From: Kaiparowitsia implicata GSE-PSE-MK54-09C
GTDB taxonomy: Bacteria; Cyanobacteriota; Cyanobacteriia; Elainellales; Elainellaceae
DNA: 64,000 nucleotides
NCBI GenBank assembly: GCA_019359435.1
Contig: JAHHHI010000079.1
Span: 1-64,000, forward strand
Direction of reading: 5' to 3'
The number at the start of each line of letters is the position of its first letter. Position 1 is the stretch's first letter. Both the position numbers and the translations under genes were made by a program. This document shows, in pieces, positions 1 to 64,000 of this stretch. Below the pieces are notes generated by a model. It was given only the letters and a program-made list of their open reading frames with translations, was not told the origin of the DNA and made no database searches.

Positions 1-85
1 CGCACGCGACACAGATGTGATTTTGTTTACCCTTTCTCTTCCCATTCTTACGGATATGGGTAGCTCCACACTCTGGACATTGCAT
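1..85 (-). mobile_element. IS1-like transposase N-terminus, cut by window start
   Basis: Reading the minus strand from an ATG at 85 gives 28 residues beginning MQCPECGATHIRKNGKRKGK, ending in HICVAC at the window edge. The paired CPEC...CVAC cysteines form the zinc-ribbon found at the N-terminus of IS1-family InsA/InsAB transposases, which binds the element's ends. Only the first part of the gene lies in the window, so whether the transposase is intact cannot be judged. Family assignment rests on motif recognition alone. Confidence 0.6.
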
Positions 86-124
86 TGCAAAGTTCCCTAA
101 CTCATCTCTTAATTATGCAACGCC

Positions 125-170
125 GATTCTTGAACCGTGGTTTGTGAATAATGAATTCTTGAACCGTGGA
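125..170. repeat. Direct repeat flanking the IS1-like start
   Basis: The 15-mer ATTCTTGAACCGTGG occurs twice, at 126-140 and 155-169, between the IS1-like gene and ispF. It could be part of the IS end or a protein-binding pair. The sequence alone does not decide. Confidence 0.5.
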
Positions 171-301
171 TTCGCGAGCAGTCGGTGCGCATGTCCACAG
201 CGTCAGGGCAAATCCTTTGTTCAGCCCCGCATTGGGAAAGGGGCGATCGCCCAACCCCGACCGAATCTTCTATGATGGCATCGGCATATCGGTTATCCAC
301 C

Positions 302-781
302 ATGAAGATCCGCATTGGCAATGGCTACGACATTCACCGTCTGGTGAGCGATCGCCCTCTAATTTTGGGCGGCGTTCACATTGAGCATCATCTGGGGCTG
401 CTGGGGCACAGCGACGCCGACGCACTGACCCACGCCATTATGGACGCGATGTTGGGTGCGCTCAGCCTCGGCGACATTGGGCTGTACTTTCCTCCCACCG
501 ATCCGCAATGGGCCGGGGCCGATAGTCTGCAACTGCTGACCCAGGTTCACCACCTGATTCAAGAGAAGGGCTGGCAAATTGGCAACGTGGACTCGGTGAT
601 TGTGGCAGAACGCCCCAAACTTAAGCCCCATATTGCAGCCATGCGCGATCGCCTCGCCGAAACCCTGAGCTTGGACGCCGATCAAGTGGGCGTTAAAGCA
701 ACTACAAACGAAACGCTAGGCCCCGAAGGTCGAGAAGAGGGTATTGCGGTGTATGCGGTAGCGCTGTTGACTCGGGATTGA
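302..781 (+). CDS. ispF: 2-C-methyl-D-erythritol 2,4-cyclodiphosphate synthase
   Basis: IspF converts CDP-methylerythritol 2-phosphate to MEcPP and CMP in the plastid-type (MEP) isoprenoid pathway in the cytoplasm. It feeds carotenoid, phytol and quinone synthesis. The 159-residue product has the family's usual length. The metal-binding Asp10 and His12 lie in GYDIHRL, His44 in [10 protein letters not shown], and the substrate-loop motif GHSDADAL lies at 35-42. The C-terminal [18 protein letters not shown] block is typical. A longer in-frame reading from 185 exists, but the ATG at 302 ([10 protein letters not shown]) matches the family's N-terminus exactly, so it is preferred. The gene appears monocistronic. 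Confidence 0.96.
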
Positions 782-916
782 CGACCATGACCAGATCGGG
801 TGGCTACCGCCACGAAAAAGGAGGTTATCCCCCTCAATTGGGTGTGAGATCCTGCCTCGAAGGCGATCGCCCGCATCCATTAAGATCGGGGAAACTGCGA
901 GATTACCTGTGCCGTC

Positions 917-2287
917 ATGTCAGAGCACCCCAACCCCACCTCTACCCCAGAAGATCCACTCACTGAAGATAGCCTGAGTGAGCGATCGCCCGATTCCAAT
1001 GCTGTCAATGCTGTCGTCTCTGCGGCAGAAGCTCTTGCGGCCCAACTGCACCCCGTAAGCCGGGTGTGGAATGGCATGGTGACAAAGCTGAGCAGCCTGC
1101 TGCCGGGAGACGTGCGATCGCGCCGCATTGATCGCTGGTTTAGCGTCAACGACGAAGACATTGCTGAGATTCTCGCCACAGTGCGGCAGCAGCTTCCCAC
1201 CACCGAAGCCGTGATGTTGGGCAAGCCGCAAGCAGGCAAAAGCTCCATCGTGCGGGGACTCACCGGCGTATCGCCAGATATTGTGGGGCAAGGCTTCAGA
1301 CCCCATACTCAGCATATTCAGCGCTACGACTATCCCTCTAGCGACCTGCCGCTGCTGGTGTTTACCGACACGGTTGGGTTAGGGGATGTGGATCGGAATA
1401 CTGAGGCCGTAATTCAGGAACTCGTGGCCGAACTTCAGGCTGACACCCATCGCGCCCGAGTGCTGGTGCTCACCGTCAAAATCACTGACTTTGCCGTAGA
1501 TTCCCTCAAGCAGGTCGCGCAGCAGTTGCGCACCCAGTTTCCCAGTCTACCCTGTCTGCTGGTGATGACCTGCCTGCACGAGTTATATCCCCTCACCCTG
1601 GCTGACCATCCCGCCTATCCGCCCGATCTGCCAGATGTGGCGCGGGCGGCAGCGGCCTTGCAGCAAACCTTTGCAGGACTCTATGACCAAGCAGTGCTCA
1701 TCGATTTTACGCTAGAGGAAGACGACTTTACACCCACGTTTTATGGGCTAGATGCGTTTCGGGATGGCCTGGCGGAGTTGCTGCCCGAGGCCGAAACCCG
1801 CGCCATGTATCAGCTATTAGACACCCAAAATGAGGCCAGTCGCCAACTGGGAACCATCTATCGGGATGTGGCCCGGCGCTATATCTCGGCCTTTGCGGTG
1901 ATGGCGGCGACCCTGGCGGCGGTGCCGCTGCCCTTTGCGACGATGCCGGTGCTCACCGCGTTGCAAGTGTCGATGATTACGCTGCTGGGCAAGCTCTATG
2001 GACAGGTGTTGACGCCATCTCAAGCGGGGGGCGTGGGCAGTGCGATCGCCGGAGGATTTGTAGCCCAGGCCATCGGGCGAGAGTTAATCAAATTTGTACC
2101 CGTCTTTGGCAGCGTTATCGCGGCCTCTTGGGCCGCAGCCTATACGTGGGCACTGGGTGAAGGGGCCTGCGTTTATTTTGGTGACCTCATGGGCGGCAAA
2201 AAGCCTGATCCCCAACGGATTCAGCAGGTGATGAATGAGGCGTTTGCTTCCGCTAAAGATCGGTTTAAGCGGTCTGGTTCAGCGTAG
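917..2287 (+). CDS. Era/YcjX-like GTPase with DUF697-type membrane C-terminus
   Basis: This 456-residue protein combines a GTPase domain with a membrane-associated tail. The P-loop GKPQAGKSS lies at 102-110 and the G3 motif DTVGLGD at 151-157. The usual NKxD motif is not obvious; the corresponding strand reads VMTCLHE. From about residue 320 there are glycine/alanine-rich hydrophobic helices of the DUF697 kind (AVMAATLAAVPLPFATMP; AIGRELIKFVPVFGSVIAA), which in relatives sit at or in the membrane. The first 60 residues are acidic and look disordered. No Shine-Dalgarno is seen before the ATG. The substrate and process are unknown; a role in membrane or organelle homeostasis is only a family-level guess. 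Confidence 0.8.
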   Translation: MSEHPNPTSTPEDPLTEDSLSERSPDSNAVNAVVSAAEALAAQLHPVSRVWNGMVTKLSSLLPGDVRSRRIDRWFSVNDEDIAEILATVRQQLPTTEAVMLGKPQAGKSSIVRGLTGVSPDIVGQGFRPHTQHIQRYDYPSSDLPLLVFTDTVGLGDVDRNTEAVIQELVAELQADTHRARVLVLTVKITDFAVDSLKQVAQQLRTQFPSLPCLLVMTCLHELYPLTLADHPAYPPDLPDVARAAAALQQTFAGLYDQAVLIDFTLEEDDFTPTFYGLDAFRDGLAELLPEAETRAMYQLLDTQNEASRQLGTIYRDVARRYISAFAVMAATLAAVPLPFATMPVLTALQVSMITLLGKLYGQVLTPSQAGGVGSAIAGGFVAQAIGRELIKFVPVFGSVIAASWAAAYTWALGEGACVYFGDLMGGKKPDPQRIQQVMNEAFASAKDRFKRSGSA

Positions 2288-2421
2288 TCTCATTGCAATG
2301 CTGCAGCCCGGGTTGGGAGACGCTTCACCTTGGTAATGCCTGTCCAGAAGACGACCGACGTTGCTCAGCCATCGCCCCTTGAGCAACGTCAAATAGGTCG
2401 CTGAACTTGCGCCATTCTGCC

Positions 2422-2553
2422 CTAGAGCTGTCATCAATTAGCCTCTGATGTCCCAGAAATCAACAGTCACAGCCCCTAGCCTGGTTTTTGAGCCGGGCGT
2501 GACAACGCTCATAGCATAAAGCGTTTGGTCGGAATTGATGACACGCCTTAGGG
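2422..2553 (+). repeat. MITE1 copy A (about 130 bp, TIR-bounded)
   Basis: First of seven copies of one short element in the window. The left end reads GAGCTGTCATCAATTAG and the right end GGAATTGATGACACGCC, giving imperfect terminal inverted repeats flanked by TA-containing sequence. There is no open reading frame. It lies between the convergent GTPase and HNH genes. The element is non-autonomous, and its parental transposon is not in the window. Confidence 0.85.
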
Positions 2554-2567
2554 ATTTAGATACCGAT

Positions 2568-3065
2568 TTAGATACCAATTACATATTTTTGCCATTCTTT
2601 GTGCACGCCGCTTTTGACATGCTTTGTCACTTCGAAATATAAACCGCTGTGGGGCTTGTGGGGTGGGCGGTTGATTGGCATACTGGCTTCTTTGGGGGTG
2701 CGGTTGCCTTTTTTGACATTGCAGCGCACGCAGGCCGTCACAATGTTCTCCCAGGTGTCGCCACCGCCACGCGACCGGGGCACAACATGGTCTAGCGTGA
2801 GGTCATCGCCGGTATAGCCGCAATACTGGCAGGTGTGGCTGTCTCGATGCAGCAGATTGCGGCGCGTTAATGGAATTTCTTTATAGGGCACCCGGACGTA
2901 GTGCCTCAAGCGAATCACGGTTGGCAGGGGCAATTTGTCGTAGACGAGTTTACCGTTGTGCTCAACCTGTTCTGCTTTGCCTTTGATCACCAGCACAATC
3001 GCTCGCCGCCAGCTTGTGATGTTGAGGGGTTCATAGGACGCGTTCAACACCAGAACTTTGCCCAT
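2568..3065 (-). CDS. HNH endonuclease family protein (cyanobacterial type)
   Basis: The 165-residue protein carries a zinc-finger-supported HNH nuclease core. Cysteine pairs lie at 79/82 (CQYC) and 112/115 (CVRC), the catalytic DH is at 92-93 (LTLDHVVPRSRGGG) and the Asn is at 107. The N-terminal MGKVLVLNASYEPLNITSWR is a conserved opening of this small HNH family, which is widespread in cyanobacteria and other bacteria. These proteins are standalone nucleases whose target is mostly undefined. A DNA repair or processing role is possible. No phage or restriction-modification neighbour is present. Confidence 0.88.
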   Translation of the reverse strand: MGKVLVLNASYEPLNITSWRRAIVLVIKGKAEQVEHNGKLVYDKLPLPTVIRLRHYVRVPYKEIPLTRRNLLHRDSHTCQYCGYTGDDLTLDHVVPRSRGGGDTWENIVTACVRCNVKKGNRTPKEASMPINRPPHKPHSGLYFEVTKHVKSGVHKEWQKYVIGI

Positions 3066-3426
3066 TTGGCTACTAGTAAGAAGGTTGACGTGATATTAAC
3101 ATATTGACACTATTAACTGGCATTGGAAACCGCAGGCCACAGAAACGGGATCGCCCTGCGGTGGGCGATCGCGCCGATCCCTAGTACACAGGCTCACCGT
3201 TTGAGCGTTGCAAAAACAGACTCAAGACTCACCGCAGCCTGTTTGTCCCTGTGCCGCAGCAACCAGATTTTCCCAGGTTTAATACAAGGGTCTGAGTATA
3301 GTGGTCAAAACTCATGCAGTTGAGTGAATGGTGTGTCGGTCTAGTCCGCCCAGCATCCACTTAAACGACCGGGACGCTGCACCCGTGCAAGAGTTCTAGA
3401 CATACATTCGGTGTGGAGGAATTGCA
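3066..3426. other. Intergenic region between HNH gene and alr
   Basis: This 361-bp region holds the divergent starts of the HNH gene (minus) and alr (plus). A clear ribosome-binding site GGAGG at 3416-3420 precedes alr. No RNA gene, repeat or convincing short coding region was recognised. Confidence 0.5.
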
Positions 3427-4710
3427 ATGGGAAGTAGCTGGGAGCCGTCTTCTACGGCAATCAATCAGAGTAATCGGTCACATCTGCCGATGCCGCTGGC
3501 ACCCGAGTTAGCCGGAGTGAATTCAGCAGATGCTGCGGCTAGAGATGCTGCGGTGGGGGAGGTGCAGTGCGATCGCGCCTGGGTCGAAATTAACCAGGAT
3601 GCCCTAGCGTTTAATGTGCGGCAGATTCGGCAAACGCTGAGCCCCGGCACCGCGCTAATGGCGGTAGTCAAGGCAGATGCCTATGGGCATGGGGCTGTGA
3701 CGGTAGCGCAGACAGCGGTGCAGGCGGGCGCAAGCTGGTTGGGGGTAGCCACTATTCCTGAAGGCATTGAGCTGCGGCAGGCGGGCGTTACAGCTCCGAT
3801 TTTGGTGCTCGGCGCAGCCAACATGCCCGAACAAGTGCAGGCGATCGCCCACTGGCACTTGCAACCCACCCTAGGCAACCCCAAACAGGCGCTCGTGTTT
3901 GCCGAAACCCTAGCAGAGGGGGAGGGGCGATCGCCCCTCTCGGTGCATCTAAAGCTAGATACTGGAATGTCTCGCCTAGGCACCTCTTGGCAAGAGGCGG
4001 CTAACTTTGCCCACCTGGTGCAAGGATTGCCGCAACTGCAAATCGCTAGCGTTTACTCGCACTTAGCCACCGCCGACGAACGCGACTTAACGATTCTGCG
4101 AATGCAGCAGCAACGGTTTGAAGCGGCGATCGCCCAACTGCACACGGCTGGCATTCACCCGCCCCGGCTGCATCTCGCCAACTCCGCCGCCACACTGGTG
4201 GATTCAGCCTTGCACTACGACCAAGTGCGCACTGGGCTGCTGCTCTACGGTCTGCATCCTGCGCCCCATCTTGCCGACTGCATTGCCGTACAGCCAGTGA
4301 TGCAGGTCAAAGCGCGAATCACCCAAATTAAGTCTCTTCAGGCTGGTGAAGGCGTGAGCTACGGCCATCGCTTTGTGGCAGAGCGGGACATGCAGATTGC
4401 GGTGGTTGGCATTGGCTATGCCGATGGGGTGCCGCGCCTGCTGTCAAATCGGCTAGAGGTGCTGGTGCGGGGGCAGCGGATGCGCCAGTTGGGAGCCATC
4501 ACAATGGATCAGATGATGGTGGATGTATCAGCGTTGCCGCAGGTGCAAGTGGGTGATGTGGTGACACTGTTGGGAACCGATGGGGGCGATCGCATCACCG
4601 CTGACGACTGGGCCAACGCCATCGGCACCATCTCTTGGGAAATTCTCTGCGGCTTTAAACATCGTCTGCCGCGCATCACCACTCATCCCCGTCCCCCCCA
4701 AGTCGGCTGA
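3427..4710 (+). CDS. alr: Alanine racemase
   Basis: Alr interconverts L- and D-alanine with pyridoxal phosphate, supplying D-Ala for peptidoglycan. The PLP lysine is Lys82 in MAVVKADAYGHG. The second catalytic element is the Tyr in GVSYGHRF, near residue 319, and the C-terminal domain has the typical IGYADGVPR and AITMDQMMVDVS blocks. The 427 residues exceed the usual 370-390 because about 45 extra residues precede the first family block CDRAWVEINQDAL. The start at 3427 is kept because it has a strong GGAGG site. The extension contains no hydrophobic segment and looks disordered. The gene is convergent with the DUF4079 gene. Confidence 0.95.
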   Translation: MGSSWEPSSTAINQSNRSHLPMPLAPELAGVNSADAAARDAAVGEVQCDRAWVEINQDALAFNVRQIRQTLSPGTALMAVVKADAYGHGAVTVAQTAVQAGASWLGVATIPEGIELRQAGVTAPILVLGAANMPEQVQAIAHWHLQPTLGNPKQALVFAETLAEGEGRSPLSVHLKLDTGMSRLGTSWQEAANFAHLVQGLPQLQIASVYSHLATADERDLTILRMQQQRFEAAIAQLHTAGIHPPRLHLANSAATLVDSALHYDQVRTGLLLYGLHPAPHLADCIAVQPVMQVKARITQIKSLQAGEGVSYGHRFVAERDMQIAVVGIGYADGVPRLLSNRLEVLVRGQRMRQLGAITMDQMMVDVSALPQVQVGDVVTLLGTDGGDRITADDWANAIGTISWEILCGFKHRLPRITTHPRPPQVG

Positions 4711-4729
4711 AACGATTAAATCGACCAGG

Positions 4730-4766
4730 GCGGCCCGGGTACAAACAATGTCTATACCCGGGCCGC
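4730..4766. terminator. Hairpin between convergent alr and DUF4079 genes
   Basis: A perfect 12-bp stem (GCGGCCCGGGTA paired with TACCCGGGCCGC) surrounds a 13-nt loop. It lies 20 bp after the alr stop and 48 bp beyond the stop of the opposite gene. The position and GC-rich stem suit a bidirectional terminator, although there is no long T run. Confidence 0.6.
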
Positions 4767-4813
4767 TTGTCCCCTTGCTGCCATGCTTCAATTGGGAACT
4801 GTCTAAAGATGAC

Positions 4814-5308
4814 CTAAATTGATAACCCCAGCTGCAGACCAAAGACGCCGTGAATTACTAGCAGCGCTAGTGCCACACTCCCCACATACGCATGGACGGT
4901 GCGAAAGCCCTTGCCCTGAGAAAACCCGAAGGCGGCAATTAAACTATTGATCCATAGAAGGGCGATCGCCACTGAGCCTGTCCAAAAGTGAGAGCTTTGC
5001 AAAATCGGCTGCTGCTGCATAACCAGCGACAACACTCCGCCGGTATACCCCAGTGCAATGAACAGAAACATCAATGCCGCGATCTTCTTGTGGGCAGTGC
5101 GTTTTTCTGCTGCTAGGGCGTCATCCGTTGCCGTTAGCAACCGTCCTTGCCACCCCGTCACAGCTGCAAAGCTGCCCATCACCAGCACCACAATACCCAT
5201 CATGGCAGGGTGCCCCCAATGCACAATCGGCGCTGGCACATTCAAACTACGAAACCAGGCGGCAAGCGGTTCCAATACATCGCTCAAGCTTGCTCCAAGA
5301 TCAGACAT
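4814..5308 (-). CDS. DUF4079 family membrane protein
   Basis: The 164-residue protein has about four membrane helices, including PAMMGIVVLVMGSFAAVTG, IAALMFLFIALGYTGGVLSL, WTGSVAIALLWINSLIAAFG and VGSVALALLVIHGVFGLQL. Histidines at helix ends (HWGHP, HAY, VIHG) resemble haem- or metal-ligating positions in cytochrome-b561-like bundles. DUF4079 proteins are typical of oxygenic phototrophs and have no settled function. The ATG at 5308 is chosen because GGAG precedes it; a longer in-frame reading from 5335 lacks such a site. Confidence 0.8.
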   Translation of the reverse strand: MSDLGASLSDVLEPLAAWFRSLNVPAPIVHWGHPAMMGIVVLVMGSFAAVTGWQGRLLTATDDALAAEKRTAHKKIAALMFLFIALGYTGGVLSLVMQQQPILQSSHFWTGSVAIALLWINSLIAAFGFSQGKGFRTVHAYVGSVALALLVIHGVFGLQLGLSI

Positions 5309-5429
5309 TGTGGTCTCCTTAATCTTTAGCCACATTCTTAAAAAATGTTAAGCCCATTGTAATGCTGTTTCTCTTCAAAGGCAGTAGTCGGTGCGCGTTA
5401 CGGCATATAAGCCTGAGCCAAATAGATGT

Positions 5430-5600
5430 ATGTCAACAATCGCTCAAATACCTAGCAGACCTGTTGAACAGGTTGCCGCAAGCTTTCCAGGGTTAAGCGC
5501 AGATCTGCCCCAAGTCCTGCCGTCTTACGAACCATCCTTCGCAAACGCTCGATCAATCAACTACCTAGCGCAGACGGTTAACCGATTATTAAGAACATAG
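5430..5600 (+). CDS. Possible 56-residue protein upstream of ssrA
   Basis: A short frame starting MSTIAQIPSRPVEQVAASF and ending SINYLAQTVNRLLRT lies just before the tmRNA promoter. It is slightly hydrophobic, has no cysteine or membrane helix and has no clear ribosome-binding site. I do not recognise it, and it may be chance. Confidence 0.2.
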   Translation: MSTIAQIPSRPVEQVAASFPGLSADLPQVLPSYEPSFANARSINYLAQTVNRLLRT

Positions 5601-5621
5601 GCAACTGCCGCTAAGCAGGTC

Positions 5622-5627
5622 TATAAT
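5622..5627 (+). promoter_or_regulatory. Likely -10 box of ssrA
   Basis: A perfect TATAAT sits 22 bp before the mature tmRNA 5' end, leaving room for a short leader removed by RNase P. A -35 box is not convincing at the standard spacing. Confidence 0.55.
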
Positions 5628-5648
5628 GGTGAAGTAAAGCTAAAGCAT

Positions 5649-6039
5649 GGGGCTGTACCGGTTTCGACGTTTTGGCGAACACTACTTTATGATTCAGGCC
5701 GAGAGCGAGCTACCTCTCGAAAATCAATGGCTCAAACAAAACGTAACTGCGAACAACATCGTTCCTTTTGCTCGTAAGCGCGTGGCTGTAGCTGCCGCCT
5801 AACAACCTCTTTTAGGTTCGAGCGTCTGCGGTTTGACTCCGTTAAGGATTGCAGACTTAAACCCCAACGGATGCTCTAGTACACTGCCTCTGGTCGGTTG
5901 CTAGCTAAGACATCACTAGAGAAGCCCGCCGACGGGGATAAGCGTCGGTTCCCGCTTTGAGGATCAGAGAAGCTAAGCCTGTGAACGAGTGAAGTACTAA
6001 TACCCAGGGCGGACAGGAGTTCGACTCTCCTCAGCTCCA
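5649..6039 (+). ncRNA. ssrA: Transfer-messenger RNA (tmRNA)
   Basis: tmRNA rescues stalled ribosomes and tags the nascent protein for proteolysis. The 5' end GGGGCUGUACCGGUUUCGACG and 3' end GGAGUUCGACUCUCCUCAGC form the tRNA-like domain; GGGGCUG pairs with CAGCUCC as acceptor stem, followed by discriminator A at 6039. CCA appears not to be encoded. The resume codon GCG at 5749 opens a 17-codon tag, ANNIVPFARKRVAVAAA, ending in TAA at 5800-5802. The tag shares ANNIVPFARK with other cyanobacteria and ends in the AA degron. The molecule is one-piece and not permuted. Confidence 0.97.
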
Positions 6040-6043
6040 CTTA

Positions 6044-6081
6044 AATCAAGGCTCGCGCACAGCGCGAGCCTTGATTGTTTT
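6044..6081 (+). terminator. Rho-independent terminator of ssrA
   Basis: The stem ATCAAGGCTCGCGC pairs with GCGCGAGCCTTGAT around an ACA loop and is followed by a T-rich run (TGTTTTG). It begins six bases after the tmRNA 3' end. Confidence 0.9.
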
Positions 6082-6188
6082 GTAAACCTTTGTTTTTATC
6101 CTGACCCGGCAACCAAGCTCTTGAACACTTCACAGGAGTGATTGCGTCATCAGGATATTGGCTCAGTTTAGGTCAATCTGTCGAACTC

Positions 6189-6236
6189 TTAACTTTGGAT
6201 GGATGCACAGCCGCGCGTGCATCTATCCAAAGTTAA
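6189..6236. repeat. 20-bp inverted repeat
   Basis: TTAACTTTGGATGGATGCAC is matched by GTGCATCTATCCAAAGTTAA with a single mismatch across an 8-nt loop. The near-perfect stem is too long to be random. There is no T run for termination. Confidence 0.7.
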
Positions 6237-6928
6237 GGGTCTGAAATAGCCTTGTTTTTTGTTTTGAGGTGATGGATTTCTTGTAGTCAATAGAGCACAG
6301 AGTCGTCTAAGGGGTTTAACGGATAAGCAGGGTTAAGACTATCAGAAGGGCATAAATTAGCATCGTTCTAACCTAATTGCGACGTGAAAAATCTACCCAA
6401 GGACATGCGCGATTTGCAGATTAACTGGGAAAAATGATCTCAGGATGGATGAGATGAGCAGTCAGTTAAGTCTAGTATGAGAACTGTGCTGGTGTGTTTA
6501 GCTTCATCAGATCCCACGTTGCTAGCTCTGGGTGCCTAATACTTGGAACTAGTGAGTTTTTTTATGATTTAAGTTGCTAAAAGTAGCGCTAAATCATTAC
6601 ATCAACGATTGTTCTCGTAACTCGGTCTATCAATGAGTTGAGGGTTACTGAATACCTTGACTCTCTATAAATGCCTTGCGCTGAGTTCTTTGCCTCGCTC
6701 CACCTGCACAATTCACCAGCTTTTTTGTCGTTATGAAAAACTCGACCAGCTACCGTATTTTGATTCCTGTTTGGATGTTCTTAAATCAACGGTTGTTTGA
6801 TGCATCTTCTCCAATGATTTGGAGCCCAAAACAATTCTGGTTTACTTATCGAATCCAGCATCTTGAACGCTGCTTAGAAAAGATGGCAGAATCAAAGAAG
6901 AATTACCGGAATTAGTACTTTAATAGTT

Positions 6929-6980
6929 CAGTTTTATATTGTCACCATCAAAGTGGTGATATACAAGCGATATAAAACTG
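6929..6980. repeat. Nested palindrome
   Basis: The outer arms CAGTTTTATAT and ATATAAAACTG enclose an inner hairpin TCACCATCAAAGTGGTGA at 6942-6959. This stem-within-stem layout resembles a structured RNA or a small palindromic element. No family was recognised. Confidence 0.55.
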
Positions 6981-7072
6981 TTAAGCCATGATACGAAATA
7001 TCACCAGATATGTTGCAGGCAGACAGCTTTTTGAGCGTTAAGTAGTCGGCTAGGTAGCGGATGCCGTTGGAG

Positions 7073-7378
7073 CTAGCTGCTTTCGATCTCATAGTCGGAC
7101 TGATAGTCAGACTGAAGCTTCTGCAACATCTCTGCCATCTGCCTCACTGATGCCCGAGGCGACATTCGGGGCACTGGCACCCAAGCCGACTCGGGCTGTT
7201 CCGCTAAATTTGCCCAATACATGACTGGAATTTCGTATTGGTAGGCATTGAACCAGTCAGGGCGAGTTGTGATATCGCGAACCTCGATGTGCAGGGAAAT
7301 ACTATCCACCTGCGCCAACTTTTCGAGAAGCCCTTCACAAAGGTGGCAGTCTGGCTTGCTGTAGACGATTAGGTGCAT
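7073..7378 (-). CDS. Glutaredoxin family protein
   Basis: This 101-residue thioredoxin-fold protein begins MHLIVYSKPDCHLCEG, with redox cysteines at 11 and 14 (CHLC), followed by the cis-proline segment EIPVMYW near residue 50. It belongs to the DUF836/glutaredoxin-like group and probably acts in cytoplasmic thiol exchange; the partner is unknown. The frame remains open upstream to 7495, but that extension runs into MITE1 copy B and lacks family similarity, so the ATG at 7378 is used. The C-terminus ends in an acidic, Ser/Tyr-rich tail. Confidence 0.85.
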   Translation of the reverse strand: MHLIVYSKPDCHLCEGLLEKLAQVDSISLHIEVRDITTRPDWFNAYQYEIPVMYWANLAEQPESAWVPVPRMSPRASVRQMAEMLQKLQSDYQSDYEIESS

Positions 7379-7478
7379 GGTTTGAGCGCAAGGTGCGGGA
7401 ATTATTTGGAGAAGGCACACCGGGAATGTGTGCGGAGCACTGCAGAATCTGTAAGCGTTTCTGTAAGCGTTGCTTAGT

Positions 7479-7610
7479 CTAGGGGCTGTCATCAATTAGC
7501 CGCCAATGGCCCAGAAATCAACGGTCACAGCCCCTAGACTGTTTTTCGGAGCGGGCGTGTTAATGCCCATAGCATAAGACTTTTGGTCGGAATTGATGAC
7601 ACTCCCTAGG
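7479..7610 (+). repeat. MITE1 copy B
   Basis: The ends AGGGGCTGTCATCAATTAG and GGAATTGATGACACTCCCT match copy A, in the same orientation. It lies in the divergent gap between the glutaredoxin gene and argH and may therefore affect either promoter. Confidence 0.88.
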
Positions 7611-7810
7611 GTTAAACGCCGCTTTCTTATAGATGTTGCTTGTTTATACTGCAACGTGCTCTTGTCAATGTCACAACTGACGAAGCCCGGGAGGGCAGGT
7701 TATCTCCGTGCAGCGGCGACAACCTGCTCTCTTTTAGGTTTTGGTGCAAGATAGCAGAATTCCTACTATTCTTAGTCCTATCGTTGTTCTGTGAGCAGTT
7801 GTTCTTGACT

Positions 7811-9205
7811 ATGCCATCGTCTCAATCTCAAACCTGGAGCCAGCGTTTTGAATCAGCGCTGCATCCGGCGATCGCCCGATTCAATGCCAGCATCAGCTTC
7901 GATATTGAACTTATTGAGTACGATATTACCGGCTCACAGGCGCATGCCCGCATGCTGGCGCACACAGGCATCATCGCGTCAGATGAGGGTGAGCAATTGG
8001 TGCAAGGGTTAGAGCAAGTTCGTCAGGAATATCGCCAAGGGCAGTTTACGCCGGGGGTAGAAGCGGAGGATGTACATTTTGCTGTAGAGCGGCGGCTGAC
8101 AGAACTGGTGGGCGATGTGGGTAAAAAGTTGCACACTGCGCGATCCCGCAATGACCAAGTAGGCACCGATACGCGCCTGTACCTGCGAGATCAAATTCAG
8201 CAAATTCATGCCCACTTGCAGGCCTTCCAAGTGGCGCTGCTGACCCATGCCGAACAGCATGTGGAAACGCTGATCCCCGGCTATACGCACTTGCAGCGGG
8301 CACAACCGTTGAGTTTGGCGCATCATCTGCTGGCCTATGTGGAAATGACGCAGCGGGATGGCGATCGCCTGCGAGATTTGCTGCCCCGCGTCAACATTTC
8401 GCCGCTGGGCTGTGGAGCGCTGGCCGGCACCACGTTTCCCATTGACCGCCACTATTCCGCAGAACTGCTGGGGTTTGACGCGGTCTATGCCAACAGTTTG
8501 GATGGCGTGAGCGATCGCGACTTTGCCATTGAGTTTCTCAGCGCTGCCAGCATCATCATGGTGCATTTGTCGCGGTTGTCAGAAGAGGTCATCCTATGGG
8601 CATCAGAGGAGTTTGGCTTTGTGACGCTGCGGGATAGCTGCTCTACGGGCTCTAGCATCATGCCCCAGAAAAAGAACCCAGATGTGCCTGAGCTGGTGCG
8701 CGGCAAGACGGGGCGAGTATTTGGGCATTTACAGGGGATGTTGGTGTTGATGAAGGGGCTGCCCCTCGCCTATAACAAAGATTTGCAGGAAGACAAAGAA
8801 GCCCTGTTCGACGCGGTGAGAACGGTTAAGGGCTGCCTAGAGGCCACCACTATTTTGCTAGAAGAAGGGCTGGAGTTTCGCCCTATTCGCCTGAATGCAG
8901 CCGTAGCAGAAGACTTTTCTAATGCGACAGATGTGGCTGATTACCTAGCCGCTAAGGGCGTGCCCTTCCGCGAAGCCTACAATCTAGTCGGCAAAGTGGT
9001 CAAAGCATCCCTTTCTGCTAACAAGCTGCTGAAGGACTTGACCCTGGAGGAGTGGCAGGCGCTACATCCAGCCTTTGACGCAGATATCTATGAGGCGATC
9101 GCCCCTCGCACCGTTGTGTCTGCCCGCAACAGCTACGGCGGCACGGGGTTTGACCAAGTGCGCCAGCAATTAGACCGAGTGCGATCGCACCTAAACAACG
9201 CGTAG
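7811..9205 (+). CDS. argH: Argininosuccinate lyase
   Basis: ArgH cleaves argininosuccinate to arginine and fumarate, the last step of arginine synthesis. The 464 residues match the family. The N-terminal block [20 protein letters not shown], the [10 protein letters not shown] loop and the fumarase/lyase signature [12 protein letters not shown], near residue 282, are intact. The frame extends upstream to 7640, but that stretch is hydrophobic and unlike ArgH, so the ATG at 7811 is chosen. No strong ribosome-binding site precedes it. The gene stands alone, as is usual in cyanobacteria. Confidence 0.96.
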
Positions 9206-9470
9206 TTCCACTCGCCTCTTACCAATCCAAACGGTTCAAAGCCTACCTCTTCTGCACTAAATCCGCACAAAGCATTTTGACGCACTGCGAAACTGGAACG
9301 CACCCGTTGCCTTATGTGTAGGTTTGTTATCCTATCAATGAGTCCAATGAGTCTGAGCAATGAGTTGATGTGGATGCAGGCTGCAAATGACCTTCAGCCC
9401 CGTTAAAGTTATTGCCTAATGGCAGCATCCCAACTCCAACACATCAATCAAACATGATCAGGAGAACACG

Positions 9471-9968
9471 GTGTTTGATTATCTTCCGCCCCTGAATGAG
9501 CATAATTTGCCCTATCCCGATACGATGCACCCAATTGTGGTTCACTTCGTCATTGCGATGGTGCTTTTTGCCTTTTTCTGCGACGTGGTGGGCTACATCA
9601 CACGCAATACCAAGCTCTACGAGGTGAGCTGGTGGAATATGTTTTTTGCCACCATCTCTATCTTTATCGCCATTATTTTTGGACAGGTTGAGGCAGGTCT
9701 GGCAGAGCCCTACGCGGCGGCGGTGTCTACGCTGAACAAGCACACGCTAATTGGCTGGGCGCTGTCGGGTGTGATTACGGCGATTACTGGCTGGCGCTAT
9801 GTGCTGCGATCGCGCGATCCCAAAACGCTCCCGATGGCCTATCTAATGATGGGTGTGCTGCTGGTGGGCATTGTGTCTTACCAGGTGTATTTGGGCGACA
9901 AACTGGTGTGGGTCTATGGCCTGCACACTGTGCCTGTGGTTGAGGCTGTTCGGGAAGGAGCGCTGTAA
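9471..9968 (+). CDS. DUF2231 membrane protein, first of pair
   Basis: The 165-residue protein starts with GTG after AGGAGA. It opens with the DUF2231 feature PDTMHPIVVHFVIAMVLFAF (first helix with conserved His), followed by three more membrane helices (FATISIFIAIIFGQVEAG, LIGWALSGVITAITGW, AYLMMGVLLVGIVSYQVY). DUF2231 proteins are four-helix bundles with histidines placed like haem ligands, but their function is not established. The gene overlaps the next DUF2231 gene by one base (TAATG). The pair precedes the oxidase genes, which suggests a role in electron delivery to, or assembly of, that oxidase; this is inference. Confidence 0.85.
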   Translation: MFDYLPPLNEHNLPYPDTMHPIVVHFVIAMVLFAFFCDVVGYITRNTKLYEVSWWNMFFATISIFIAIIFGQVEAGLAEPYAAAVSTLNKHTLIGWALSGVITAITGWRYVLRSRDPKTLPMAYLMMGVLLVGIVSYQVYLGDKLVWVYGLHTVPVVEAVREGAL

Positions 9969-10573
9969 TGAATCCAGAACTTGTCACTCAACTGGGTGAA
10001 GGGCTTGGCAGCAATGGCTTGCCTTACACCATTCCGATCCATCCCAACCTGGTGCATATGACGCTGGGTTTGTTTATTGTGGCGATTGGCTTCGACATTG
10101 TGGGAGTGCTGTTCCCCTTAGAGAAGCCAGTGTTTAAGTTTCTGGCGATCCCAGCAACCCGCACCAACCTGTTTGATGTGGGCTGGTACAACATGGTCGC
10201 CGCTGCAATCATCACTTTTTTTACGGTGGCTGCAGGGTTTTATGAACTGATTCTGGCACAGCCCCTGACAGATGTAACCAGCCCTTGGGGGCTGGCGGCG
10301 ATGGAAACCATGCTATGGCATGGCGTGGGCGGCGTGCTGCTGCTGGCATTGATCGTTGGTATGACGGTGTGGCGAGGCTTTCAGCGATATGTGTGGCGCA
10401 AGGAGCGGGCGCAACAGGTGCAGTGGCTTTATTTGCTAGCAGGCCTGTTTATTTTTGCGCTGATGTTTGCCCACGGCACGTTGGGCGCGCACATGGGAGG
10501 AGAGTTTGGCATTCATGTCACGGCCGATCAATTGCTCGAGATGGGGCAAGATCCCAACACGTTACTGCAGTAA
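9968..10573 (+). CDS. DUF2231 membrane protein, second of pair
   Basis: The 201-residue relative of the upstream protein has the same opening logic (PIHPNLVHMTLGLFIVAIG), two conserved histidines in helix 1 and about four helices. It has a longer hydrophilic C-terminus containing FAHGTLGAHMGGEFG. It is translationally coupled to the first DUF2231 gene. The two probably form a heterodimer in the cytoplasmic or thylakoid membrane. A 281-bp gap separates it from the oxidase subunit II gene, so the oxidase may have its own promoter. The start is set by the TAATG overlap. Confidence 0.85.
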   Translation: MNPELVTQLGEGLGSNGLPYTIPIHPNLVHMTLGLFIVAIGFDIVGVLFPLEKPVFKFLAIPATRTNLFDVGWYNMVAAAIITFFTVAAGFYELILAQPLTDVTSPWGLAAMETMLWHGVGGVLLLALIVGMTVWRGFQRYVWRKERAQQVQWLYLLAGLFIFALMFAHGTLGAHMGGEFGIHVTADQLLEMGQDPNTLLQ

Positions 10574-10854
10574 AGGGTTGGGGGATGGATGCTCCCTGAT
10601 GAACAGCCTACGTTAGCTATCCAGAAGCTATCCAGAGTGAATCTTCTCTTTGCAGTCCATCGGGGCGCGATCGCTTGGATCTAAAGGTATATCTAAGGCA
10701 ACCTGGTTATTTCTGGGAATTCCTTTTATCGTGTTTAGTGGTGTTGGGCATCTGTATCCCGTCCACACCTGACCTAATCTTGCCTATCGGTGTTTCACCT
10801 AATTGACCCCTGGCTAGGCTGCTACATCGAATCGTTTGTCTTAATTAACCCCCA

Positions 10855-11811
10855 ATGAAGACACGCACATTTTTGACATTGGCGATCGCCGCAATTGTCC
10901 TGGCTGCCATTAGCTGGTGGATTGGGCAGATGTCGTATAGCTGGATGCCGCCCGAAGCGTCAATAGAAGCAAAGCTGGTCGATGATCTGTTTAGCCTCTT
11001 GGTGGCGGTTGCCAGCTTCATCTTTTTGGGCGTGACGGGAACGCTGCTCTATTCGGCCGTGTTTTCGCGAGCGGCCAAGTATGACACTAGCGACGGCCCC
11101 CCCATTGAGGGCAACGTGGCGGTGGAAGTAGTGTGGACGGTGATTCCCTTTGTGATCGTCATGGGGATCGCCTTCTATAGCTACCAAATCTATGACCAGA
11201 TGGATGTGCATGGCCCCATGGAGCATCGTCATGCGGCGGTTCCGACAGATGCTGCTGCACCGCAGGTTCCCACTGAGCGCCCTGCCGAAGTTGAAGAAAT
11301 CGAAGTGTTGGCTTGGCAATGGGCTTGGGAGTTTCGCTATCCCAATGCCAACGTGAGCAGCACAGAACTGCACGTGCCGAGCGATCGCCGTATTCGGTTA
11401 GCACTCAAAGCCGATAGCGTGATTCACGGCTTCTACGTTCCCGCCTTTCGTCTAAAGCAAGACATCATTCCCAGAACCGATGCTCAGCTTGAGTTTACGC
11501 CCATTTTAGAAGGCACCTATCGCCTGCGCGATTCTCAATACAGCGGCACCTATTTTGCCGCGATGCAGGCAGATGTAGTGGTGCAATCTCCAGAAGACTA
11601 TGACCAATGGTTGACATTGGCAGCCTCTCAGCCGCCCGCCACGGCCTATAACCAAGCGGTCTATGAGTACGAGCGCGCCGCTAAAAAACCCATCAGCGCG
11701 GGGTGGAAGTCTGTACCCCCCGCTCCAGCTCCGATGGTGAATTATGCTGCCGATCCCCAGCCTGTGAGCCCCCAAGCTGCGATTCCTACACCTGAGGACA
11801 AGCAATCATGA
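10855..11811 (+). CDS. ctaC: ARTO-type terminal oxidase subunit II lacking CuA ligands
   Basis: The 318-residue subunit II has membrane helices at about 6-24, 45-70 and 92-112, then a periplasmic/lumenal cupredoxin domain with the aromatic WQWAWEF at 154-160. In cytochrome c oxidases the CuA site is CxExCGxxHxxM. Here the aligned stretch at 226-237 reads DSQYSGTYFAAM, so both Cys, the Glu and the second His are replaced (D226, Q228, S230, F234). H191 and M237 remain. Loss of CuA marks the cyanobacterial alternative respiratory terminal oxidase, thought to oxidise quinol rather than cytochrome c. The stop overlaps the ctaD start by four bases (ATGA). An extended Pro/Ala-rich tail follows residue 255. 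Confidence 0.92.
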   Translation: MKTRTFLTLAIAAIVLAAISWWIGQMSYSWMPPEASIEAKLVDDLFSLLVAVASFIFLGVTGTLLYSAVFSRAAKYDTSDGPPIEGNVAVEVVWTVIPFVIVMGIAFYSYQIYDQMDVHGPMEHRHAAVPTDAAAPQVPTERPAEVEEIEVLAWQWAWEFRYPNANVSSTELHVPSDRRIRLALKADSVIHGFYVPAFRLKQDIIPRTDAQLEFTPILEGTYRLRDSQYSGTYFAAMQADVVVQSPEDYDQWLTLAASQPPATAYNQAVYEYERAAKKPISAGWKSVPPAPAPMVNYAADPQPVSPQAAIPTPEDKQS

Positions 11812-13508
11812 CGACGAATGCTCCAACTGGGGCGATCGCCCCGAATGTTGAGCAACCTGCTCCCGGTGCTCCTAATAACTGGCGGCGGTTCTTTAGCTTT
11901 AGCACTGACCACAAAGTGATCGGGATTCAGTACATTGTCACCGCCTTTCTGTTCTTCTTGATTGGTGGCCTGTTCGCCATGATCATGCGAGGCGAGCTGA
12001 TTACTCCCGACGCCGACTTGGTCGATCGCACCGTCTACAACGCCCTGTTCACTATGCACGGCACGGTGATGCTGTTTATGTGGACGTTTCCCGTGCTGAA
12101 TGGACTGGCGAACTATCTCGTGCCGCTGATGATTGGCGCGCGCGATATGGCCTTCCCTCGGTTGAATGCGATCGCTTTTTGGATGGTGCCCGTATTTGGC
12201 ATCATCCTGATGTCGAGCTTTTTGGTGCCCGGTGGGCCTGCCCAAGCGGGATGGTGGTCATACCCGCCGGTGAGTTTGCAAAACCCAGGCGGCAACCTGG
12301 TCAATGGCCAATTTCTCTGGTTGGTAGCGGTGGCGCTGTCAGGGGTGTCATCCATCATGGGTGCCGTCAACATCGTCACCACCATTATCAAAATGCGCGC
12401 CCCTGGGATGGGCTTTTTTCGGATGCCCGCCTTTGTGTGGACGGTGCTGAGCGCTCAGATGATTCAGCTCTTTGGTCTGCCAGCCCTCACGGCAGGGGCC
12501 GTGATGCTGCTGTTTGACCTAACTACGGGCACCAGCTTCTTTGATCCGATCAAAGGCGGCAGTCCCGTTCTGTATCAGCACTTCTTCTGGTTTTACTCGC
12601 ACCCGGCTGTGTATGTCATCATCCTGCCGGTGTTTGGCATCTTCTCAGAGGTGTTTCCGGTCTATGCCCGCAAGCCGCTGTTTGGCTATAAGGTGGTGGC
12701 GGTGTCGTCGCTGATTATCACGGGCTTGAGCGCAATTGTGTGGGTTCACCACATGTTTGCTAGCGGCACTCCGGGGTGGATGCGAATGCTGTTTATGTTT
12801 TCTACCATGCTGATTTCGGTGCCAACCGGCATCAAGGTATTTGCCTGGGTGGCTACGGTGTGGGGCGGCAAGCTGCGGCTGACGACGCCGATGCTGTTTG
12901 CGTTAGGTGGTCTGGTGATGTTTGTGTTTTCGGGCATTACCGGAATCATGCTGGCGGCTGTCCCCTTTGATATTCACGTCAACAACACCTATTTCGTGGT
13001 GGGTCACTTCCACTACGTGATCTATGGCGCGACGGTGATGGGCGTCTATGCTGCCATCTACCACTGGTTCCCCAAGATGACAGGGCGGATGTATTACGAG
13101 GGATTGGGCAAGCTGCATTTTGCCCTTACCTTTATTGGTGCAAACCTTAACTTTTTCCCGATGCATCCCCTGGGCCTGCAGGGCATGCCGCGCCGCGTCG
13201 CATCCTATGATCCCGAATTTGCCTTTTGGAACGTGATTGCCAGCTTGGGCGGGTTTTTGCTGGGCATGTCGACGCTGCCGTTTATTCTAAACATGGTGAG
13301 TTCATGGGTGCAGGGCAAGCCTGCCCCCGATAATCCCTGGCGCGCTATTGGGTTGGAGTGGTTGGTCTCATCGCCCCCGCCGACAGAGAATTTTGAAGAA
13401 CTCCCCAATGTGATTGCCGAGCCCTATGGCTATGGCAAAGATGAGCCGCTGGTGTCGAATGCGAGCGCCATGATTGGGACAGAATTAGCGCCAACCCCTA
13501 GCCCTTAA
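11808..13508 (+). CDS. ctaD: ARTO-type terminal oxidase subunit I
   Basis: The 566-residue catalytic haem-copper subunit has about 12 membrane helices. The low-spin haem His is in MHGTVMLFMW, the CuB His and cross-linked Tyr are in YSHPAVYVIILP, the two further CuB His are in WVHHMF, and the haem ligands are in VVGHFHYV. The YSHPAV motif, in place of GHPEV, identifies an A2-type oxidase whose D-channel glutamate is replaced by the preceding Tyr/Ser pair. It reduces oxygen to water while pumping protons. It overlaps ctaC by four bases and is 19 bp from ctaE, so the three are one transcription unit. Confidence 0.95.
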   Translation: MTTNAPTGAIAPNVEQPAPGAPNNWRRFFSFSTDHKVIGIQYIVTAFLFFLIGGLFAMIMRGELITPDADLVDRTVYNALFTMHGTVMLFMWTFPVLNGLANYLVPLMIGARDMAFPRLNAIAFWMVPVFGIILMSSFLVPGGPAQAGWWSYPPVSLQNPGGNLVNGQFLWLVAVALSGVSSIMGAVNIVTTIIKMRAPGMGFFRMPAFVWTVLSAQMIQLFGLPALTAGAVMLLFDLTTGTSFFDPIKGGSPVLYQHFFWFYSHPAVYVIILPVFGIFSEVFPVYARKPLFGYKVVAVSSLIITGLSAIVWVHHMFASGTPGWMRMLFMFSTMLISVPTGIKVFAWVATVWGGKLRLTTPMLFALGGLVMFVFSGITGIMLAAVPFDIHVNNTYFVVGHFHYVIYGATVMGVYAAIYHWFPKMTGRMYYEGLGKLHFALTFIGANLNFFPMHPLGLQGMPRRVASYDPEFAFWNVIASLGGFLLGMSTLPFILNMVSSWVQGKPAPDNPWRAIGLEWLVSSPPPTENFEELPNVIAEPYGYGKDEPLVSNASAMIGTELAPTPSP

Positions 13509-13527
13509 CCCCCCTAACAGGAGACCG

Positions 13528-14154
13528 ATGGAGAGTTCTGTGGAATCTCAAACAATGAATTCTCAAGTGGTGGATGGAGCGGCGATCGCCCACACCGCTC
13601 ATGAGCACGACGAAGCCGCCAACAGCATGTTTGGCTTCATTGTGTTTCTGCTGTCAGAAAGCGTAATTTTCCTCAGCTTTTTTGTCGGCTACACCGTCTA
13701 TAAAACCAATGCAGTGAACTGGCTACCCGACGGCGTGTCGGGGCTAGAGGTGCGAGAGCCGTTGATCAACACCCTCGTGCTGGTCTCGAGCAGCTTTGTG
13801 ATTTACGTTGCTGAGCGGTTTCTGCATAAAGACAACCTGTGGGGTTTTCGGGCCTTTTGGCTGCTGACGATGGCCATGGGCAGTTTCTTCCTCTATGGGC
13901 AGGCGGTGGAATGGCGCAGCTTAGAGTTTGGCTTTACCTCTGGGGTGTTTGGCGGCACGTTCTACTTGCTCACTGGATTTCACGGCCTGCATGTGCTGAC
14001 GGGGGTGCTGCTGCAAACGCTGATGCTGGGGCGATCGTTCATTCCGGGTAATTACGACAATGGCGAGTTTGGCGTCGCGGCTACGTCCCTGTTCTGGCAC
14101 TTTGTGGACGTGATTTGGATTATTCTGTTTGTGCTGATTTATGTATGGCAGTGA
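13528..14154 (+). CDS. ctaE: ARTO-type terminal oxidase subunit III
   Basis: The 208-residue subunit III has five membrane helices, beginning MFGFIVFLLSESVIFLSFF, then LINTLVLVSSSFVIYVAE, FWLLTMAMGSFFLYGQ, the conserved FHGLHVLTGV and a final WHFVDVIWIILFVLIYVW. Subunit III stabilises subunit I and is typical of the short cyanobacterial/alphaproteobacterial form. AGGAG lies 5 bp before the ATG. The hydrophilic first 30 residues are His/Glu-rich (HTAHEHDE). Confidence 0.94.
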   Translation: MESSVESQTMNSQVVDGAAIAHTAHEHDEAANSMFGFIVFLLSESVIFLSFFVGYTVYKTNAVNWLPDGVSGLEVREPLINTLVLVSSSFVIYVAERFLHKDNLWGFRAFWLLTMAMGSFFLYGQAVEWRSLEFGFTSGVFGGTFYLLTGFHGLHVLTGVLLQTLMLGRSFIPGNYDNGEFGVAATSLFWHFVDVIWIILFVLIYVWQ

Positions 14155-14206
14155 GTCCGCTGCTTCCTCTGTTCCCCGTTAGTCTTGACCTTGGCAGGTG
14201 TTTCCC

Positions 14207-15724
14207 ATGATTATTGATGACCAGCACTACGACTTCATCATTGTGGGCACGGGCGCGGGGGGCGGCACCCTAGCCCAATCGCTGGCAAAAACGGGCAAGC
14301 GCATCCTAATTTTGGAGCGGGGCGGCGCGATGGCGCTAGAGGAGCAAAACCGCAGCAATGTGGATGTGTTTAAGCGCGATCGCTATCGAGCGCCTGACCA
14401 GTGGTATGACGAGGCGGGGGAACCCTTTTCGCCCCAGACGAACTATGCCATCGGGGGCAACACCAAGATTTATGGTGCGGTGCTGATGCGGCTGCGCGAG
14501 CGCGATTTTGAGTCGGTGGAGCACGAAGAGGGGCGATCGCCCGAGTGGCCGCTGAAGTATCGCGATTTTGAGCCCTACTATTCTCAGGCAGAACAGCTTT
14601 ATCAAGTTCATGGGCAGATGGCAGATGACCCCACTGAACCCGCCCACAGCGCCGACTATCCCTATGAGGCTGTGCCCCATGCGGAGCCCGTCAAGGATGT
14701 GGTCGAGGCGATCGCCCAACAGGGTCTGCATCCCACGCGTCTGCCCCTCAGCCTCACGCGCCAAACGGATGACCCCACGGGCGATTCCCAGGTGTTTGGT
14801 ATTGACCCGGCGGTAAAATCCCCTAACGTTACGCTCAAAACTGATGCGAAGGTCGTTTGCTTGCACACCAACTCTACGGGCAGCGAGGTGCGGGCAGTAG
14901 AAGCGACCATCAACGGCCAGGCGTTCCTCTTTTTTGGGGATGTGATTGTGCTGGCCTGTGGTGCGATCAACTCGGCGGCATTGCTGTTGCGCTCTGCTAG
15001 CGAACTGCACCCCGATGGGTTAGCCAATCGCTCTGGCTTGGTGGGGCGCAACCTGATGAAGGTGACCATGACTTCTATCGTGCAGCTAACCAGTTCTTCA
15101 AATGAGGGCAAGTTTCAGCGCTCGGTGAGCGTCAACGACTTCTACTGGGGCGACGACCAATATCCTTACCCGATGGGGCATATTCAAAACACAGGCGGGC
15201 TGCTGCAAGACGTGATTTTTGCCGAGTCGCCGCCAGTGCTCTCGGTGCTGGCAAAGGTGATGCCGGGGTTTGGGCTGCAGCAACTCGCGGTGCGATCGCT
15301 CGGCTGGTGGGCTCAGACCGAGGCGTTGCCCAATCCCAATAATCGAGTGCGGCTAGAGGGCGACAAGCTGTATTTAGACTACACCCTGAACAATGTGGAA
15401 GCCCATGATCGGCTGGTCTACCGCTGGCTAGAGGTGCTAAAAACAGTCGATAAGGCCGTTAAAAGCTCCGTGCTGCAGCGGGGCGGCATGTATCCGCGAG
15501 GCGAAGTGCCGCTGCAGGTGGTGGCAAACCAGTGCGGCACCTGCCGATTTGGCGAAGACCCGGCCTCTTCGGTGCTTGACCTCAACTGCCGCACCCACGA
15601 TCTCGATAACCTGTATGTGGTGGACAGCAGCTTTTTTCCCTCAAGCGGGGCGGTTGGCCCGGCGCTCACCGTGATTGCTAATGCGCTGCGAGTGGCAAAG
15701 CATCTCAAAGCGCGAGTGGGCTAA
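14207..15724 (+). CDS. GMC-family oxidoreductase with atypical active site
   Basis: The 505-residue flavoprotein begins with a Rossmann FAD motif (FIIVGTGAGGGTLAQSL, about residues 8-24) and has the second GMC block NYAIGGNTKIYGAVLMR near 80. In typical GMC enzymes a His lies three residues before the GTCRMG-like motif and an Asn or His begins the NPxLT motif. Here these regions read ANQCGTCRFGED and AVGPALTVIANALR, so Asn and Gly appear to replace them. It follows ctaE by 52 bp and is probably co-transcribed with the oxidase, suggesting a dehydrogenase or electron-transfer partner feeding quinone; this is inference. GTG at 14198 is an alternative start; ATG at 14207 has AGG upstream at suitable spacing. 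Confidence 0.85.
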   Translation: MIIDDQHYDFIIVGTGAGGGTLAQSLAKTGKRILILERGGAMALEEQNRSNVDVFKRDRYRAPDQWYDEAGEPFSPQTNYAIGGNTKIYGAVLMRLRERDFESVEHEEGRSPEWPLKYRDFEPYYSQAEQLYQVHGQMADDPTEPAHSADYPYEAVPHAEPVKDVVEAIAQQGLHPTRLPLSLTRQTDDPTGDSQVFGIDPAVKSPNVTLKTDAKVVCLHTNSTGSEVRAVEATINGQAFLFFGDVIVLACGAINSAALLLRSASELHPDGLANRSGLVGRNLMKVTMTSIVQLTSSSNEGKFQRSVSVNDFYWGDDQYPYPMGHIQNTGGLLQDVIFAESPPVLSVLAKVMPGFGLQQLAVRSLGWWAQTEALPNPNNRVRLEGDKLYLDYTLNNVEAHDRLVYRWLEVLKTVDKAVKSSVLQRGGMYPRGEVPLQVVANQCGTCRFGEDPASSVLDLNCRTHDLDNLYVVDSSFFPSSGAVGPALTVIANALRVAKHLKARVG

Positions 15725-15858
15725 GCCAACATTCTCAGAGCAACGTCCTTGCAGAACAACACCCTGTGTTCAGACCTCGGATAGCGCGGCAGCGTCTTAT
15801 CCCAACTCCGAGTTAGTTGTCCTGATTTAGCAGGATAAATTCCATTCGTTCTTACTTA

Positions 15859-16103
15859 ACGTCAGTTCGGGTTAATATCAATTCCGAAAATTTGGGCTAC
15901 AAATGGGGGAAAAGGGGGCTTTGCCCCCTTTTAGGGAACGCAGTTCCCCACCCCCCTCCTCAAACAATCCGTCGCTCTGATTTAGAGAATTGATATAAGA
16001 GGGTTTTGGGGCATCGCGCGACGCGCGGTGCCCCAAAACCCTTAATGTGCCGTGCGCACCGCGCACGGCACATTAAGGGTTTGAGCTTATCCCGAACTCA
16101 GGT
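15859..16103 (+). repeat. MITE3 copy 1, interrupted by MITE2
   Basis: The ends ACGTCAGTTCGGG and CCCGAACTCAGGT form 13-bp inverted repeats with two mismatches, flanked by a 6-bp direct duplication TACTTA (15853-15858 and 16104-16109). Two internal palindromes lie at about 16001-16041 and 16042-16076. Compared with the intact 122-bp copy at 32743-32864, this one contains an extra 123-bp insert that is itself a MITE2 copy. Confidence 0.9.
15875..15997 (+). repeat. MITE2 copy 1, nested in MITE3
   Basis: The ends ATATCAATTC and GAATTGATAT are inverted repeats next to TA. The interior has palindromes AAGGGGGCTTTGCCCCCTT and GGGAACGCAGTTCCC. It is collinear with the copy at 30996-31119. It has no coding capacity. 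Confidence 0.9.
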
Positions 16104-16195
16104 TACTTACAAATGACAGTCGTGAAACCAGGGGGATGGGATTCAGATTTGGGGTTTGATCGCTACAACGGGTGTTGCCGTTGTCCGCAGGTTTT

Positions 16196-18490
16196 TTACC
16201 GCGTGGTCAGAAATAGCCAGCAGCCCAGCAGCGTCGTTAAGCCAGCGATCGCCGTTGACCAAAGGGGGTGTCCGGCAACCAAGCGCTTCCCCGCTTTTGG
16301 ATAGAGCTGATCTACATCGAGCCAGGGGGTGGAGCCTCGGCGCAGCCAGCCAACGACGGTAACGGACTGCTGCAGCCAAGCACGAGGATGGGGCGTGCGC
16401 GGCCACAATGCATCCAGCCAGCCCCAGCGCGATACATAGTGCAGTTTTATCAGCGCTCCGTTGGTGAGGTGGAGCAGCAAATCTTGCCCTAGCACTGTTT
16501 GGTGGCCGGGACGCCCCAGGAGCGTGCCTTCTAGTTTGACCGGAATACTGTGGATCGGCAGGGTGTTAGGCTCGCTTAGCCAAGCCTTTAGCTGCTCGTC
16601 ACTGTGCAGATTATTGCGGGTGATATCGGGAAAAAACGAGTTGATGCGGAGGAAGGTGCCTATGCTGAAGCCAATCAATCCACAGCCTAGAAACACTGAC
16701 GATTGCTGTAACCAATCAAACTGAAGCCAGCCCAGCCGCAGGGCGATCGCCCCAAATAGCCCCAGCATAGAGCCAAACGCTAGGCCCGCAGCGGCTCCGG
16801 CAAAGGGCGCAGCCTGTAGCAAAAAGGTGCGAGATTCGGCACGGGTGGGCGTCGGGGGCTTGGCCGTCGTGGAACCTAGCGTGTAGGCTGGGGTGAGCTG
16901 CCAGTAGTGCGCCACCTGCGCCAGCCGATGCAGCCGCACCGCCAACGGCAGGTGAGAACTGCGAATCCACAGCCAGCGGCCAAAGGAATGCAGGCGATCG
17001 CGCTCTAATAGCGTTGCCTCTGGCGGCTGCGGCGTTAGGCTGCCCGAGGTGATGGCTTGCTCTAAGGAGACCGGCAACAGCAAGTCAAAGCTGGCGAGCA
17101 GCGGCGGAATCTGGCCCTGGTGGGCACAGGTTTCTGCCAGGCCAGCCGTGGTTTTAAGCAGCGCTCGGCTCATGCCGTTGGGGTTGCCGGTTAGGTCTAG
17201 GGCAAGGCGATCGCTGTAGTTGAGCCGCAGCCGCGACAGCCCGACTCCTATTAGCCGCATGAGCCAAAACAGCCCATAGCAGAGGGATGACAGCCCATTC
17301 AGCAGGGTCTGCACGATTCGGTTCGACAGGCGATCGCTCCCCAGGGCAAGCTGCCAGTAGCCCAAGTAGCCCAATTGGGCGATCGCCATCAACACCGACA
17401 GCGGGGCGGCATCCCAACGGGCGAGGTGGGCAATTTCAGCAGCAACGAGGGTTGCTAACTCGTCGGCAGTGAATTGTGCTAGCGCACCTCGGCTGAGGGC
17501 CAGGGTTGCCACCGTTGGCGCAACACCTACTGTAAACACGATGGGTGCATCGGTGGGTAACAGCCCCAGGGTCGGCAGCTGATTCCACCGCTGCCGACCC
17601 GTAAAGGCTTGCCTTAGCAGCCGCACAGCCTCGGGACTATAAGTTTCTAAATCGCTCAGGTGATAGGGTGTCATGCCATAGCAGCGACGCAGCAGCAGCG
17701 GCAGCAGCCAAGAAGCTGCCGCTAGCATGATCCCCAACAGTAGGAGCGTGGGCGGCCAGGGGCTGCCATACAGAGCAAACTGCCGCAGGTCTATCACAAT
17801 GTAGGGAATCGCGATGCGAGCAATCGTGAGGTTAAAGCCCAGCCTGAGCAACTGCATAATCACCAGCGTTGCCACCAGCAGTGCTCCCAAGGTTAGGGCG
17901 ATCGCCCCCCATAATCGGTAAGGTTTAATCGGTGCTAGTGGCCCCCAGCGGGTGGCGCGGTCTGACGACGAGTCTGCTGGGTCGATTGAACGAGGCGGCT
18001 CGGGGCGAGGTGCTGGGCGTTTTGCTGAGGACAGCTTGCGGGCATGAGGCGAGGGAGACCGCCGGGTCGGGCGCGTTGGCGGGGTAGAACGGCGCGCTCG
18101 GCTGAGCCCCGCCGCCAGGTCAGACTGAGCTGATGTCAGACTTGCAGTCGGTGAGACGGAAGCGAGCTGATCAATTAATTCAGTCAATGTCTTGCTCGCC
18201 CACTGCTGCGCGGCAGGTTGGGGACTGCGCTGCAGCGCTAAACATAGGGCGATCGCCCGCTGCATCTGCCCATTTTTTTGGCAGGCGCGCACCAACCCCG
18301 CTTGAGCCTTGAGGTATATCGCTGGCGCTGCATCGGCTGAATCAATAGAAGATAGCAGGGCGATCGCCTGCGACTCATCTCCTGCTTTTAGGGCTGCTAG
18401 GCCAGCGGCTAACGCTTGCTCTGGCAACAGTGCTTCGTCTGCACGCACCGGAGCAGGGCGATCGCGAGACGCATCTGGGACATCTGCCAT
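16196..18490 (-). CDS. M48-like pseudopeptidase, membrane protein with N-terminal helical repeat
   Basis: The 764-residue protein begins with a TPR-like helical region (about 20-115), then a basic Pro/Ser/Arg-rich linker (130-185) and membrane helices at about 193-215, 247-267, 365-380, 400-418, 565-590 and 600-620. A C-terminal soluble part (about 640-740) is followed by a last helix. The middle resembles M48 (HtpX/Ste24) peptidases, with GALAQFTADELATLVAAEIA. The zinc motif HExxH is replaced by AEIAH at 351-355 and the downstream EyxAD ligand motif by NYSDR at 424-428. It therefore probably lacks proteolytic activity and may be a scaffold or binding protein. The start at 18490 has no strong ribosome-binding site. 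Confidence 0.75.
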   Translation of the reverse strand: MADVPDASRDRPAPVRADEALLPEQALAAGLAALKAGDESQAIALLSSIDSADAAPAIYLKAQAGLVRACQKNGQMQRAIALCLALQRSPQPAAQQWASKTLTELIDQLASVSPTASLTSAQSDLAAGLSRARRSTPPTRPTRRSPSPHARKLSSAKRPAPRPEPPRSIDPADSSSDRATRWGPLAPIKPYRLWGAIALTLGALLVATLVIMQLLRLGFNLTIARIAIPYIVIDLRQFALYGSPWPPTLLLLGIMLAAASWLLPLLLRRCYGMTPYHLSDLETYSPEAVRLLRQAFTGRQRWNQLPTLGLLPTDAPIVFTVGVAPTVATLALSRGALAQFTADELATLVAAEIAHLARWDAAPLSVLMAIAQLGYLGYWQLALGSDRLSNRIVQTLLNGLSSLCYGLFWLMRLIGVGLSRLRLNYSDRLALDLTGNPNGMSRALLKTTAGLAETCAHQGQIPPLLASFDLLLPVSLEQAITSGSLTPQPPEATLLERDRLHSFGRWLWIRSSHLPLAVRLHRLAQVAHYWQLTPAYTLGSTTAKPPTPTRAESRTFLLQAAPFAGAAAGLAFGSMLGLFGAIALRLGWLQFDWLQQSSVFLGCGLIGFSIGTFLRINSFFPDITRNNLHSDEQLKAWLSEPNTLPIHSIPVKLEGTLLGRPGHQTVLGQDLLLHLTNGALIKLHYVSRWGWLDALWPRTPHPRAWLQQSVTVVGWLRRGSTPWLDVDQLYPKAGKRLVAGHPLWSTAIAGLTTLLGCWLFLTTR

Positions 18491-19153
18491 AAATCCGCAC
18501 TCACATGCTACGCAATAGTTTCTGTAATCAGCCAGTATAGTCTAGCCGCCGCCAATCGGCCTTGCTCAAATTTGCGGAACCCTAGTTGCAAATGGCTACA
18601 TGGGGCGGGGCGCAGTTGGGCGATCGCAAGGGTCGCTCACGTCTTGAACCATACCCCAAGGCGCAGTTAGTTAGTCCCAAATGCGGTCAAGGGCGATCGC
18701 CCCTAAAAAGCAAAAGCTCGCCGCAGCGAACAGGTTAGGGATAAGCCCGATTCATGAGTATTAGGCATTCATGCGGAGTAGATGTTTAGCCTGCAAAGGG
18801 GTTGATAGCTTGATTAAAGCGAGATAACCGAGTGTAGAATCCAGCGTTTCTGAATTGAGGAATGAACTTTCAAAAACAACAACCTCACCTGGCCCCCTAA
18901 ATCCTCCAATAGTGGGGAACTTGAGAGGCTCTTGCTCCCCCAGAATTGGGGGTGGGGGGCAAATCATCCCTTCGCCAAGCAACGCCTGGAATCCTTTCTG
19001 CTAGGGCGTATTTTATAGTGCTTAAAACTTGAAACACTATAAACAAATAGAGTTGACTAGAAATACCCAAACACAAGCAGAACCTCAGCCTCCAACAACA
19101 CCGATATTATCTATTGGGATATTTGGGATATTTCCTCAGTGGATCTAGTCACC
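18491..19153. other. 663-bp region without recognised gene
   Basis: It contains several HIP1 sites and, at about 18886-18966, a degenerate C/G-rich hairpin repeat (CTTGCTCCCCCAGAATTGGG followed by GTGGGGGGC) of the kind scattered between cyanobacterial genes. The 73-codon minus-strand frame over this repeat is Pro-rich and follows the repeat, so it is not considered a gene. Confidence 0.5.
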
Positions 19154-19696
19154 TCAAAGCCTTAGACTGGGCTTAATTCCAGTTGAGGAACGCCCCAAAA
19201 AATCATAAATTAGTCTTTCTAATTCCAATGATTTAGAAGAGCTGATGTAGTCAGCTGTCAGATAAAAAATTTTGTGGCCTTCTGCCTGAATATAGGGTCG
19301 ATGTTGTTGGATCAGATCGCCATAGCGAGTCCTCCCTTCAGAGATATCAGCACCAACCAAGAGAATACGATCAAGCGGCACCTCAACCGTTTTAGAACGA
19401 AGATTGTGTGAAGTAAAGGTCATCACGCCGGCCGCCTTATTAAAACTGCATAAAAGAACAGGTGTAAGGCTCCACGTATTCACAACCATAGAGATAGACC
19501 CGCCTATAATCAGAAATGAAAGCATCAGCGGAAATGTACTAAAGCCTGTCATTGAAGCATAAGCAATTAGCGCAAACGCAAATAATATTGACAAAGCAAA
19601 TAGAACAGGCACAACGATTGCAGCCAGAAACCAGCTAAAGACGGATCGATACCTCAGCGTCAGAACATGCTGAGTATGTTCTAAAACCTGAACCAT
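19154..19696 (-). CDS. Hypothetical two-helix membrane protein
   Basis: The 180-residue protein begins MVQVLEHTQHVLTLRYRSVF. Two adjacent membrane helices follow (about 24-50 and 56-78), then a soluble domain of about 100 residues containing FNKAAGVMTFTSHNLRSKTV and PLDRILLVGADISEG. The layout, with two helices followed by a beta-rich PH-like domain, resembles small bacterial membrane proteins of unknown function. I do not recognise a named family. The ATG at 19696 follows GGAA; a GTG four codons upstream is possible. Codon use is less GC-rich than in its neighbours and an IS remnant follows it upstream, so recent acquisition is possible. Confidence 0.6.
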   Translation of the reverse strand: MVQVLEHTQHVLTLRYRSVFSWFLAAIVVPVLFALSILFAFALIAYASMTGFSTFPLMLSFLIIGGSISMVVNTWSLTPVLLCSFNKAAGVMTFTSHNLRSKTVEVPLDRILLVGADISEGRTRYGDLIQQHRPYIQAEGHKIFYLTADYISSSKSLELERLIYDFLGRSSTGIKPSLRL

Positions 19697-19952
19697 GGCG
19701 ATTTCCACTATTCAGAGACGTCAGTTGGCCTTGTTATAACGGTTGGAGCGTGCACAGATGCGAAGCAAGCAGACACTGGATAAGCTCTTACGCAGGTTAT
19801 TTAACGGTTAAGACCGTGTATCAATTTAGCGATTCGTGCTTCAGTACGTGTTCGATTTATACACCGATGAGCAGTTGCAACTGTACTGAATTCTTGGCTG
19901 TTGTTTCTATTGGCTATTGTTTCTATTGGCTGTTGCTTCTGTTTTGGTATTT

Positions 19953-20536
19953 TCACTGTAATATAAGGATTCTCGCGACCCCTTTCAAACATTCGTTAAG
20001 GGCAGACATCTCGCAACAGACGACCAGGTTCTTAACGGTATAGGTCTTGCGCTTGCCACTGTAGTCCGTTTTGCGGTCGGCTTTGTCTTTAGGGCGATTG
20101 ATCCGACGTTCCGTGCCATCAATGAGAAACTCTAAGCTCGGACAGGCGCTGAGCACTGCCTCCAGGTTAGCTGGTTCTCGCTCCGGTAACTGCCGTTCGG
20201 ACCCTAACGCTTGGTTGAGCACTCGAGTCAAACGATGAACCCACTCATTCGCCTGGGCCTGACTCATCCCAAAGAGAAACCCCTGCACCGCTTGGGTGGG
20301 ATAGAGCCGGAAATACACCAGGATGAACAGCAACTTATCTTCCAATTCCCTCAGGTGCGCTTTGCGACCCGCTCCCATCGCCCGTTTACGCCCTCCCGCT
20401 GGAAGGTCTCTTGAATAAAGGTGTCCCAGTCCGCCGCAAAGCTAGGCAGCAGCGCCTCAAACTCTTGACCCTTCAGTCCGGTCAAACTGCATAGAATCCG
20501 AGACTTCGTCCGCAACTCGGCGTAGGTCATTCTCAT
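19953..20536 (-). pseudogene. Frameshifted, truncated IS5-family transposase
   Basis: Two overlapping minus-strand frames together resemble an IS5-type DDE transposase. The first (20536 to about 20395) starts MRMTYAELRTKSRILCSLTG and contains the N-terminal helix-turn-helix region. The second runs from MGAGRKAHLRELEDKLLFIL to DGTERRINRPKDKADRK and includes the first catalytic Asp region (FLIDGTERRI), ending in KTYTVKNLVV. A one-base shift near 20395 breaks the frame. The C-terminal half with the last catalytic Asp and Glu is missing, since the sequence diverges near 20030. Both element ends are unrecognised, so this is a dead remnant. Confidence 0.8.
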
Positions 20537-20826
20537 GAGATCTACCTAGTCTCTGCTCCTACTCTTGATTCTACAGACTCAATTTCCGATAAGGTTTACG
20601 ATTGCAAAACACGATAGAGGCCTACGAGTTGTTTCGATGGGGATTTGGCTGATTTGGCCCCAGATGCAGCGGTGGGTATCAACCAAAGAGGAACCCAATA
20701 GGGGGGCAGATGTGAACCCGTGCGCTAGGGCGAGATTAGGGGAACATGACATCCCTCGCGACAGGTTGAATACGCTTCTAAGGTAGCGAAGTTGCATCGC
20801 TCTCGGATTACATTTAGGGTGAACCG

Positions 20827-21849
20827 TTGAATAAATTAATGCAAGCTATTCTGCATCGCATTCTGACTTTCTATCAAACTATTGATCAAAACACCTGCCG
20901 ACATCTCTGGCGCGGTCTCTGGCCCATTGGGCGGTGGGGCTTTGTGGCGGCGGTCTTAACCAGTTTGGTGTTGGCCCTAGGGCTGTCGCTGGGTTGGGGC
21001 ATGCAGGGGGCGATCGCCCTCCCCAGCCCGCGCAACTCCAACGACGCGGCCTCCCCCTTTCAGGCTGGGGTTGCGGCGTTTCAGCAGGGCAACGCGCCCC
21101 AAGCGCTGATTCACTTTACTGAAGCCGTGCGACAGAACCCGACCCAGGCCTCCGCCTATGGCAACCGCTGCCTGACCTACCTGACGCTAGACAATCCCCA
21201 GCAGGCGATCGGCGACTGCGCCCAAGCGGTGCAGCTCAATCCCAAAAATTTGGAGGCGCTGCTCAACCAGGGCTTGGCCGCTGCACAACTGGGGGAATTG
21301 GAGGCGGCGATCGCCATCTATGATCGGCTGATCCAGGCGCGCCCTGCGGACTACCGCGCTTACTACAATCGGGGGCTGGCCCATGTAGAAACGGGCGATC
21401 TGCGAGATGCCATTGTGGACTTTAGCGAGGCGGCGCGGCAGGTCTTGCCGTCCGATCGGCGCACCAAGGCGATTGCCTACAATGAAAGGGGGCTTGTTCA
21501 TCTTCAGCTTGAAAATCATCGCAGTGCGATCGCAGATTTTAGCGAAGCTATCCAGTTCAGCGCTGATAACCCTGAATACTTCTATAACCGGGGTTGTGTG
21601 TATCACCAAATCGGCAGCTTAGAAGACGCCCAGATTAACTTTACGCGGGCATTGAGCGATCGCCCTGACTATGCCGAAGCCTATGCCAGCCGAGGCTTGG
21701 TCTATAAAGACCTGCATCAACCCGACGCAGCACTAGCCGATCTCGAGCAAGCCGCACAGCTCTTTTCCGATCAGGGCAACCTCACCGCCTATCAACAAAC
21801 CCTTAGCCTCGTGCAGCGAATCCGCAACCCTAGCGTTGCCGTAAGCTAG
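20827..21849 (+). CDS. TPR-repeat protein with N-terminal membrane anchor
   Basis: The 340-residue protein has a hydrophobic segment at about 38-62 (WGFVAAVLTSLVLALGLSLG), followed by seven consecutive tetratricopeptide repeats spanning about 77-325, with motifs such as AYGNRCLTYLTLDNPQQAIG, AYYNRGLAHVETGDLRDAI and AYASRGLVYKDLHQPDAAL. Such proteins mediate protein-protein contacts in the periplasm or at the membrane; the partner is unknown. The start is ambiguous: TTG at 20827 follows AGGGTGA, while ATG at 20839 lies four codons on. It is followed after 71 bp by gpmI. Confidence 0.82.
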   Translation: MNKLMQAILHRILTFYQTIDQNTCRHLWRGLWPIGRWGFVAAVLTSLVLALGLSLGWGMQGAIALPSPRNSNDAASPFQAGVAAFQQGNAPQALIHFTEAVRQNPTQASAYGNRCLTYLTLDNPQQAIGDCAQAVQLNPKNLEALLNQGLAAAQLGELEAAIAIYDRLIQARPADYRAYYNRGLAHVETGDLRDAIVDFSEAARQVLPSDRRTKAIAYNERGLVHLQLENHRSAIADFSEAIQFSADNPEYFYNRGCVYHQIGSLEDAQINFTRALSDRPDYAEAYASRGLVYKDLHQPDAALADLEQAAQLFSDQGNLTAYQQTLSLVQRIRNPSVAVS

Positions 21850-21920
21850 GGCTCACGCAATCTGGGCGGCTGAGTGCTATTATTGCTGAAAAATTCTTGC
21901 GGACTATTAAGGACAATCGC

Positions 21921-23525
21921 ATGGCACAAGCATCAATTTCACCTGTTGTCTTGATTATTCTCGACGGATGGGGCTACCGCGAAGATGCTGACAGCAATGC
22001 AATCGCCGCTGCCGAAATACCTGTGATGCGCAGCCTTTGGGCTGCATATCCCAAAACTCTGATTTCTACCTCGGGTAAAAGCGTCGGGCTGCCCGAAGGC
22101 CAAATGGGCAACTCTGAAGTCGGGCACTTGAACATCGGCGCAGGCCGTACGGTTCCTCAAGAGCTGGTTCGCATTTCTGACGCAGTCGAAGACGGCACCC
22201 TATTGAGCAACGGTGCGCTAGTTAGCGTCGCGCAGGCCGTAAAGAAGGCCGACAGCACCTTGCATCTGGTGGGGCTCTGTTCCGACGGAGGCGTGCATTC
22301 TCACCTCAGCCACCTGCGGGGCCTGCTTGAACTGGCAAAAGAGCAAGGCCTGACCAAGGTTTGCATCCATGCCGTCACCGATGGGCGCGACACCAAGCCC
22401 ACTGATGGGTTGGCTGCCATTCAAACCATTGAAGATTACATTACTGAGGTGGGCATTGGGCGCATTGTCACCGTCAGCGGTCGCTACTACACCATGGATC
22501 GCGATCACCGCTGGGATCGGGTGCAGCTCGCCTATGACGTGATGACTCAGGATGGCGACGGCGACGGCGACGGGCGCTCGACGCTCGACGTGATGCAGGC
22601 ATCCTACGCAGAAGAGATCTCCGATGAGTTCATTAAGCCGACTCGCGTCGCACCGGGGGCTGTGTCATCCGGGGATGGAGTGATCTTCTTTAACTTCCGC
22701 CCTGATCGCGCTCGCCAGCTCACGCAGGCCTTTGTTGACCCTAACTTCAGCAGCTTTGAGCGCGAGTTTATCAGCCCGCTGTCGTTTGCTACCTTTACAC
22801 AATACGACCCCACCCTGCCGGTGCAAGTTGCGTTTGAACCCCAAAACCTCAACAAGATTTTGGGTGAAGTGATTTCAGAACATGGGCTACGGCAATTCCG
22901 CACGGCTGAGACTGAGAAATATGCCCATGTCACGTACTTTTTTAACGGGGGGCTAGAAGAGCCGTTTGAAGGAGAAGAACGGGCGCTGGTGCAAAGCCCG
23001 ATGGTGGCCACCTATGACCGCGCCCCGGCGATGTCTGCGGCAGCAGTGACGGATGGGGCGATCGCCGCAGTGGAGCAGGGCGTGTATTCACTAATTGTGA
23101 TCAACTACGCCAACCCCGATATGGTGGGTCATACCGGCAACATTGAGGCCACCGTCACCGCCATTCAAACCGTCGATCGTTGCCTAGGGCGGCTGCTAGA
23201 AGCCATCAGCAAAGCAGGCGGCACGGCGCTGATTACTGCCGACCACGGCAACGCCGAGCTGATGCGCGACGAGCAGGGCAATCCCTGGACGGCGCACACC
23301 ACCAATCCAGTGCCGTTCATTGTGGTCGAAGGCGAAACGCGCAAGATTCCGGGTCATGGCACAGAGGTGCAGTTGCGCTCGGGTGGCACCCTGGCCGACA
23401 TTGCCCCCACGATTCTGCAAATTCTGAATGTGCCCCAGCCCGACGAAATGACCGGGCGATCGCTCATTCAGCCTGCCGAATTTGATGCTCGCCCCAATCG
23501 CTCTCCCGTCCGCCTGACGCGGTAG
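21921..23525 (+). CDS. gpmI: 2,3-bisphosphoglycerate-independent phosphoglycerate mutase
   Basis: GpmI interconverts 3- and 2-phosphoglycerate in glycolysis using two Mn ions. The 534 residues match the usual length. The catalytic serine lies in GQMGNSEVGHLNIGAGR, the N-terminal metal Asp in LIILDGWG, and C-terminal metal ligands in NYANPDMVGHTG and ALITADHGNAE. AAGGA precedes the ATG at 21921. A short run of alternating Asp-Gly (DGDGDGDGR, about residues 214-222) comes from repeated GGCGAC units at 22554-22577 and looks like a small microsatellite expansion in a surface loop. Confidence 0.97.
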   Translation: MAQASISPVVLIILDGWGYREDADSNAIAAAEIPVMRSLWAAYPKTLISTSGKSVGLPEGQMGNSEVGHLNIGAGRTVPQELVRISDAVEDGTLLSNGALVSVAQAVKKADSTLHLVGLCSDGGVHSHLSHLRGLLELAKEQGLTKVCIHAVTDGRDTKPTDGLAAIQTIEDYITEVGIGRIVTVSGRYYTMDRDHRWDRVQLAYDVMTQDGDGDGDGRSTLDVMQASYAEEISDEFIKPTRVAPGAVSSGDGVIFFNFRPDRARQLTQAFVDPNFSSFEREFISPLSFATFTQYDPTLPVQVAFEPQNLNKILGEVISEHGLRQFRTAETEKYAHVTYFFNGGLEEPFEGEERALVQSPMVATYDRAPAMSAAAVTDGAIAAVEQGVYSLIVINYANPDMVGHTGNIEATVTAIQTVDRCLGRLLEAISKAGGTALITADHGNAELMRDEQGNPWTAHTTNPVPFIVVEGETRKIPGHGTEVQLRSGGTLADIAPTILQILNVPQPDEMTGRSLIQPAEFDARPNRSPVRLTR

Positions 23526-23613
23526 CGACGCAGCACGTTAAAATGAGGCAGCCGGGGCGAGTTCCTCTGCCCCAACTGTTAAGACTGGTATTGACTCCCT
23601 TCTTCAACCCACC

Positions 23614-23850
23614 ATGACTATCGTTTCTATCGTTCAAGGCATTTGGATCTTCTGCGCCATTGGTGTGATTGTGCTGGTGCTGCTGCACAGCCCTAAGGGC
23701 GATGGGCTGAGCGGTTTGGGCGGCCAAGCGCAGCTCTTTACCAGCACCAAAAGTGCAGAAGAGTCGCTGAATCGCGCTACCTGGCTGCTGACGGTGCTAT
23801 TCATGGGGCTTACGGTCGTGCTGAGCGCTGGCTGGCTCAATCTGCTCTAG
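23614..23850 (+). CDS. secG: Protein translocase subunit SecG
   Basis: The 78-residue small subunit of the SecYEG channel has two membrane helices (IVQGIWIFCAIGVIVLVLL and LLTVLFMGLTVVLSAGWLN). The cytoplasmic loop between them carries the family's HSPKGDGLSGLGGQAQLF signature. It stimulates SecA-driven export and thylakoid insertion. It lies 88 bp after gpmI, a gene order seen in many cyanobacteria. MITE1 copy C follows the stop within 7 bp. Confidence 0.95.
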   Translation: MTIVSIVQGIWIFCAIGVIVLVLLHSPKGDGLSGLGGQAQLFTSTKSAEESLNRATWLLTVLFMGLTVVLSAGWLNLL

Positions 23851-23856
23851 TGGTTT

Positions 23857-24005
23857 CTAGGGCGTGTCATCAATTCCAACCAAACGCCTGATGCTACGAG
23901 CGTTGCCACGCCCAACCCAAAAACCAGGCTAGGGGCTGTGACTGTTGATTTCTGGGTATCAGATGATTTCTGGGATATCAGAGGCTAATGGATGACAGCC
24001 TCTAG
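23857..24005 (-). repeat. MITE1 copy C with internal duplication
   Basis: The copy is inverted relative to A: left GGGCGTGTCATCAATTCCAA, right GGATGACAGCCTCTAG. It is about 18 bp longer than other copies because TTTCTGGGATATCAGA is partly duplicated at about 23950-23980. It directly follows secG. Confidence 0.87.
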
Positions 24006-24061
24006 TGCGTGGGCATAAATTGTCATATCCTTCAATCCATCCGTCAATTCCGGTTCAGAAC

Positions 24062-24091
24062 GGGTTAGGGCATCGCGCGGTGCCCTAACCC
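24062..24091. repeat. MITE3-like solo hairpin
   Basis: The palindrome GGGTTAGGGCATCGCGCGGTGCCCTAACCC resembles the first hairpin of MITE3 (core GGCATCGCGCG...CGGTGCC), but the terminal repeats are absent. It may be a degenerate relative, or act as a terminator between the convergent secG and efflux genes. Confidence 0.5.
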
Positions 24092-24125
24092 ATTTTTGTG
24101 CCGTATGGATGGCATCGTTAAGGCT

Positions 24126-25025
24126 CTATCCCTCGCCATAGCTAATCTGATCAGACTTATAGCTTTTGGGCTCGATGTGAATACTGGCACGGGTCGGGCC
24201 ATACAGCTCATTCAACCGCTTTTCTACGGCTTCGGTAATGCGGTGTGCGATCGCAACATCCGTCGCATCCACAATCAAGTGCATTTCGATAAACACCTGC
24301 CGCCCCAGCAACCCTCGCGAAGCAATGTTGTGGCAGTTGAGCACACCCGGCACCTGCATCACAGCAGCATGAATCGCTTCGGGGGCGATCGCCATCCTAT
24401 CCACCAGCCAGGGCAGGTTATCGCGCAGCACCTCCCACCCACTGCGAAACACCAGCAGCGCCACCGGAAACGCCAGCGCCACATCCAGCCAGGTCAAGCG
24501 CAGCACCCACACGCCGATTAGTCCAGCTAAGACCGAGATGGTGACCCAGACATCGCCCATCGTATGCTTGGCATCGGCCAGCAGGATAGCGCTGCCTACC
24601 TCTGTCCCAACCCGCCGCTCATAGAACGCGACGAAAATATTAATCCCCAAGACCAGCAACAGCAGCCACAACTCTGTAGGGCCAATTTGAATTGGGGACG
24701 CACCTGCCAGAATGCGCTCCACAGCGCTTTTGAGAATCTCAAAGCAGGCAATGCCTAAAAATGCGGCAATGCCTAAGGCTCCCACCGCCTCAAATTTTTG
24801 GTGCCCATAGGGATGGTCGCGGTCGGGTTCTGGTAAGGCCAGCCGATTTGCCACTAGCCCCAATACGTTATTGGCGCCATCCGTGACGCTGTGGAGCGCA
24901 TCGGCCACCAAACTGAGGGAGCCCGTTGCGATCCCCAACCAGGCTTTGATGCTCATGACGACTAGGTTGAGCCCTAGGGTCAACACCAGCACTCGACGAA
25001 CTTGGGCACGCGCATCAGGAGTCAT
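24126..25025 (-). CDS. Cation diffusion facilitator family transporter
   Basis: The protein of about 299 residues has six membrane helices and a C-terminal metallochaperone-like domain. The metal site is visible as the HxxxD pairs in DALHSVTDGANN (helix 2) and DAKHTMGDVW (helix 5). The family exports Zn, Cd, Co, Fe or Mn by proton antiport; the metal cannot be deduced from sequence alone, though the HD-HD site is usual for Zn/Cd. ATG at 25025 is chosen; a GTG start at 25076 would add 17 unlike residues. Upstream DNA contains imperfect repeats of TAGCTCTGTG. It diverges from the response regulator gene. Confidence 0.9.
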   Translation of the reverse strand: MTPDARAQVRRVLVLTLGLNLVVMSIKAWLGIATGSLSLVADALHSVTDGANNVLGLVANRLALPEPDRDHPYGHQKFEAVGALGIAAFLGIACFEILKSAVERILAGASPIQIGPTELWLLLLVLGINIFVAFYERRVGTEVGSAILLADAKHTMGDVWVTISVLAGLIGVWVLRLTWLDVALAFPVALLVFRSGWEVLRDNLPWLVDRMAIAPEAIHAAVMQVPGVLNCHNIASRGLLGRQVFIEMHLIVDATDVAIAHRITEAVEKRLNELYGPTRASIHIEPKSYKSDQISYGEG

Positions 25026-25076
25026 GACACTTGGCGATAAACCGTTGCATAGCTCTGTGGCATGGATCTGTGTCAC

Positions 25077-25445
25077 AGCTCTACGGCATAGCTCTGTGAC
25101 AAGCGATGGAACGATGCCGTCATCATCCCTATGTCATAGCCTTACCTCCTTACAATAACGCCCTTAGGAGAAGCCAAAATACTCCCATTTCCCTCCCTCG
25201 GTTAGACCTGTCAGTAGGGGGTTGTGGCATAGGCTTGTTCTTATGCATCAATTTATCTGGTCAGTATCCCTAGACGTGTGTTTTCTATGAACGCCGGAGT
25301 ACGCCGTTCACAAAAGATACAGGCGCAGGCGACTGGACTGGCTGGACAGTGCTTAGTGCAAATCCCCATTCAGGGATGGCTCTTGCAGTGCAACAATCGC
25401 TCAAGAGTTCGCTGCTGTCAGGATTAGAGATTGCAGGAGATCACA
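25077..25445. other. Divergent intergenic region
   Basis: This 369-bp region separates the cation transporter (minus) from the response regulator (plus). It contains imperfect repeats of AGCTCTGTGGCATGG/AGCTCTACGGCATAG at about 25050-25100 and a ribosome-binding site GGAG at 25436-25439. No metal-responsive operator was recognised with confidence. Confidence 0.4.
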
Positions 25446-26138
25446 ATGCGAATTTTGTTAGCCGAACGGAATCTGACGCTGTTGCAGCGCTTGCAAGATG
25501 CCCTAAGCGCGGTGGGGCATGTGGTGGATACCGCCACGACAGGCGCGGCGGCAGAATGGCTAATGGTGCAGCGCGCGTATAGTCTGCTGGTTGTTGATTG
25601 GGCGCTGCCGCAGGTGCCAGGCTGGACACTGTGTCAGCAGTACCATCAACACTGGCAGGGTGCGCCGGTGCTAGTGCTGATCGAAACCGGCGACACGCCG
25701 CCTGCAACCGCGAACATCGGTATCATTGATGTGTTGGAGAAGCCCATTCATCCTCCCGATCTGTTGGCGCGGGTGCAGGCGCTGGGGCGGCGATCGCCCC
25801 TCTGGTCAGGTGAGACTCTATCAGTCGGCGATCTGAGGCTGCATCTGCAAACGCTGACCCTAGAACGGCGGGGTAAAACGCTAGCGCTGACCAGCCGAGA
25901 GTTTCAGTGTATGGAGCTGTTGATGCGGCACCCCAACCAAGTGCTGTCTCAACCCAATATAGGAGCCGCCGTGTGGCCTTGGGGCGCGACTCCTGAGAGC
26001 AATGCGATCGCTAGCTTGATTCGGCGACTGCGTCAGCGGCTAAAAATGCTAGAAGCAGCCGACTGGTTAGAAACGATTTATGGGATGGGGTATCGCCTGC
26101 GGCTACCGGTAGGTGTGCTATCCCATTCGACCCAGTAG
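25446..26138 (+). CDS. OmpR-family response regulator
   Basis: The 230-residue protein has a receiver domain (1-115) and a winged-helix DNA-binding domain (about 130-222). The phosphoacceptor is Asp51 in LLVVDWALP and the conserved Lys is Lys99 in VLEKPIHP. The acidic pocket is reduced: AERN replaces the usual EDD-type triad, leaving one Glu (Glu7). The DNA-binding domain shows LTSREFQCMELLMRHPNQVL and a final IYGMGYRLR strand. GGAG precedes the ATG at 25446. No sensor kinase is adjacent, so it is an orphan regulator. Weakened acidic residues may alter phosphorylation. Confidence 0.85.
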   Translation: MRILLAERNLTLLQRLQDALSAVGHVVDTATTGAAAEWLMVQRAYSLLVVDWALPQVPGWTLCQQYHQHWQGAPVLVLIETGDTPPATANIGIIDVLEKPIHPPDLLARVQALGRRSPLWSGETLSVGDLRLHLQTLTLERRGKTLALTSREFQCMELLMRHPNQVLSQPNIGAAVWPWGATPESNAIASLIRRLRQRLKMLEAADWLETIYGMGYRLRLPVGVLSHSTQ

Positions 26139-26203
26139 TTTGAGCGTTGCATGGCTCCTTCCCGTCTGCTCAATGGAGTGACGAGTTTTGCAGGTTGGGG
26201 CTG

Positions 26204-26860
26204 CTACCGCAAATAAGTTTGCGCTTCTTGGGCAACAGCAGGATTTTGGTCAGTCGTCATCGATTGCAGAATGGCGATCGCCTCGGGTGTTTTTAGTCGT
26301 CCCAGCGCCTGCGCCACCCGCTGCCGCAGTTGCCAGTCTGGATGCGTGGCATAGGCGGTGATCAGAGGAACTGCGCGAGGGTCGCCCAGTTCGCCTAAGG
26401 AACCAATAGCAGCAGTTCTAATCAACTCAGTGGGAGAGCCCAGCGCCTCTTCTAGCAGGTCAAACGCGCGAGGATCACCCAGTTCTCCCAAGGCCGCAAT
26501 GATGCTAAATTGCACCAGCCATTCCTTTGTTTGGTGATAGAGAGAGTTCAACTCGTCGAATGCTTGGGTGAGATGCAACGCCCCGATGGAATCGGCGGCA
26601 GCGGCCTGCACGTCAGTTTCTTCATCGGCCAACCCATCCAGCAAGATTTTGTAGGCATCGTCTAAATTTTGGGTGCCTAGGGTAGAAATTTGGCTGATAG
26701 CGGCGTAGCGCACCCGCACGCTCTTGTCATAGGCGGCAATTTTAATCAGGTCAAAGGCGATCGCCGGTTCTAGCTGTCGCATTTGGTTTACCGATCGCAG
26801 GCGATCGCCAAAGTCTTCAGAGTTCAACAGCGTCTTGACCGATTCTGGAGTCACACTCAT
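26204..26860 (-). CDS. nblB: HEAT-repeat phycobilisome degradation protein NblB-like
   Basis: The 218-residue all-helical protein has HEAT-like repeats across its length, such as VRVRYAAISQISTLG, QFSIIAALGELGDPRAFDLL, IRTAAIGSLGELGDPRAVPL and LRQRVAQALGRLKTPEAI. The N-terminus MSVTPESVKTLLNSEDFGDR matches the NblB/CpcE-like group. NblB binds chromophores or phycobilisomes and is needed for their breakdown under nutrient stress. The related CpcE/PecE lyase subunits are normally paired with CpcF/PecF beside phycobilin genes, which are absent here, favouring NblB. It appears monocistronic. Confidence 0.75.
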   Translation of the reverse strand: MSVTPESVKTLLNSEDFGDRLRSVNQMRQLEPAIAFDLIKIAAYDKSVRVRYAAISQISTLGTQNLDDAYKILLDGLADEETDVQAAAADSIGALHLTQAFDELNSLYHQTKEWLVQFSIIAALGELGDPRAFDLLEEALGSPTELIRTAAIGSLGELGDPRAVPLITAYATHPDWQLRQRVAQALGRLKTPEAIAILQSMTTDQNPAVAQEAQTYLR

Positions 26861-26903
26861 GGCTATTTGAAACTATCTAGATAACTGATTTGAAACGGTA
26901 GGA

Positions 26904-27034
26904 CTAGGGGCTGTCATCCATTAGCCTCTAATATCCCAGAAATGAACGGTCACAGTCCCTAGCCTGTTTTTTGGATCGGGCGTGGCAATGCTCATAGCAC
27001 AAGGCTTTTGGTCGGAATTGATGACACGCCCTAG
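26904..27034 (+). repeat. MITE1 copy D
   Basis: The ends AGGGGCTGTCATCCATTAG and GGAATTGATGACACGCCCT share orientation with copy A. It sits upstream of nblB and downstream of the CBS gene, both read from the minus strand. Confidence 0.88.
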
Positions 27035-27110
27035 GTAGGGCTAGATTGAAACGGTAGATTTATAAAAAGAGATGCCATTCACCTCCCATCCTGTGGCATC
27101 GGCTACGGGG

Positions 27111-27590
27111 CTAGCTCTGCATGGCTGCCATATGGCGAATAATATCGCCCCGAGTCACAATCCCCACCAATTGAGTGGCGTCATTCACCACGAGCACTCG
27201 ATGCACCCCTCGCTCATGCATCAGGGTAGCGGCCTCTCGCAGAGGGCGGTTAGGGGTAATCGTCACCAAATCTCCTTTGCGTTTGGCCTTTGTCATAACC
27301 TCCCCAACCGTTTGCCCCAGGGCCTTATGCAGCTCTCGTTCATGCTGATTTGGGTTTTCTAGATAGATAACGCTGTCGAGCAGCATGATGTAGGCGGGCG
27401 GCGTCACCCCCGATTCTTGCCACATCAAATCCCCTTCCGAAATCACACCCACCAAACTCTGATGGTCATCCACCACGGGCAAGCCGCTGATGCGCTTTTC
27501 TGCTAAAAGACGAATCACATCACTCAGCGGCGTGTCAGGCGTCACCACAATCGGGGCATGGGTCATCACATCAGCGACGGTGGTAGTCAT
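27111..27590 (-). CDS. Two-CBS-domain protein
   Basis: The 159-residue protein consists of two CBS domains: residues about 8-60 (VADVMTHAPIVVTPDTPLSD, EKRISGLPVVDDHQSLVGVI) and 97-150 (VGEVMTKAKRKGDLVTITPN, MHERGVHRVLVVNDATQLVG). A Bateman module of this kind binds adenine nucleotides and acts as an energy sensor for a partner protein or in redox control (CBSX-like). The partner is not evident. The start at ATG 27590 is used instead of a TTG three codons upstream. Confidence 0.9.
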   Translation of the reverse strand: MTTTVADVMTHAPIVVTPDTPLSDVIRLLAEKRISGLPVVDDHQSLVGVISEGDLMWQESGVTPPAYIMLLDSVIYLENPNQHERELHKALGQTVGEVMTKAKRKGDLVTITPNRPLREAATLMHERGVHRVLVVNDATQLVGIVTRGDIIRHMAAMQS

Positions 27591-27776
27591 AGTTACCAAT
27601 TGCTATAGGGCCTAGGCTCATTGTAGGGAATTCAGCCCCCCATCCGAACGGGATTCATAGGTTGTTACATGAAGCACGAAGGCGGGAGCTAGCAGGTTAA
27701 AGACACCCCAAGGGAAACCAAGATCTCAAGATCTATAGCCTCGGGAAAATCAAAGACTTGCGGTAGAGCAACCGTC

Positions 27777-28865
27777 CTAGTCGCTTCCCCGGCAATAGGC
27801 TTTTAGGATCGTTGCACAGTGGGCGATCGCCCCCAAATGGGCAATCTCATACCCGTGGGTGTTTTGAGTCGGGAAGCTGAGGCATGCGGCGCGACCCACA
27901 TGTCCCATTTTCATGGCGATCGAGGCATCACTGCCAAAGCCGCTGATGGTCGCCAGTTGCAGCGGCACCGGAATGGCGGCAGCGGCGTCGCGGAGTGTCT
28001 GATTAAGCCCTTCGTCATACAGACCGTAGGCATCTTGTGCCAGCAGCACGGGGGCGTCGCCATCGTGAATTGGATATTCAAGGGAAAGAGGGCAAATTTC
28101 AAGCGCGATCAGGGCCGCGAGTTTGGTGCGGGCCGTAAAGAACAGCGCCCCGATCGCCCCAACTTCTTCCTTTGCAGATGCAACCAAATAGGTATCTACC
28201 GCAGGCTGAGTCAGCCCTGCGGCTAGTTCCAGCAGAATTGCGACCGAGGCTTTGTTGTCTAGGGTATAGCTGGCGATGTAGTCGCCCATGCGAAAGGGCC
28301 GCTTCCGGTGCTTGCCAATCACCACGCGGGTGCCGGGACGAATGCCCGCCTCGTCTAGTTCACGATCGGTCAGTTTCGTCTCGATCCAGGCATCTTCCCA
28401 ACGGACAGCTACGTTTTCTTGCTGCACTTTTTGAGGCGACTCGTGAGAGACATGGCGCGACCCAAAACTGAGAATGCCGCTGATGGTGGTGCGATCGCCC
28501 AGCAAATCCATCACGCCCTCGCCATACACCCAGGGGAATGCGCCTCCCAGCTTGCGCACCTGCACGCAGCCATCGGGTTCAATCGATTTAACGATGCCGC
28601 CAATCTCATCTTTATGGGCAGTAATGGCGATCGCCCGAGTATTATCTTTACCCGGAATTTTCACAATTACGTTATCAGCATCATCCACCCAGCAGTTCAG
28701 GTTTAATGCGGCAAAGCATTCCTGCAAGTATTCATTAATCTCTGCTTCTGCGCCGCTGGGTGAATGGCACAACACGAGTGCTTCAATACGCTCAAACAGC
28801 CCATCTAACTGAGACGAGGCGGACGGTTTTGTGGATTTTTCTGTGGTCAATCGTTTGGCCCTCAT
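27777..28865 (-). CDS. M42-family metallopeptidase (glutamyl aminopeptidase-like)
   Basis: The 362-residue protein is a di-zinc aminopeptidase. The metal and catalytic residues appear in AITAHKDEIGG, YTLDNKASVAIL, ASAKEEVGAIGA and THGYEIAHLGAI, in the order found in M42/TET peptidases. The central PDZ-like insertion typical of the family spans about 110-185. Such enzymes form dodecamers that degrade short peptides in the cytoplasm. The first 20 residues are basic and unconserved; a slightly later start is possible. The 591-bp upstream region has no gene. Confidence 0.9.
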   Translation of the reverse strand: MRAKRLTTEKSTKPSASSQLDGLFERIEALVLCHSPSGAEAEINEYLQECFAALNLNCWVDDADNVIVKIPGKDNTRAIAITAHKDEIGGIVKSIEPDGCVQVRKLGGAFPWVYGEGVMDLLGDRTTISGILSFGSRHVSHESPQKVQQENVAVRWEDAWIETKLTDRELDEAGIRPGTRVVIGKHRKRPFRMGDYIASYTLDNKASVAILLELAAGLTQPAVDTYLVASAKEEVGAIGALFFTARTKLAALIALEICPLSLEYPIHDGDAPVLLAQDAYGLYDEGLNQTLRDAAAAIPVPLQLATISGFGSDASIAMKMGHVGRAACLSFPTQNTHGYEIAHLGAIAHCATILKAYCRGSD

Positions 28866-29456
28866 TGGCTATCCCAAGTCTACGAATTGGGGATTCTGCT
28901 TGGGGAGTCTGCTTGCTGATTCTATGAATTGAAGGTTTAAGCAGTTTGACACCCACTTGACACCCACGTTGGGCTATCTGAACTAGGCTATCTGAATTTA
29001 GATATAAAACGACAGAAGCTGTAGACTCGGGATGCCGCCGTTGTCGCGAAGCCCAGTCGTGATTTCTGCCTACCTCAATCAACCGCACTAGGAGACCTGT
29101 AAACGCATCCAGCCCATCGAGCAGGCTTCTGTACCCTAGCGCATTGATTAGGGGCTAGCCCTAAAGGAGGGCTATTGAGGAAGCATCGCGCATAAAACAA
29201 TCACCCGTTCGAGTGACACGCCAGAATGAAGCTGCTTAAAGAGCTTTCATTTACACTCTAGTTACATAACTCATCTGCCTCCTGTTCAGAACAAGCAGAT
29301 TACAGTCGTTTGATATTTGATAACGGCTGCAGTTTAGAAGGTTTGCTAGGTGTTGCCCGAATGAAGCACATGCTCAATTCATCAAGTTTGATGATCGGAT
29401 GAAATAAGCAAACATGCTCTACTCCTGAAAATTTCAGCTCAACGGTTCAAAAAATC
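28866..29456. other. 591-bp region without recognised gene
   Basis: It separates M42 (minus) from a small Cys-rich frame (plus). There are imperfect duplications (GACACCCACTTGACACCCACG at about 28950; GGCTATCTGAA twice at 28973-28996). No RNA gene, MITE or coding region was recognised. Confidence 0.45.
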
Positions 29457-29690
29457 ATGGTGTCAACTATCAAGGATTCACATTGTTTTAAATCTAGTGA
29501 TGATTCAGAACAATGTGAATCGTTATATCCTCAAAGCTCTCCTGCTCCCGATGCAAGTCATTGCTCGACCTGTGCAGACAAACGCTGCCTGGATCGCTGT
29601 TGGGTGGGTGAAAATCGGGGCGATCGCCGCTGCTTAATAGCCTGCTGGCGCGATGAATCTACCCGAGCAGACTCTAACGCGAGGAATTAG
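29457..29690 (+). CDS. Possible small Cys-rich protein
   Basis: A 77-residue frame contains nine cysteines, most in the second half: HCSTCADKRCLDRCWVGEN and RRCLIACW. The spacing (CxxC, CxxxC, CxxxC) could bind zinc or an Fe-S cluster. No signal peptide or ribosome-binding site is evident, and no family is recognised. It ends 54 bp before the GT4 gene on the same strand, so they may be co-transcribed. Confidence 0.35.
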   Translation: MVSTIKDSHCFKSSDDSEQCESLYPQSSPAPDASHCSTCADKRCLDRCWVGENRGDRRCLIACWRDESTRADSNARN

Positions 29691-29744
29691 AGGCCCTACC
29701 AATCCCCCAGCAACGTCTAACTCTGATTTCATCATGCTTGCCCT

Positions 29745-30863
29745 ATGACCTCTGCATCCAATTCCCCAGTATTAATGAATTTATCTATGGTGGGGCAGCG
29801 GCAGACGGGTATTGCCATCTATGCCAGTCAGATAGCGCTGCATTTAACTAGCGATTCGCTGGCACTGTTGTCCCCGTCTCACTGGCGCGATCGGGTGAGC
29901 ACTGACCCAAGGCTGAGAGAGCGGCAGTGGGCAGTGGTGCCGTCAAACCTCAGCCCCGATGATGGCAAAGTGGGGCATCTGCGACGGCTGCTGTGGACGC
30001 AGCGCAGCGTGCCGCGCCTGATGGCCCAATGGCACGGACGGCTGTTCTTTTCTCCGGTGCCCGAAGCACCGCTGGGGGTGGGATGCCGCTCAGTTGTGAT
30101 GGTGCATGATCTGATTCCCCTACGGTTTCCTCAGTGGCGATCGCCCCTCACGCTATACTTTCGGGCCTATGTGCCACAGGTGCTACGGCAAGCGGCGCAT
30201 ATCCTCTGCAACTCTGAAGCCACCGCGCGGGAAGTGAGCGATCGCTTTGCCATCCCAACTCATCGCATCACGCCCATTCACCTGGCGTACGATGCGCAGC
30301 ACTTTCAGCCTCAACGGGGGTCAACGCAGAACTATTTTGTTTACTTAGGGCGGCATGACCCGCACAAAAACCTAGAGCGACTGGTGCGGGCGTTTGCGGC
30401 CCTGCCCCAAGCGCAAGAATTAGAGCTATGGCTTGTGGGGCCAACTGATGCTCGCTATACGCCGCTGCTGCTTACCCTCGCGCAAGAGTTGGGGGTGGGG
30501 GGCCAAGTGCGTTGTTTAGACTATGTGCCCTACGCCGAACTGCCGCAGATTTTGGGAGGGGCGATCGCCCTAGTCTTTCCTAGTTTGTGGGAAGGGTTTG
30601 GCCTGCCCGTGCTAGAAGCAATGGCCTGTGGAACTCCCGTGATCACCTCTACCGCAGCAGCCCTACCAGAGGTGGCGGGGGATGCGGCACTGCTGGTGTC
30701 GCCTACCGATATCAGAGCGCTGATGGATGCGATGCAGCACGTGGCGTTAGATAGCAGCGTGCGATCGCACCTGCGGTCAGCAGGGTTAGCAAGAGCCAGC
30801 CAGTTTAGCTGGGCCACCACAGGAAAACGCACCTCTGAGGTACTTCAACAATGCCTCCAATAA
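29745..30863 (+). CDS. GT4-family glycosyltransferase
   Basis: The 372-residue GT-B fold enzyme has its C-terminal nucleotide-sugar domain from about residue 195 ([20 protein letters not shown]) with the E-x7-E retaining-transferase motif in [19 protein letters not shown] near 282-300. The N-terminal acceptor domain includes [16 protein letters not shown], typical of mannosyltransferases of the WbaZ-type branch. The donor and acceptor are unknown. It may work with the flippase downstream on the other strand in surface-polysaccharide synthesis. It has no clear Shine-Dalgarno. Confidence 0.9.
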
Positions 30864-30995
30864 CCGCAGACCAACGTGAGTCTCCAACGCCAGGGAGCAG
30901 AAAGGCGCAAAGAAACAAAAGGTCGGATCACTAAGGGGCTCCGGCGGAGTTAATGCGCTGTTTCGGCCCTGCGCCGTAAGGCTGGAACAACACTA

Positions 30996-31119
30996 ATATC
31001 AATTCCGAAAATTTGGGCTACAAATGGGGGGTAAGGGGGCAAAGCCCCCTTGTGGGGAACGTAGTTCCCAACCCCCCTCCGTCAAACAATCCGTCGTTCT
31101 GATTTAGAGACTTGATATA
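30996..31119 (+). repeat. MITE2 copy 2
   Basis: This 124-bp element is collinear with 15875-15997: the same ATATCAATTCCGAAAATTTG start, the same palindromic GGGGGCAAAGCCCCC and GGGAACGTAGTTCCC cores and the same CAAACAATCCGTCG segment near the end. It lies between the GT4 gene and the 3' end of the flippase gene. About 90 bp further right, a solo sequence near 31207-31230 resembles a MITE3 right end. Confidence 0.88.
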
Positions 31120-31262
31120 AACCATGCTGCTTACGAGGCGAGCAACACGGTTTTAGAATTTGCCGAACTGACGTTTAGCTGAGATTTGAAAGAGGTTGAA
31201 AGGGGTTGAGCCTATCTCGAACTCAAGTTATTCGAGACAAGATGGATTTGATTGAGCCCAGC

Positions 31263-32549
31263 TTAGCCTGCTTGTTCGCTCGTTTGCCGCTTATACAGCG
31301 TGTAGACCAAAACCATCAGACTCACCGTGAGCAACCCATCCGAGGCCAAGCTCGACCAAGCCGCACCCTGCCAAGAAAACGCTGGAATCAACCACAGGTT
31401 GAGCAAAAAGTTGAACGACGCAGCAACTACCTGCAACCCGCTGCGGAAACCCTGGAACCCTGCCCCAGTGAGCGTATCGGCTGCAAAAAACTGAACCGAT
31501 TGCAAGACTAGCAAAGGTGCCAACCATCGCAAGGCCCCAACCGACTCGGCATAATCGCTGCCTAAAATAAAGGGTACCAACGGCGCACCAATGAGCAAAG
31601 CGACGGCAGCGGCCAGCCCATAGAGCGCTGCAATCGGCACCAAGCGCCGTGCCAGTGCCACACTTCCTGTAATGCCGCGTTCACCCTGCTTGAAGAACTT
31701 GGCATAGGCCGCGCTCATCAGCGACAGCACCGGAGTAAACGCTACATCTACTAGACGATAGGCTGCTGCATATACCCCAGTTGCCTGTAGCGTTCCTAGG
31801 CGGGTGAGCATTGTTTTATCGACGTTGTGATTCACACTCTGCGCCAGCATGCTAATCGAGAAGTAAACGCCTTCTACCGTTTCGCCAGGTAATCGCGCCA
31901 GAGCCAGCTTGGGCCCAGCCACAATGCGACAAATTAAAATAAAAGCAACCACAGCCGCCAGCATGGTGCTCACACAATACAGGATGGCCCAGTTCAGCAC
32001 TGTTGCCTGGGGAAAGAAGACAACCAAGGTCAGCGCTGCCAGCAAGTTTTTCAGGCTTAGCATAATCTGAATCTGGGCAGTTCGCCCGACTAGATCCACT
32101 GCTAAAAAGCCTTTGGAGATCATGTCGAGCATGCGCAAAAAGAAGAGGTCAGAAATGCTAATGAGCAGAACCACCAGAGGCGCAACCGAACTCGGCAAGA
32201 TTAGTTGAGAGACAGCAAAGATTAACCCCGTTAGCAACACGCTGGTGGTCAATGCCATAAACATGGCATTGCCAAAATATTGAGGAAAGACCGCGTGATT
32301 TCTGGAGACGTTTTTGATCAAGATATGCTCAGACCCCAAGCCGCAGAATGGATTGAGCAGACCCACCAGAGCCGTCACTCCAACAAACGCACCATACTGC
32401 TCCACCCCGAGGGCTCTGGCAACTAGCACAAAGTACCCGGCCTGAATCCCAATTCTGAACACCCGCGCCATCATCATCCAAAGCGTGCCCTGCACCATGG
32501 GCTTTTGAAACGTTGCGACTAATCGCGCAATGAGTGCGTTGAAGTTCAT
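31263..32549 (-). CDS. Wzx-like oligosaccharide flippase
   Basis: The 428-residue protein has about twelve membrane helices and belongs to the MOP/polysaccharide-synthase superfamily, with its opening QGTLWMMMARVFRIGIQAGY and FVLVARALGVEQYGAFVGVT typical of the Wzx/RfbX branch. It flips undecaprenyl-linked repeat units across the membrane. No polymerase (wzy) gene was seen next to it. The nearest partner genes are the convergent GT4 transferase and, about 4 kb on, the glycan cluster. The ATG at 32549 is used without a strong ribosome-binding site. Confidence 0.88.
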   Translation of the reverse strand: MNFNALIARLVATFQKPMVQGTLWMMMARVFRIGIQAGYFVLVARALGVEQYGAFVGVTALVGLLNPFCGLGSEHILIKNVSRNHAVFPQYFGNAMFMALTTSVLLTGLIFAVSQLILPSSVAPLVVLLISISDLFFLRMLDMISKGFLAVDLVGRTAQIQIMLSLKNLLAALTLVVFFPQATVLNWAILYCVSTMLAAVVAFILICRIVAGPKLALARLPGETVEGVYFSISMLAQSVNHNVDKTMLTRLGTLQATGVYAAAYRLVDVAFTPVLSLMSAAYAKFFKQGERGITGSVALARRLVPIAALYGLAAAVALLIGAPLVPFILGSDYAESVGALRWLAPLLVLQSVQFFAADTLTGAGFQGFRSGLQVVAASFNFLLNLWLIPAFSWQGAAWSSLASDGLLTVSLMVLVYTLYKRQTSEQAG

Positions 32550-32742
32550 AATGCGAAGTCCATTAAAGTTCCCTGACCCTGGACATAATTCAAGGGGCTG
32601 CCTACATACAGGTGGTTGCTGTTATTTCTAGCAGACCTTTAGATGAGTTCTGCGTAAATTCTCGGTTCCTTTGCCGAAACTTCAAATCTTTTACCTGCTA
32701 GATAAATCTGGGGCGTAGATTCTACCGCTAACGCCATAGGTA

Positions 32743-32864
32743 ACGTCAGTTCGGGTTAAGGGGGTTTTGGGGCACCGCGCGACGCGCGGTGCCCCAAAAC
32801 CCTCAATGTGCCGTGCGCACCGCGCACGGCACATTGAGGGTTTGAGCTTATCCCGAACTCAGGT
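32743..32864 (+). repeat. MITE3 copy 2 (intact, 122 bp)
   Basis: It is bounded by ACGTCAGTTCGGG and CCCGAACTCAGGT and flanked by the 6-bp duplication TAGGTA (32737-32742 and 32865-32870). The first hairpin is a perfect 20-bp stem with a single-base loop (centre at 32782); the second has a stem of about 15 bp. It lacks the MITE2 insertion found in copy 1. Confidence 0.9.
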
Positions 32865-32946
32865 TAGGTATTTGACGAATAGCACGCTATCCTTCTCGCT
32901 AGACGCGTGTGGGACATGGAGAGATCCAGGCGTTTCTTGTCGCCTT

Positions 32947-33077
32947 TTAGGGCGTGTCATCACTTCCAACCAAACGCCTGATGCTATGAGCGTTGCCACG
33001 CCCGACCCAAAAACTAGGCTAGGGGCTGTGACTGTTGATTTCTGGGATGTCAGAGGCTAATGGATGACAGCCCCTAG
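32947..33077 (-). repeat. MITE1 copy E
   Basis: It is inverted relative to copy A. The ends are GGGCGTGTCATCACTTCC and GGATGACAGCCCC. It lies about 80 bp right of MITE3 copy 2 in the same 930-bp gene-free interval. Confidence 0.87.
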
Positions 33078-33481
33078 CCTTGGCGCCAAGGCTGAAACGT
33101 TTGGGGACGGTGGGCGGGCGAGAACTCTGCAAGTCCAACCAGAGAAAAATGCCGGGCATATTGGCATGTTCGAGTTCGCCAAGGCGGTCAGTGTTGTGGA
33201 ACCCTTGCCACAAAAGAGTTGCACCTTAACGGGTGACAAGAGGACTCAACGCCATACGGTACAAAGTTTTAGGAGAATAGAGGGGCAAAAAATAGGGAGC
33301 CTTAGTGCAGCTCCCCTCAACCAATATGTTCCCCACAGTTTAGCAAACCACCCTTCGCATCCACCTCACTGTTGTTATTGCTACAGGCCCAACCGCAGGT
33401 CAAGCTCTCGGTGTTAGCCAGCGTCTTTCCCCAGCCGATTCAGTCTCAATAGCTCGGTCTGAGATACCAGCTAGAGCCGGT
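33078..33481. other. Gene-poor stretch after MITE1 copy E
   Basis: A 117-codon plus-strand frame (33064-33417) starts inside the MITE and has opposing open frames on the minus strand. It lacks family resemblance and a ribosome-binding site, so no gene is called. The sequence may be decayed mobile DNA. Confidence 0.4.
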
Positions 33482-33871
33482 TTAACTGGGCTGATTGGTT
33501 AAACCGCCGTTGGCTTGAGGCAGCAGTTGCTCCATGTGCTGGAGCAGGTCTTTCATCTTAAAGGGTTTGTTGAGCCAGCCGTTGGCGAGGGGTTGCACGG
33601 CCTGGGCCTCTGGAGAGTGAGTCAGGCGGGCGGTGACCACTAGCACGGGGCAGGTGATGTGCTGCGATCGCAGTTCCTGCAACACCTGCTGACCGCTCAT
33701 GCCCGGCAGCCCCAGATCAAGCAGCACTAGATTAAACTCACGGCTCAAGGCTGCCTCTAGGGCAGCGTTACCGTTGCTGACCACAGCGGTGTTATAGCCA
33801 GCGTTGTGCAGCCCTTTTTGCATAAATGCGGCAATCTTGGCCTCATCTTCGACAATCAAAACGTGATACAT
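33482..33871 (-). CDS. Receiver-only response regulator
   Basis: The 129-residue protein is a single receiver domain with EDE at 8-10, phosphoacceptor Asp52 in LLDLGLPGMSG and Lys102 in NKPFKMKDLL. Each of these falls at exactly the residue number of its equivalent in the OmpR-type regulator at 34018-34686, and many other positions match, so it looks like a duplicate that lost the DNA-binding domain. It could act as a phosphate sink or compete for the adjacent kinase. The stretch 80-98 is divergent (HSPEAQAVQPLANG). It is 146 bp downstream of the two-component pair, on the same strand. Confidence 0.85.
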   Translation of the reverse strand: MYHVLIVEDEAKIAAFMQKGLHNAGYNTAVVSNGNAALEAALSREFNLVLLDLGLPGMSGQQVLQELRSQHITCPVLVVTARLTHSPEAQAVQPLANGWLNKPFKMKDLLQHMEQLLPQANGGLTNQPS

Positions 33872-34017
33872 GCACGATTCCCAGGTTGGTGCTGGGCTCT
33901 CCCCACAGCTACACCCCCATAGAACACCAAAACTATAAGGGGCGTCTAAGCCAGAGATGAAATTTTTCTTAGATTCTGACCCACCCTTACCCCTCTCGGT
34001 CGGGGATTTTACGGGGC

Positions 34018-34686
34018 CTATCGGGTGAAGCGATAGCCCATGCCGCGCACGGTCTCAATGGCGTGGCTACCCAGCTTTTTGCGCAGGTAGCCGACGTACA
34101 CGTCCACCACGTTTGACCCCGGCTCGTAGTCGTAGCCCCAGACCAGATCGAGCAGGTGCTGGCGGCTGAGCACCTGATCGGCATTGCGCATAAAGGTTTC
34201 GAGCAGGGTAAACTCGCGGGCCGACAGGTCAACAGGCTGCCCGCCCAGCCGCAGCCGCCGGGTGCGCAGATCTAGGGCAATATCGCCCTGGGTTAGCACC
34301 GTAGGGCTGTGGTCGGCGGGAGTACTGGGGTTGCGCAGGCGGGCGCGAATGCGGGCCAGCAACTCTTCAAAGCGAAAGGGTTTTGTCAGGTAGTCGTCGG
34401 CTCCGAGCTCAAAGCCCGCCACCTTGTCGTCAATGCCGCTGCGGGCGGTGAGAATGATCACTGGAGCCTGAAAGCCCTGGCCGCGCAGATCTTTGAGCAC
34501 ATCCAGGCCGTTTTGCCCCGGCAAGCCTAGGTCGAGCAGCAGCAGATCGACATTGCCGTCGAGGGCGATCGCCGTCGCATCGGCCCCGCTGCTGGCCGGG
34601 GTGGTGGTGTAGCCGCTGGCCTGTAGCCCCTTTTCTAAGAAGGTGGTGATGCGCGACTCGTCTTCGACAATGAGAATGTGGGTCAT
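34018..34686 (-). CDS. OmpR-family response regulator of two-component system
   Basis: The 222-residue protein has an intact receiver (E8-D9, D52, T80, K102 in LTKPFRFEELL) and an OmpR winged helix (about 128-220; LSAREFTLLETFMRNADQVL, VDVYVGYLRKKLG, VRGMGYRFTR). It overlaps the 3' end of nothing but is itself overlapped at its start by the end of... the upstream kinase gene: the kinase stop and this ATG share four bases (34683-34686). The pair is therefore translationally coupled. Candidate targets include the divergent glycan cluster starting at 36749, but no operator is proven. Confidence 0.93.
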   Translation of the reverse strand: MTHILIVEDESRITTFLEKGLQASGYTTTPASSGADATAIALDGNVDLLLLDLGLPGQNGLDVLKDLRGQGFQAPVIILTARSGIDDKVAGFELGADDYLTKPFRFEELLARIRARLRNPSTPADHSPTVLTQGDIALDLRTRRLRLGGQPVDLSAREFTLLETFMRNADQVLSRQHLLDLVWGYDYEPGSNVVDVYVGYLRKKLGSHAIETVRGMGYRFTR

Positions 34687-36146
34687 GCGGCCCGCTCCTG
34701 TTGGGGAAGATCTAGGGGAATTACCAGGGTGAAGGTGGAGCCTACCCCCGGCTGGCTGACTAGCTCAATGCTGCCAGAGTGGCTGTCGGCAATGGTTTTG
34801 ACAATGGCCAGCCCTAGCCCCGCCCCCTCGGACTGACGGTAGGTGTTGGCGGCGCGGGCAAAACGATCAAAAATGCGGGTTTGGTCGGCGAGGGCAATGC
34901 CCTCCCCCGTGTCGCGCACCCAAAACCGCACCTGGCTGCCCAGGGTGGCCGACCCCAGCTCGATGGTGTCGGCGGGCTGGGTGTGCTGGGCCGCGTTTTT
35001 AGCCAGGTTGACCAGGGCCCCGGTTAGGCGCTGGCGATCGCCCACCAGCACCCCCCGCCCCAGGCTGCCCAAGCGCCACTGGCGATCGGCCAGCACCGAC
35101 ACCTTGGCGAAAATTTCTTCGGTAAAGGCCGCGACCGGGATGGTTTCGAGCTGCAAAAAGTTGGGCTGGTCGGCCTGGGCCAGCAGCAGCAGGTCGTTGG
35201 TAAAGCGGCTCATGCGCTCAATTTCATCCATCACCAGCGAGAGGGTAGCGGCCCGATCGGCTGGGTCGTCGCCCATGACTTCGAGATGACCCTGAATAAT
35301 GGTGAGGGGGGTAAACAGCTCGTGGCCCGCGTCGTTGATAAAGTTGCGCTGGCTCTCAAAGGCGCTCTGTACCCGGTTCATCATGGCGTTGAAGGTGGCG
35401 GCCAGCTCCGACAGTTCCCCCGAACCGGCCACCTCTAGGCGGCGCGACAGATCGGCTTCGTTGATGGAGCGAGCCGTAACCGCCAGCTGCTGCACTGGCT
35501 TGAGCAACTGCTGGCTAGCCAACCAGGCCAGCAAAAACGAGAGCAGCACCACCCCGATGGCCACCTTGGTAAACACGTAGACGCTGGCCAAGGCTTCAGT
35601 CCGCTCTCCGGCAGAGAGGTGGGCCGCGACAAAGACCCCTCGGGGAATATCGTTGGTTTCAAGCACATAGGTTTTATAGAGCACGCTGCCGACCTTGGGG
35701 TTGGCAACGGTGACTTTACCATCGGTGGTGTCAGTCAGCGTTGCCCACTGCTGCCCTAGCTCAGACGCTGGACGAATCACCTCTGGTAGCGCACCAGGGT
35801 TAGCGCGAAAAAACTTGCCGTTTAAGAAGACCAGGTGGTAGTTGTCATCTTGGGGAATTGTCTCTGAGAGAAAAGTTTCGACAAAGGCTTCTAACTCTAC
35901 ATCGCTCTCAGGGGTAACGGCATCCCAGGCTTGGTAGGTGTCCTCAAATTTGTCTAGCTCTTCTTCAAGATCGGCCTGTACCCGCTGGTCTACCTGCAAA
36001 AATAGCAGGGCGCGAAAGATCGGCACGGCTACCCCCACCGCCGCCAGCATAGTAAGAGCGTAGAGCAGCAAAATGCGGGTGCGCGTTTCGCCTAGCAGGC
36101 GCTGCCAGGCGCCTTTGAGGGGTATAGACGGGTATACGGTGGACAT
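34683..36146 (-). CDS. Sensor histidine kinase (HAMP, HisKA, HATPase)
   Basis: The 487-residue kinase has membrane helices at about 25-50 and 192-212 flanking an extracytoplasmic sensor of about 140 residues, then HAMP (to about 262). The phospho-accepting His275 is in NDAGHELFTPLTII, and the catalytic domain has the N box NLAKNAAQHT, G1 box VRDTGEGIA and G2 box EGAGLGLAIVKTIA. The sensor has no recognised ligand fold but contains an acidic stretch (EEELDKFEDTYQ). ATG at 36146 is favoured over a TTG six codons upstream. It forms an operon with the response regulator and diverges from the glycan cluster. Confidence 0.92.
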   Translation of the reverse strand: MSTVYPSIPLKGAWQRLLGETRTRILLLYALTMLAAVGVAVPIFRALLFLQVDQRVQADLEEELDKFEDTYQAWDAVTPESDVELEAFVETFLSETIPQDDNYHLVFLNGKFFRANPGALPEVIRPASELGQQWATLTDTTDGKVTVANPKVGSVLYKTYVLETNDIPRGVFVAAHLSAGERTEALASVYVFTKVAIGVVLLSFLLAWLASQQLLKPVQQLAVTARSINEADLSRRLEVAGSGELSELAATFNAMMNRVQSAFESQRNFINDAGHELFTPLTIIQGHLEVMGDDPADRAATLSLVMDEIERMSRFTNDLLLLAQADQPNFLQLETIPVAAFTEEIFAKVSVLADRQWRLGSLGRGVLVGDRQRLTGALVNLAKNAAQHTQPADTIELGSATLGSQVRFWVRDTGEGIALADQTRIFDRFARAANTYRQSEGAGLGLAIVKTIADSHSGSIELVSQPGVGSTFTLVIPLDLPQQERAA

Positions 36147-36748
36147 AAAAACAGGACTTTTCAAGACCTTATTTCTGTTAGGAGAGAATGAAGCAACAAC
36201 CTAATTTTATGAGCAGATTTTATGGCTACAAATAAATCTATCGCTGGCTTAGTTAGGCCAGTTTGCAGAATGGACTTAATTCCAGTTTGCAGAATGGACT
36301 TAATTGGAAATAATATTGGTCACGCTACAGGTGGTGCCAAAGCTAGGATAATTATCTTGACAGGTTCTACCTATAGCGTGGCCTCTTGTAACCGACAAAG
36401 TCTAGTGATTACGATCGGCCGAATCAGTCGGCCGACTGATTGATAATCTGTAATGGCGTAATTCAAGATTAAAAGTGTCAGGTGTGGCAGCCCTATCTAG
36501 GACAAGCACGTATCTATTGTGGTTTATCCTAAATTTTTAGTCGAGAAGATCAGACTGTGGACACGTACGCAATTGGCCCATGGCTACCAGGGCAACTTTG
36601 GTCAGTTAAGAAGGCTCTCATGTGAATCCCATGATTCCTCATTAAGTGGTTCTCATAAACGCTTCATGCAGGCCTTACAAAAACCAGAGAGAGTGGTGTT
36701 AATGGAACGCACACCATTGACGGCATTCCTTATCTGGAGAACTCCATC
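36147..36748. promoter_or_regulatory. Divergent control region between kinase and glycan cluster
   Basis: This 602-bp region holds the promoters of the two-component operon (minus) and the glycan cluster (plus). It contains a 24-bp tandem repeat (36260-36307) and a palindromic stretch CGATCGGCCGAATCAGTCGG followed by CCGACTGATTG at about 36413-36443. Short frames in it have no support. Promoter elements cannot be placed with confidence. Confidence 0.5.
36260..36307. repeat. 24-bp tandem direct repeat
   Basis: AGTTTGCAGAATGGACTTAA followed by TTCC is repeated immediately as the same 20-mer followed by TTGG. Two adjacent near-identical 24-bp units in a divergent promoter region could be tandem binding sites for a dimeric OmpR-type regulator, or simple slippage. 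Confidence 0.75.
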
Positions 36749-37987
36749 ATGCGTGTATTGGTCTATTCCCACGATGCCTTTGGGCTGGGCAACATTCGCC
36801 GCATGGTGGCGATTTGTGACTATCTGCTGAAGGCGCTGCCGGGTCTGTCGATTTTGGTGGTGTCGGGCTCTCCGGCACTGCACCAGCTGCGGCTGCCTGC
36901 CGGACTCGACTACGTCAAGCTGCCCTGCCTAGGGCGCGATGAAGTAGGCAACTTGGGCGTGCGGTTTTTGAATACTGAGGTGGCAGAGACGGTGCAGCTG
37001 CGATCGCAGCTAATCCGCACCGTGGCTGCCCACTTCCAGCCCGATGCGGTGCTAGTCGATAAGAAACCCGACGGCTTGAAAAGCGAACTCCAGGCCACCC
37101 TAGACGACCTCCAGCGCTACCGCCCTGACACCCGCAAAATCCTGCTGCTGCGCGACATTCTCGACAGCCCAGAGGCTACCGTAGCCCAGTGGCAACACCA
37201 CAACTACTACACCACCGCCGAAACCCACTACGACCAGGTATGGGTCGTCGGCAGTCCCGACATCTTTGATGCGCCGACGGCCTACCAGTTTCCGCCCGCG
37301 CTGCGGGCCAAGACTCGCTTTACCGGCTACGTGCGCCGGGGCTGCGGCCAGCGCAGTGCCTTAGAGGTGCGCCAGACTCTGGGGCTGAGCGCCACTGACC
37401 CGCTGGTGCTGGTCACCCCCGGCGGCGGCGGCGACGGCGACCACCTGCTGACCACCTATCTGCAAACCCTAGCTCTGCTGCCCCCCGACGCCAAGCCCAC
37501 TAGCCTTGTAATTGGCGGCCCAGAGCTGCCCGCCGACAAAAAGCCCGCCCTGATGGCGCAGATAGAGGCCAATCCGCACACCCACTGGCTCGACTACACC
37601 GACGACCTGGCCAGCTATATGGTGGCCGCCGATGCGGTGGTGTCGATGGGAGGCTACAACACCGTGTGCGAAATTTTGTCGCTGGGCAAGCGGGCGATCG
37701 TGGTGCCCCGCACCGAACCCGTGCAGGAGCAGTGGATACGGGCAGAACGCATGGCTGAGATGGGCCTGTTTCAAGCAATTCACCCCGGCCAGCTGACCCC
37801 CGAGGGGTTGAGGCAGGCGCTGCTGTCTCAGCTCGCCGCCACTACCCGACCGCCCTCGACTCAGCTCGACATGGACGCTCTGCCCCGCATTACCAACCTG
37901 CTGCTGGGGCTGCTGCGCCCTGAGCCCAGCTGTTTTGAGCTACCGATTCGCTCCCGTTCGTTTCCTAACGTTGAGGTCGCCGTCTGA
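36749..37987 (+). CDS. MurG-like glycosyltransferase 1 (COG4671 type)
   Basis: The 412-residue GT-B protein opens MRVLVYSHDAFGLGNIRRMV, the HxxGxGNxRR-type signature of predicted transferases related to MurG/GT28. The C-terminal donor domain starts near 218 (LVLVTPGGGGDGDHLLTTYL), and the nucleotide-binding VSMGGYNTVCEILSLGKRAI is near 295-315. It is the first gene of a 14-kb co-directional cluster and is preceded by GGAG. The stop overlaps the next ATG by one base (TGATG). Substrate unknown. The N-terminus is the most divergent of the three tandem relatives (SHDAFG versus CQHILG and SQHLAG). Confidence 0.88.
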   Translation: MRVLVYSHDAFGLGNIRRMVAICDYLLKALPGLSILVVSGSPALHQLRLPAGLDYVKLPCLGRDEVGNLGVRFLNTEVAETVQLRSQLIRTVAAHFQPDAVLVDKKPDGLKSELQATLDDLQRYRPDTRKILLLRDILDSPEATVAQWQHHNYYTTAETHYDQVWVVGSPDIFDAPTAYQFPPALRAKTRFTGYVRRGCGQRSALEVRQTLGLSATDPLVLVTPGGGGDGDHLLTTYLQTLALLPPDAKPTSLVIGGPELPADKKPALMAQIEANPHTHWLDYTDDLASYMVAADAVVSMGGYNTVCEILSLGKRAIVVPRTEPVQEQWIRAERMAEMGLFQAIHPGQLTPEGLRQALLSQLAATTRPPSTQLDMDALPRITNLLLGLLRPEPSCFELPIRSRSFPNVEVAV

Positions 37988-39162
37988 TGAAAAAGCAAAA
38001 GCTGCTGTTTTATTGCCAACACATTTTGGGCATTGGCCACCTGATTCGCAGTATGGAAATTGTGCGCGGACTGCTGGCCGACTTTGAGATTTGCTTCGTT
38101 AATGGCGGGCGGGTAGTGGAAGATTTCCCCATTCCGGCGGAAGTGCAGGTGGTGAATTTACCAGCGATCGCCACCGATACTGAATTTCAAGCCCTGCGGG
38201 CGATCGACCCTGACCAAGATTTAGAAGCTGTCTTCGTCACCCGCACATCCATGTTGCTGGATTTAGTTGATCGCTTTCAGCCTGATCTGCTGGTGATTGA
38301 GCTGTTTCCCTTTGGGCGGCGGCGGTTTTCGACTGAGCTAATTCCCTGTATTGAAAAGGTTAAAGCTAGCGGCGCAAAGGTGGTGTGCAGCCTGCGCGAT
38401 ATTGTAGTCACCAAGCAAGACCAGGCCCGCCACGAAGCCAAAATCTGCCGCCTGATGAACCAGTATTTTGACCTGCTGCTGATCCACGGCGACCCCAGCT
38501 TTCAGCCGCTGGAGCTGAGCTTTTCGCGGGTGCGAGACCTGCAATGCCCGGTGGCCTACACCGGCTACGTGGTGCAAGAGACGGCGGTCGGTGGCGAGAC
38601 CCCGCTGGTTGACCCAGACCGGCCTCTAATTTTGACCAGCGTGGGCGGCGGGCGCTTTGGCCACGAGCTGCTGTTTAGCGTGGTCGAGGCGGCGCATTAT
38701 CTGGCGCATCTGCCCCACCAGATGCTGGTCTTCACCGGGCCGTTTTGCCCGCCCGAGGTGTTTGCCGAGCTAGAGGCCAGCGCGGCCCAGCGCCCCAATG
38801 TGCTGCTCCAGCGCTACACGCCCAACCTGCTGGCCTACATGCACCAGGCCGATCTGTCGATCAGCATGGCGGGCTACAACACCACCATGAATGTGCTGAC
38901 CAGCGGCGTGCGGGCCATGGTGCTGCCCTTCACCGGCAACGACGACCAAGAGCAAACCCTGCGGGCTAAGCGGCTGGAGGAGTTGGGCATAGTGCGGGTG
39001 ATTCGCCCCGACGATTTGCGCCCCGAGCAACTGGCCCAGGGGGTGATGACCTGTTTGCAGCAGGGGCCTGGGGGGCGATCGTTCGATTTTGGCGGAGTGG
39101 AGAAGACCGCTGGTTATTTAAGGGATTTGGCCTACGAAAGCGTTGGCACGCCCGTCGCGTGA
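37987..39162 (+). CDS. MurG-like glycosyltransferase 2 (COG4671 type)
   Basis: The 391-residue paralogue begins MKKQKLLFYCQHILGIGHLI, has a sugar-nucleotide domain with LTSVGGGRFGHELLFSVVE and the donor site ADLSISMAGYNTTMNVLTSG. It is translationally coupled to transferase 1. It is closer to transferase 3 than to 1, sharing the GIGHLxRSxEIVR opening and the QEQTLRAKRLEELGI-type segment. Tandem duplication and divergence fit sequential sugar additions by related enzymes; this is inference. Confidence 0.88.
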   Translation: MKKQKLLFYCQHILGIGHLIRSMEIVRGLLADFEICFVNGGRVVEDFPIPAEVQVVNLPAIATDTEFQALRAIDPDQDLEAVFVTRTSMLLDLVDRFQPDLLVIELFPFGRRRFSTELIPCIEKVKASGAKVVCSLRDIVVTKQDQARHEAKICRLMNQYFDLLLIHGDPSFQPLELSFSRVRDLQCPVAYTGYVVQETAVGGETPLVDPDRPLILTSVGGGRFGHELLFSVVEAAHYLAHLPHQMLVFTGPFCPPEVFAELEASAAQRPNVLLQRYTPNLLAYMHQADLSISMAGYNTTMNVLTSGVRAMVLPFTGNDDQEQTLRAKRLEELGIVRVIRPDDLRPEQLAQGVMTCLQQGPGGRSFDFGGVEKTAGYLRDLAYESVGTPVA

Positions 39163-39183
39163 GTTGTGCTCTGGATGAGACCC

Positions 39184-39282
39184 GATCCCCCCAGATTCTC
39201 GCAATCAAAAACTCATCCATTACCCCCCTTTTTAAGGGGGGCAGGGGGGATCTTCTAAAGCATCTGATCCAGTGAAATTTCC
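39184..39282. repeat. Hairpin repeat, copy 1
   Basis: GATCCCCCCAG...CATTACCCCCCTTTTTAAGGGGGGCAGGGGGGATC... contains a C-run/G-run palindrome. A second copy with the same order of blocks is at 45236-45331. It lies in the 160-bp gap before transferase 3. Confidence 0.7.
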
Positions 39283-39322
39283 ACGACCGAGAGATCTCCG
39301 GCGACGTTACCAAGAGGACTCG

Positions 39323-40612
39323 ATGAAAAAAATCATGTTCTATAGCCAGCACCTGGCAGGTATTGGCCACCTGGTGCGCAGTACCGAAATTGTGCGCTGT
39401 TTGGCCCAGCAGTTTGAGGTTTATTTCGTCCACGGTGGGCAGGCGGTGCCGGGGTTTCAGCTGCCCACTGGGGTCAGCGAAGTGCGTCTGCCGGGGCTGT
39501 ATATGGAAGGGCCAGTGCTGAAAGTGGTGGACGATTCGCAAGCGTTGGAGAAGGTGCAGGAACAGCGTCAGGCGCTGCTGTTGGCCGCCTTTGAGAGCAT
39601 TCGCCCCGACTGCCTAATTACCGAGGGATTTCCGTTTAGCAAGCACACGTTGCGGTTTGAGCTGATTCCATTGCTGAAACACATTGAGGCCTCTGGCTAC
39701 CCGACAAAGGTGGTGTGCTGCCTGCGCGACATCATTATGACCCAGGCCATGACCGACAGCGTGCGAGCCAAAAAACAGGCCCGCACCTGCAAATGGATCA
39801 ACCGCTACTACGACCTGATTTTGTACCATTCAGACGTCCAGTTACAGCGGCTAGAGGAAAATTTTTCAAGCCTAGACGAGCTGAATCCTGAGGTGTTTTA
39901 TACGGGCTATGTGACTCAGTCCGAACCTGCCTCTGGGGAGCTAAGCGATGAGGATCGCCATTATTTGGGCCAGCCAGGGCCGAGCATTGTGGTGAGTGTG
40001 GGTGGCGGGCGGCATGGGTATGGGCTGCTGAAGGCGATCGCCGCCCTGGCCCCCGCCCTAGGGCAAAAAATCCCCCACAAAATCTACGCCTTCGCTGGCC
40101 CCTACCTGCCCGAGGCCGATCTGTTAATGCTTCAGGAACTGGCGGCGCATAGCCCAAATTTAGTCATTCGTCGCTTTACGTCCCGACTGATGGACTACCT
40201 GAAACAGGCCGATCTGTCGATTAGCCTAGGGGGCTACAACACGACGATGAATGTGCTGAAGACGGGGGTGCGATCGCTGATCTATCCCTCGCCTTCAGAG
40301 GATCAGTCGGGGGAGCAAACCCTACGCGCCCGCAAGCTCGAAAGCCTCGGCATTTTGACCGTGCTTACCGAGGCCGACTTAGCGGCTGAGCCACTGGCTC
40401 AGCACATTTCAAACGCGCTGAAAAAGTCCTACCAAGCTCACACATTTAATCTAAACGGTGCTCAGATGGTGGCGCTGAAATTGCAGCAGTTTCTCGGTGG
40501 CGAGGCAGAATTAGCTGCGGCTGCGAAGAAATTTACGACGCCAGAGGAACGTTTTTCATCTTCAGTTCATTCCCCAGATGGCCTGCCTGCGGTAGGAGCA
40601 TTGCAGCGCTAA
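39323..40612 (+). CDS. MurG-like glycosyltransferase 3 (COG4671 type)
   Basis: The 429-residue third tandem paralogue begins MKKIMFYSQHLAGIGHLVRS. Its donor domain contains SIVVSVGGGRHGYGLLKAIA and SISLGGYNTTMNVLKTGVRS. It is longer than its neighbours at the C-terminus because of a low-complexity tail (about 405-429). AGAGGA precedes the ATG at 39323; the frame extends to 39272 without family similarity. Preference for this start also follows the shared N-terminus with transferase 2. Confidence 0.88.
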   Translation: MKKIMFYSQHLAGIGHLVRSTEIVRCLAQQFEVYFVHGGQAVPGFQLPTGVSEVRLPGLYMEGPVLKVVDDSQALEKVQEQRQALLLAAFESIRPDCLITEGFPFSKHTLRFELIPLLKHIEASGYPTKVVCCLRDIIMTQAMTDSVRAKKQARTCKWINRYYDLILYHSDVQLQRLEENFSSLDELNPEVFYTGYVTQSEPASGELSDEDRHYLGQPGPSIVVSVGGGRHGYGLLKAIAALAPALGQKIPHKIYAFAGPYLPEADLLMLQELAAHSPNLVIRRFTSRLMDYLKQADLSISLGGYNTTMNVLKTGVRSLIYPSPSEDQSGEQTLRARKLESLGILTVLTEADLAAEPLAQHISNALKKSYQAHTFNLNGAQMVALKLQQFLGGEAELAAAAKKFTTPEERFSSSVHSPDGLPAVGALQR

Positions 40613-40640
40613 TACCCCTGATGAACTGGTCTTTCAATCC

Positions 40641-40675
40641 ACGGTTGGGTGGTGGGCGGTGCCCACCCTACGGGT
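40641..40675. repeat. Short palindromic repeat GGTGGGC-GTGCCCACC, copy 1
   Basis: The palindrome GGTGGGCGGTGCCCACCCTA lies in the gap before the first GT2 gene. Nearly the same sequence (GGTGGGCAGTGCCCACCCTA) is at 46582-46601, before the first aldo/keto reductase. Confidence 0.7.
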
Positions 40676-40708
40676 AAGTCTTTTGATAGCTCAAATGGAG
40701 ATAAAGCG

Positions 40709-41875
40709 ATGATATTTGACTCGAATGTAAATTCTAAAACGATGCCAAAGGTCACAATTGTAGTTGGCCCCAGGGAGCGGTTTAGCCACACCCAGGCATC
40801 CCTAGAAAGCGTCTACCGCAATACCCGCTATCCCTTTGATCTGGTGTATGTGGATGTCTGCACGCCGCCCGTAATCCAGGCCTATCTAAAGGCCCAGGCC
40901 CAGGAAAAGGGGTTCCAAATTATTCGCACTGACTACTACATCTCGCCCAACCAGGCGAGAAATGTGGGCCTGCGTCAGGTGTTGAAAGCCTCTCAGGCAC
41001 AGTATGTGGTTTTTCTCGAAAACGACGTGGTGGTCGAACCCGGCTGGCTGACGCAGTTGGTCAAGTGCGCCGAAGAGACCGGGGCCGAGGTGGTTGGCCC
41101 GCTGACCTGCCTGGGCAAGCCCGAGCACGGGATCATTCACAACGCGGGGGGGGCCACCTACATTCTCAACGATGTCAAACCCGATGGTCGCGTCAAGCGG
41201 CGGCTGCGGCAGGACACCTACCTGACGGGGCAGGCGATCGCCCAGGTGCAAGACCAAATGCACCGAGTGCAGTGCGGCTTTGTGGAGTTTCACTGCGTCA
41301 TGGCCCGCACTGACCTGTTTGCCAAAATTGGCCTGCTGGACGAGGGCATGCTGGCCACCCGAGAGCACATTGACTTTTGCCTGTCGGTGACCGAAGCCGG
41401 GGGCAAGATTTACTGCGATCGCGAGGCGATGGTTACGACCGACACCGTGGGCATTGCCAAAAATAAAACAGGGCTGGTTGAGCTGCTGGGGGCAACCCGT
41501 CTGCCCGACTTCAGGTGGTACGACCTGCCCTACTTTATGGTGCGCTGGAGTAATGCTTGGGACAGGGCCAGCCTCGACCACCTGCGCCAGAAGTGGAACC
41601 TGGCTGAAGACTCCTACTTTAGAAAGCGCTACGCCGGTATTGGCAACCGCAGGCGCGAACTGCTGGTGCAACCCCTGGTGCAGCGGCTGACCCTAGGCCG
41701 GGGCAATGCCTGGTTAGAGCAGGTGTTAAACGCGGCTGAGCAGCGGCTAAATAATTTCTTTTATCAGCGCCACCTCAAGCACAAGGCCCAGGTGTTGGCA
41801 AAGCAGCCAGCTTTGGCCACCGAGCCCAGTGGCCCCACCACGGCGGCGGCGGTCGATGACAAAATTGCGGCCTAA
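40709..41875 (+). CDS. GT2-family glycosyltransferase (first of two)
   Basis: The 388-residue GT-A protein starts VTIVVGPRERFSHTQASLES after a short leader and has YVVFLENDVVVEPGWLTQLV, where the metal-binding DxD reads END, near residue 105. An AGGATY-type site follows (IHNAGGATYI). The C-terminal 110 residues are Trp/Arg-rich (DFRWYDLPYFMVRWSNAWDR) and are shared with the second GT2 protein at 45381. GGAG lies before the ATG at 40709. Donor and acceptor unknown; not membrane-anchored. Predicted to extend the glycan made by the MurG-like enzymes. Confidence 0.88.
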   Translation: MIFDSNVNSKTMPKVTIVVGPRERFSHTQASLESVYRNTRYPFDLVYVDVCTPPVIQAYLKAQAQEKGFQIIRTDYYISPNQARNVGLRQVLKASQAQYVVFLENDVVVEPGWLTQLVKCAEETGAEVVGPLTCLGKPEHGIIHNAGGATYILNDVKPDGRVKRRLRQDTYLTGQAIAQVQDQMHRVQCGFVEFHCVMARTDLFAKIGLLDEGMLATREHIDFCLSVTEAGGKIYCDREAMVTTDTVGIAKNKTGLVELLGATRLPDFRWYDLPYFMVRWSNAWDRASLDHLRQKWNLAEDSYFRKRYAGIGNRRRELLVQPLVQRLTLGRGNAWLEQVLNAAEQRLNNFFYQRHLKHKAQVLAKQPALATEPSGPTTAAAVDDKIAA

Positions 41876-41982
41876 ATGAATCAGATCCCAGGGTTTTTAG
41901 GTCAATGCCACCGATCTTGGTCTATGCCCTAAGAGAACCCTGGGATCTGCGCAAAAAAGTTTTCACAGTTGAGGATGAACCA

Positions 41983-43191
41983 ATGACGCTACGCATTTGC
42001 ATGACCACGCTGGAATTCCCCCCCGATGTGGGTGGGGTGGGGGAGTCGGTACACCGCATTTCTCAGATGTTGATCGGACTGGGTTTTGAGGTACACGTTG
42101 CTGTGTTTCGCGCGGTGTTTCGCGATGAAAAGGCTGACGCTGAGGCGGGCATTTTTCGGCGATCGCACTGTCAAACCACCATGGTGGATGGAGTGACGGT
42201 GCATCGGCTAAAAGCAGCGGTGCGATCGCCCATGGCCAAAGAGCAAGACTACCTCTGCGACCTCTACGACCAGCTCGCCGCTCTCCACGCCCAGTACCGC
42301 TTTGACCTGCTCCACGCCTTTTTCATCAACGAAATGGGCTTTTTGACCACGCTGCTAGCCCAGGAGAAAGACCTGCCTGTAATCAACAGCATTCGCGGGG
42401 CCGACCTGCAAAAGCACCTGTTTAGCCCCCAGCAGCTCAGCCAGATTAGCTGGACGCTGGCCAACTCCGACTGGGTCACCTTTGTCAGCCAAGACCTGAT
42501 GCACCGGGCCAGGGTGCTGGTGCCCTCCATCAGCACAAAATCCTCCGCGTTTTGGAACTCCATTGCCCCTATCGACTTTGAGACACTGCCCCAGCCAGCC
42601 CTGGTGGAGCAGTTGCAGGGTACGGTGATTGGCTCGTCGGGCAACTTCCGGGATAAGAAGGGACTGGAATACCTGCTAGACGCATGCAAAATTCTCAAAG
42701 CCCAGGCTGACATTACCCTGCTGCTGGTGGGCGACGTTGTGGACAAGGAGCGAACCTACTGGGAGCAGGAGCTAACTGCCAGCGGCCTGGGCGATCGCCT
42801 AGTGATCACCGGCAAGGTCAGCCGGGTTGAGGCTCTGGCCTACCTGCCCCATATGGACATTTTCGCCATCCCCTCCATCCATGACGGCTGCCCCAATACC
42901 CTGCTGGAGGCGATGCTGGCGGCTCGAGCCATTGTGGGTACTCCGGTGGATGCGATCGGCGAAATTCTCACCCACGAAGCAGATGCCCTGGTGGTGCCTC
43001 CGGCCTCCGGTGAAGCCCTGGCGGCGGCCCTGGGCCGCCTGATTGACCAGCCCGATCTGCGGCAGCGGCTGGGTCTGGCGGCGCGGCAAAGGGTGCTGCG
43101 CGATCTCGCCCCTGGTGTGGAACAGCAAAACTGGCAGAAGGTCTATCAGATGGTGCTGTCGCGTTCTCAACTGGCGGCGGTGGGGAGTTAG
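41983..43191 (+). CDS. GT4-family glycosyltransferase
   Basis: The 402-residue GT-B enzyme opens with RICMTTLEFPPDVGGVGESV, the glycine-rich acceptor-side loop of GT4 enzymes. The donor domain from about residue 215 has GSSGNFRDKKGLEYLLDACK and ends with the E-x7-E segment IPSIHDGCPNTLLEAMLAAR, where the first Glu is replaced by Asp/Gly (HDGCPN), as in several GT4 branches. GAGGA precedes the ATG at 41983. An alternative start at 41905 adds 26 unlike residues. Confidence 0.88.
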   Translation: MTLRICMTTLEFPPDVGGVGESVHRISQMLIGLGFEVHVAVFRAVFRDEKADAEAGIFRRSHCQTTMVDGVTVHRLKAAVRSPMAKEQDYLCDLYDQLAALHAQYRFDLLHAFFINEMGFLTTLLAQEKDLPVINSIRGADLQKHLFSPQQLSQISWTLANSDWVTFVSQDLMHRARVLVPSISTKSSAFWNSIAPIDFETLPQPALVEQLQGTVIGSSGNFRDKKGLEYLLDACKILKAQADITLLLVGDVVDKERTYWEQELTASGLGDRLVITGKVSRVEALAYLPHMDIFAIPSIHDGCPNTLLEAMLAARAIVGTPVDAIGEILTHEADALVVPPASGEALAAALGRLIDQPDLRQRLGLAARQRVLRDLAPGVEQQNWQKVYQMVLSRSQLAAVGS

Positions 43192-43200
43192 GAGCAGGGG

Positions 43201-43285
43201 TGCACGGTTAAACGGTTCACGGTGTACGGTGCACGGCTCGAACCGCAAACCGTAGACCGCAAACCGCAGACCGCAGACCCTTTCC
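43201..43285. repeat. Heptanucleotide short tandem repeats
   Basis: Units of ACGGTTC/ACGGTGT/ACGGTGC are followed on the other side of a centre near 43236 by ACCGCAA, ACCGTAG, ACCGCAA and ACCGCAG units. This is a short tandemly repeated repetitive (STRR) tract of the cyanobacterial 7-bp type, with the two halves complementary enough to fold. It fills the gap between GT4 and the ABC exporter. Confidence 0.8.
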
Positions 43286-43322
43286 CCCCGTAGACCCAGA
43301 TTCCCGTTGAGGATTTCCCCCC

Positions 43323-45194
43323 ATGAGTTCAGCGCTGATCAAACGCAAACGACCAAAGACGGCCAAAGCGGCCATTGTCGGCTGGCGTCGCATTTTGACC
43401 CGGTTTTGGCCAGAGGTCCGCAAGGAGAAATTTTTACTGACTCTGGCCTGGGTGGGGCTGCTGGGCGAAATTTTGGCTCAGCTGCTAGAACCCTGGCCGC
43501 TGAAGCTGATCTTCGACTACATCATTGTGCCCGATGCCACCGCTCTGCCGCTGCCCATTCCCTTTCTCAATGACCTGCCAGAGCTGGTGCTGCTGACGGT
43601 TTTGACCATCTGCATTGTGCTGGCGACGGCGCTCAAGGCTGGGGCTTCGTACATGAGCTTGGTCAGCCTCTCCATCGCATCGAGCCGCATCATCGCCCAG
43701 ATTCGAGCCAAGCTCTACGGCCACCTGCAGCGGCTGTCGCTGTCGTTTCACAGCAAGGCCCGCAACGGCGATCTGATCACCCGCATCATCAACGACATCG
43801 ACCGCCTGCGGGAGGTGACGATTACCGCCGCCGTGCCCCTGGTGGTGAATACGCTGACCCTGGTCAGCATGGTGGGGGTGATGTTTTGGATGAATGCCCA
43901 GCTGGCTTTTATTGGGCTGCTGGTGTTTCCGCTGTTCATTTTGGCGGCGACGAAATTAACCAAGCAAATTCACCAGGTGGCGCGGCAGCAGCGCAAGCGC
44001 GAGGGGGCGATGGCCGCCACCGCTTCTGAGGCGATCAACGCCATCAAGGTGGTGCAGGCGCTGTCGCTGGAAGGCATGTTAGAAACCATGTTCGCCACCG
44101 ACAACACCAAAAGCCTGGAGGACGTGGCCCGTACCCAGCAGCTCTCGGCGGGGTTGCAGCGCACGGTGGAGATTTTGGTGGCCGTGGCTACCGCCGTGGT
44201 GCTGTGGCGGGGGGTGCAGTTGGTGACGACTGGGGGAGCCACGCCGGGGGATCTGCTGGTGTTTATGACCTACCTGAAGACCTCCTTTAAGCCCACCAAG
44301 CAGCTGGCCAAATACATGGCGGCGATCGCCAAGGCCACGGCCTCGGGCGAGCGCATTATCGACATTCTCGACACAGTGCCCGAGATTCGCGATGTGCGGG
44401 GGGCGATCGCCGCACCCCGATTCAAAGGCCAGGTCAGCTTTCGCAATGTGGCCTTTAGCTATGAACCGGGCAACTCCATTCTCCACGGGCTGTCCTTCGA
44501 GGCGCAGCCCGGTCAGCGAATCGCCCTGGTGGGGCCATCGGGCGGCGGCAAGTCTACCCTGGTGAGCCTGCTGCTGCGGCTCTACGACCCCGTCGAAGGC
44601 AACATCCTGATCGACGGCCACGACCTGCGGGAGTACCAGGTTGAGTCGTTGCGTCGCCAGGTGAGCATTGTGCTGCAAGACAGTGTGCTGTTTGCCGTCA
44701 GCGTGCGCGACAACATCGCCTACGGGGCGCTGGGGGCCACCGATGCCGAGATCGAGGCAGCGGCCAAGTTAGCTAATGCCCACGAGTTCATCATGGCGCT
44801 GCCCGAGGGCTACGACACGCTGATGGGCGAGCGGGGGGCAACCCTCTCGGGGGGGCAGCGGCAGCGAATTGCGATCGCCCGAGCCGCCGTGCGCCGCGCC
44901 AGCATCGCTATTCTCGATGAGCCCACCGTGGGCCTCGACAACGAAAACGAGCAGGCGGTCTCTGAAGCTCTAGAGCGCCTTACCCAGGGCTGCACCACGT
45001 TTTTGATCACCCACAACCTGGCCGGGGCGGTGTCTGCCGACCAGATTCTCTACATCGAGCAGGGCCAGATTTTAGAGCAGGGCACCCACGCCCAACTCAT
45101 GCGCCTGGGTCAGCGCTACGCGGCGCTGTATCAAATTCAGAGTGCCCTCTCAAATTCGGGCGACAGTGCTGCGCCCTACGCGGAATGTCATTAG
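43323..45194 (+). CDS. ABC exporter, fused membrane and ATPase domains
   Basis: The 623-residue half-transporter has six membrane helices (about 40-320) and a nucleotide-binding domain (about 370-600). The Walker A motif is GPSGGGKST, the signature LSGGQRQRIAIARA, Walker B SIAILDEPTVGLD and H-loop FLITHN. It belongs to the MsbA/lipid and peptide exporter group and probably works as a homodimer. Its place inside a transferase cluster suggests export of a lipid-linked or soluble glycoconjugate across the cytoplasmic membrane; this is inference. No separate outer-membrane export gene is present. Confidence 0.92.
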   Translation: MSSALIKRKRPKTAKAAIVGWRRILTRFWPEVRKEKFLLTLAWVGLLGEILAQLLEPWPLKLIFDYIIVPDATALPLPIPFLNDLPELVLLTVLTICIVLATALKAGASYMSLVSLSIASSRIIAQIRAKLYGHLQRLSLSFHSKARNGDLITRIINDIDRLREVTITAAVPLVVNTLTLVSMVGVMFWMNAQLAFIGLLVFPLFILAATKLTKQIHQVARQQRKREGAMAATASEAINAIKVVQALSLEGMLETMFATDNTKSLEDVARTQQLSAGLQRTVEILVAVATAVVLWRGVQLVTTGGATPGDLLVFMTYLKTSFKPTKQLAKYMAAIAKATASGERIIDILDTVPEIRDVRGAIAAPRFKGQVSFRNVAFSYEPGNSILHGLSFEAQPGQRIALVGPSGGGKSTLVSLLLRLYDPVEGNILIDGHDLREYQVESLRRQVSIVLQDSVLFAVSVRDNIAYGALGATDAEIEAAAKLANAHEFIMALPEGYDTLMGERGATLSGGQRQRIAIARAAVRRASIAILDEPTVGLDNENEQAVSEALERLTQGCTTFLITHNLAGAVSADQILYIEQGQILEQGTHAQLMRLGQRYAALYQIQSALSNSGDSAAPYAECH

Positions 45195-45235
45195 AAGGTT
45201 TTTCCATTAGGTAGGATGCGTCGTTTAGTCGGCTG

Positions 45236-45331
45236 GATCCCCCCAGTCTTTCGCAGTTAACGATTCAGCCATTGCCCCCTTACGAAGGGGGGCAGGGGGG
45301 CTCCCTAGCGCATCTCATCACGGCAAAATTG
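45236..45331. repeat. Hairpin repeat, copy 2
   Basis: Relative of 39184-39282: GATCCCCCCAGTCTTTCGCA, then CATTGCCCCCTTACGAAGGG and GGCAGGGGGG in the same order. It lies in the 186-bp gap between the ABC exporter and the second GT2 gene. Confidence 0.7.
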
Positions 45332-45380
45332 CCGCCGGTTCTAAATCTATTGAACGAATCCACATCCGAAAGGACGTCCC

Positions 45381-46574
45381 ATGACAGCTCTTCAAAACAC
45401 CCAAAATCAAAATTTATCAGTGACTTCACCTAAGCCTGAGGTCACGATCATTGTGGTGCCGCGCGAGCGCTTTCAGTTCGCCCAGGAATCCCTAGAAAGC
45501 CTGTATGCGGCAACCCATTTTCCTTTTCAGTTGATTTATGTAGACAACAATTCTCCAGACAAGCTGCAGCAATATTTGACTGCCCAAGCCCAGGAGAAAG
45601 GCTTTCGGATTGTGCGGAGTAATCGCTACCTATCGCCCAACGCCGCCCGCAATTTTGGCTTACAGTATGTCACCAGTCGTTACGTAGTGTTTGTCGATAA
45701 TGACGTCATTTTTGCTCCCGGCTGGCTGGAGGCATTGGTTAATTGCACCCAAGAGACTAACGCCACCGTGGTCGGGTCTCTGGTGTGCCAGTACAGGCCC
45801 GTGCATCAAACCATCCACTGTGCCGGGGGCGAGTTTATGAAAGCTGATGACCTAGAGCGGTTCTTGCAGCATGACTCTCCGTTCAGCGAACCTGGCGGTT
45901 GGCACATCTACGAAAAGACCTACTGCCAAAATCGACAGGTTAGCGAGGTCAAAGACCAGCTCTATCGCCAGCCCACGGGCTTTGTGGAGTTCCACGCCAT
46001 GCTGGTACAGATAGATTTCTTTCACCAGCATGGGCCGCTGGATGAGGGCTTTTGCTGCACCAAAGAATACCTAGACTTTGGCATGGTTGTAGCTAAATCA
46101 GGGGGCAGCCTCTATCTGGAACCGGCTTCGGTAGTGACGTTTCTCACCCATCCTCCAGCCCCGCGCCTGCAGTGGGTTGACCTGCCCCACTTCTCGCTGC
46201 GCTGGAGCGATGCCTGGGAGCGCTACAGCCTGCAACACTTTCAAGAAAAGTGGAATTTGGCCGACAGTAAATATTTCCAGAAGCGCTACAAAAAGCTGGG
46301 CTGGCGACGGTGGGAAGAGCTGATCAAACCCCGCATGGCAGGGTTTGCTTGGCTGGGCCAGCAGCGGGCCAGGCGGCTAGAAAAAATACTGATTGTCTGG
46401 GAAAAACTGCTGAATCGGTGGTGGTGCGATCGCCATCTCCGACGCGCAGCCAAACAGCTCGGCTGTGACGTGGAGGCGATCGCCATGGGCCAAAATTATC
46501 CGCCGATAACGCTGGCACCCCCTACCAATTTGTCACAGGTTTCTGAAGCCGGAAGCCTGGCTGTACATCGCTGA
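45381..46574 (+). CDS. GT2-family glycosyltransferase (second of two)
   Basis: The 397-residue paralogue of the gene at 40709 has VTIIVVPRERFQFAQESLES near residue 21 and YVVFVDNDVIFAPGWLEALV with a DND metal site. The C-terminal region LQWVDLPHFSLRWSDAWERY resembles the first copy. The two GT2 genes are separated by the GT4 and ABC genes rather than being adjacent. The start is the ATG at 45381; a ribosome-binding site (AAAGGACG) lies about 12 bp before it. Substrate unknown. Confidence 0.88.
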   Translation: MTALQNTQNQNLSVTSPKPEVTIIVVPRERFQFAQESLESLYAATHFPFQLIYVDNNSPDKLQQYLTAQAQEKGFRIVRSNRYLSPNAARNFGLQYVTSRYVVFVDNDVIFAPGWLEALVNCTQETNATVVGSLVCQYRPVHQTIHCAGGEFMKADDLERFLQHDSPFSEPGGWHIYEKTYCQNRQVSEVKDQLYRQPTGFVEFHAMLVQIDFFHQHGPLDEGFCCTKEYLDFGMVVAKSGGSLYLEPASVVTFLTHPPAPRLQWVDLPHFSLRWSDAWERYSLQHFQEKWNLADSKYFQKRYKKLGWRRWEELIKPRMAGFAWLGQQRARRLEKILIVWEKLLNRWWCDRHLRRAAKQLGCDVEAIAMGQNYPPITLAPPTNLSQVSEAGSLAVHR

Positions 46575-46637
46575 GTGGGTTGGTGGGCAGTGCCCACCCT
46601 ACAGGACAACTAGCACTTTTATCTAATAGGAAAACCC

Positions 46638-47612
46638 ATGCTTTATCACGACTTTGGTAAGACTGGCCTCAAGGTATCTGCCGTGGGCCTCGGCACCTGG
46701 AACATCGGCAACCAGTGGGGCGAAGTTGACGAAGACACTGCCTTGGCCACCGTCCACGCCGCCATGGATCACGGCGTCAACCTCATTGACACAGCAGAGT
46801 CCTACGGCATTCCCTGCGGGCTGTCGGAAGAGCGCCTGGGCCGGGCGCTGAAGGGCAAGCGCGATCGCGTCCACATCATCACCAAAGTGGGCCGCTGGGG
46901 GCGGCGATCGGGCCAGACCGTGCCCATGACCACGGTGGATATGGTGCGTCTCTGCGTCCACGCCTCCCTCTATCGCCTGGGCACCGACTACATCGACGTG
47001 CTGCTCTGCCACGAAGGCAAAATCGAAGACCCCAGCGTCTATCTTGAAGCCTTTGAGCTGCTGAAAGCGCAGGGCACCATCGGGGCCTACGGCATTTCGA
47101 CCGACCAGCCGGAGGTGCTGGAGCGCTTCAACGTCCACAACACCTGTGGTGTGGTCGAGCTGGACTACTCACTGCTCAGCCGCAAGCCCGAGAAAAAAAT
47201 GCTGCCCTACTGCCAGGCCCACGGCATTGCCGTGGTGGCGCGTGGGCCGCTGGGCAAGGGGCTGCTGACGGGCAAATACTCCAGTGAAACGGTGTTTACC
47301 GACCCGGTGCGATCGGAGTGGTACGCCAGCGAATCTGCCCGCGAGAAGCTGGCCCGCAACCTGGCCAAAGTCGAGCGGCTTAAAACCGCGTTGCCCCCTG
47401 GTGATGAACTGGTGAGCACCGCCCTCCAGTACGTCACCTCCCACGAGAGCCAGCCGGTGATCATTCCAGGGGCCAAGTCGCCAGAGCAAGCGGTAATGAA
47501 TGCCAGGGCGGGAGGTGGCACTCTCACCGCTGACCAGCGCGCCCGGTTGGTGGATCTGGTCAAACTCGACGCTGTTCAGGGAGAGCCAGTCCCAGCGGCG
47601 GCGCTGGTCTAG
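46638..47612 (+). CDS. Aldo/keto reductase (first of tandem pair)
   Basis: The 324-residue TIM-barrel NADPH oxidoreductase has the catalytic tetrad visible as Asp and Tyr in LIDTAESYG, Lys in HIITKVGRW and His in VLLCHEGKI. The cofactor-binding end reads PVIIPGAKSPEQAVMNA. Its place in the glycan cluster suggests reduction of a sugar or polyol carbonyl, such as a deoxysugar intermediate; this is inference. It is about 60% alike by eye to the next gene. Confidence 0.9.
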   Translation: MLYHDFGKTGLKVSAVGLGTWNIGNQWGEVDEDTALATVHAAMDHGVNLIDTAESYGIPCGLSEERLGRALKGKRDRVHIITKVGRWGRRSGQTVPMTTVDMVRLCVHASLYRLGTDYIDVLLCHEGKIEDPSVYLEAFELLKAQGTIGAYGISTDQPEVLERFNVHNTCGVVELDYSLLSRKPEKKMLPYCQAHGIAVVARGPLGKGLLTGKYSSETVFTDPVRSEWYASESAREKLARNLAKVERLKTALPPGDELVSTALQYVTSHESQPVIIPGAKSPEQAVMNARAGGGTLTADQRARLVDLVKLDAVQGEPVPAAALV

Positions 47613-47705
47613 ACACAGGGGCAGCAACCAGATTTCTCAGCCACCGCGAGAGACATCAGTGCTTTCTCTAGGAGAAACTCGGTTGCTCTCGGTAGAAAAG
47701 CTTTT

Positions 47706-47733
47706 TCAATCCAAAATCACAAATCCAAAATTG
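47706..47733. repeat. CCAAAATC/CCAAAATT tandem repeat
   Basis: CAATCCAAAATCACAAATCC followed by AAAATTG is the common cyanobacterial A-rich intergenic repeat. It lies between the two aldo/keto reductase genes. Confidence 0.55.
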
Positions 47734-47751
47734 TTACGGAGAAATTCACCC

Positions 47752-48711
47752 ATGCAATACCGCACCTTTGGCACCACCGGCTGGCGGGTTTCGGCCACCG
47801 GGCTGGGCACCTGGGGCATTGGCAACCAGTGGGGCGACATTGACGACGCCACCGCCACCGCCACCCTGCACGCCGCCTTTGATCAGGGGGTGAATCTGTT
47901 CGACACCGCCGAGGGCTACGGCATTCCCCCCGGACTGTCGGAAGAGCGCCTGGGCAACGCTCTTAAGGACGTGCGCGACCAAATCTACATCGTCTCCAAA
48001 ATCGGCAGCTGGGGTCGGCGGGAGGGCCACACCATACCCAAAACCTCGGTGGATATCATTCGCCTCTGTGCCCACGCCTGCCTCTATCGACTCAAGACCG
48101 ACTGGGTGGATGTAATGCTCTGCCACGAGGGCGACATCGAAGATCCCACCCTTTATCTCGAAGCCTTTGAGCTGCTCAAGCAGCAGGGGCTGATTCGCGC
48201 CTACGGCATTTCTACCAACGAGTTTGACGTGCTGAAGCGGTTTAACGCTCACCGCACCTGCCAGGTGGTGGAGGTTGACTATTCGCTGCTCAACCGCAAG
48301 GCCGAAGCCGATATGCTGCCCTACTGCCAGGAGCACGGCATTGCGGTGCTGGCGCGGGGGCCGCTGGCCAAGGGGCTGCTGTCGGGGCGATATTTTCGCG
48401 ACTCGGTATTTGCCGACTCGGTGCGATCAAGCTGGAACCCCGGCGGTGAAAAGCACAAGAAATTCAAGAAATTGATCAAAGCCATGGAGCCCATTCAGCA
48501 AGCCCTACAGCCCGGCGAAGAGATGGTCACCGCAGCGCTTCAGTTTGTGATGCAGCATCCCTCTCGGCCCATTCCCATCCCCGGAGCCAAGTCTCCTGAG
48601 CAGGCGGCGATGAATGCCGGGTCGGGCGATCGCCCCCTGTCGCCCCAGGCCCAAGCCTATCTGCAATCCCTACTCAACAACGCCGCCACTCCAGAACCCG
48701 CCCTAACCTAA
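47752..48711 (+). CDS. Aldo/keto reductase (second of tandem pair)
   Basis: The 319-residue tandem duplicate starts MQYRTFGTTGWRVSATGLGT. The tetrad residues are in LFDTAEGYG, YIVSKIGSW and VMLCHEGDI, and the cofactor end reads PIPIPGAKSPEQAAMNA. GGAGAAA precedes the ATG at 47752. The frame extends upstream to 47500, overlapping the end of the previous gene, but that extension lacks family similarity. Both copies keep all catalytic residues, suggesting two steps or substrates. Confidence 0.9.
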   Translation: MQYRTFGTTGWRVSATGLGTWGIGNQWGDIDDATATATLHAAFDQGVNLFDTAEGYGIPPGLSEERLGNALKDVRDQIYIVSKIGSWGRREGHTIPKTSVDIIRLCAHACLYRLKTDWVDVMLCHEGDIEDPTLYLEAFELLKQQGLIRAYGISTNEFDVLKRFNAHRTCQVVEVDYSLLNRKAEADMLPYCQEHGIAVLARGPLAKGLLSGRYFRDSVFADSVRSSWNPGGEKHKKFKKLIKAMEPIQQALQPGEEMVTAALQFVMQHPSRPIPIPGAKSPEQAAMNAGSGDRPLSPQAQAYLQSLLNNAATPEPALT

Positions 48712-48746
48712 TCCCCATCCCCCCATCCCCCCATCCTCCCTTACCC

Positions 48747-49994
48747 ATGACCGCCCAACTCACCCTCCCCACCTCCACCCTCCCCGGCTATGCCCTACCC
48801 CCGGTTCCCCCCCAGGGGACACGCGTCATCTTGCTGCGTCACGGGCGCAGCACCCTCAACGATGCGGGCTGCTACCAGGGCAGCTCCGACACCTCTGACC
48901 TCACCGCCAAGGGGCGACTGGCCTCGCGGCAGGTGGGTCAGTTTCTCCGCCATTGCCCCATTGATCGCCTCTACGCCAGCCCCCTGGGCCGAGCCCAGCA
49001 GACCGTGCAAGAACTGCTGCCCCAGCTAGAGGCGATCGCCCCACTGCCCATCACCACCACCGAGGTGCTGCGCGAAATCGACCTGCCCGCCTGGGAAGGT
49101 CTACGCTACGACGAGGTCAAAACCCGCTTTCCGGAGGCCTATCGCTGCTGGCAGACTGCGCCGGAGCAGTTTGCCATGGGATGGGGAGATGGGGGGATGG
49201 GGAGATGGGGGGATGGGGAGAACAGTTCCCAGAAGGACTCAGAATCCCTGATTTACCCCATACGGGATGTCTATCGACGGGCAAGAAAATTTTGGCTGAC
49301 CGCCCTGCCCCAGCACCGGGGCCAGACGCTGCTGGTGGTCAGCCATGGCGGCACCATTCAAGCCCTGGTGAATACGGCCCTGGGGCTGCCGATGATGCAG
49401 CACCACGACATGCAGCAGACCCACAGCGGCCTGACGGTGATCGATTTTGCCGCCCCGATCCTAGGCGCTGGCTATCTACACCTGCTCAACCTGACCACCC
49501 CCATTGGCGAACCACTGCCCAAGCTCAAAGCCGGCAAGCAAGGTCTGCGCTTGGTGTTGCTGCCCTGCCAAACCGGGGCTAGCCCCGATGCATCCCTGGC
49601 TATGTTACTGAAGGATCACCCCATTGCCGCCTGCGTGGTCGAAGACCACCCCTGCTACCACCCCAGCCAGCGATGGTCGAAGACCGACTTTGAAAGGCCA
49701 TCGCTGCTCTCTCACCATCCTGAAACCGTAGCCCTATCGGTGGGTAGAACCGATTTCCTACACCAATGGCAGCGATTGCTGCTAAAATCCCTCAAGCAAG
49801 TTCCCCCCGCCGAGCTGACTACAATAGCAGCGGTGTGCCACCAAGCCCACGCCGAATCGTTTTTGCGGGGAGTGATGGGCTGCCCCCTGCCGCTGCTGCC
49901 CAACACCCTCACGGTGCTTCATTACCCCGGCGTCGGAGTGCGGCCTATCCTTCAGACCCTCAACAGCAGACCCATCCCCACCAGCTCCGACTAA
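48747..49994 (+). CDS. Histidine phosphatase family protein with C-terminal extension
   Basis: The 415-residue protein has a phosphoglycerate-mutase-like fold. The phosphohistidine motif LLRHGRSTLND lies near residues 29-39, SPLGRAQQTVQEL is near 75 and the second His is in VVSHGGTIQAL near 205. The catalytic core is interrupted at about 143-160 by the Gly/Trp/Met-rich MGWGDGGMGRWGDGEN, encoded by a GGGGATGGGGAGAT-type minisatellite (49180-49221). The C-terminal domain (about 265-400) has no recognised function and occurs in cyanobacterial two-part histidine phosphatases. It could dephosphorylate a sugar phosphate in the cluster. It lies 35 bp after the reductase gene. Confidence 0.85.
   Translation: MTAQLTLPTSTLPGYALPPVPPQGTRVILLRHGRSTLNDAGCYQGSSDTSDLTAKGRLASRQVGQFLRHCPIDRLYASPLGRAQQTVQELLPQLEAIAPLPITTTEVLREIDLPAWEGLRYDEVKTRFPEAYRCWQTAPEQFAMGWGDGGMGRWGDGENSSQKDSESLIYPIRDVYRRARKFWLTALPQHRGQTLLVVSHGGTIQALVNTALGLPMMQHHDMQQTHSGLTVIDFAAPILGAGYLHLLNLTTPIGEPLPKLKAGKQGLRLVLLPCQTGASPDASLAMLLKDHPIAACVVEDHPCYHPSQRWSKTDFERPSLLSHHPETVALSVGRTDFLHQWQRLLLKSLKQVPPAELTTIAAVCHQAHAESFLRGVMGCPLPLLPNTLTVLHYPGVGVRPILQTLNSRPIPTSSD
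49180..49221 (+). repeat. In-frame minisatellite in histidine phosphatase gene
   Basis: About 2.5 units of the 16-mer GGGAGATGGGGGGATG are in frame within the coding sequence. The reverse-complement motif CCCCATCCCC recurs in the gap at 48712-48742, so the same repeat family occupies both places. Confidence 0.75.
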
Positions 49995-50045
49995 CCCCAC
50001 CTACTCGCCCACTCCCCCACTCCCTCCCCCCAGGAGACTCCCGCC

Positions 50046-51110
50046 ATGCAACGCCATACCGCCTCGCCCATTCTTGTCACCGGAGCTGCTGGCTTTATTG
50101 GTTTTCACGTTTGCCAAGCCCTGCTTGACCAGGGACAGGCCGTGGTGGGCGTAGACAACCTCAACGCCTACTACGATGTAAATCTCAAACTGGCTCGGCT
50201 CGACGAACTGCGGCCCAACCCAGGGTTTAGGTTTGAGCGAGTGGACTTGAGCGATCGCCCTGCCACTGAGCAGCTCTTTACCCACCATCGGCCCCAGCGG
50301 GTCATCCACCTGGCGGCCCAGGCTGGCGTGCGCTATTCCATCGAAAACCCCCACGCCTACGTCGATAGCAACCTGGTGGGGTTCATGAACGTGCTCGAAG
50401 GCTGCCGTCACCAGGGGGTTGAGCACCTAGTATACGCCTCCTCTAGCTCGGTCTATGGGGCCAACCGCACCCTGCCCTTTGCCACCAACCAAAACGTAGA
50501 CCAGCCCATCAGCCTCTACGCCGCCACTAAAAAGGCCAACGAACTGATGGCCCACACCTACAGCCACCTCTACGGCATTCCCACCACCGGGCTGCGGTTT
50601 TTTACGGTCTACGGCCCTTGGGGCAGGCCCGATATGGCCCTGTTTAAGTTCACGCAGGCGATCGCCGAGGGCAAGCCGATTCAGCTCTACAACTACGGCC
50701 AGATGGAGCGCGACTTCACCTACATCGACGACATTGTCGATGGCGTGGTGCGGGTGCTGGCTCAGCCGCCAGCGGCTGCCATCCTCAACGACACCGACAA
50801 CGATGCCTTTGCCCCAGCCCCCCACCGCCTGTTCAACATTGGCAACCACCGCCCGGTGGCCCTGCTGCACTTCGTTGAAACCCTAGAAGCCGCCCTAGGC
50901 ATCGCCGCCCAAAAGCAACTGCTGCCCATGCAGCCGGGGGATGTACCCGCCACCTACGCCGACATTGCCGACCTCACTGCCGCCGTTGGCTTTCAGCCCG
51001 GCACCCCGATTGAGGTGGGCATTCCCAAATTTGTGGCGTGGTACCGCCAGTATCACAACATCAAAAGCGGTGGCTCTGTCGGTTTGCAGAAACCACCGCC
51101 TCATAAATAA
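50046..51110 (+). CDS. NAD-dependent UDP-sugar epimerase (UDP-glucuronate 4-epimerase-like)
   Basis: The 354-residue short-chain dehydrogenase/reductase has the NAD motif GAAGFIGFHV (14-23), VDNLNAYYDVNLK, catalytic Ser in YASSSSVYGANRT and Tyr-x3-Lys in YAATKKANE, and YGPWGRPDMALFKFT. These features match the LpsL/CapJ group that converts UDP-glucuronate to UDP-galacturonate. It would supply acidic sugar donor for the cluster's product; this is inference. AGGAG is 8 bp before the ATG. It is the last gene of the co-directional cluster. Confidence 0.9.
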   Translation: MQRHTASPILVTGAAGFIGFHVCQALLDQGQAVVGVDNLNAYYDVNLKLARLDELRPNPGFRFERVDLSDRPATEQLFTHHRPQRVIHLAAQAGVRYSIENPHAYVDSNLVGFMNVLEGCRHQGVEHLVYASSSSVYGANRTLPFATNQNVDQPISLYAATKKANELMAHTYSHLYGIPTTGLRFFTVYGPWGRPDMALFKFTQAIAEGKPIQLYNYGQMERDFTYIDDIVDGVVRVLAQPPAAAILNDTDNDAFAPAPHRLFNIGNHRPVALLHFVETLEAALGIAAQKQLLPMQPGDVPATYADIADLTAAVGFQPGTPIEVGIPKFVAWYRQYHNIKSGGSVGLQKPPPHK

Positions 51111-51121
51111 ACTAAACAATT

Positions 51122-51502
51122 TTAAGGCGTCCTGGGCTGGGCGCGGTTGGGGCCACCAGCCCAGGGGGGCCGTCCTGGGCCATTGCGAATCACAAGCACC
51201 TCGCCGCTGGCGCGGGTGATGCGGTAGGCGTCAAATTCGCCGTTGTCGTACTCCCCCACCACGGTCAGCTGTTCCCCTGGGGCGATGTTAATTTCCTGGT
51301 ACCAGCGGGGGCCCGCATCGACGATGATCTCGCCAGATCCGTCGCTCAGGGTAAAGTTATTGCCCACCACGCCGTCGACTCTGCCAGAAATAGCAATGCC
51401 ATCCTGCTGTCGCAGCGATTGAATGGGTACGGTTTGGGCCAAGAGGGGAGAGCCTACACCTAGGACGACGGTGAGGCCAGCAATGGCTGCTAGAAATTTC
51501 AT
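51122..51502 (-). CDS. Secreted OB-fold protein
   Basis: The 126-residue protein has a cleavable signal peptide (1-22, ending LLAQ) followed by a small beta-barrel of the bacterial OB-fold (BOF/YgiW-like) kind (about 35-100; GISGRVDGVVGNNFTLSDGS, PGEQLTVVGEYD). The tail is Pro/Gly/Arg-rich (GPGRPPWAGGPN). BOF proteins are periplasmic stress or binding proteins without a defined ligand. It converges on the epimerase gene with an 11-bp gap, so terminators are shared or absent. Confidence 0.75.
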   Translation of the reverse strand: MKFLAAIAGLTVVLGVGSPLLAQTVPIQSLRQQDGIAISGRVDGVVGNNFTLSDGSGEIIVDAGPRWYQEINIAPGEQLTVVGEYDNGEFDAYRITRASGEVLVIRNGPGRPPWAGGPNRAQPRTP

Positions 51503-51665
51503 ATTCCTAAACTGCTTAAGGACACAACCGAACCATGGCAGAAATGACGCTGTTTTGGCTTCTATCGATGGGCGGATAATATACAGCGAATTCGGGGTTT
51601 ATGATGCACAGTAGCAGCAATGTGTGAACCAATGTTCGAGGTATTCAGGATTCATTAATTAAAAA

Positions 51666-52019
51666 TTAAAGTGCTAGTTTGATTAAACCATCACACCAGA
51701 AGCAGTAGTCGGGGAAAATAGCCGGGAGCATCCCACTTTCGACAAAATAGTCAACTGGCGAGTTGACCGTTGCGTAGGCACAGCGCAGACTCAACATCGC
51801 ATTGACGGAAGCTGTATTCCAGCAAGCACCCGAGATTTGGAGGCGTCGCCCAATCTGTTTGACAGCCGACTCTACCGCCCCTGAGCCAATGGAACAGAGT
51901 TGCTCGCTCTGGTAGGCTCCATAATTGACGATGCGAGTTTGATGAGTGCTCAGATAGGCTTCAAAATTGCGGGCTTGCTTGCGCCGACAGTCGGCGAAGA
52001 GAGCTTTAGCAGGCTCCAC
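51666..52019 (-). pseudogene. ISKra4-like transposase C-terminal remnant
   Basis: The 117-codon frame starts with GTG and contains EQLCSIGSGAVESAVKQIGR and RLQISGACWNTASVNAMLSL, the C-terminal signature of ISKra4-family transposases (the GSGAVES segment holds the last acidic catalytic residue). The first two thirds of the protein are missing, and sequence before 52019 does not resemble the family. It is a decayed element next to the tpsA region. Confidence 0.8.
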
Positions 52020-52178
52020 AGATCAAGGCGGGCGTTGACCTGATTGCCACTGGGGAAATTGCGGCGAGGGCGCGGCAGTTGAAGCCTTAATTCAGCAGAT
52101 GAGGAGTCAGGAGGCGAGGGCAGCGGCGATCGCCCGCTTCCTTTCACTTCGCGAGTATACCCCTACCTTTATCCTCAA

Positions 52179-52679
52179 ATGGCTATCGAACTTTACCTGA
52201 TCCGCCACGGCCTTGCCGGAGAGCATGGCACCTATGCCAACGACGATGAGCGACCGCTGACCCCCGAGGGCCAGCAAAAAACCAAGCGCGTGGCCGAAAA
52301 GCTGCGATCGCTCGATCTACAGATCAACCTCATGCTGACCAGCCCGTTAGTGCGCGCGCGGCAAACCGCTGAGATTCTCTACAGTGCGGGCGTCAGCGCT
52401 CAGCTGCAGGAATCGGCTGACCTAGCCCCGACAGGCAAGCTAGAGAACTGGCTAGGCTGGTTGGATCAATGGCGGCAAACGGCAGACCAACGGCTGGCGC
52501 TGGTGGGGCATGAGCCGTGCCTGAGTGAGTGGGCGGAGCAGTTGCTTTGGGACTCAGTGGCCCACAGCATCGTGATGAAAAAAGCTGGCGTCATTGGGCT
52601 GCTATTGCCAGAAACAGGCGATCCGCGTGGGCAAAGTCAGATGTTTTGGCTAACGCCGCCGCGCCTGCTGCTGGCGTAG
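52179..52679 (+). CDS. sixA: Phosphohistidine phosphatase SixA
   Basis: The 166-residue small histidine phosphatase has the catalytic LIRHGLAGE at 7-15, SPLVRARQTAEILY near 49-62 and the second His in LVGHEPCLSEW near 108. SixA removes phosphate from phosphohistidine on HPt or PTSNtr proteins and has the short single-domain form. The start is the ATG after CCTCAA, without a strong ribosome-binding site. It is separate from the larger histidine phosphatase in the glycan cluster. Confidence 0.9.
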   Translation: MAIELYLIRHGLAGEHGTYANDDERPLTPEGQQKTKRVAEKLRSLDLQINLMLTSPLVRARQTAEILYSAGVSAQLQESADLAPTGKLENWLGWLDQWRQTADQRLALVGHEPCLSEWAEQLLWDSVAHSIVMKKAGVIGLLLPETGDPRGQSQMFWLTPPRLLLA

Positions 52680-52896
52680 CCAGGTCACAGCTTTCTCTCA
52701 GAGCCCGATGCCGCAGACTGCCCGCAACAGAACGACACATCGGCTCAAGCGCTTGGGGTGAGGGCGATCGCTCCTCATCTTAGAACTCAAAGCTGGCTTA
52801 CCCCATTGACAGATCAGGGCTTCTCCGAAACATTGGGGAAGTTCATCTTGTTGCGACAAAATAACGCAGGCAGATCCACGCTGGGTCGCTGGGGAC

Positions 52897-52967
52897 TGTT
52901 GTTTGGATCGGGCGTGGCAAGGCGTCTAGCACAAGGCTTCTGGTCGGAATTAACGACACGCCCTAGG
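52897..52967 (+). repeat. MITE1 half-copy F upstream of tpsA
   Basis: This is the right half of MITE1: TTTGGATCGGGCGTGGCAA to GACACGCCCTAG, matching the right part of copy D. The left half is missing. It ends 7 bp before the tpsA start codon, so its end lies in the leader and adjoins the GGGGGAAG ribosome-binding region. Confidence 0.85.
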
Positions 52968-52974
52968 GGGAAGT

Positions 52975-55900
52975 ATGACAGCAGGCAGAATGCAGGGGCG
53001 GCTAGCAGTAGAGTTGATGGGGCTGGCGATCGCCCTGGGTAGCGCGTGGCGATTAATGCCGGGGGCGATCGCCCAGATTACCCCCAATACGACCTGGGGC
53101 TCCGAAGCGTCTACCGTGACGACAGTTGCCCCCAACCAAGTCGAAATTGACGGCGGGGCCATGCGCGCCACCAATCTATTTCATGACTTTTCTGACTTCA
53201 ATATTGCGCCGAATGGCAGCGTTTATTTTCGCAACCCGGCGGGCATCGACATCATTATCACGCGAGTCACAGGTGGCACGGCGTCTAACCTGGATGGCGT
53301 ACTGGGCGTGTTAGGCCCTGCCGATTTGTTTTTGCTTAACCCCAGCGGCATTGTGTTCGGCGCGAATGCCACGCTAGATATGCGCGGCGCGTTTGTGGCA
53401 TCTACTGCCAGTGGCCTGCTGTTTGGCACGCAAGGCGTGTTTCCGGTGCAGGGGGGCAATGCGCCACCGCTGCTCACCATTCAACCGACAGCGCTGCAAT
53501 TTACAGAAGCGGCTACGGCGATCGCCCCGATCACACTCCAGCCGGGGGCTGCTCTGGCGGTCGATCCAGGCCAAAGTCTGCTGCTGGTAGGCGGCGATGT
53601 GACACTCAACAACGGCAGCATGTCGGCGCTAGGCGGCCACCTTACCCTAGCCGCAGTGGGCGGCCCCGGAACTGTAGCCCTAGATCGGGAGGGCGATCGC
53701 CTCGCGGGTCAAGTTCCCAGTGCTTCCCGGGCTGCCATCACATTGACCAACGCTAGCCAACTAAACGCAGCAGCGGGCGGCGGCAGCATTGCGCTATTTG
53801 CTCAGGATCTCTCCCTTAATAATGAAAGTCAGATTGTGGGGGGCGTTGCCGACAACCTAGGCACGACAGCCTTACCGGGTGCCACCATCAGCATCAACGC
53901 CACCGGAACTACCCGCCTTGATAATCGCAGCCGCATTCGCAGCGGCACCAGCAGCGGCAGCAGCGCCCCCAGTGGTGGCGATATTCAAGTGCAAACCCGC
54001 ACGCTAGACCTGCAAAACGGCAGCGCGATCCTGATGGATCAGCAGGGGGGGGGCGCTGCAGGGCAGCTAACGATCAGTGCTAGCGACTCTGCAACGCTCT
54101 CGGGCTGTTCGCCCCCTCAGGGAGACAACGGGTGTGATTTTTTTAATCGCGACACTCTCACCCGCATCGGGGCTGAGATGGGAGAGTTGGCAACGGGCAC
54201 CGCTGGGCAGGTTCGCGTCACCACACCCACGCTGACGATGGATCAGTTTGCTCAGATCAGCTCTTTTTCAGAGGGCAACACCACGGCCAGCGCGCTGGTG
54301 GTCAATGTTGACACTGCTACGTTGACCAATGCCGCACGCATCATCAGCCGGGCTATTGGCCAAGGCAATTCTGGGTCGGTGCAGGTGAATGCAACGGGTA
54401 CGATTCAGCTTTCGGGACGGGAGCGATCGCTCGACGCCCGGGGGCGTCGTCGTGATATTGAAAGCGGCATCTATTCAGACACCGCCGAAGAGGGCACCAC
54501 TGGCAGCGGTGGCGCACTCATCCTCACCGCCGATCTGCTGCAGGTGACGAATCGAGCGGAGGTGAGTGGCGAGACGCGAGGACTAGGCGATGGCGGGGCA
54601 ATTTTCATCACGGCCAATGCTGTAGAAGTGACGAATCGAGGACAAATTATTACCCGCACGACGCAGAATGTGGATGGGGTTTCGGGCAATGCAGGCAGCA
54701 TCACCATAAATACTCGGGGCGGCGATAGCGGCGGCACGGTGTCAGTGCTGGATGATTCCAGCCGCATTATTGCTGAGGTGGGCAAAAATTCGGCGGGGAA
54801 TGGCGGTACCGTGCGCATCAATACCGGAACGCTGACGGTGAATGGTCGAGCGTTGGTGACGGCGGGTAATCGCTCGCGCCTTGCGGCCAACAGCCAGGGC
54901 GGAAACGTCATCGTAACCGCAGACGAGGTGCGGCTGTTGCAAGGCGGGCGGCTAGAAGCCCGCACAGACGCCAGAGGCAACGGCGGCAACATTACGGTGA
55001 ATACCAATGGGGGATTGGTTTATGTCGCCGGACGTCGCGGCAATATCGAAAGCGGCATCCGGGCCGATGCCGTGCCGGACGGCAGTTTTCGCGATGATGT
55101 GACTGAAACAGGGGATATTCAAATCACAACCGGGCGGTTTATCGCCGAAGACGGGGCAGAACTGGGCACTGAGCATCGCGGCACTGGGCAAAGCGGCACC
55201 GTAACACTCACAGCTGAGCGGATTCGCATTAGCGGGGGCAGCACTATTTTTGCCCAGGTGCAGCGGCAGGCCATCGGGGGCAACATTATCATCAACGGGC
55301 AGGGGGGCACAATTCTGCTAACGGGGCAGAACACGGCGCTGTCTGCGGCCACGGCGGGCACGGGCAACGCGGGCACGGTGTCTATTCATAATGCCGACAC
55401 AGTGCGGGTTGTAGACCGAGCCCAGATTGTGACCGAAACTCGAACCTCTGGTTCTGGAGATGGCGGGCCCGTGACGATTCAAGCCGGGCGGCTGATTGTG
55501 CGCGGGCGATCGCGCGTGTCAGCCAGCAACCGCTCTCGTGAGCAACCCAGCAGCCAGGGGGGAGACGTATCCGTCATGGCTAACCAGGTGTTGTTGCTAG
55601 AGGGCGGGCGGCTAGAAGCGCGCACCACCGGGGTAGGCAACGGCGGCAGCGTGCGGGTGAATACGCAGGGTGGGCGGGTGTATGCGGCTGGGCGGGTGGG
55701 CGAGATTGAAAGTGGACTGAGGGCTGACGCTATCCCTGACTCGGGCTTTGGAGATGCGCTCACCCAGGCTGGCAACATTACCATCCGCACCGGGACTTTG
55801 ATCGCGGAAGATGATGCTGAAATTGCGGTTGAGCATCGTGGCACCGGGCAGGGCGGCACAGCCACCATCACCGCGAGGCGAATCCGCTTAGGCAGCGGCA

Positions 55901-58338
55901 GCGCCATTCTGGCGCAGGTGCAAAATCAGGCCCAGGGCGGCGATATTGTGCTGGATAGCAACGGGGGTTCCCTGGTGCTCACGGGGCTAGATTTGCCGAA
56001 TGGGGTGCAGTCTTCGTCGTCGCGAGTCACGCGGCTGTCGGCAACCACCCAGGGGACGGGCACCGCTGGAAGCATTGAGGTGCGGAATGCAGCGGCGATG
56101 CGCGTGCTCGATGGGGCACAGGTAGTGGCTGAGACGGGGGCGTCTGGCAGTGGCGATGGCGGGCAAATCGGGATTGCGGCCACTCGGCTGGTGGTGCAGG
56201 GGCAGTCTGCCTTAGGGCGATCGCTCGTGTCTACTAGCAACCGTTCAGAGGTCGCACCTGGCAGCCAGGGTGGGGATATTCAGGTGACGGCCAATCGGGT
56301 GCTGTTGCTCGCAGGCGGGCGATTAGAAGCGCGCACCACTGGCGTCGGAGACGGCGGCAGCATTGTGGTCAATGCCCAAGGCGGTCGGGTCTATGCAGCG
56401 GGACAACTCGCAGATCTGGCACCGGATCTGTCTAATTCTGATCTATCTAACCTCAATCAGGCCAATCCCAATCAGGCCAACGCTCCGGCCATAGCACCGG
56501 GGTCAGCAGCGAGTACCCCATCCGAGCCTTTGCCCGATGGGGAAAGCGGCATCCGCGCCGATGCTGTGCCCGAGGCCGAGTTTCTCACCTCGCCCACTCA
56601 GGCGGGCAGTATCACCATCACGACCGGGGCTTTAACCGCTGAAGATGGGGCTCAAATTGGGGTAGAGCATCGGGGGACTGGGCAAAGCGGCGAGATTGTG
56701 ATTACGGCCCCTTCAATTCATCTGGGCAGTGGGGCCACAATTTCGGCGCAGGTGCAAAATCAGGCCGTGGGCGGCAACATTCGGCTCAATGGGCAGGGCG
56801 GTCACATTCGGCTGACCGGTGGGGCGCTGTCTCCTGGCTCGTCTTCTGGCGTCACCCCCAGCGGCCCAACTCAACTCTCTGTCGCCACTCAAGGCACGGG
56901 CACAGGCGGCAACCTGACCATCAGCAACGCTGAGACGGTAAGCCTGACAGATGGTGCGCAGATCGTCGCAGATACCCGTTCGCCGCAGGCGGGTGCAGGC
57001 AACAGCGGCAGAATTCTTATCCGCGAGGTCTCCCAGGTCGATCTATCAGGGACGAACCCCCAAACCCCAGACCAAGGCTCAACCCTTTCAGCCCGCACCA
57101 CCGGAGCCGGGAATGCTGGGCGGATTGCACTGCGCGATGTGCAGCAGTTAACCGTCACGGAGGGGGCCACTATTGAGGCGATCGCCACCGAAGCCGCCAG
57201 CGGTTCAGGGGGTGACATCATTGTGCAAGCGCAGCGGGTGCAATTGGGGACAGGTGGGGCGATCGCCGCCAGCAGTGCGGGCAGCAGCAACGGCGGCAAT
57301 ATTCGCATTAACACTGACCAACTGCAACTGAACGACGGCTCTATCACAGCTCAAGTTAGCGCCGGTCGAGCGGGCAACCTGCAGATTCAGGCGGGGCGAT
57401 CGCTCCAGCTCCAGGGCAACCAAAGTCAGATCTCCATTGCCGCCACCAATAGCGCCGGAGTCGCGGGCGATTTGCGGCTAATTAGCCCCGAAATCACCGT
57501 TAGAGAAGGGGCCACCATCACCGTCAGCAATCCCCAAGGGCAAGCGGGCAACTTGACCCTCGCTGCCACTAACCTAATTCTGAATCGGGGAACGCTCTCT
57601 GCCCAAACGGGCGGCACAGGGGCCACATCCGGAGCCAACATTGGCCTCAATATTGCCAATGTGCTCTCGCTGCGAAACAACAGCTTGATTAGCGCTGAAG
57701 CCTTGCAGCAGGCCAATGGCGGCAGCATCTTTGTCAACGCAGGCAATGGCTTTTTAGCGGCAGTGCCCCAAGAGAATGGCGACCTCATCGCCAATGCTCA
57801 ACAGGGGCGCGGTGGTGAAATTAGACTACAGGCGCTCGGTGTCTTTGGCATGACCGTGCAGACTGGGTTAACAACTGAGCAACTGCGGCTCAACCGCACC
57901 AGCGACATCAGCGCCAGCTCAGACGAAGGCCCCCAGGGGATTGTCACCATCGCCACACCCGGCGACGACCCCAGCCGCGGACTGGCAGAATTGCCCGCTA
58001 ACCTCATTGACGCCACTAATCAAGTCGCTCAGGGCTGCGGCAGCCAAGAGCAGCGCCAAAATCAGTTTGTTCGAACGGGGCGGGGCGGCCTGCCCCTCAA
58101 CCCTGCCGAACTGCAGCGCCCCAACTCTGTCGTCGTAGACTGGGCGCAGCTAACCGCCGAGCCCACTACTCGCGCCGAGTCAACCCCACCGTCAACCGCA
58201 TCAGGGTCGGGTGACTCGTCTAGCCCCGCATCCAACCTGGTAGAAGCGCAGGGCTGGTACCGCAGTGAGACGGGGGATGTCATGCTGCTTGCCACCTCCG
58301 ACCATGCCCCGTCTTCAAACTCTCAGCCCTGCCAATAG
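52975..58338 (+). CDS. Two-partner-secretion exoprotein (filamentous haemagglutinin-like TpsA)
   Basis: The 1,787-residue protein has a Sec signal (about 8-34, ending AIAQ), then a TPS secretion domain (to about 250) with YFRNPAGIDIIITRVTGG and LFLLNPSGIVFGANATLDMR. The rest is a long beta-helix of Gly/Asn/Thr-rich repeats. Three long units of about 220-240 residues recur, each with GGRLEAR (near residues 656, 876 and 1113), RADAVP, GAQIGVEHRGTGQSG and IFAQVQ-type blocks; the third carries a 40-residue Ser/Pro/Asn linker. The C-terminus has GRGGLPLNP, common in cyanobacterial TpsA proteins, and ends CQ. Such proteins are exported by a TpsB pore, not found here. Adhesin or biofilm function is a family-level guess. 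GGGGGAAG precedes the ATG. Confidence 0.93.
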   Translation: MTAGRMQGRLAVELMGLAIALGSAWRLMPGAIAQITPNTTWGSEASTVTTVAPNQVEIDGGAMRATNLFHDFSDFNIAPNGSVYFRNPAGIDIIITRVTGGTASNLDGVLGVLGPADLFLLNPSGIVFGANATLDMRGAFVASTASGLLFGTQGVFPVQGGNAPPLLTIQPTALQFTEAATAIAPITLQPGAALAVDPGQSLLLVGGDVTLNNGSMSALGGHLTLAAVGGPGTVALDREGDRLAGQVPSASRAAITLTNASQLNAAAGGGSIALFAQDLSLNNESQIVGGVADNLGTTALPGATISINATGTTRLDNRSRIRSGTSSGSSAPSGGDIQVQTRTLDLQNGSAILMDQQGGGAAGQLTISASDSATLSGCSPPQGDNGCDFFNRDTLTRIGAEMGELATGTAGQVRVTTPTLTMDQFAQISSFSEGNTTASALVVNVDTATLTNAARIISRAIGQGNSGSVQVNATGTIQLSGRERSLDARGRRRDIESGIYSDTAEEGTTGSGGALILTADLLQVTNRAEVSGETRGLGDGGAIFITANAVEVTNRGQIITRTTQNVDGVSGNAGSITINTRGGDSGGTVSVLDDSSRIIAEVGKNSAGNGGTVRINTGTLTVNGRALVTAGNRSRLAANSQGGNVIVTADEVRLLQGGRLEARTDARGNGGNITVNTNGGLVYVAGRRGNIESGIRADAVPDGSFRDDVTETGDIQITTGRFIAEDGAELGTEHRGTGQSGTVTLTAERIRISGGSTIFAQVQRQAIGGNIIINGQGGTILLTGQNTALSAATAGTGNAGTVSIHNADTVRVVDRAQIVTETRTSGSGDGGPVTIQAGRLIVRGRSRVSASNRSREQPSSQGGDVSVMANQVLLLEGGRLEARTTGVGNGGSVRVNTQGGRVYAAGRVGEIESGLRADAIPDSGFGDALTQAGNITIRTGTLIAEDDAEIAVEHRGTGQGGTATITARRIRLGSGSAILAQVQNQAQGGDIVLDSNGGSLVLTGLDLPNGVQSSSSRVTRLSATTQGTGTAGSIEVRNAAAMRVLDGAQVVAETGASGSGDGGQIGIAATRLVVQGQSALGRSLVSTSNRSEVAPGSQGGDIQVTANRVLLLAGGRLEARTTGVGDGGSIVVNAQGGRVYAAGQLADLAPDLSNSDLSNLNQANPNQANAPAIAPGSAASTPSEPLPDGESGIRADAVPEAEFLTSPTQAGSITITTGALTAEDGAQIGVEHRGTGQSGEIVITAPSIHLGSGATISAQVQNQAVGGNIRLNGQGGHIRLTGGALSPGSSSGVTPSGPTQLSVATQGTGTGGNLTISNAETVSLTDGAQIVADTRSPQAGAGNSGRILIREVSQVDLSGTNPQTPDQGSTLSARTTGAGNAGRIALRDVQQLTVTEGATIEAIATEAASGSGGDIIVQAQRVQLGTGGAIAASSAGSSNGGNIRINTDQLQLNDGSITAQVSAGRAGNLQIQAGRSLQLQGNQSQISIAATNSAGVAGDLRLISPEITVREGATITVSNPQGQAGNLTLAATNLILNRGTLSAQTGGTGATSGANIGLNIANVLSLRNNSLISAEALQQANGGSIFVNAGNGFLAAVPQENGDLIANAQQGRGGEIRLQALGVFGMTVQTGLTTEQLRLNRTSDISASSDEGPQGIVTIATPGDDPSRGLAELPANLIDATNQVAQGCGSQEQRQNQFVRTGRGGLPLNPAELQRPNSVVVDWAQLTAEPTTRAESTPPSTASGSGDSSSPASNLVEAQGWYRSETGDVMLLATSDHAPSSNSQPCQ

Positions 58339-58360
58339 CCAACAGGTTGCAGAATGGGGA

Positions 58361-58490
58361 CTAGGGGCTGTCATCAATTAACCTCTGATATCCCACAAAT
58401 CAACAATCACAGCCCCTAGCCTGATTTTTGGGTCGGGCGTGGCAACGCTCATAGCATCAGGCGTTTGGTTGGAATTGATGACACGCCCTA
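58361..58490 (+). repeat. MITE1 copy G
   Basis: The ends AGGGGCTGTCATCAATTAA and GGAATTGATGACACGCCCTA share orientation with copies A, B, D and F. It begins 22 bp after the tpsA stop, so tpsA is bounded by MITE1 sequence on both sides. Confidence 0.88.
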
Positions 58491-58760
58491 CTTCAGATTG
58501 ACGCAGTTAGGCGATTTTTGGGAAGCTATCCCCCCAAAAAATCGCCCAAGATTCCCAGAATGACCCATGAAGTACGCAAGTCCTGTCAATAGTCCTATAG
58601 TCCTGTCAATGCAATTGCTAAATGGGTCAAGGTTGAACCACGTGAGTTCGATAGCGGTGTTTCAGTGTTAGGAGTTTGCCGAAGTGACGTTGACTAGATT
58701 CAGTCAAATAGGGTTGGGGCACCCCGTTAAGCTGGGATTCCGCAACCCTATCAACACCAA
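58491..58760. other. Non-coding interval before GMC fragment
   Basis: It includes a partial repeat TAGTCCTGTCAATAGTCCTATAG at about 58577-58605 and a hairpin ATAGGGTTGGGGCACCCCG ... GCAACCCTAT at about 58708-58753, similar in style to MITE3 stems. No gene recognised. Confidence 0.45.
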
Positions 58761-59027
58761 TCAGCGCTTTGACGGCGATCGCCCCAATCTAGACAACGCT
58801 TGCTTTAGATGGGTTGCCAACCGAATCGCCATGGCTGCTAGGGTCAGCGTCGAGTTTACCGCTGGGGACGAGGGAAACACCGACAGATCGCAGACATAGA
58901 GGTTGTCGTAGGTCAGAAACGTGAGATTGCTATCCACAACGCCATCGTTCAGTGTCATTCCATCTGGCGTTTCGCCGCTTATGCGGAGTGTGCCGACTTC
59001 ATCTCGGTTAGAAAGCTGATCGGCCAA
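58761..59027 (-). pseudogene. C-terminal fragment of a GMC oxidoreductase
   Basis: The 88-codon frame ends with YDNLYVCDLSVFPSSPAVNS and TLTLAAMAIRLATHLKQ, the C-terminal GMC_oxred_C signature, here with the usual Asn (AVNSTLT). The FAD domain is absent. Upstream, a separate frame at 59049-59177 (MFTIRFRTVNYRLDRII...) is unassigned and in a different phase. It is a remnant unrelated to the intact GMC gene at 14207, since the shared region differs widely. Confidence 0.75.
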
Positions 59028-59177
59028 GATGCCGCCGCCATGCCTAACCTAACCACATTGCCATTCGCCATTGGCATAGATGCCAGGCAGGTCTTTGGCC
59101 CAGCCGTTGGTGCTGTTGCGAAGCGTGATGATGCGATCTAGGCGATAGTTAACGGTTCTGAATCGGATGGTAAACAT

Positions 59178-59625
59178 GGGGGGCTTTTGCTCCTAAGGGC
59201 AGGTTGAGGCTGTGGTTCAACGATCGTTTCCAGCAGCAGGGCGTGCATCCCGCCTGTTGAGATCCTTAAGTGCGATCGCACTGGCGATCGCCCCAAAATC
59301 CTGAAAAAACGCCCCTGCCTATGTCAGGTCTTGCTGACATAGAGGGCGGTGTAACCTAGGTTAAATCTCTACGGTCGCCATGATCTAGACCCTTCGTGCA
59401 GCCTGTACGCTGGTAATGACGGGTAGTGAGTCCAAATCTGCTGGATTGCCACGCCTAACCTGGAAGCCATCCTGGTTCTGAGTCAGCGTTCAGAGTCAGA
59501 GTCCTCAGTCAGGGTCATCAATCACGGGTGCCAATCCTGAAATCAGGTCTTGGCGTGGCTCCATCTGTTCAAACGCTATTTCGGGTTAGACGCTGCCCGC
59601 TATCGAGGGGAAAAGGAGAACTTGC
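59178..59625. other. 448-bp intergenic region
   Basis: It contains HIP1 sites at about 59275-59290 and tandem-like CAGAGTCAGAGTCCTCAGTC at about 59488. The ribosome-binding site AAGGAG at 59611-59616 precedes the aldo/keto reductase. No other gene recognised. Confidence 0.45.
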
Positions 59626-60624
59626 ATGACTGCTGCCACTGACGTCTCTACTCAACCGAGGCTAGTTTTGCCGACGATCGGCTGTGGCACATGGGCTTGG
59701 GGCAATCGCTTGCTGTGGGGCTATGACCCCAGCATGGATCCAGAATTGCAGGCGGTCTTTAACCGATGCGTCAGCGGCGGCGTCACGTTATTTGACACGG
59801 GTGATTCCTATGGAACAGGGCGGCTGAATGGACGGAGCGAGTCGCTGCTGGGGCAATTTGCCGCCGACTATACAGGGCCTAACCAAGAGCAAATCTGTTT
59901 GGCAACGAAGCTGGCGGCCTATCCCTGGCGGTTGACGCGGGGAGCCATGCGGCGAGCCTGTGGGGCATCGGCAGAGCGGCTGCAGCGACCTGTGGATTTG
60001 GCGCAGTTGCACTGGTCTACTGGCAATTATGCCCCTTGGCAAGAGGGGGCGCTGCTGGATGGATTGGCGGATCTATATGAGCAGGGCCAGGTGAAGGGGA
60101 TTGGCCTGTCAAACTTTGGGCCAAAGCGGCTGCGCTGGGTGCATCAACGGTTGGCGCAGCGGGGGGTGCCCATTGCCACGCTACAGGTGCAGTATTCGCT
60201 GCTCTCGACCTATCCCGTGACAGAGCTGGATGTGACGGCGGTATGCGCGGAGCTGGGAATTCGGCTGATTGCTTACAGCCCGCTCTGTCTGGGGTTGCTG
60301 ACGGGTAAGTATGGGCTGGATAAGCCGCTGCCTGGGGGGCTGCGAGGCTGGCTGTTTCGGCGCATGCTGCCGGGTATTCAGCCGGTGCTGGATACGCTGG
60401 GGGCGATCGCCCAATCTCGAGATAAAACTCTGGCGCAGGTTTCCCTCAACTGGTGCATCTGCAAAGGCACGATTCCGATCCCTGGGGCTAAGTCTGTGAC
60501 TCAGGCAGAAGATAACCTAGGAGCGCTGGGCTGGCAGCTTGACAGCGGCGAGGTGGAAGAGCTAGATCAAGCGGCGGGGAGGTGCGATCGCACGATGGTG
60601 CAAAATATTTTTCAAACCCGCTAG
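59626..60624 (+). CDS. Aldo/keto reductase
   Basis: The 332-residue TIM-barrel reductase has catalytic Asp and Tyr in LFDTGDSYG, Lys in CLATKLAAY and His in LAQLHWSTG. The cofactor end reads IPIPGAKSVTQAEDNLGALG. It differs clearly from the tandem pair in the glycan cluster and resembles the plant and cyanobacterial chloroplast-type aldo/keto reductases. AAGGAG precedes the ATG. It converges on glnN with a shared palindromic terminator. Confidence 0.92.
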   Translation: MTAATDVSTQPRLVLPTIGCGTWAWGNRLLWGYDPSMDPELQAVFNRCVSGGVTLFDTGDSYGTGRLNGRSESLLGQFAADYTGPNQEQICLATKLAAYPWRLTRGAMRRACGASAERLQRPVDLAQLHWSTGNYAPWQEGALLDGLADLYEQGQVKGIGLSNFGPKRLRWVHQRLAQRGVPIATLQVQYSLLSTYPVTELDVTAVCAELGIRLIAYSPLCLGLLTGKYGLDKPLPGGLRGWLFRRMLPGIQPVLDTLGAIAQSRDKTLAQVSLNWCICKGTIPIPGAKSVTQAEDNLGALGWQLDSGEVEELDQAAGRCDRTMVQNIFQTR

Positions 60625-60673
60625 TAGCCAACAAAAGGCGTTTCCCTGCCAAGCGCGAGGCTATCTAAATACA

Positions 60674-60710
60674 CAAAAGCGTGGTGCGGCTAAGCCGCAC
60701 CACGCTTTTG
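60674..60710. terminator. Bidirectional terminator
   Basis: A perfect 17-bp stem (CAAAAGCGTGGTGCGGC with GCCGCACCACGCTTTTG) and TAA loop lies between the convergent reductase and glnN genes. The A run and T run at its ends make it usable on both strands. Confidence 0.88.
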
Positions 60711-60735
60711 TCAACCTCTTTGTCAAACTCCAGAG

Positions 60736-62910
60736 TTACTTGATAAACAGCATCTCTTGATACTTGGGCATGGGCCACAGGTCGTCTGCTATCTCATCTT
60801 CGATGGAATCCGCATACACGCGCACCTGATCCATCATGGGGCGCAACACCTTGGCACAGTGCTGCATGTGGTCTTCGGTGGTGGCAAAATCGTGACTGTC
60901 AAGGCCGCTGCTGAGTTTGCTAACGGCTTCCATCAGTGAGGTGGTGAGCGTTGCCACATGTTCTAAGCAGGTGGTTTCCGCCGAAAGACCAATGGCCTTC
61001 ATGTTGGCGATCGCCCCCGACATTTCTGACAAGTGCCGCATCGCTGCTGGATAGATCAAGGTTTTTGTCAAACTCATGACTAGCTTGGCCTCCATCTCAA
61101 TCACCTGAATATACTGCTCAGCATAGGTTTCAAATCGGCTCTCTAGCTCTTTAGCAGACAGCACTCCAGTCCGAACAAACAGCTCCTCAATGCCCTTGTC
61201 TTTGAGCATGGGCAAGGCATCGGCCGTCGTTGGCAGATTCAACAAGCCGCGCTCTTCCACTGCGATGCGGTGCCATTCTGACGAATAGCCATCGCCCCCA
61301 AACACAACAGCACTGTGCTTCTCCATCACCTCTTTGAGCACGGCATAAGCCGCTGCATCCAGTGATTTGCCCTGGCCCAGCTCGCTTTCAAGATGATCGG
61401 CAATCCAGGTGATGGAATCGGTCAGAATCGTGTTCATCGCCACTAACGGCCCCGACACTGACTGATTTGACCCCACCGCCCGAAACTCAAATCGATTGCC
61501 TGTAAAGGCAAAGGGTGAAGTGCGGTTGCGATCGCCCGGATCTTTGGGGAACACCGGCAGCGTGTCAACGCCCAAATTCATCAGTCCGGCTGTGCGAGAG
61601 GACTGAACATCGCCTTTCTTGATCTGCTCAAACACATCTTCTAACTGCGAGCCTAAATAGACCGAAATAATCGCAGGCGGAGCCTCGTTAGCCCCCAGTC
61701 GGTGGTCATTGCTGGCCGTGGCTACCACCGCCCGCATCAGCGGCCCATACTTATGTACTCCTCGGATCACCGCCCCGCAAAACAGCAGAAACTGCAAATT
61801 CGAGTGGGGCGTATCACCCGGATCAAGCAAATTCCCCTGGGTGGCATTGCCAACCGACCAGTTGACATGCTTGCCCGAGCCGTTAATGCCTGCAAAGGGC
61901 TTCTCGTGCAGCAGGCACACAAACCCATGCTTCTTCGCCGTATTGCGGAGAATCGTCATCGTCAACTGCTGGTGGTCGCTGGCCACATTCGCCGCTTCAA
62001 AAAATGGCGCAATCTCAAACTGCCCCGGTGCCACCTCGTTATGGCGCGTTTTTGCCGGAATGCCGAGGCGATACATCTTCTCCTCAACATCTTGCATAAA
62101 GACCTGCACCCGTTCAGGAATAGCCCCAAAGTAGTGGTCGTCAAACTGTTGCCCTTTAGCCGCCGGATGCCCAAACAGGGTGCGACCTGTGAGCAGCAGG
62201 TCGGGGCGGCTGTTGGCAAAATGGGAATCGACCAAGAAGTATTCTTGCTCAGCACCACAGCTAGAATTCACCGTGGCGATATCGGTATGACCTAGCAGCT
62301 TGAGCAATCGGGTCGCGGCCTTGCTCATTGCCGCATTTGACCGCAGCAGCGGCGTTTTCTTATCCAACGCTTCGCCACTCCAAGAGATGAAAACCGTGGG
62401 GATGCAGAGGGTAACCCCGTTGTCGGTCTCCATCACATAGGCCGGACTGGTGACATCCCAGGCGGTATAGCCCCGTGCTTCAAACGTAGAGCGAATGCCG
62501 CCATTGGGGAATGAGGAACCATCGGGTTCACCCTGCACGAGCACCTTGCCTGTGAACTCGGTCAGCGCAGTTCCATCCGACTGCACCGAAATAAAGCCAT
62601 CATGCTTTTCAGCCGTGATGTTGGTCATGGGGTAGAACACGTGGGCATAGTACAGTGCCCCTTTGGAGATCGCCCAATCCTTCATCGCGGCAGCCACAAT
62701 CCCGGCTACTGAGATATCTAGCTCACCGCCTGTTTGCAGCGTCTTTTTGAGAGAGCGAAACACATCTTTCGGGAGACAGGCCTGCATCTTGCTCAGCGTA
62801 AACACATCCGTTGCCCAGAGATCTTCTAAGCGGTTGGGCACCTTGGGAGGCAAGCTCTTGCGCTCGGTCACTTGGCAAATTGCCTGAAAACGCAATTCAT
62901 TAGAACTCAT
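60736..62910 (-). CDS. glnN: Type III glutamine synthetase
   Basis: GlnN makes glutamine from glutamate and ammonia with ATP, as the alternative enzyme induced under nitrogen limitation in many non-diazotrophic cyanobacteria. The 724 residues match the GSIII family and exceed GlnA (about 470). Family segments include [41 protein letters not shown] and [25 protein letters not shown] precedes the ATG at 62910. A longer reading from 62949 adds 13 unlike residues. I found no GTA-N8-TAC NtcA site in the 400 bp upstream, so control cannot be confirmed. Confidence 0.96.
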
Positions 62911-63193
62911 ACAGGGTTGTCCTTTTCTTAGATAGGGCGCTTGGAGCACGGGTTGATGTGATTAAGCGTTGTAGAACCTGGGGCAGCTAGCGTTTTATAA
63001 AATTGAGCGGTCTAACTAGTGGGACAGCACAACTCAGGATTGCCAGCTCTCGAACGAGCTGAATGATGGCTTTCTGTGGAACCTAGCCGAGGGGTGAATT
63101 CCTTAGCCGTTGTGCCGTGCGTTAGTTCTGTAGATTTAGCGCGATACGTGCATCCTGTCTGCTGGATAGTCTAACCACAAGGAGCTGAGTTGA

Positions 63194-63358
63194 ATGCGAC
63201 AGGTTACCGTGCCGCGTTGGACAGAGCCACTGTCTGCTAGCTTCAGTCCCCTATACCCACAAAAAACCTACATTGAACATTTGACGCAGCTTGCCAATGT
63301 ATTAAATCTACATCTGCGGCAGAAAACTGTTCATTGTGCGTCAAAATACAAAATTTGA
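63194..63358 (+). CDS. Possible 54-residue protein upstream of glnN
   Basis: A short frame starts MRQVTVPRWTEPLSASF and ends HLRQKTVHCASKYKI. It has a good ribosome-binding site (AAGGAG at 63179-63184, 9 nt before ATG). It is basic and has a possible amphipathic helix (IEHLTQLANVLNLHLRQ). It is transcribed away from glnN. I do not recognise it; its size recalls regulators of glutamine synthetase (IF7/IF17) but the sequence does not match what I know of them. Confidence 0.35.
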   Translation: MRQVTVPRWTEPLSASFSPLYPQKTYIEHLTQLANVLNLHLRQKTVHCASKYKI

Positions 63359-63626
63359 GCGCCCCTGAATATTGAGCTGACCTCATCCTGACAGGGTGGG
63401 GCAGGGTTACGGGGGTAATCTTTAGGATTGACTGCTGAACACAGGATTAGAAGGTTTTGGCTTAAAGTCGAAATTCTCTGAAGAGGATTAGTGGTTTGCT
63501 AGTCCCAGCTGTTTTGGCAGATTTCTGTCGTGCACCGAATCAATTAATTGCTGGCTTGAGCGTCAGTGGTGGCAAGTATCTTCGAGTCATTGCCAGAGCG
63601 TTTAGGCTATCCGCTGCCTGCCCTTG
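63359..63626. other. Intergenic, nothing recognised
   Basis: This 268-bp gap separates the small frame from the HAD gene's 3' end. No repeat, RNA or regulatory site was recognised. Confidence 0.4.
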
Positions 63627-64000
63627 TTAGCTGGCTATCGCAACTGAGTTAACCACATCAATTAGACTCGCCACAGATTTTAGCGCCGATGGATGACTTG
63701 CACCGCCTACAAGAATACAACTTATTCCTGCTGCTGTTGCTCCACCTAAATCTCGCCTGACTGAATCTCCAATCACTACTGCATCTTGTGGATTAACTTG
63801 CATTTCTTCTAGTACTTCCAAAAATGGACGCGGGGAGGGCTTGACCATCCCACAATCTGATGAAAATGATGTAGCTTCGCACAGTGGTAAAACACCGCAC
63901 TGGTTCAATGTCTCAATCCATCGTGCTTTCGGTGCCCAAATATCAATGACTAAACCCAGTCGGAATTTTTGAGAGAGACGCTCGATCGAGGCTGCATATT
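63627..64000 (-). CDS. HAD-family hydrolase, partial
   Basis: The gene is cut by the window end on its 5' side. The visible 124 codons run from YAASIERLSQKFRLGLVIDI through SSDCGMVKPSPRPFLEVLEE and VVIGDSVRRDLGGATAAGIS. The Lys of motif III (MVKPSP) and the acidic motif IV (GDSVRRD) are present. The nucleophile Asp motif lies beyond the window. Substrate unknown; the motifs suit a phosphoglycolate-phosphatase-like member. Confidence 0.85.
   Translation of the reverse strand, partial: YAASIERLSQKFRLGLVIDIWAPKARWIETLNQCGVLPLCEATSFSSDCGMVKPSPRPFLEVLEEMQVNPQDAVVIGDSVRRDLGGATAAGISCILVGGASHPSALKSVASLIDVVNSVAIAS

Follow-up and report, generated by a model that had tools for sequence, protein, structure and literature searches.

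Organization of the ARTO locus

The window, a 64,000-nucleotide stretch of the Kaiparowitsia implicata GSE-PSE-MK54-09C genome, carries six ORFs at positions 9471-15724, all on the plus strand, in the order DUF2231-DUF2231-ctaC2-ctaD2-ctaE2-GMC (based on the ORF list). The first two genes, DUFa (9471..9968) and DUFb (9968..10573), have one base in common (9968) and encode four-helix membrane proteins with strong matches to DUF2231 (Pfam E-values of 1.3e-39 and 1.2e-38; 135.9 and 132.7 bits, respectively, against a PF09990 gathering score of 26.4). A gap of 281 bp (10574-10854), correctly given in an earlier note on this DNA, separates them from the oxidase genes. These encode a CuA-less subunit II (CtaC2, 10855..11811; Pfam COX2_TM and COX2), an A2-type haem-copper subunit I (CtaD2, 11808..13508; COX1) and subunit III (CtaE2, 13528..14154; COX3, E-value 1.9e-29), with a 4-base overlap between ctaC2 and ctaD2. 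The last ORF, GMC-A (14198..15724; GMC_oxred_N/C), encodes an FAD-binding protein of the GMC family without the catalytic dyad. Its distance from ctaE2 is 43 bp with the GTG start at 14198, while the 52 bp given previously holds with the ATG at 14207, which is the likely start and is favoured by a relative at locus L133.

Promoter and terminator scans yielded 3 promoter-like sites (4.6 expected) and 11 terminator-like sites (8.1 expected), both near chance; in these scans, one promoter-like site (14185-14214) overlaps the GMC start, and no terminator-like site was found in the ctaE2-GMC gap. Conservation among relatives excludes chance as the origin of the operon context.

Loss of CuA and of the bo3 quinol site

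Aligned with subunit II of PDB 2yev, the former CuA loop of CtaC2 (residues 226-237, DSQYSGTYFAAM; 11530..11565, plus strand, located from the translation and family columns) has the Cys, Glu, Cys and His replaced, while H191 and M237 are retained. Both CuA cysteines and the second CuA histidine are gone in all 81 ARTO subunit II rows, the window included (an 82nd row, the window genome’s other oxidase, was set aside). The family varies at other positions, with E at position 228 in 23 of the 81 rows and N at position 237 in 38. The loss of both Cys, the Glu and one His, as described earlier, thus holds for the window protein, but for the Glu it does not extend to the whole family. CuA is kept at the sister-oxidase loci L131 and L143 (CAELCGAYHGAM).

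CtaD2 contains the YSHPAV motif (residues 263-268) from which its A2 type had been read, and the claim that all haem and CuB histidines are present is confirmed, with His at CyoB positions 106, 284, 333, 334, 419 and 421 in 70/70 ARTO subunit I sequences. With a CuA-less subunit II and these histidines in subunit I, the window oxidase is a CuA-less type-1 ARTO, as had been proposed. None of R71, D75, H98 and Q101 of CyoB, which we take to be the quinol-site positions of cytochrome bo3, occurs in any of the 70 CtaD2 rows. With these residues missing, our candidate for the point of electron entry is the DUF2231 pair, in which each protein has four invariant histidines on the predicted outer face.

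Distribution of the DUF2231 pair

We surveyed 292 genomes of the cyanobacterial phylum, 70 with ARTO and 222 without. Two or more DUF2231 genes are present in 70/70 ARTO genomes vs. 3/222 ARTO-less genomes, and the nine genomes in which ARTO is present in two or three copies have four to seven. Among the three ARTO-less genomes, G036 and G111 carry the pair beside a cbb3-like oxidase, and the DUF2231 proteins of G062 are of a different type from the operon pair. The CuA-keeping sister loci L131 and L143 have no DUF2231 pair, and their genomes (G002 and G172) have one DUF2231 match apiece. Both DUF2231 genes of the window genome sit in the ARTO operon, so that none lies beside its CuA-keeping oxidase. 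The pair is thus tied to CuA-less oxidases and missing from CuA-keeping sister loci, and the association of DUF2231 and GMC genes with CuA-less oxidases, which the earlier note had suggested comparing across genomes, is conserved rather than absent among the Cyanobacteria. Physical linkage is not universal: 3 of 80 CtaC2 loci (L037, L065, L078) lack the pair in the examined stretch despite upstream room, and in G076 the DUF2231 genes lie far from ctaC2.

In G036 and G111, CcoN and CcoO (recognized by Pfam COX1 and FixO) are followed by the DUF2231 pair and then by a type II NADH dehydrogenase (NDH-2), and both pairs retain all eight histidines that are invariant in the ARTO-linked proteins. 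The best NCBIfam models for the G111 oxidase are ccoN and cbb3 subunit II, both below cut-offs, which indicates a divergent cbb3; no CcoP was recognized among the listed ORFs at the two loci. Of eight CcoN-CcoO loci with flanking sequence, two have the pair and six do not, so it is no general companion of cbb3 oxidases. Its presence beside ARTO and beside a cbb3-like oxidase indicates that it serves two oxidase types.

Such a distribution could also be produced by an assembly or haem/CuB-insertion factor acting on ARTO and the cbb3-like oxidase from outside the electron path. This role predicts the same strict co-occurrence with ARTO, and service to two oxidase types and the distant pair genes of G076 fit it as well. 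We nevertheless consider it rather unlikely, as the pair follows CuA loss and NDH-2 genes instead of haem-copper oxidases generally, and does not adjoin the CuA-keeping oxidase of the window genome or those at L131 and L143.

Conserved residues and predicted structure of the DUF2231 proteins

Four histidines of DUFa (H20, H25, H91, H152) are invariant in 76/76 rows and four of DUFb (H25, H30, H118, H183) in 77/77 rows, one of which is DUFa-like. In both proteins the TM1-2 and TM3-4 loops are the positive loops, and the His ends are accordingly predicted to lie on the outer side. We infer that the DUF2231 proteins may bind haem.

AlphaFold models of DUFa and DUFb (pLDDT 85.6 and 84.0) gave no Foldseek match in the PDB at E ≤ 0.001. 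In VIA-align comparisons the top Z was 15.3 (DUFa) and 12.4 (DUFb), and most rows were four-helix bundles of a generic kind, including de novo designs, apoE and COX3. The alignments of DUFb with cytochrome b6 (Z 11.4, rmsd 3.4, 130 aligned) and b561 (Z 10.0, rmsd 3.9, 138 aligned) fall in the range of unrelated helical bundles; the fold rows for cytochrome b6, b561, COX3 and bo3 subunit III were set aside as evidence. In profile searches of PDB sequences, DUFa had zero matches and DUFb a single one (E 0.094), to a stretch of cytochrome oxidase subunit I.

Weak Foldseek rows include Dcytb and STEAP1. Together with the predicted outer-face His cluster, they would suit a module whose main task is to reduce an acceptor at the outer face, for example Fe(III); the pair would then be a b561/STEAP-like reductase and the oxidase its partner. 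Reduction of dissolved Fe(III) via ARTO is on record for Synechocystis, in work cited in PMC7982531. Yet E-values of ~0.5 to 2 have little meaning for helical bundles, and the pair also occurs beside the cbb3-like oxidase; O2 reduction explains both associations. We regard a main function in Fe(III) reduction as very improbable.

Flavoproteins encoded with the oxidase

Full-length GMC matches occur in 35 genomes; three of these (G111, G203 and G167) have a non-operon paralogue and were dropped, leaving 32, while G133 and G229 have GMC fragments only and are outside this count. All 32 genomes with the operon-type GMC have ARTO, and in 31 the gene lies downstream on the same strand. It is missing at five Nostoc/Dolichospermum/Chlorogloeopsis loci (L019, L020, L022, L047, L050) and retained at Scytonema- and Rhizonema-labelled loci (L025, L034, L036).

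GMC-A scores above cut-off for PF00732 and PF05199, and its FAD motif (G17, G19, G22, E40) shows conservation of 97% or more across 56 rows. Its best sequence relatives of solved structure are large subunits of fructose/glucose dehydrogenases (PDB 8xcm, 6a2u). Alignments and family columns place N444 (codon 15527..15529, plus strand) at the GMC catalytic His, H1147 of the fructose dehydrogenase entries, and G487 (15656..15658, plus strand) at the conserved GMC Asn. Among 82 operon-type GMCs, the His is present in 23, the Asn in one and both in none, whereas the non-operon paralogues have the His in 14/14 and the Asn in 13/13 readable cases. A Cys loop present in 14/14 non-operon paralogues is gone in 78/82 operon GMCs and retained by four.

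The dehydrogenase-quinone-oxidase module suggested in the earlier note would make GMC-A an active substrate dehydrogenase (alcohol or sugar) feeding plastoquinone. The intact FAD motif and GMC domains speak for this, as do the His still present in some members and a position equal to that of NDH-2 at loci L124 and L126, where NDH-2 occupies the GMC’s place. However, the absent dyad makes an ordinary dehydrogenase role doubtful, the Cys loop has largely been lost, and we judge an active enzyme of this kind to be distinctly unlikely.

In a second ARTO clade (clade II), NDH-2 is encoded in or near the ARTO operon in 7 of the 8 genomes of our tree. The NDH-2 at L149 matches YjlD (1.4e-36), PDB 4nwz (7.1e-34) and rotenone-insensitive NADH-ubiquinone oxidoreductase (2.9e-18) by sequence. 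Clade-II NDH-2s group apart from the window genome’s own NDH-2 in a tree given with no support values, and the NDH-2-like proteins of that genome have at most 34% identity to the operon-linked type. Linked NDH-2 occurs in 4/32 GMC-A genomes vs. 14/38 other ARTO genomes (p = 0.019), i.e., exclusion of the two within ARTO genomes is only moderate; strict exclusion was rejected, since four genomes have both. Given the low support (0.092) at the node above L048, a single replacement of NDH-2 by GMC-A is no more than a suggestion. Thus, the flavoprotein neighbouring the pair can be either NDH-2 or GMC, and because 24/70 ARTO genomes have neither GMC-A nor linked NDH-2, it is dispensable or supplied elsewhere. 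The dehydrogenase-quinone-oxidase module proposed earlier is supported in outline by NDH-2 in or near clade-II ARTO operons and after the pair beside cbb3; the doubt concerns the GMC as its dehydrogenase.

A model for electron entry

We are evenly divided on the reading that, in the type-1 ARTO operon, the DUF2231 pair replaces the lost CuA/cytochrome c electron entry. Each DUF2231 protein would bind a cofactor, in the simplest case a bis-His haem b located between TM1 and TM3, close to the outer (P) face; the pair would oxidize plastoquinol and deliver the electrons to subunit I at its low-spin haem. Encoded beside the module, a cytoplasmic flavoprotein would feed or control the quinone pool. 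NDH-2 may have been the original partner, and in the window’s clade it would be GMC-A, which keeps its FAD motifs and, without the alcohol-oxidizing residues, may draw electrons from a different reduced partner or have a part in regulation or assembly of the complex. Against this reading stand the six cbb3-like loci and the three CtaC2 loci without the pair, the ARTO genomes with neither flavoprotein, the lack of a significant Foldseek match for either DUF2231 model, the only moderate exclusion of GMC-A and linked NDH-2, and the fact that a maturation role predicts the same co-occurrence.

A broader proposal, which we hold more tentatively, is that such pairs are a hitherto unrecognized, portable electron-entry unit. 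As a small quinol dehydrogenase resembling cytochrome b, this unit would have taken the place of CuA in an A-type haem-copper oxidase and would also have been joined to a cbb3-type oxidase. Combined with NDH-2 or a degenerate GMC as interchangeable flavoproteins, it would form a complete chain of its own from NAD(P)H or flavin to oxygen, bypassing cytochrome b6f and cytochrome c.

Two uncharacterized membrane proteins are as constant as ARTO’s own subunits. They offer definite genes and residues for studying electron entry into ARTO, and a candidate role for the so far uncharacterized DUF2231 domain. The operon GMC is a case of a dehydrogenase-family member that has lost its active site and is encoded together with an oxidase. 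That the pair and a flavin protein travel with the CuA-less oxidase in many Cyanobacteria suggests that they may be ARTO’s replacement electron-input parts.

Comparison with known systems

The operon context had been put forward as novel, but its five-gene part is already in print for Anabaena PCC 7120 (alr2729-alr2730-coxB3-coxA3-coxC3; PMC6616624); the rest of the context did not appear among the papers listed by our literature search. As in the window, two ORFs precede the genes for subunits II, I and III in the Anabaena Qox/ARTO operon, subunit II has no CuA site, and the oxidase is named type-1 ARTO; unlike the window, the operon as printed there has no GMC (PMC6616624). Judging from relatives among the fetched loci, alr2729 and alr2730 are probably DUF2231 genes. 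The same review, in the passages on ARTO, describes a three-subunit bo3-like quinol oxidase and leaves further subunits undecided.

In Synechocystis, NdbB, NdbC and ARTO subunits are located in the plasma membrane (PMC6878006), where NDH-2 and ARTO make up a short electron chain in one membrane. The window genome differs in having GMC-A instead of a linked NDH-2, and GMC-A in turn differs from the fructose/glucose dehydrogenases (8xcm, 6a2u) in that N444 and G487 replace the catalytic His and Asn.

Cytochrome bo3 of E. coli belongs to the haem-copper oxidases, has no CuA in its subunit II and takes its electrons from quinol. ARTO departs from it in a subunit I without equivalents of CyoB R71, D75, H98 and Q101 (70/70), and the bo3 operon, unlike the window, has no DUF2231 gene. 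The CcoN/CcoO oxidase of G036 and G111 is of a different haem-copper type and includes a subunit with haem c, yet like ARTO it has a homologous DUF2231 pair adjoining it, plus NDH-2.

Operon organization and loss of CuA

Six genes occupy positions 9471-15724 (+ strand) of the window, as identified from ORFs and Pfam matches: two DUF2231 membrane proteins (DUFa, DUFb), subunits II, I and III of the oxidase ARTO (ctaC2, ctaD2, ctaE2) and a GMC-family flavoprotein. The earlier note proposed that subunit II had lost CuA, and this is borne out by the former CuA loop (residues 226-237), which reads DSQYSGTYFAAM vs. CAELCGASHARM in PDB 2yev. The same genome encodes one COX1 besides ctaD2 (locus L002, with a subunit II that retains CuA) and no DUF2231 protein beyond the two of the operon. 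A DUF4079 gene (4814-5335, - strand) lies ~4 kb upstream of the operon on the opposite strand, and a tmRNA gene with the tag ANNIVPFARKRVAVAAA is at 5649-6040 (+ strand).

Conservation of the gene neighborhood

Locus counts are based on a CtaC2 search of genome contigs, from which the best 80 of 174 relatives (L003-L082) were taken. Within this set, the DUF2231 pair is immediately 5' of ctaC2 in 72 of the 78 loci whose upstream stretch is 1.5 kb or longer (69 by automated calling; L041, L070 and L073 by reading ORFs). The pair is ~4 kb upstream in L072 and L081, only DUFb was called in L080, and no pair was found in the available stretches of L037, L065 and L078. A same-strand GMC gene follows ctaE2 in 55 of the 66 loci of the set that include ctaE2 and extend 1.7 kb or more downstream of it (53 by automated calling; L070 and L073 by reading ORFs), with a spacing of ~0.9 kb in six loci and 2.7 kb in L007. 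DUF2231 and GMC genes are thus conserved neighbors of CuA-less oxidases. The 11 loci with no GMC gene after ctaE2 are L011, L032, L019, L020, L022, L047, L050, L048, L072, L078 and L081; five are labeled Nostoc, Dolichospermum or Chlorogloeopsis, and Scytonema- and Rhizonema-labeled loci retain the gene. Three picocyanobacterial-type loci (L058, L077, L130) have a second, intact-type GMC gene ~2.7 kb downstream of that in the operon.

Among 292 genomes of the phylum, 70 encode an ARTO CtaC2 (match of at least 235 bits). All 70 have two or more DUF2231 matches, compared to 3 of the 222 others (Fisher p = 1.6e-64, which overstates independence because the genomes are related), and DUF2231 counts run from 4 to 7 in the nine that have ARTO in two or three copies. 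The operon-type flavoprotein, GMC-A, is encoded on 32 genomes, all of which have ARTO. In 31 of them its gene shares contig and strand with ctaC2 and begins 2.3-5.2 kb after it, while in the remaining genome (G195) the operon is broken at contig ends (L117, L118). Genome G133, which has no ARTO match, holds DUFa residues 5-20 (16 residues, 87.5% identical), 18 bp and then GMC residues 411-503 (L151, 3087-3425); judged from its sequence, this remnant looks like a scar, as if one deletion took out the six-gene unit. Only a C-terminal GMC fragment is left at L150 (genome G229).

The most informative exceptions to coupling between the pair and ARTO are G036 and G111, two ARTO-less genomes with the order CcoN-CcoO-DUFa-DUFb-NDH-2. 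Their pairs retain all four invariant His in DUFa and all four in DUFb, and the product of the final gene matches NDH-2 enzymes of solved structure; CcoN and CcoO of G111 are cbb3-like, yet under the NCBIfam cut-offs. DUFb of these cbb3 loci (L148 9008-9922, - strand; L149 3748-4671, + strand) has a C-terminal extension of ~100 residues that is absent from ARTO DUFb. The remaining exception is G062, whose two tandem DUF2231 genes belong to another type (L132 7180-8341, - strand), with no oxidase gene among the surrounding ORFs listed. The pair is not a general companion of cbb3 oxidases: CcoO-like matches occur in 18 of the 292 genomes, and of eight such loci examined with flanks (L148, L149, L168-L173), DUF2231 or NDH-2 genes are present in just two, L148 and L149.

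Degeneration of the GMC active site

FAD-binding residues of GMC-A are at least 97% conserved (56 rows), and N444 and G487 align at the places of the catalytic His and Asn. Across 82 operon-type rows, including that of the window, the His occurs in 23, the Asn in one and both in none; non-operon paralogues have the His in 14/14 and the Asn in all 13 that are readable. A Cys-rich loop (CIRCDxxDGxPC) present in 14/14 paralogues is missing from 78 of the 82 operon-type rows. The other four (L018, L025, L034, L036) keep the loop with N and S in place of the dyad, a possible intermediate state, which suggests that the catalytic dyad was lost first, before the loop. Some paralogues adjoin NDH-2 (L141) or are 0.5-8.3 kb from ARTO (L115, L126, L127). 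It is plausible that a non-operon-type GMC dehydrogenase was recruited to the operon and its chemistry then lost.

NDH-2 as an alternative partner

One type of NDH-2, the same as that at the cbb3 loci, is found in or near ARTO loci without GMC-A. It is located before DUFa (L072, L081, L122, L129), at the place of GMC behind ctaE2 (L124, L126), divergently (L128), convergently (L048), 4 kb upstream on the opposite strand (L115) or adjoining a detached DUF2231 pair (L175, L176). An NDH-2-like gene of a different type (96 bits) precedes DUFa at a GMC-A locus, L138. In a tree of 90 subunit I sequences, GMC-A characterizes clade I, with some losses, and in clade II 8 of 10 rows have linked NDH-2 (7 of 8 without duplicate genomes); L048, basal in clade I, carries NDH-2, but support for the next node is low (0.092). 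The linked enzymes cluster separately from the NDH-2-like proteins of the window genome itself in a midpoint-rooted tree without support values.

The linked type (E ≤ 1e-70) occurs in 22 of the 292 genomes (18 with ARTO, two with the cbb3 locus, plus G133 and G215), and 15 of its 24 places are no more than 15 kb away from ARTO, the pair or cbb3 (distances by hand). Four genomes have both GMC-A and linked-type NDH-2; 24 of the 70 ARTO genomes have neither, 23 of them in family f6, probably heterocyst-formers. At three places with no adjoining ARTO (L141 4101-7869; G191:C1:575007-578801; G024:C107:76648-80276), a non-operon GMC gene lies within ~1 kb of an NDH-2 gene of this type.

Electron entry and comparison with known systems

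Two known electron-entry sites are CuA and the bo3 quinol site, the latter at R71, D75, H98 and Q101 of E. coli CyoB (subunit I). None of these four residues is retained in any of the 70 ARTO subunits I; with CuA also lost, ARTO therefore has neither site. The nearest non-ARTO oxidases in the subunit I tree (L131, L143) have no DUF2231 pair, retain CAELCGAYHGAM and keep the HD residues close to the Mg site, at places that are N-N in ARTO.

Models of DUFa and DUFb are confident, with four helices each (pLDDT 85.6 and 84.0). In DUFa, judged by helix limits, H20 and H25 sit where TM1 begins, H91 close to where TM3 begins and H152 just past TM4; H25, H30, H118 and H183 of DUFb follow the same pattern. 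The His end is predicted to face outside because the TM1-2 and TM3-4 loops are positive family-wide (mean K+R of 1.9 and 3.6 in DUFa, 3.6 and 5.1 in DUFb); means at the opposite helix ends are 0.25-1.5. This modeled layout would suit a putative outer-face site for haem or quinol. Fold searches with the two models gave no informative matches.

DUF2231 appears in a single paper of the open-licence literature searched, whose titles and abstracts yielded no link between ARTO and DUF2231, GMC or clustered NDH-2 genes. The gene context, put forward as new, may remain so for the DUF2231 and GMC link within that scope, while the five-gene part is already in print: PMC6616624 presents the five-gene Anabaena operon, named type-1 ARTO. 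Two other papers list alr2729 as the gene of the NtcA-bound cox3 operon (PMC3898017) and place NdbB, NdbC and ARTO in one shared membrane (PMC6878006).
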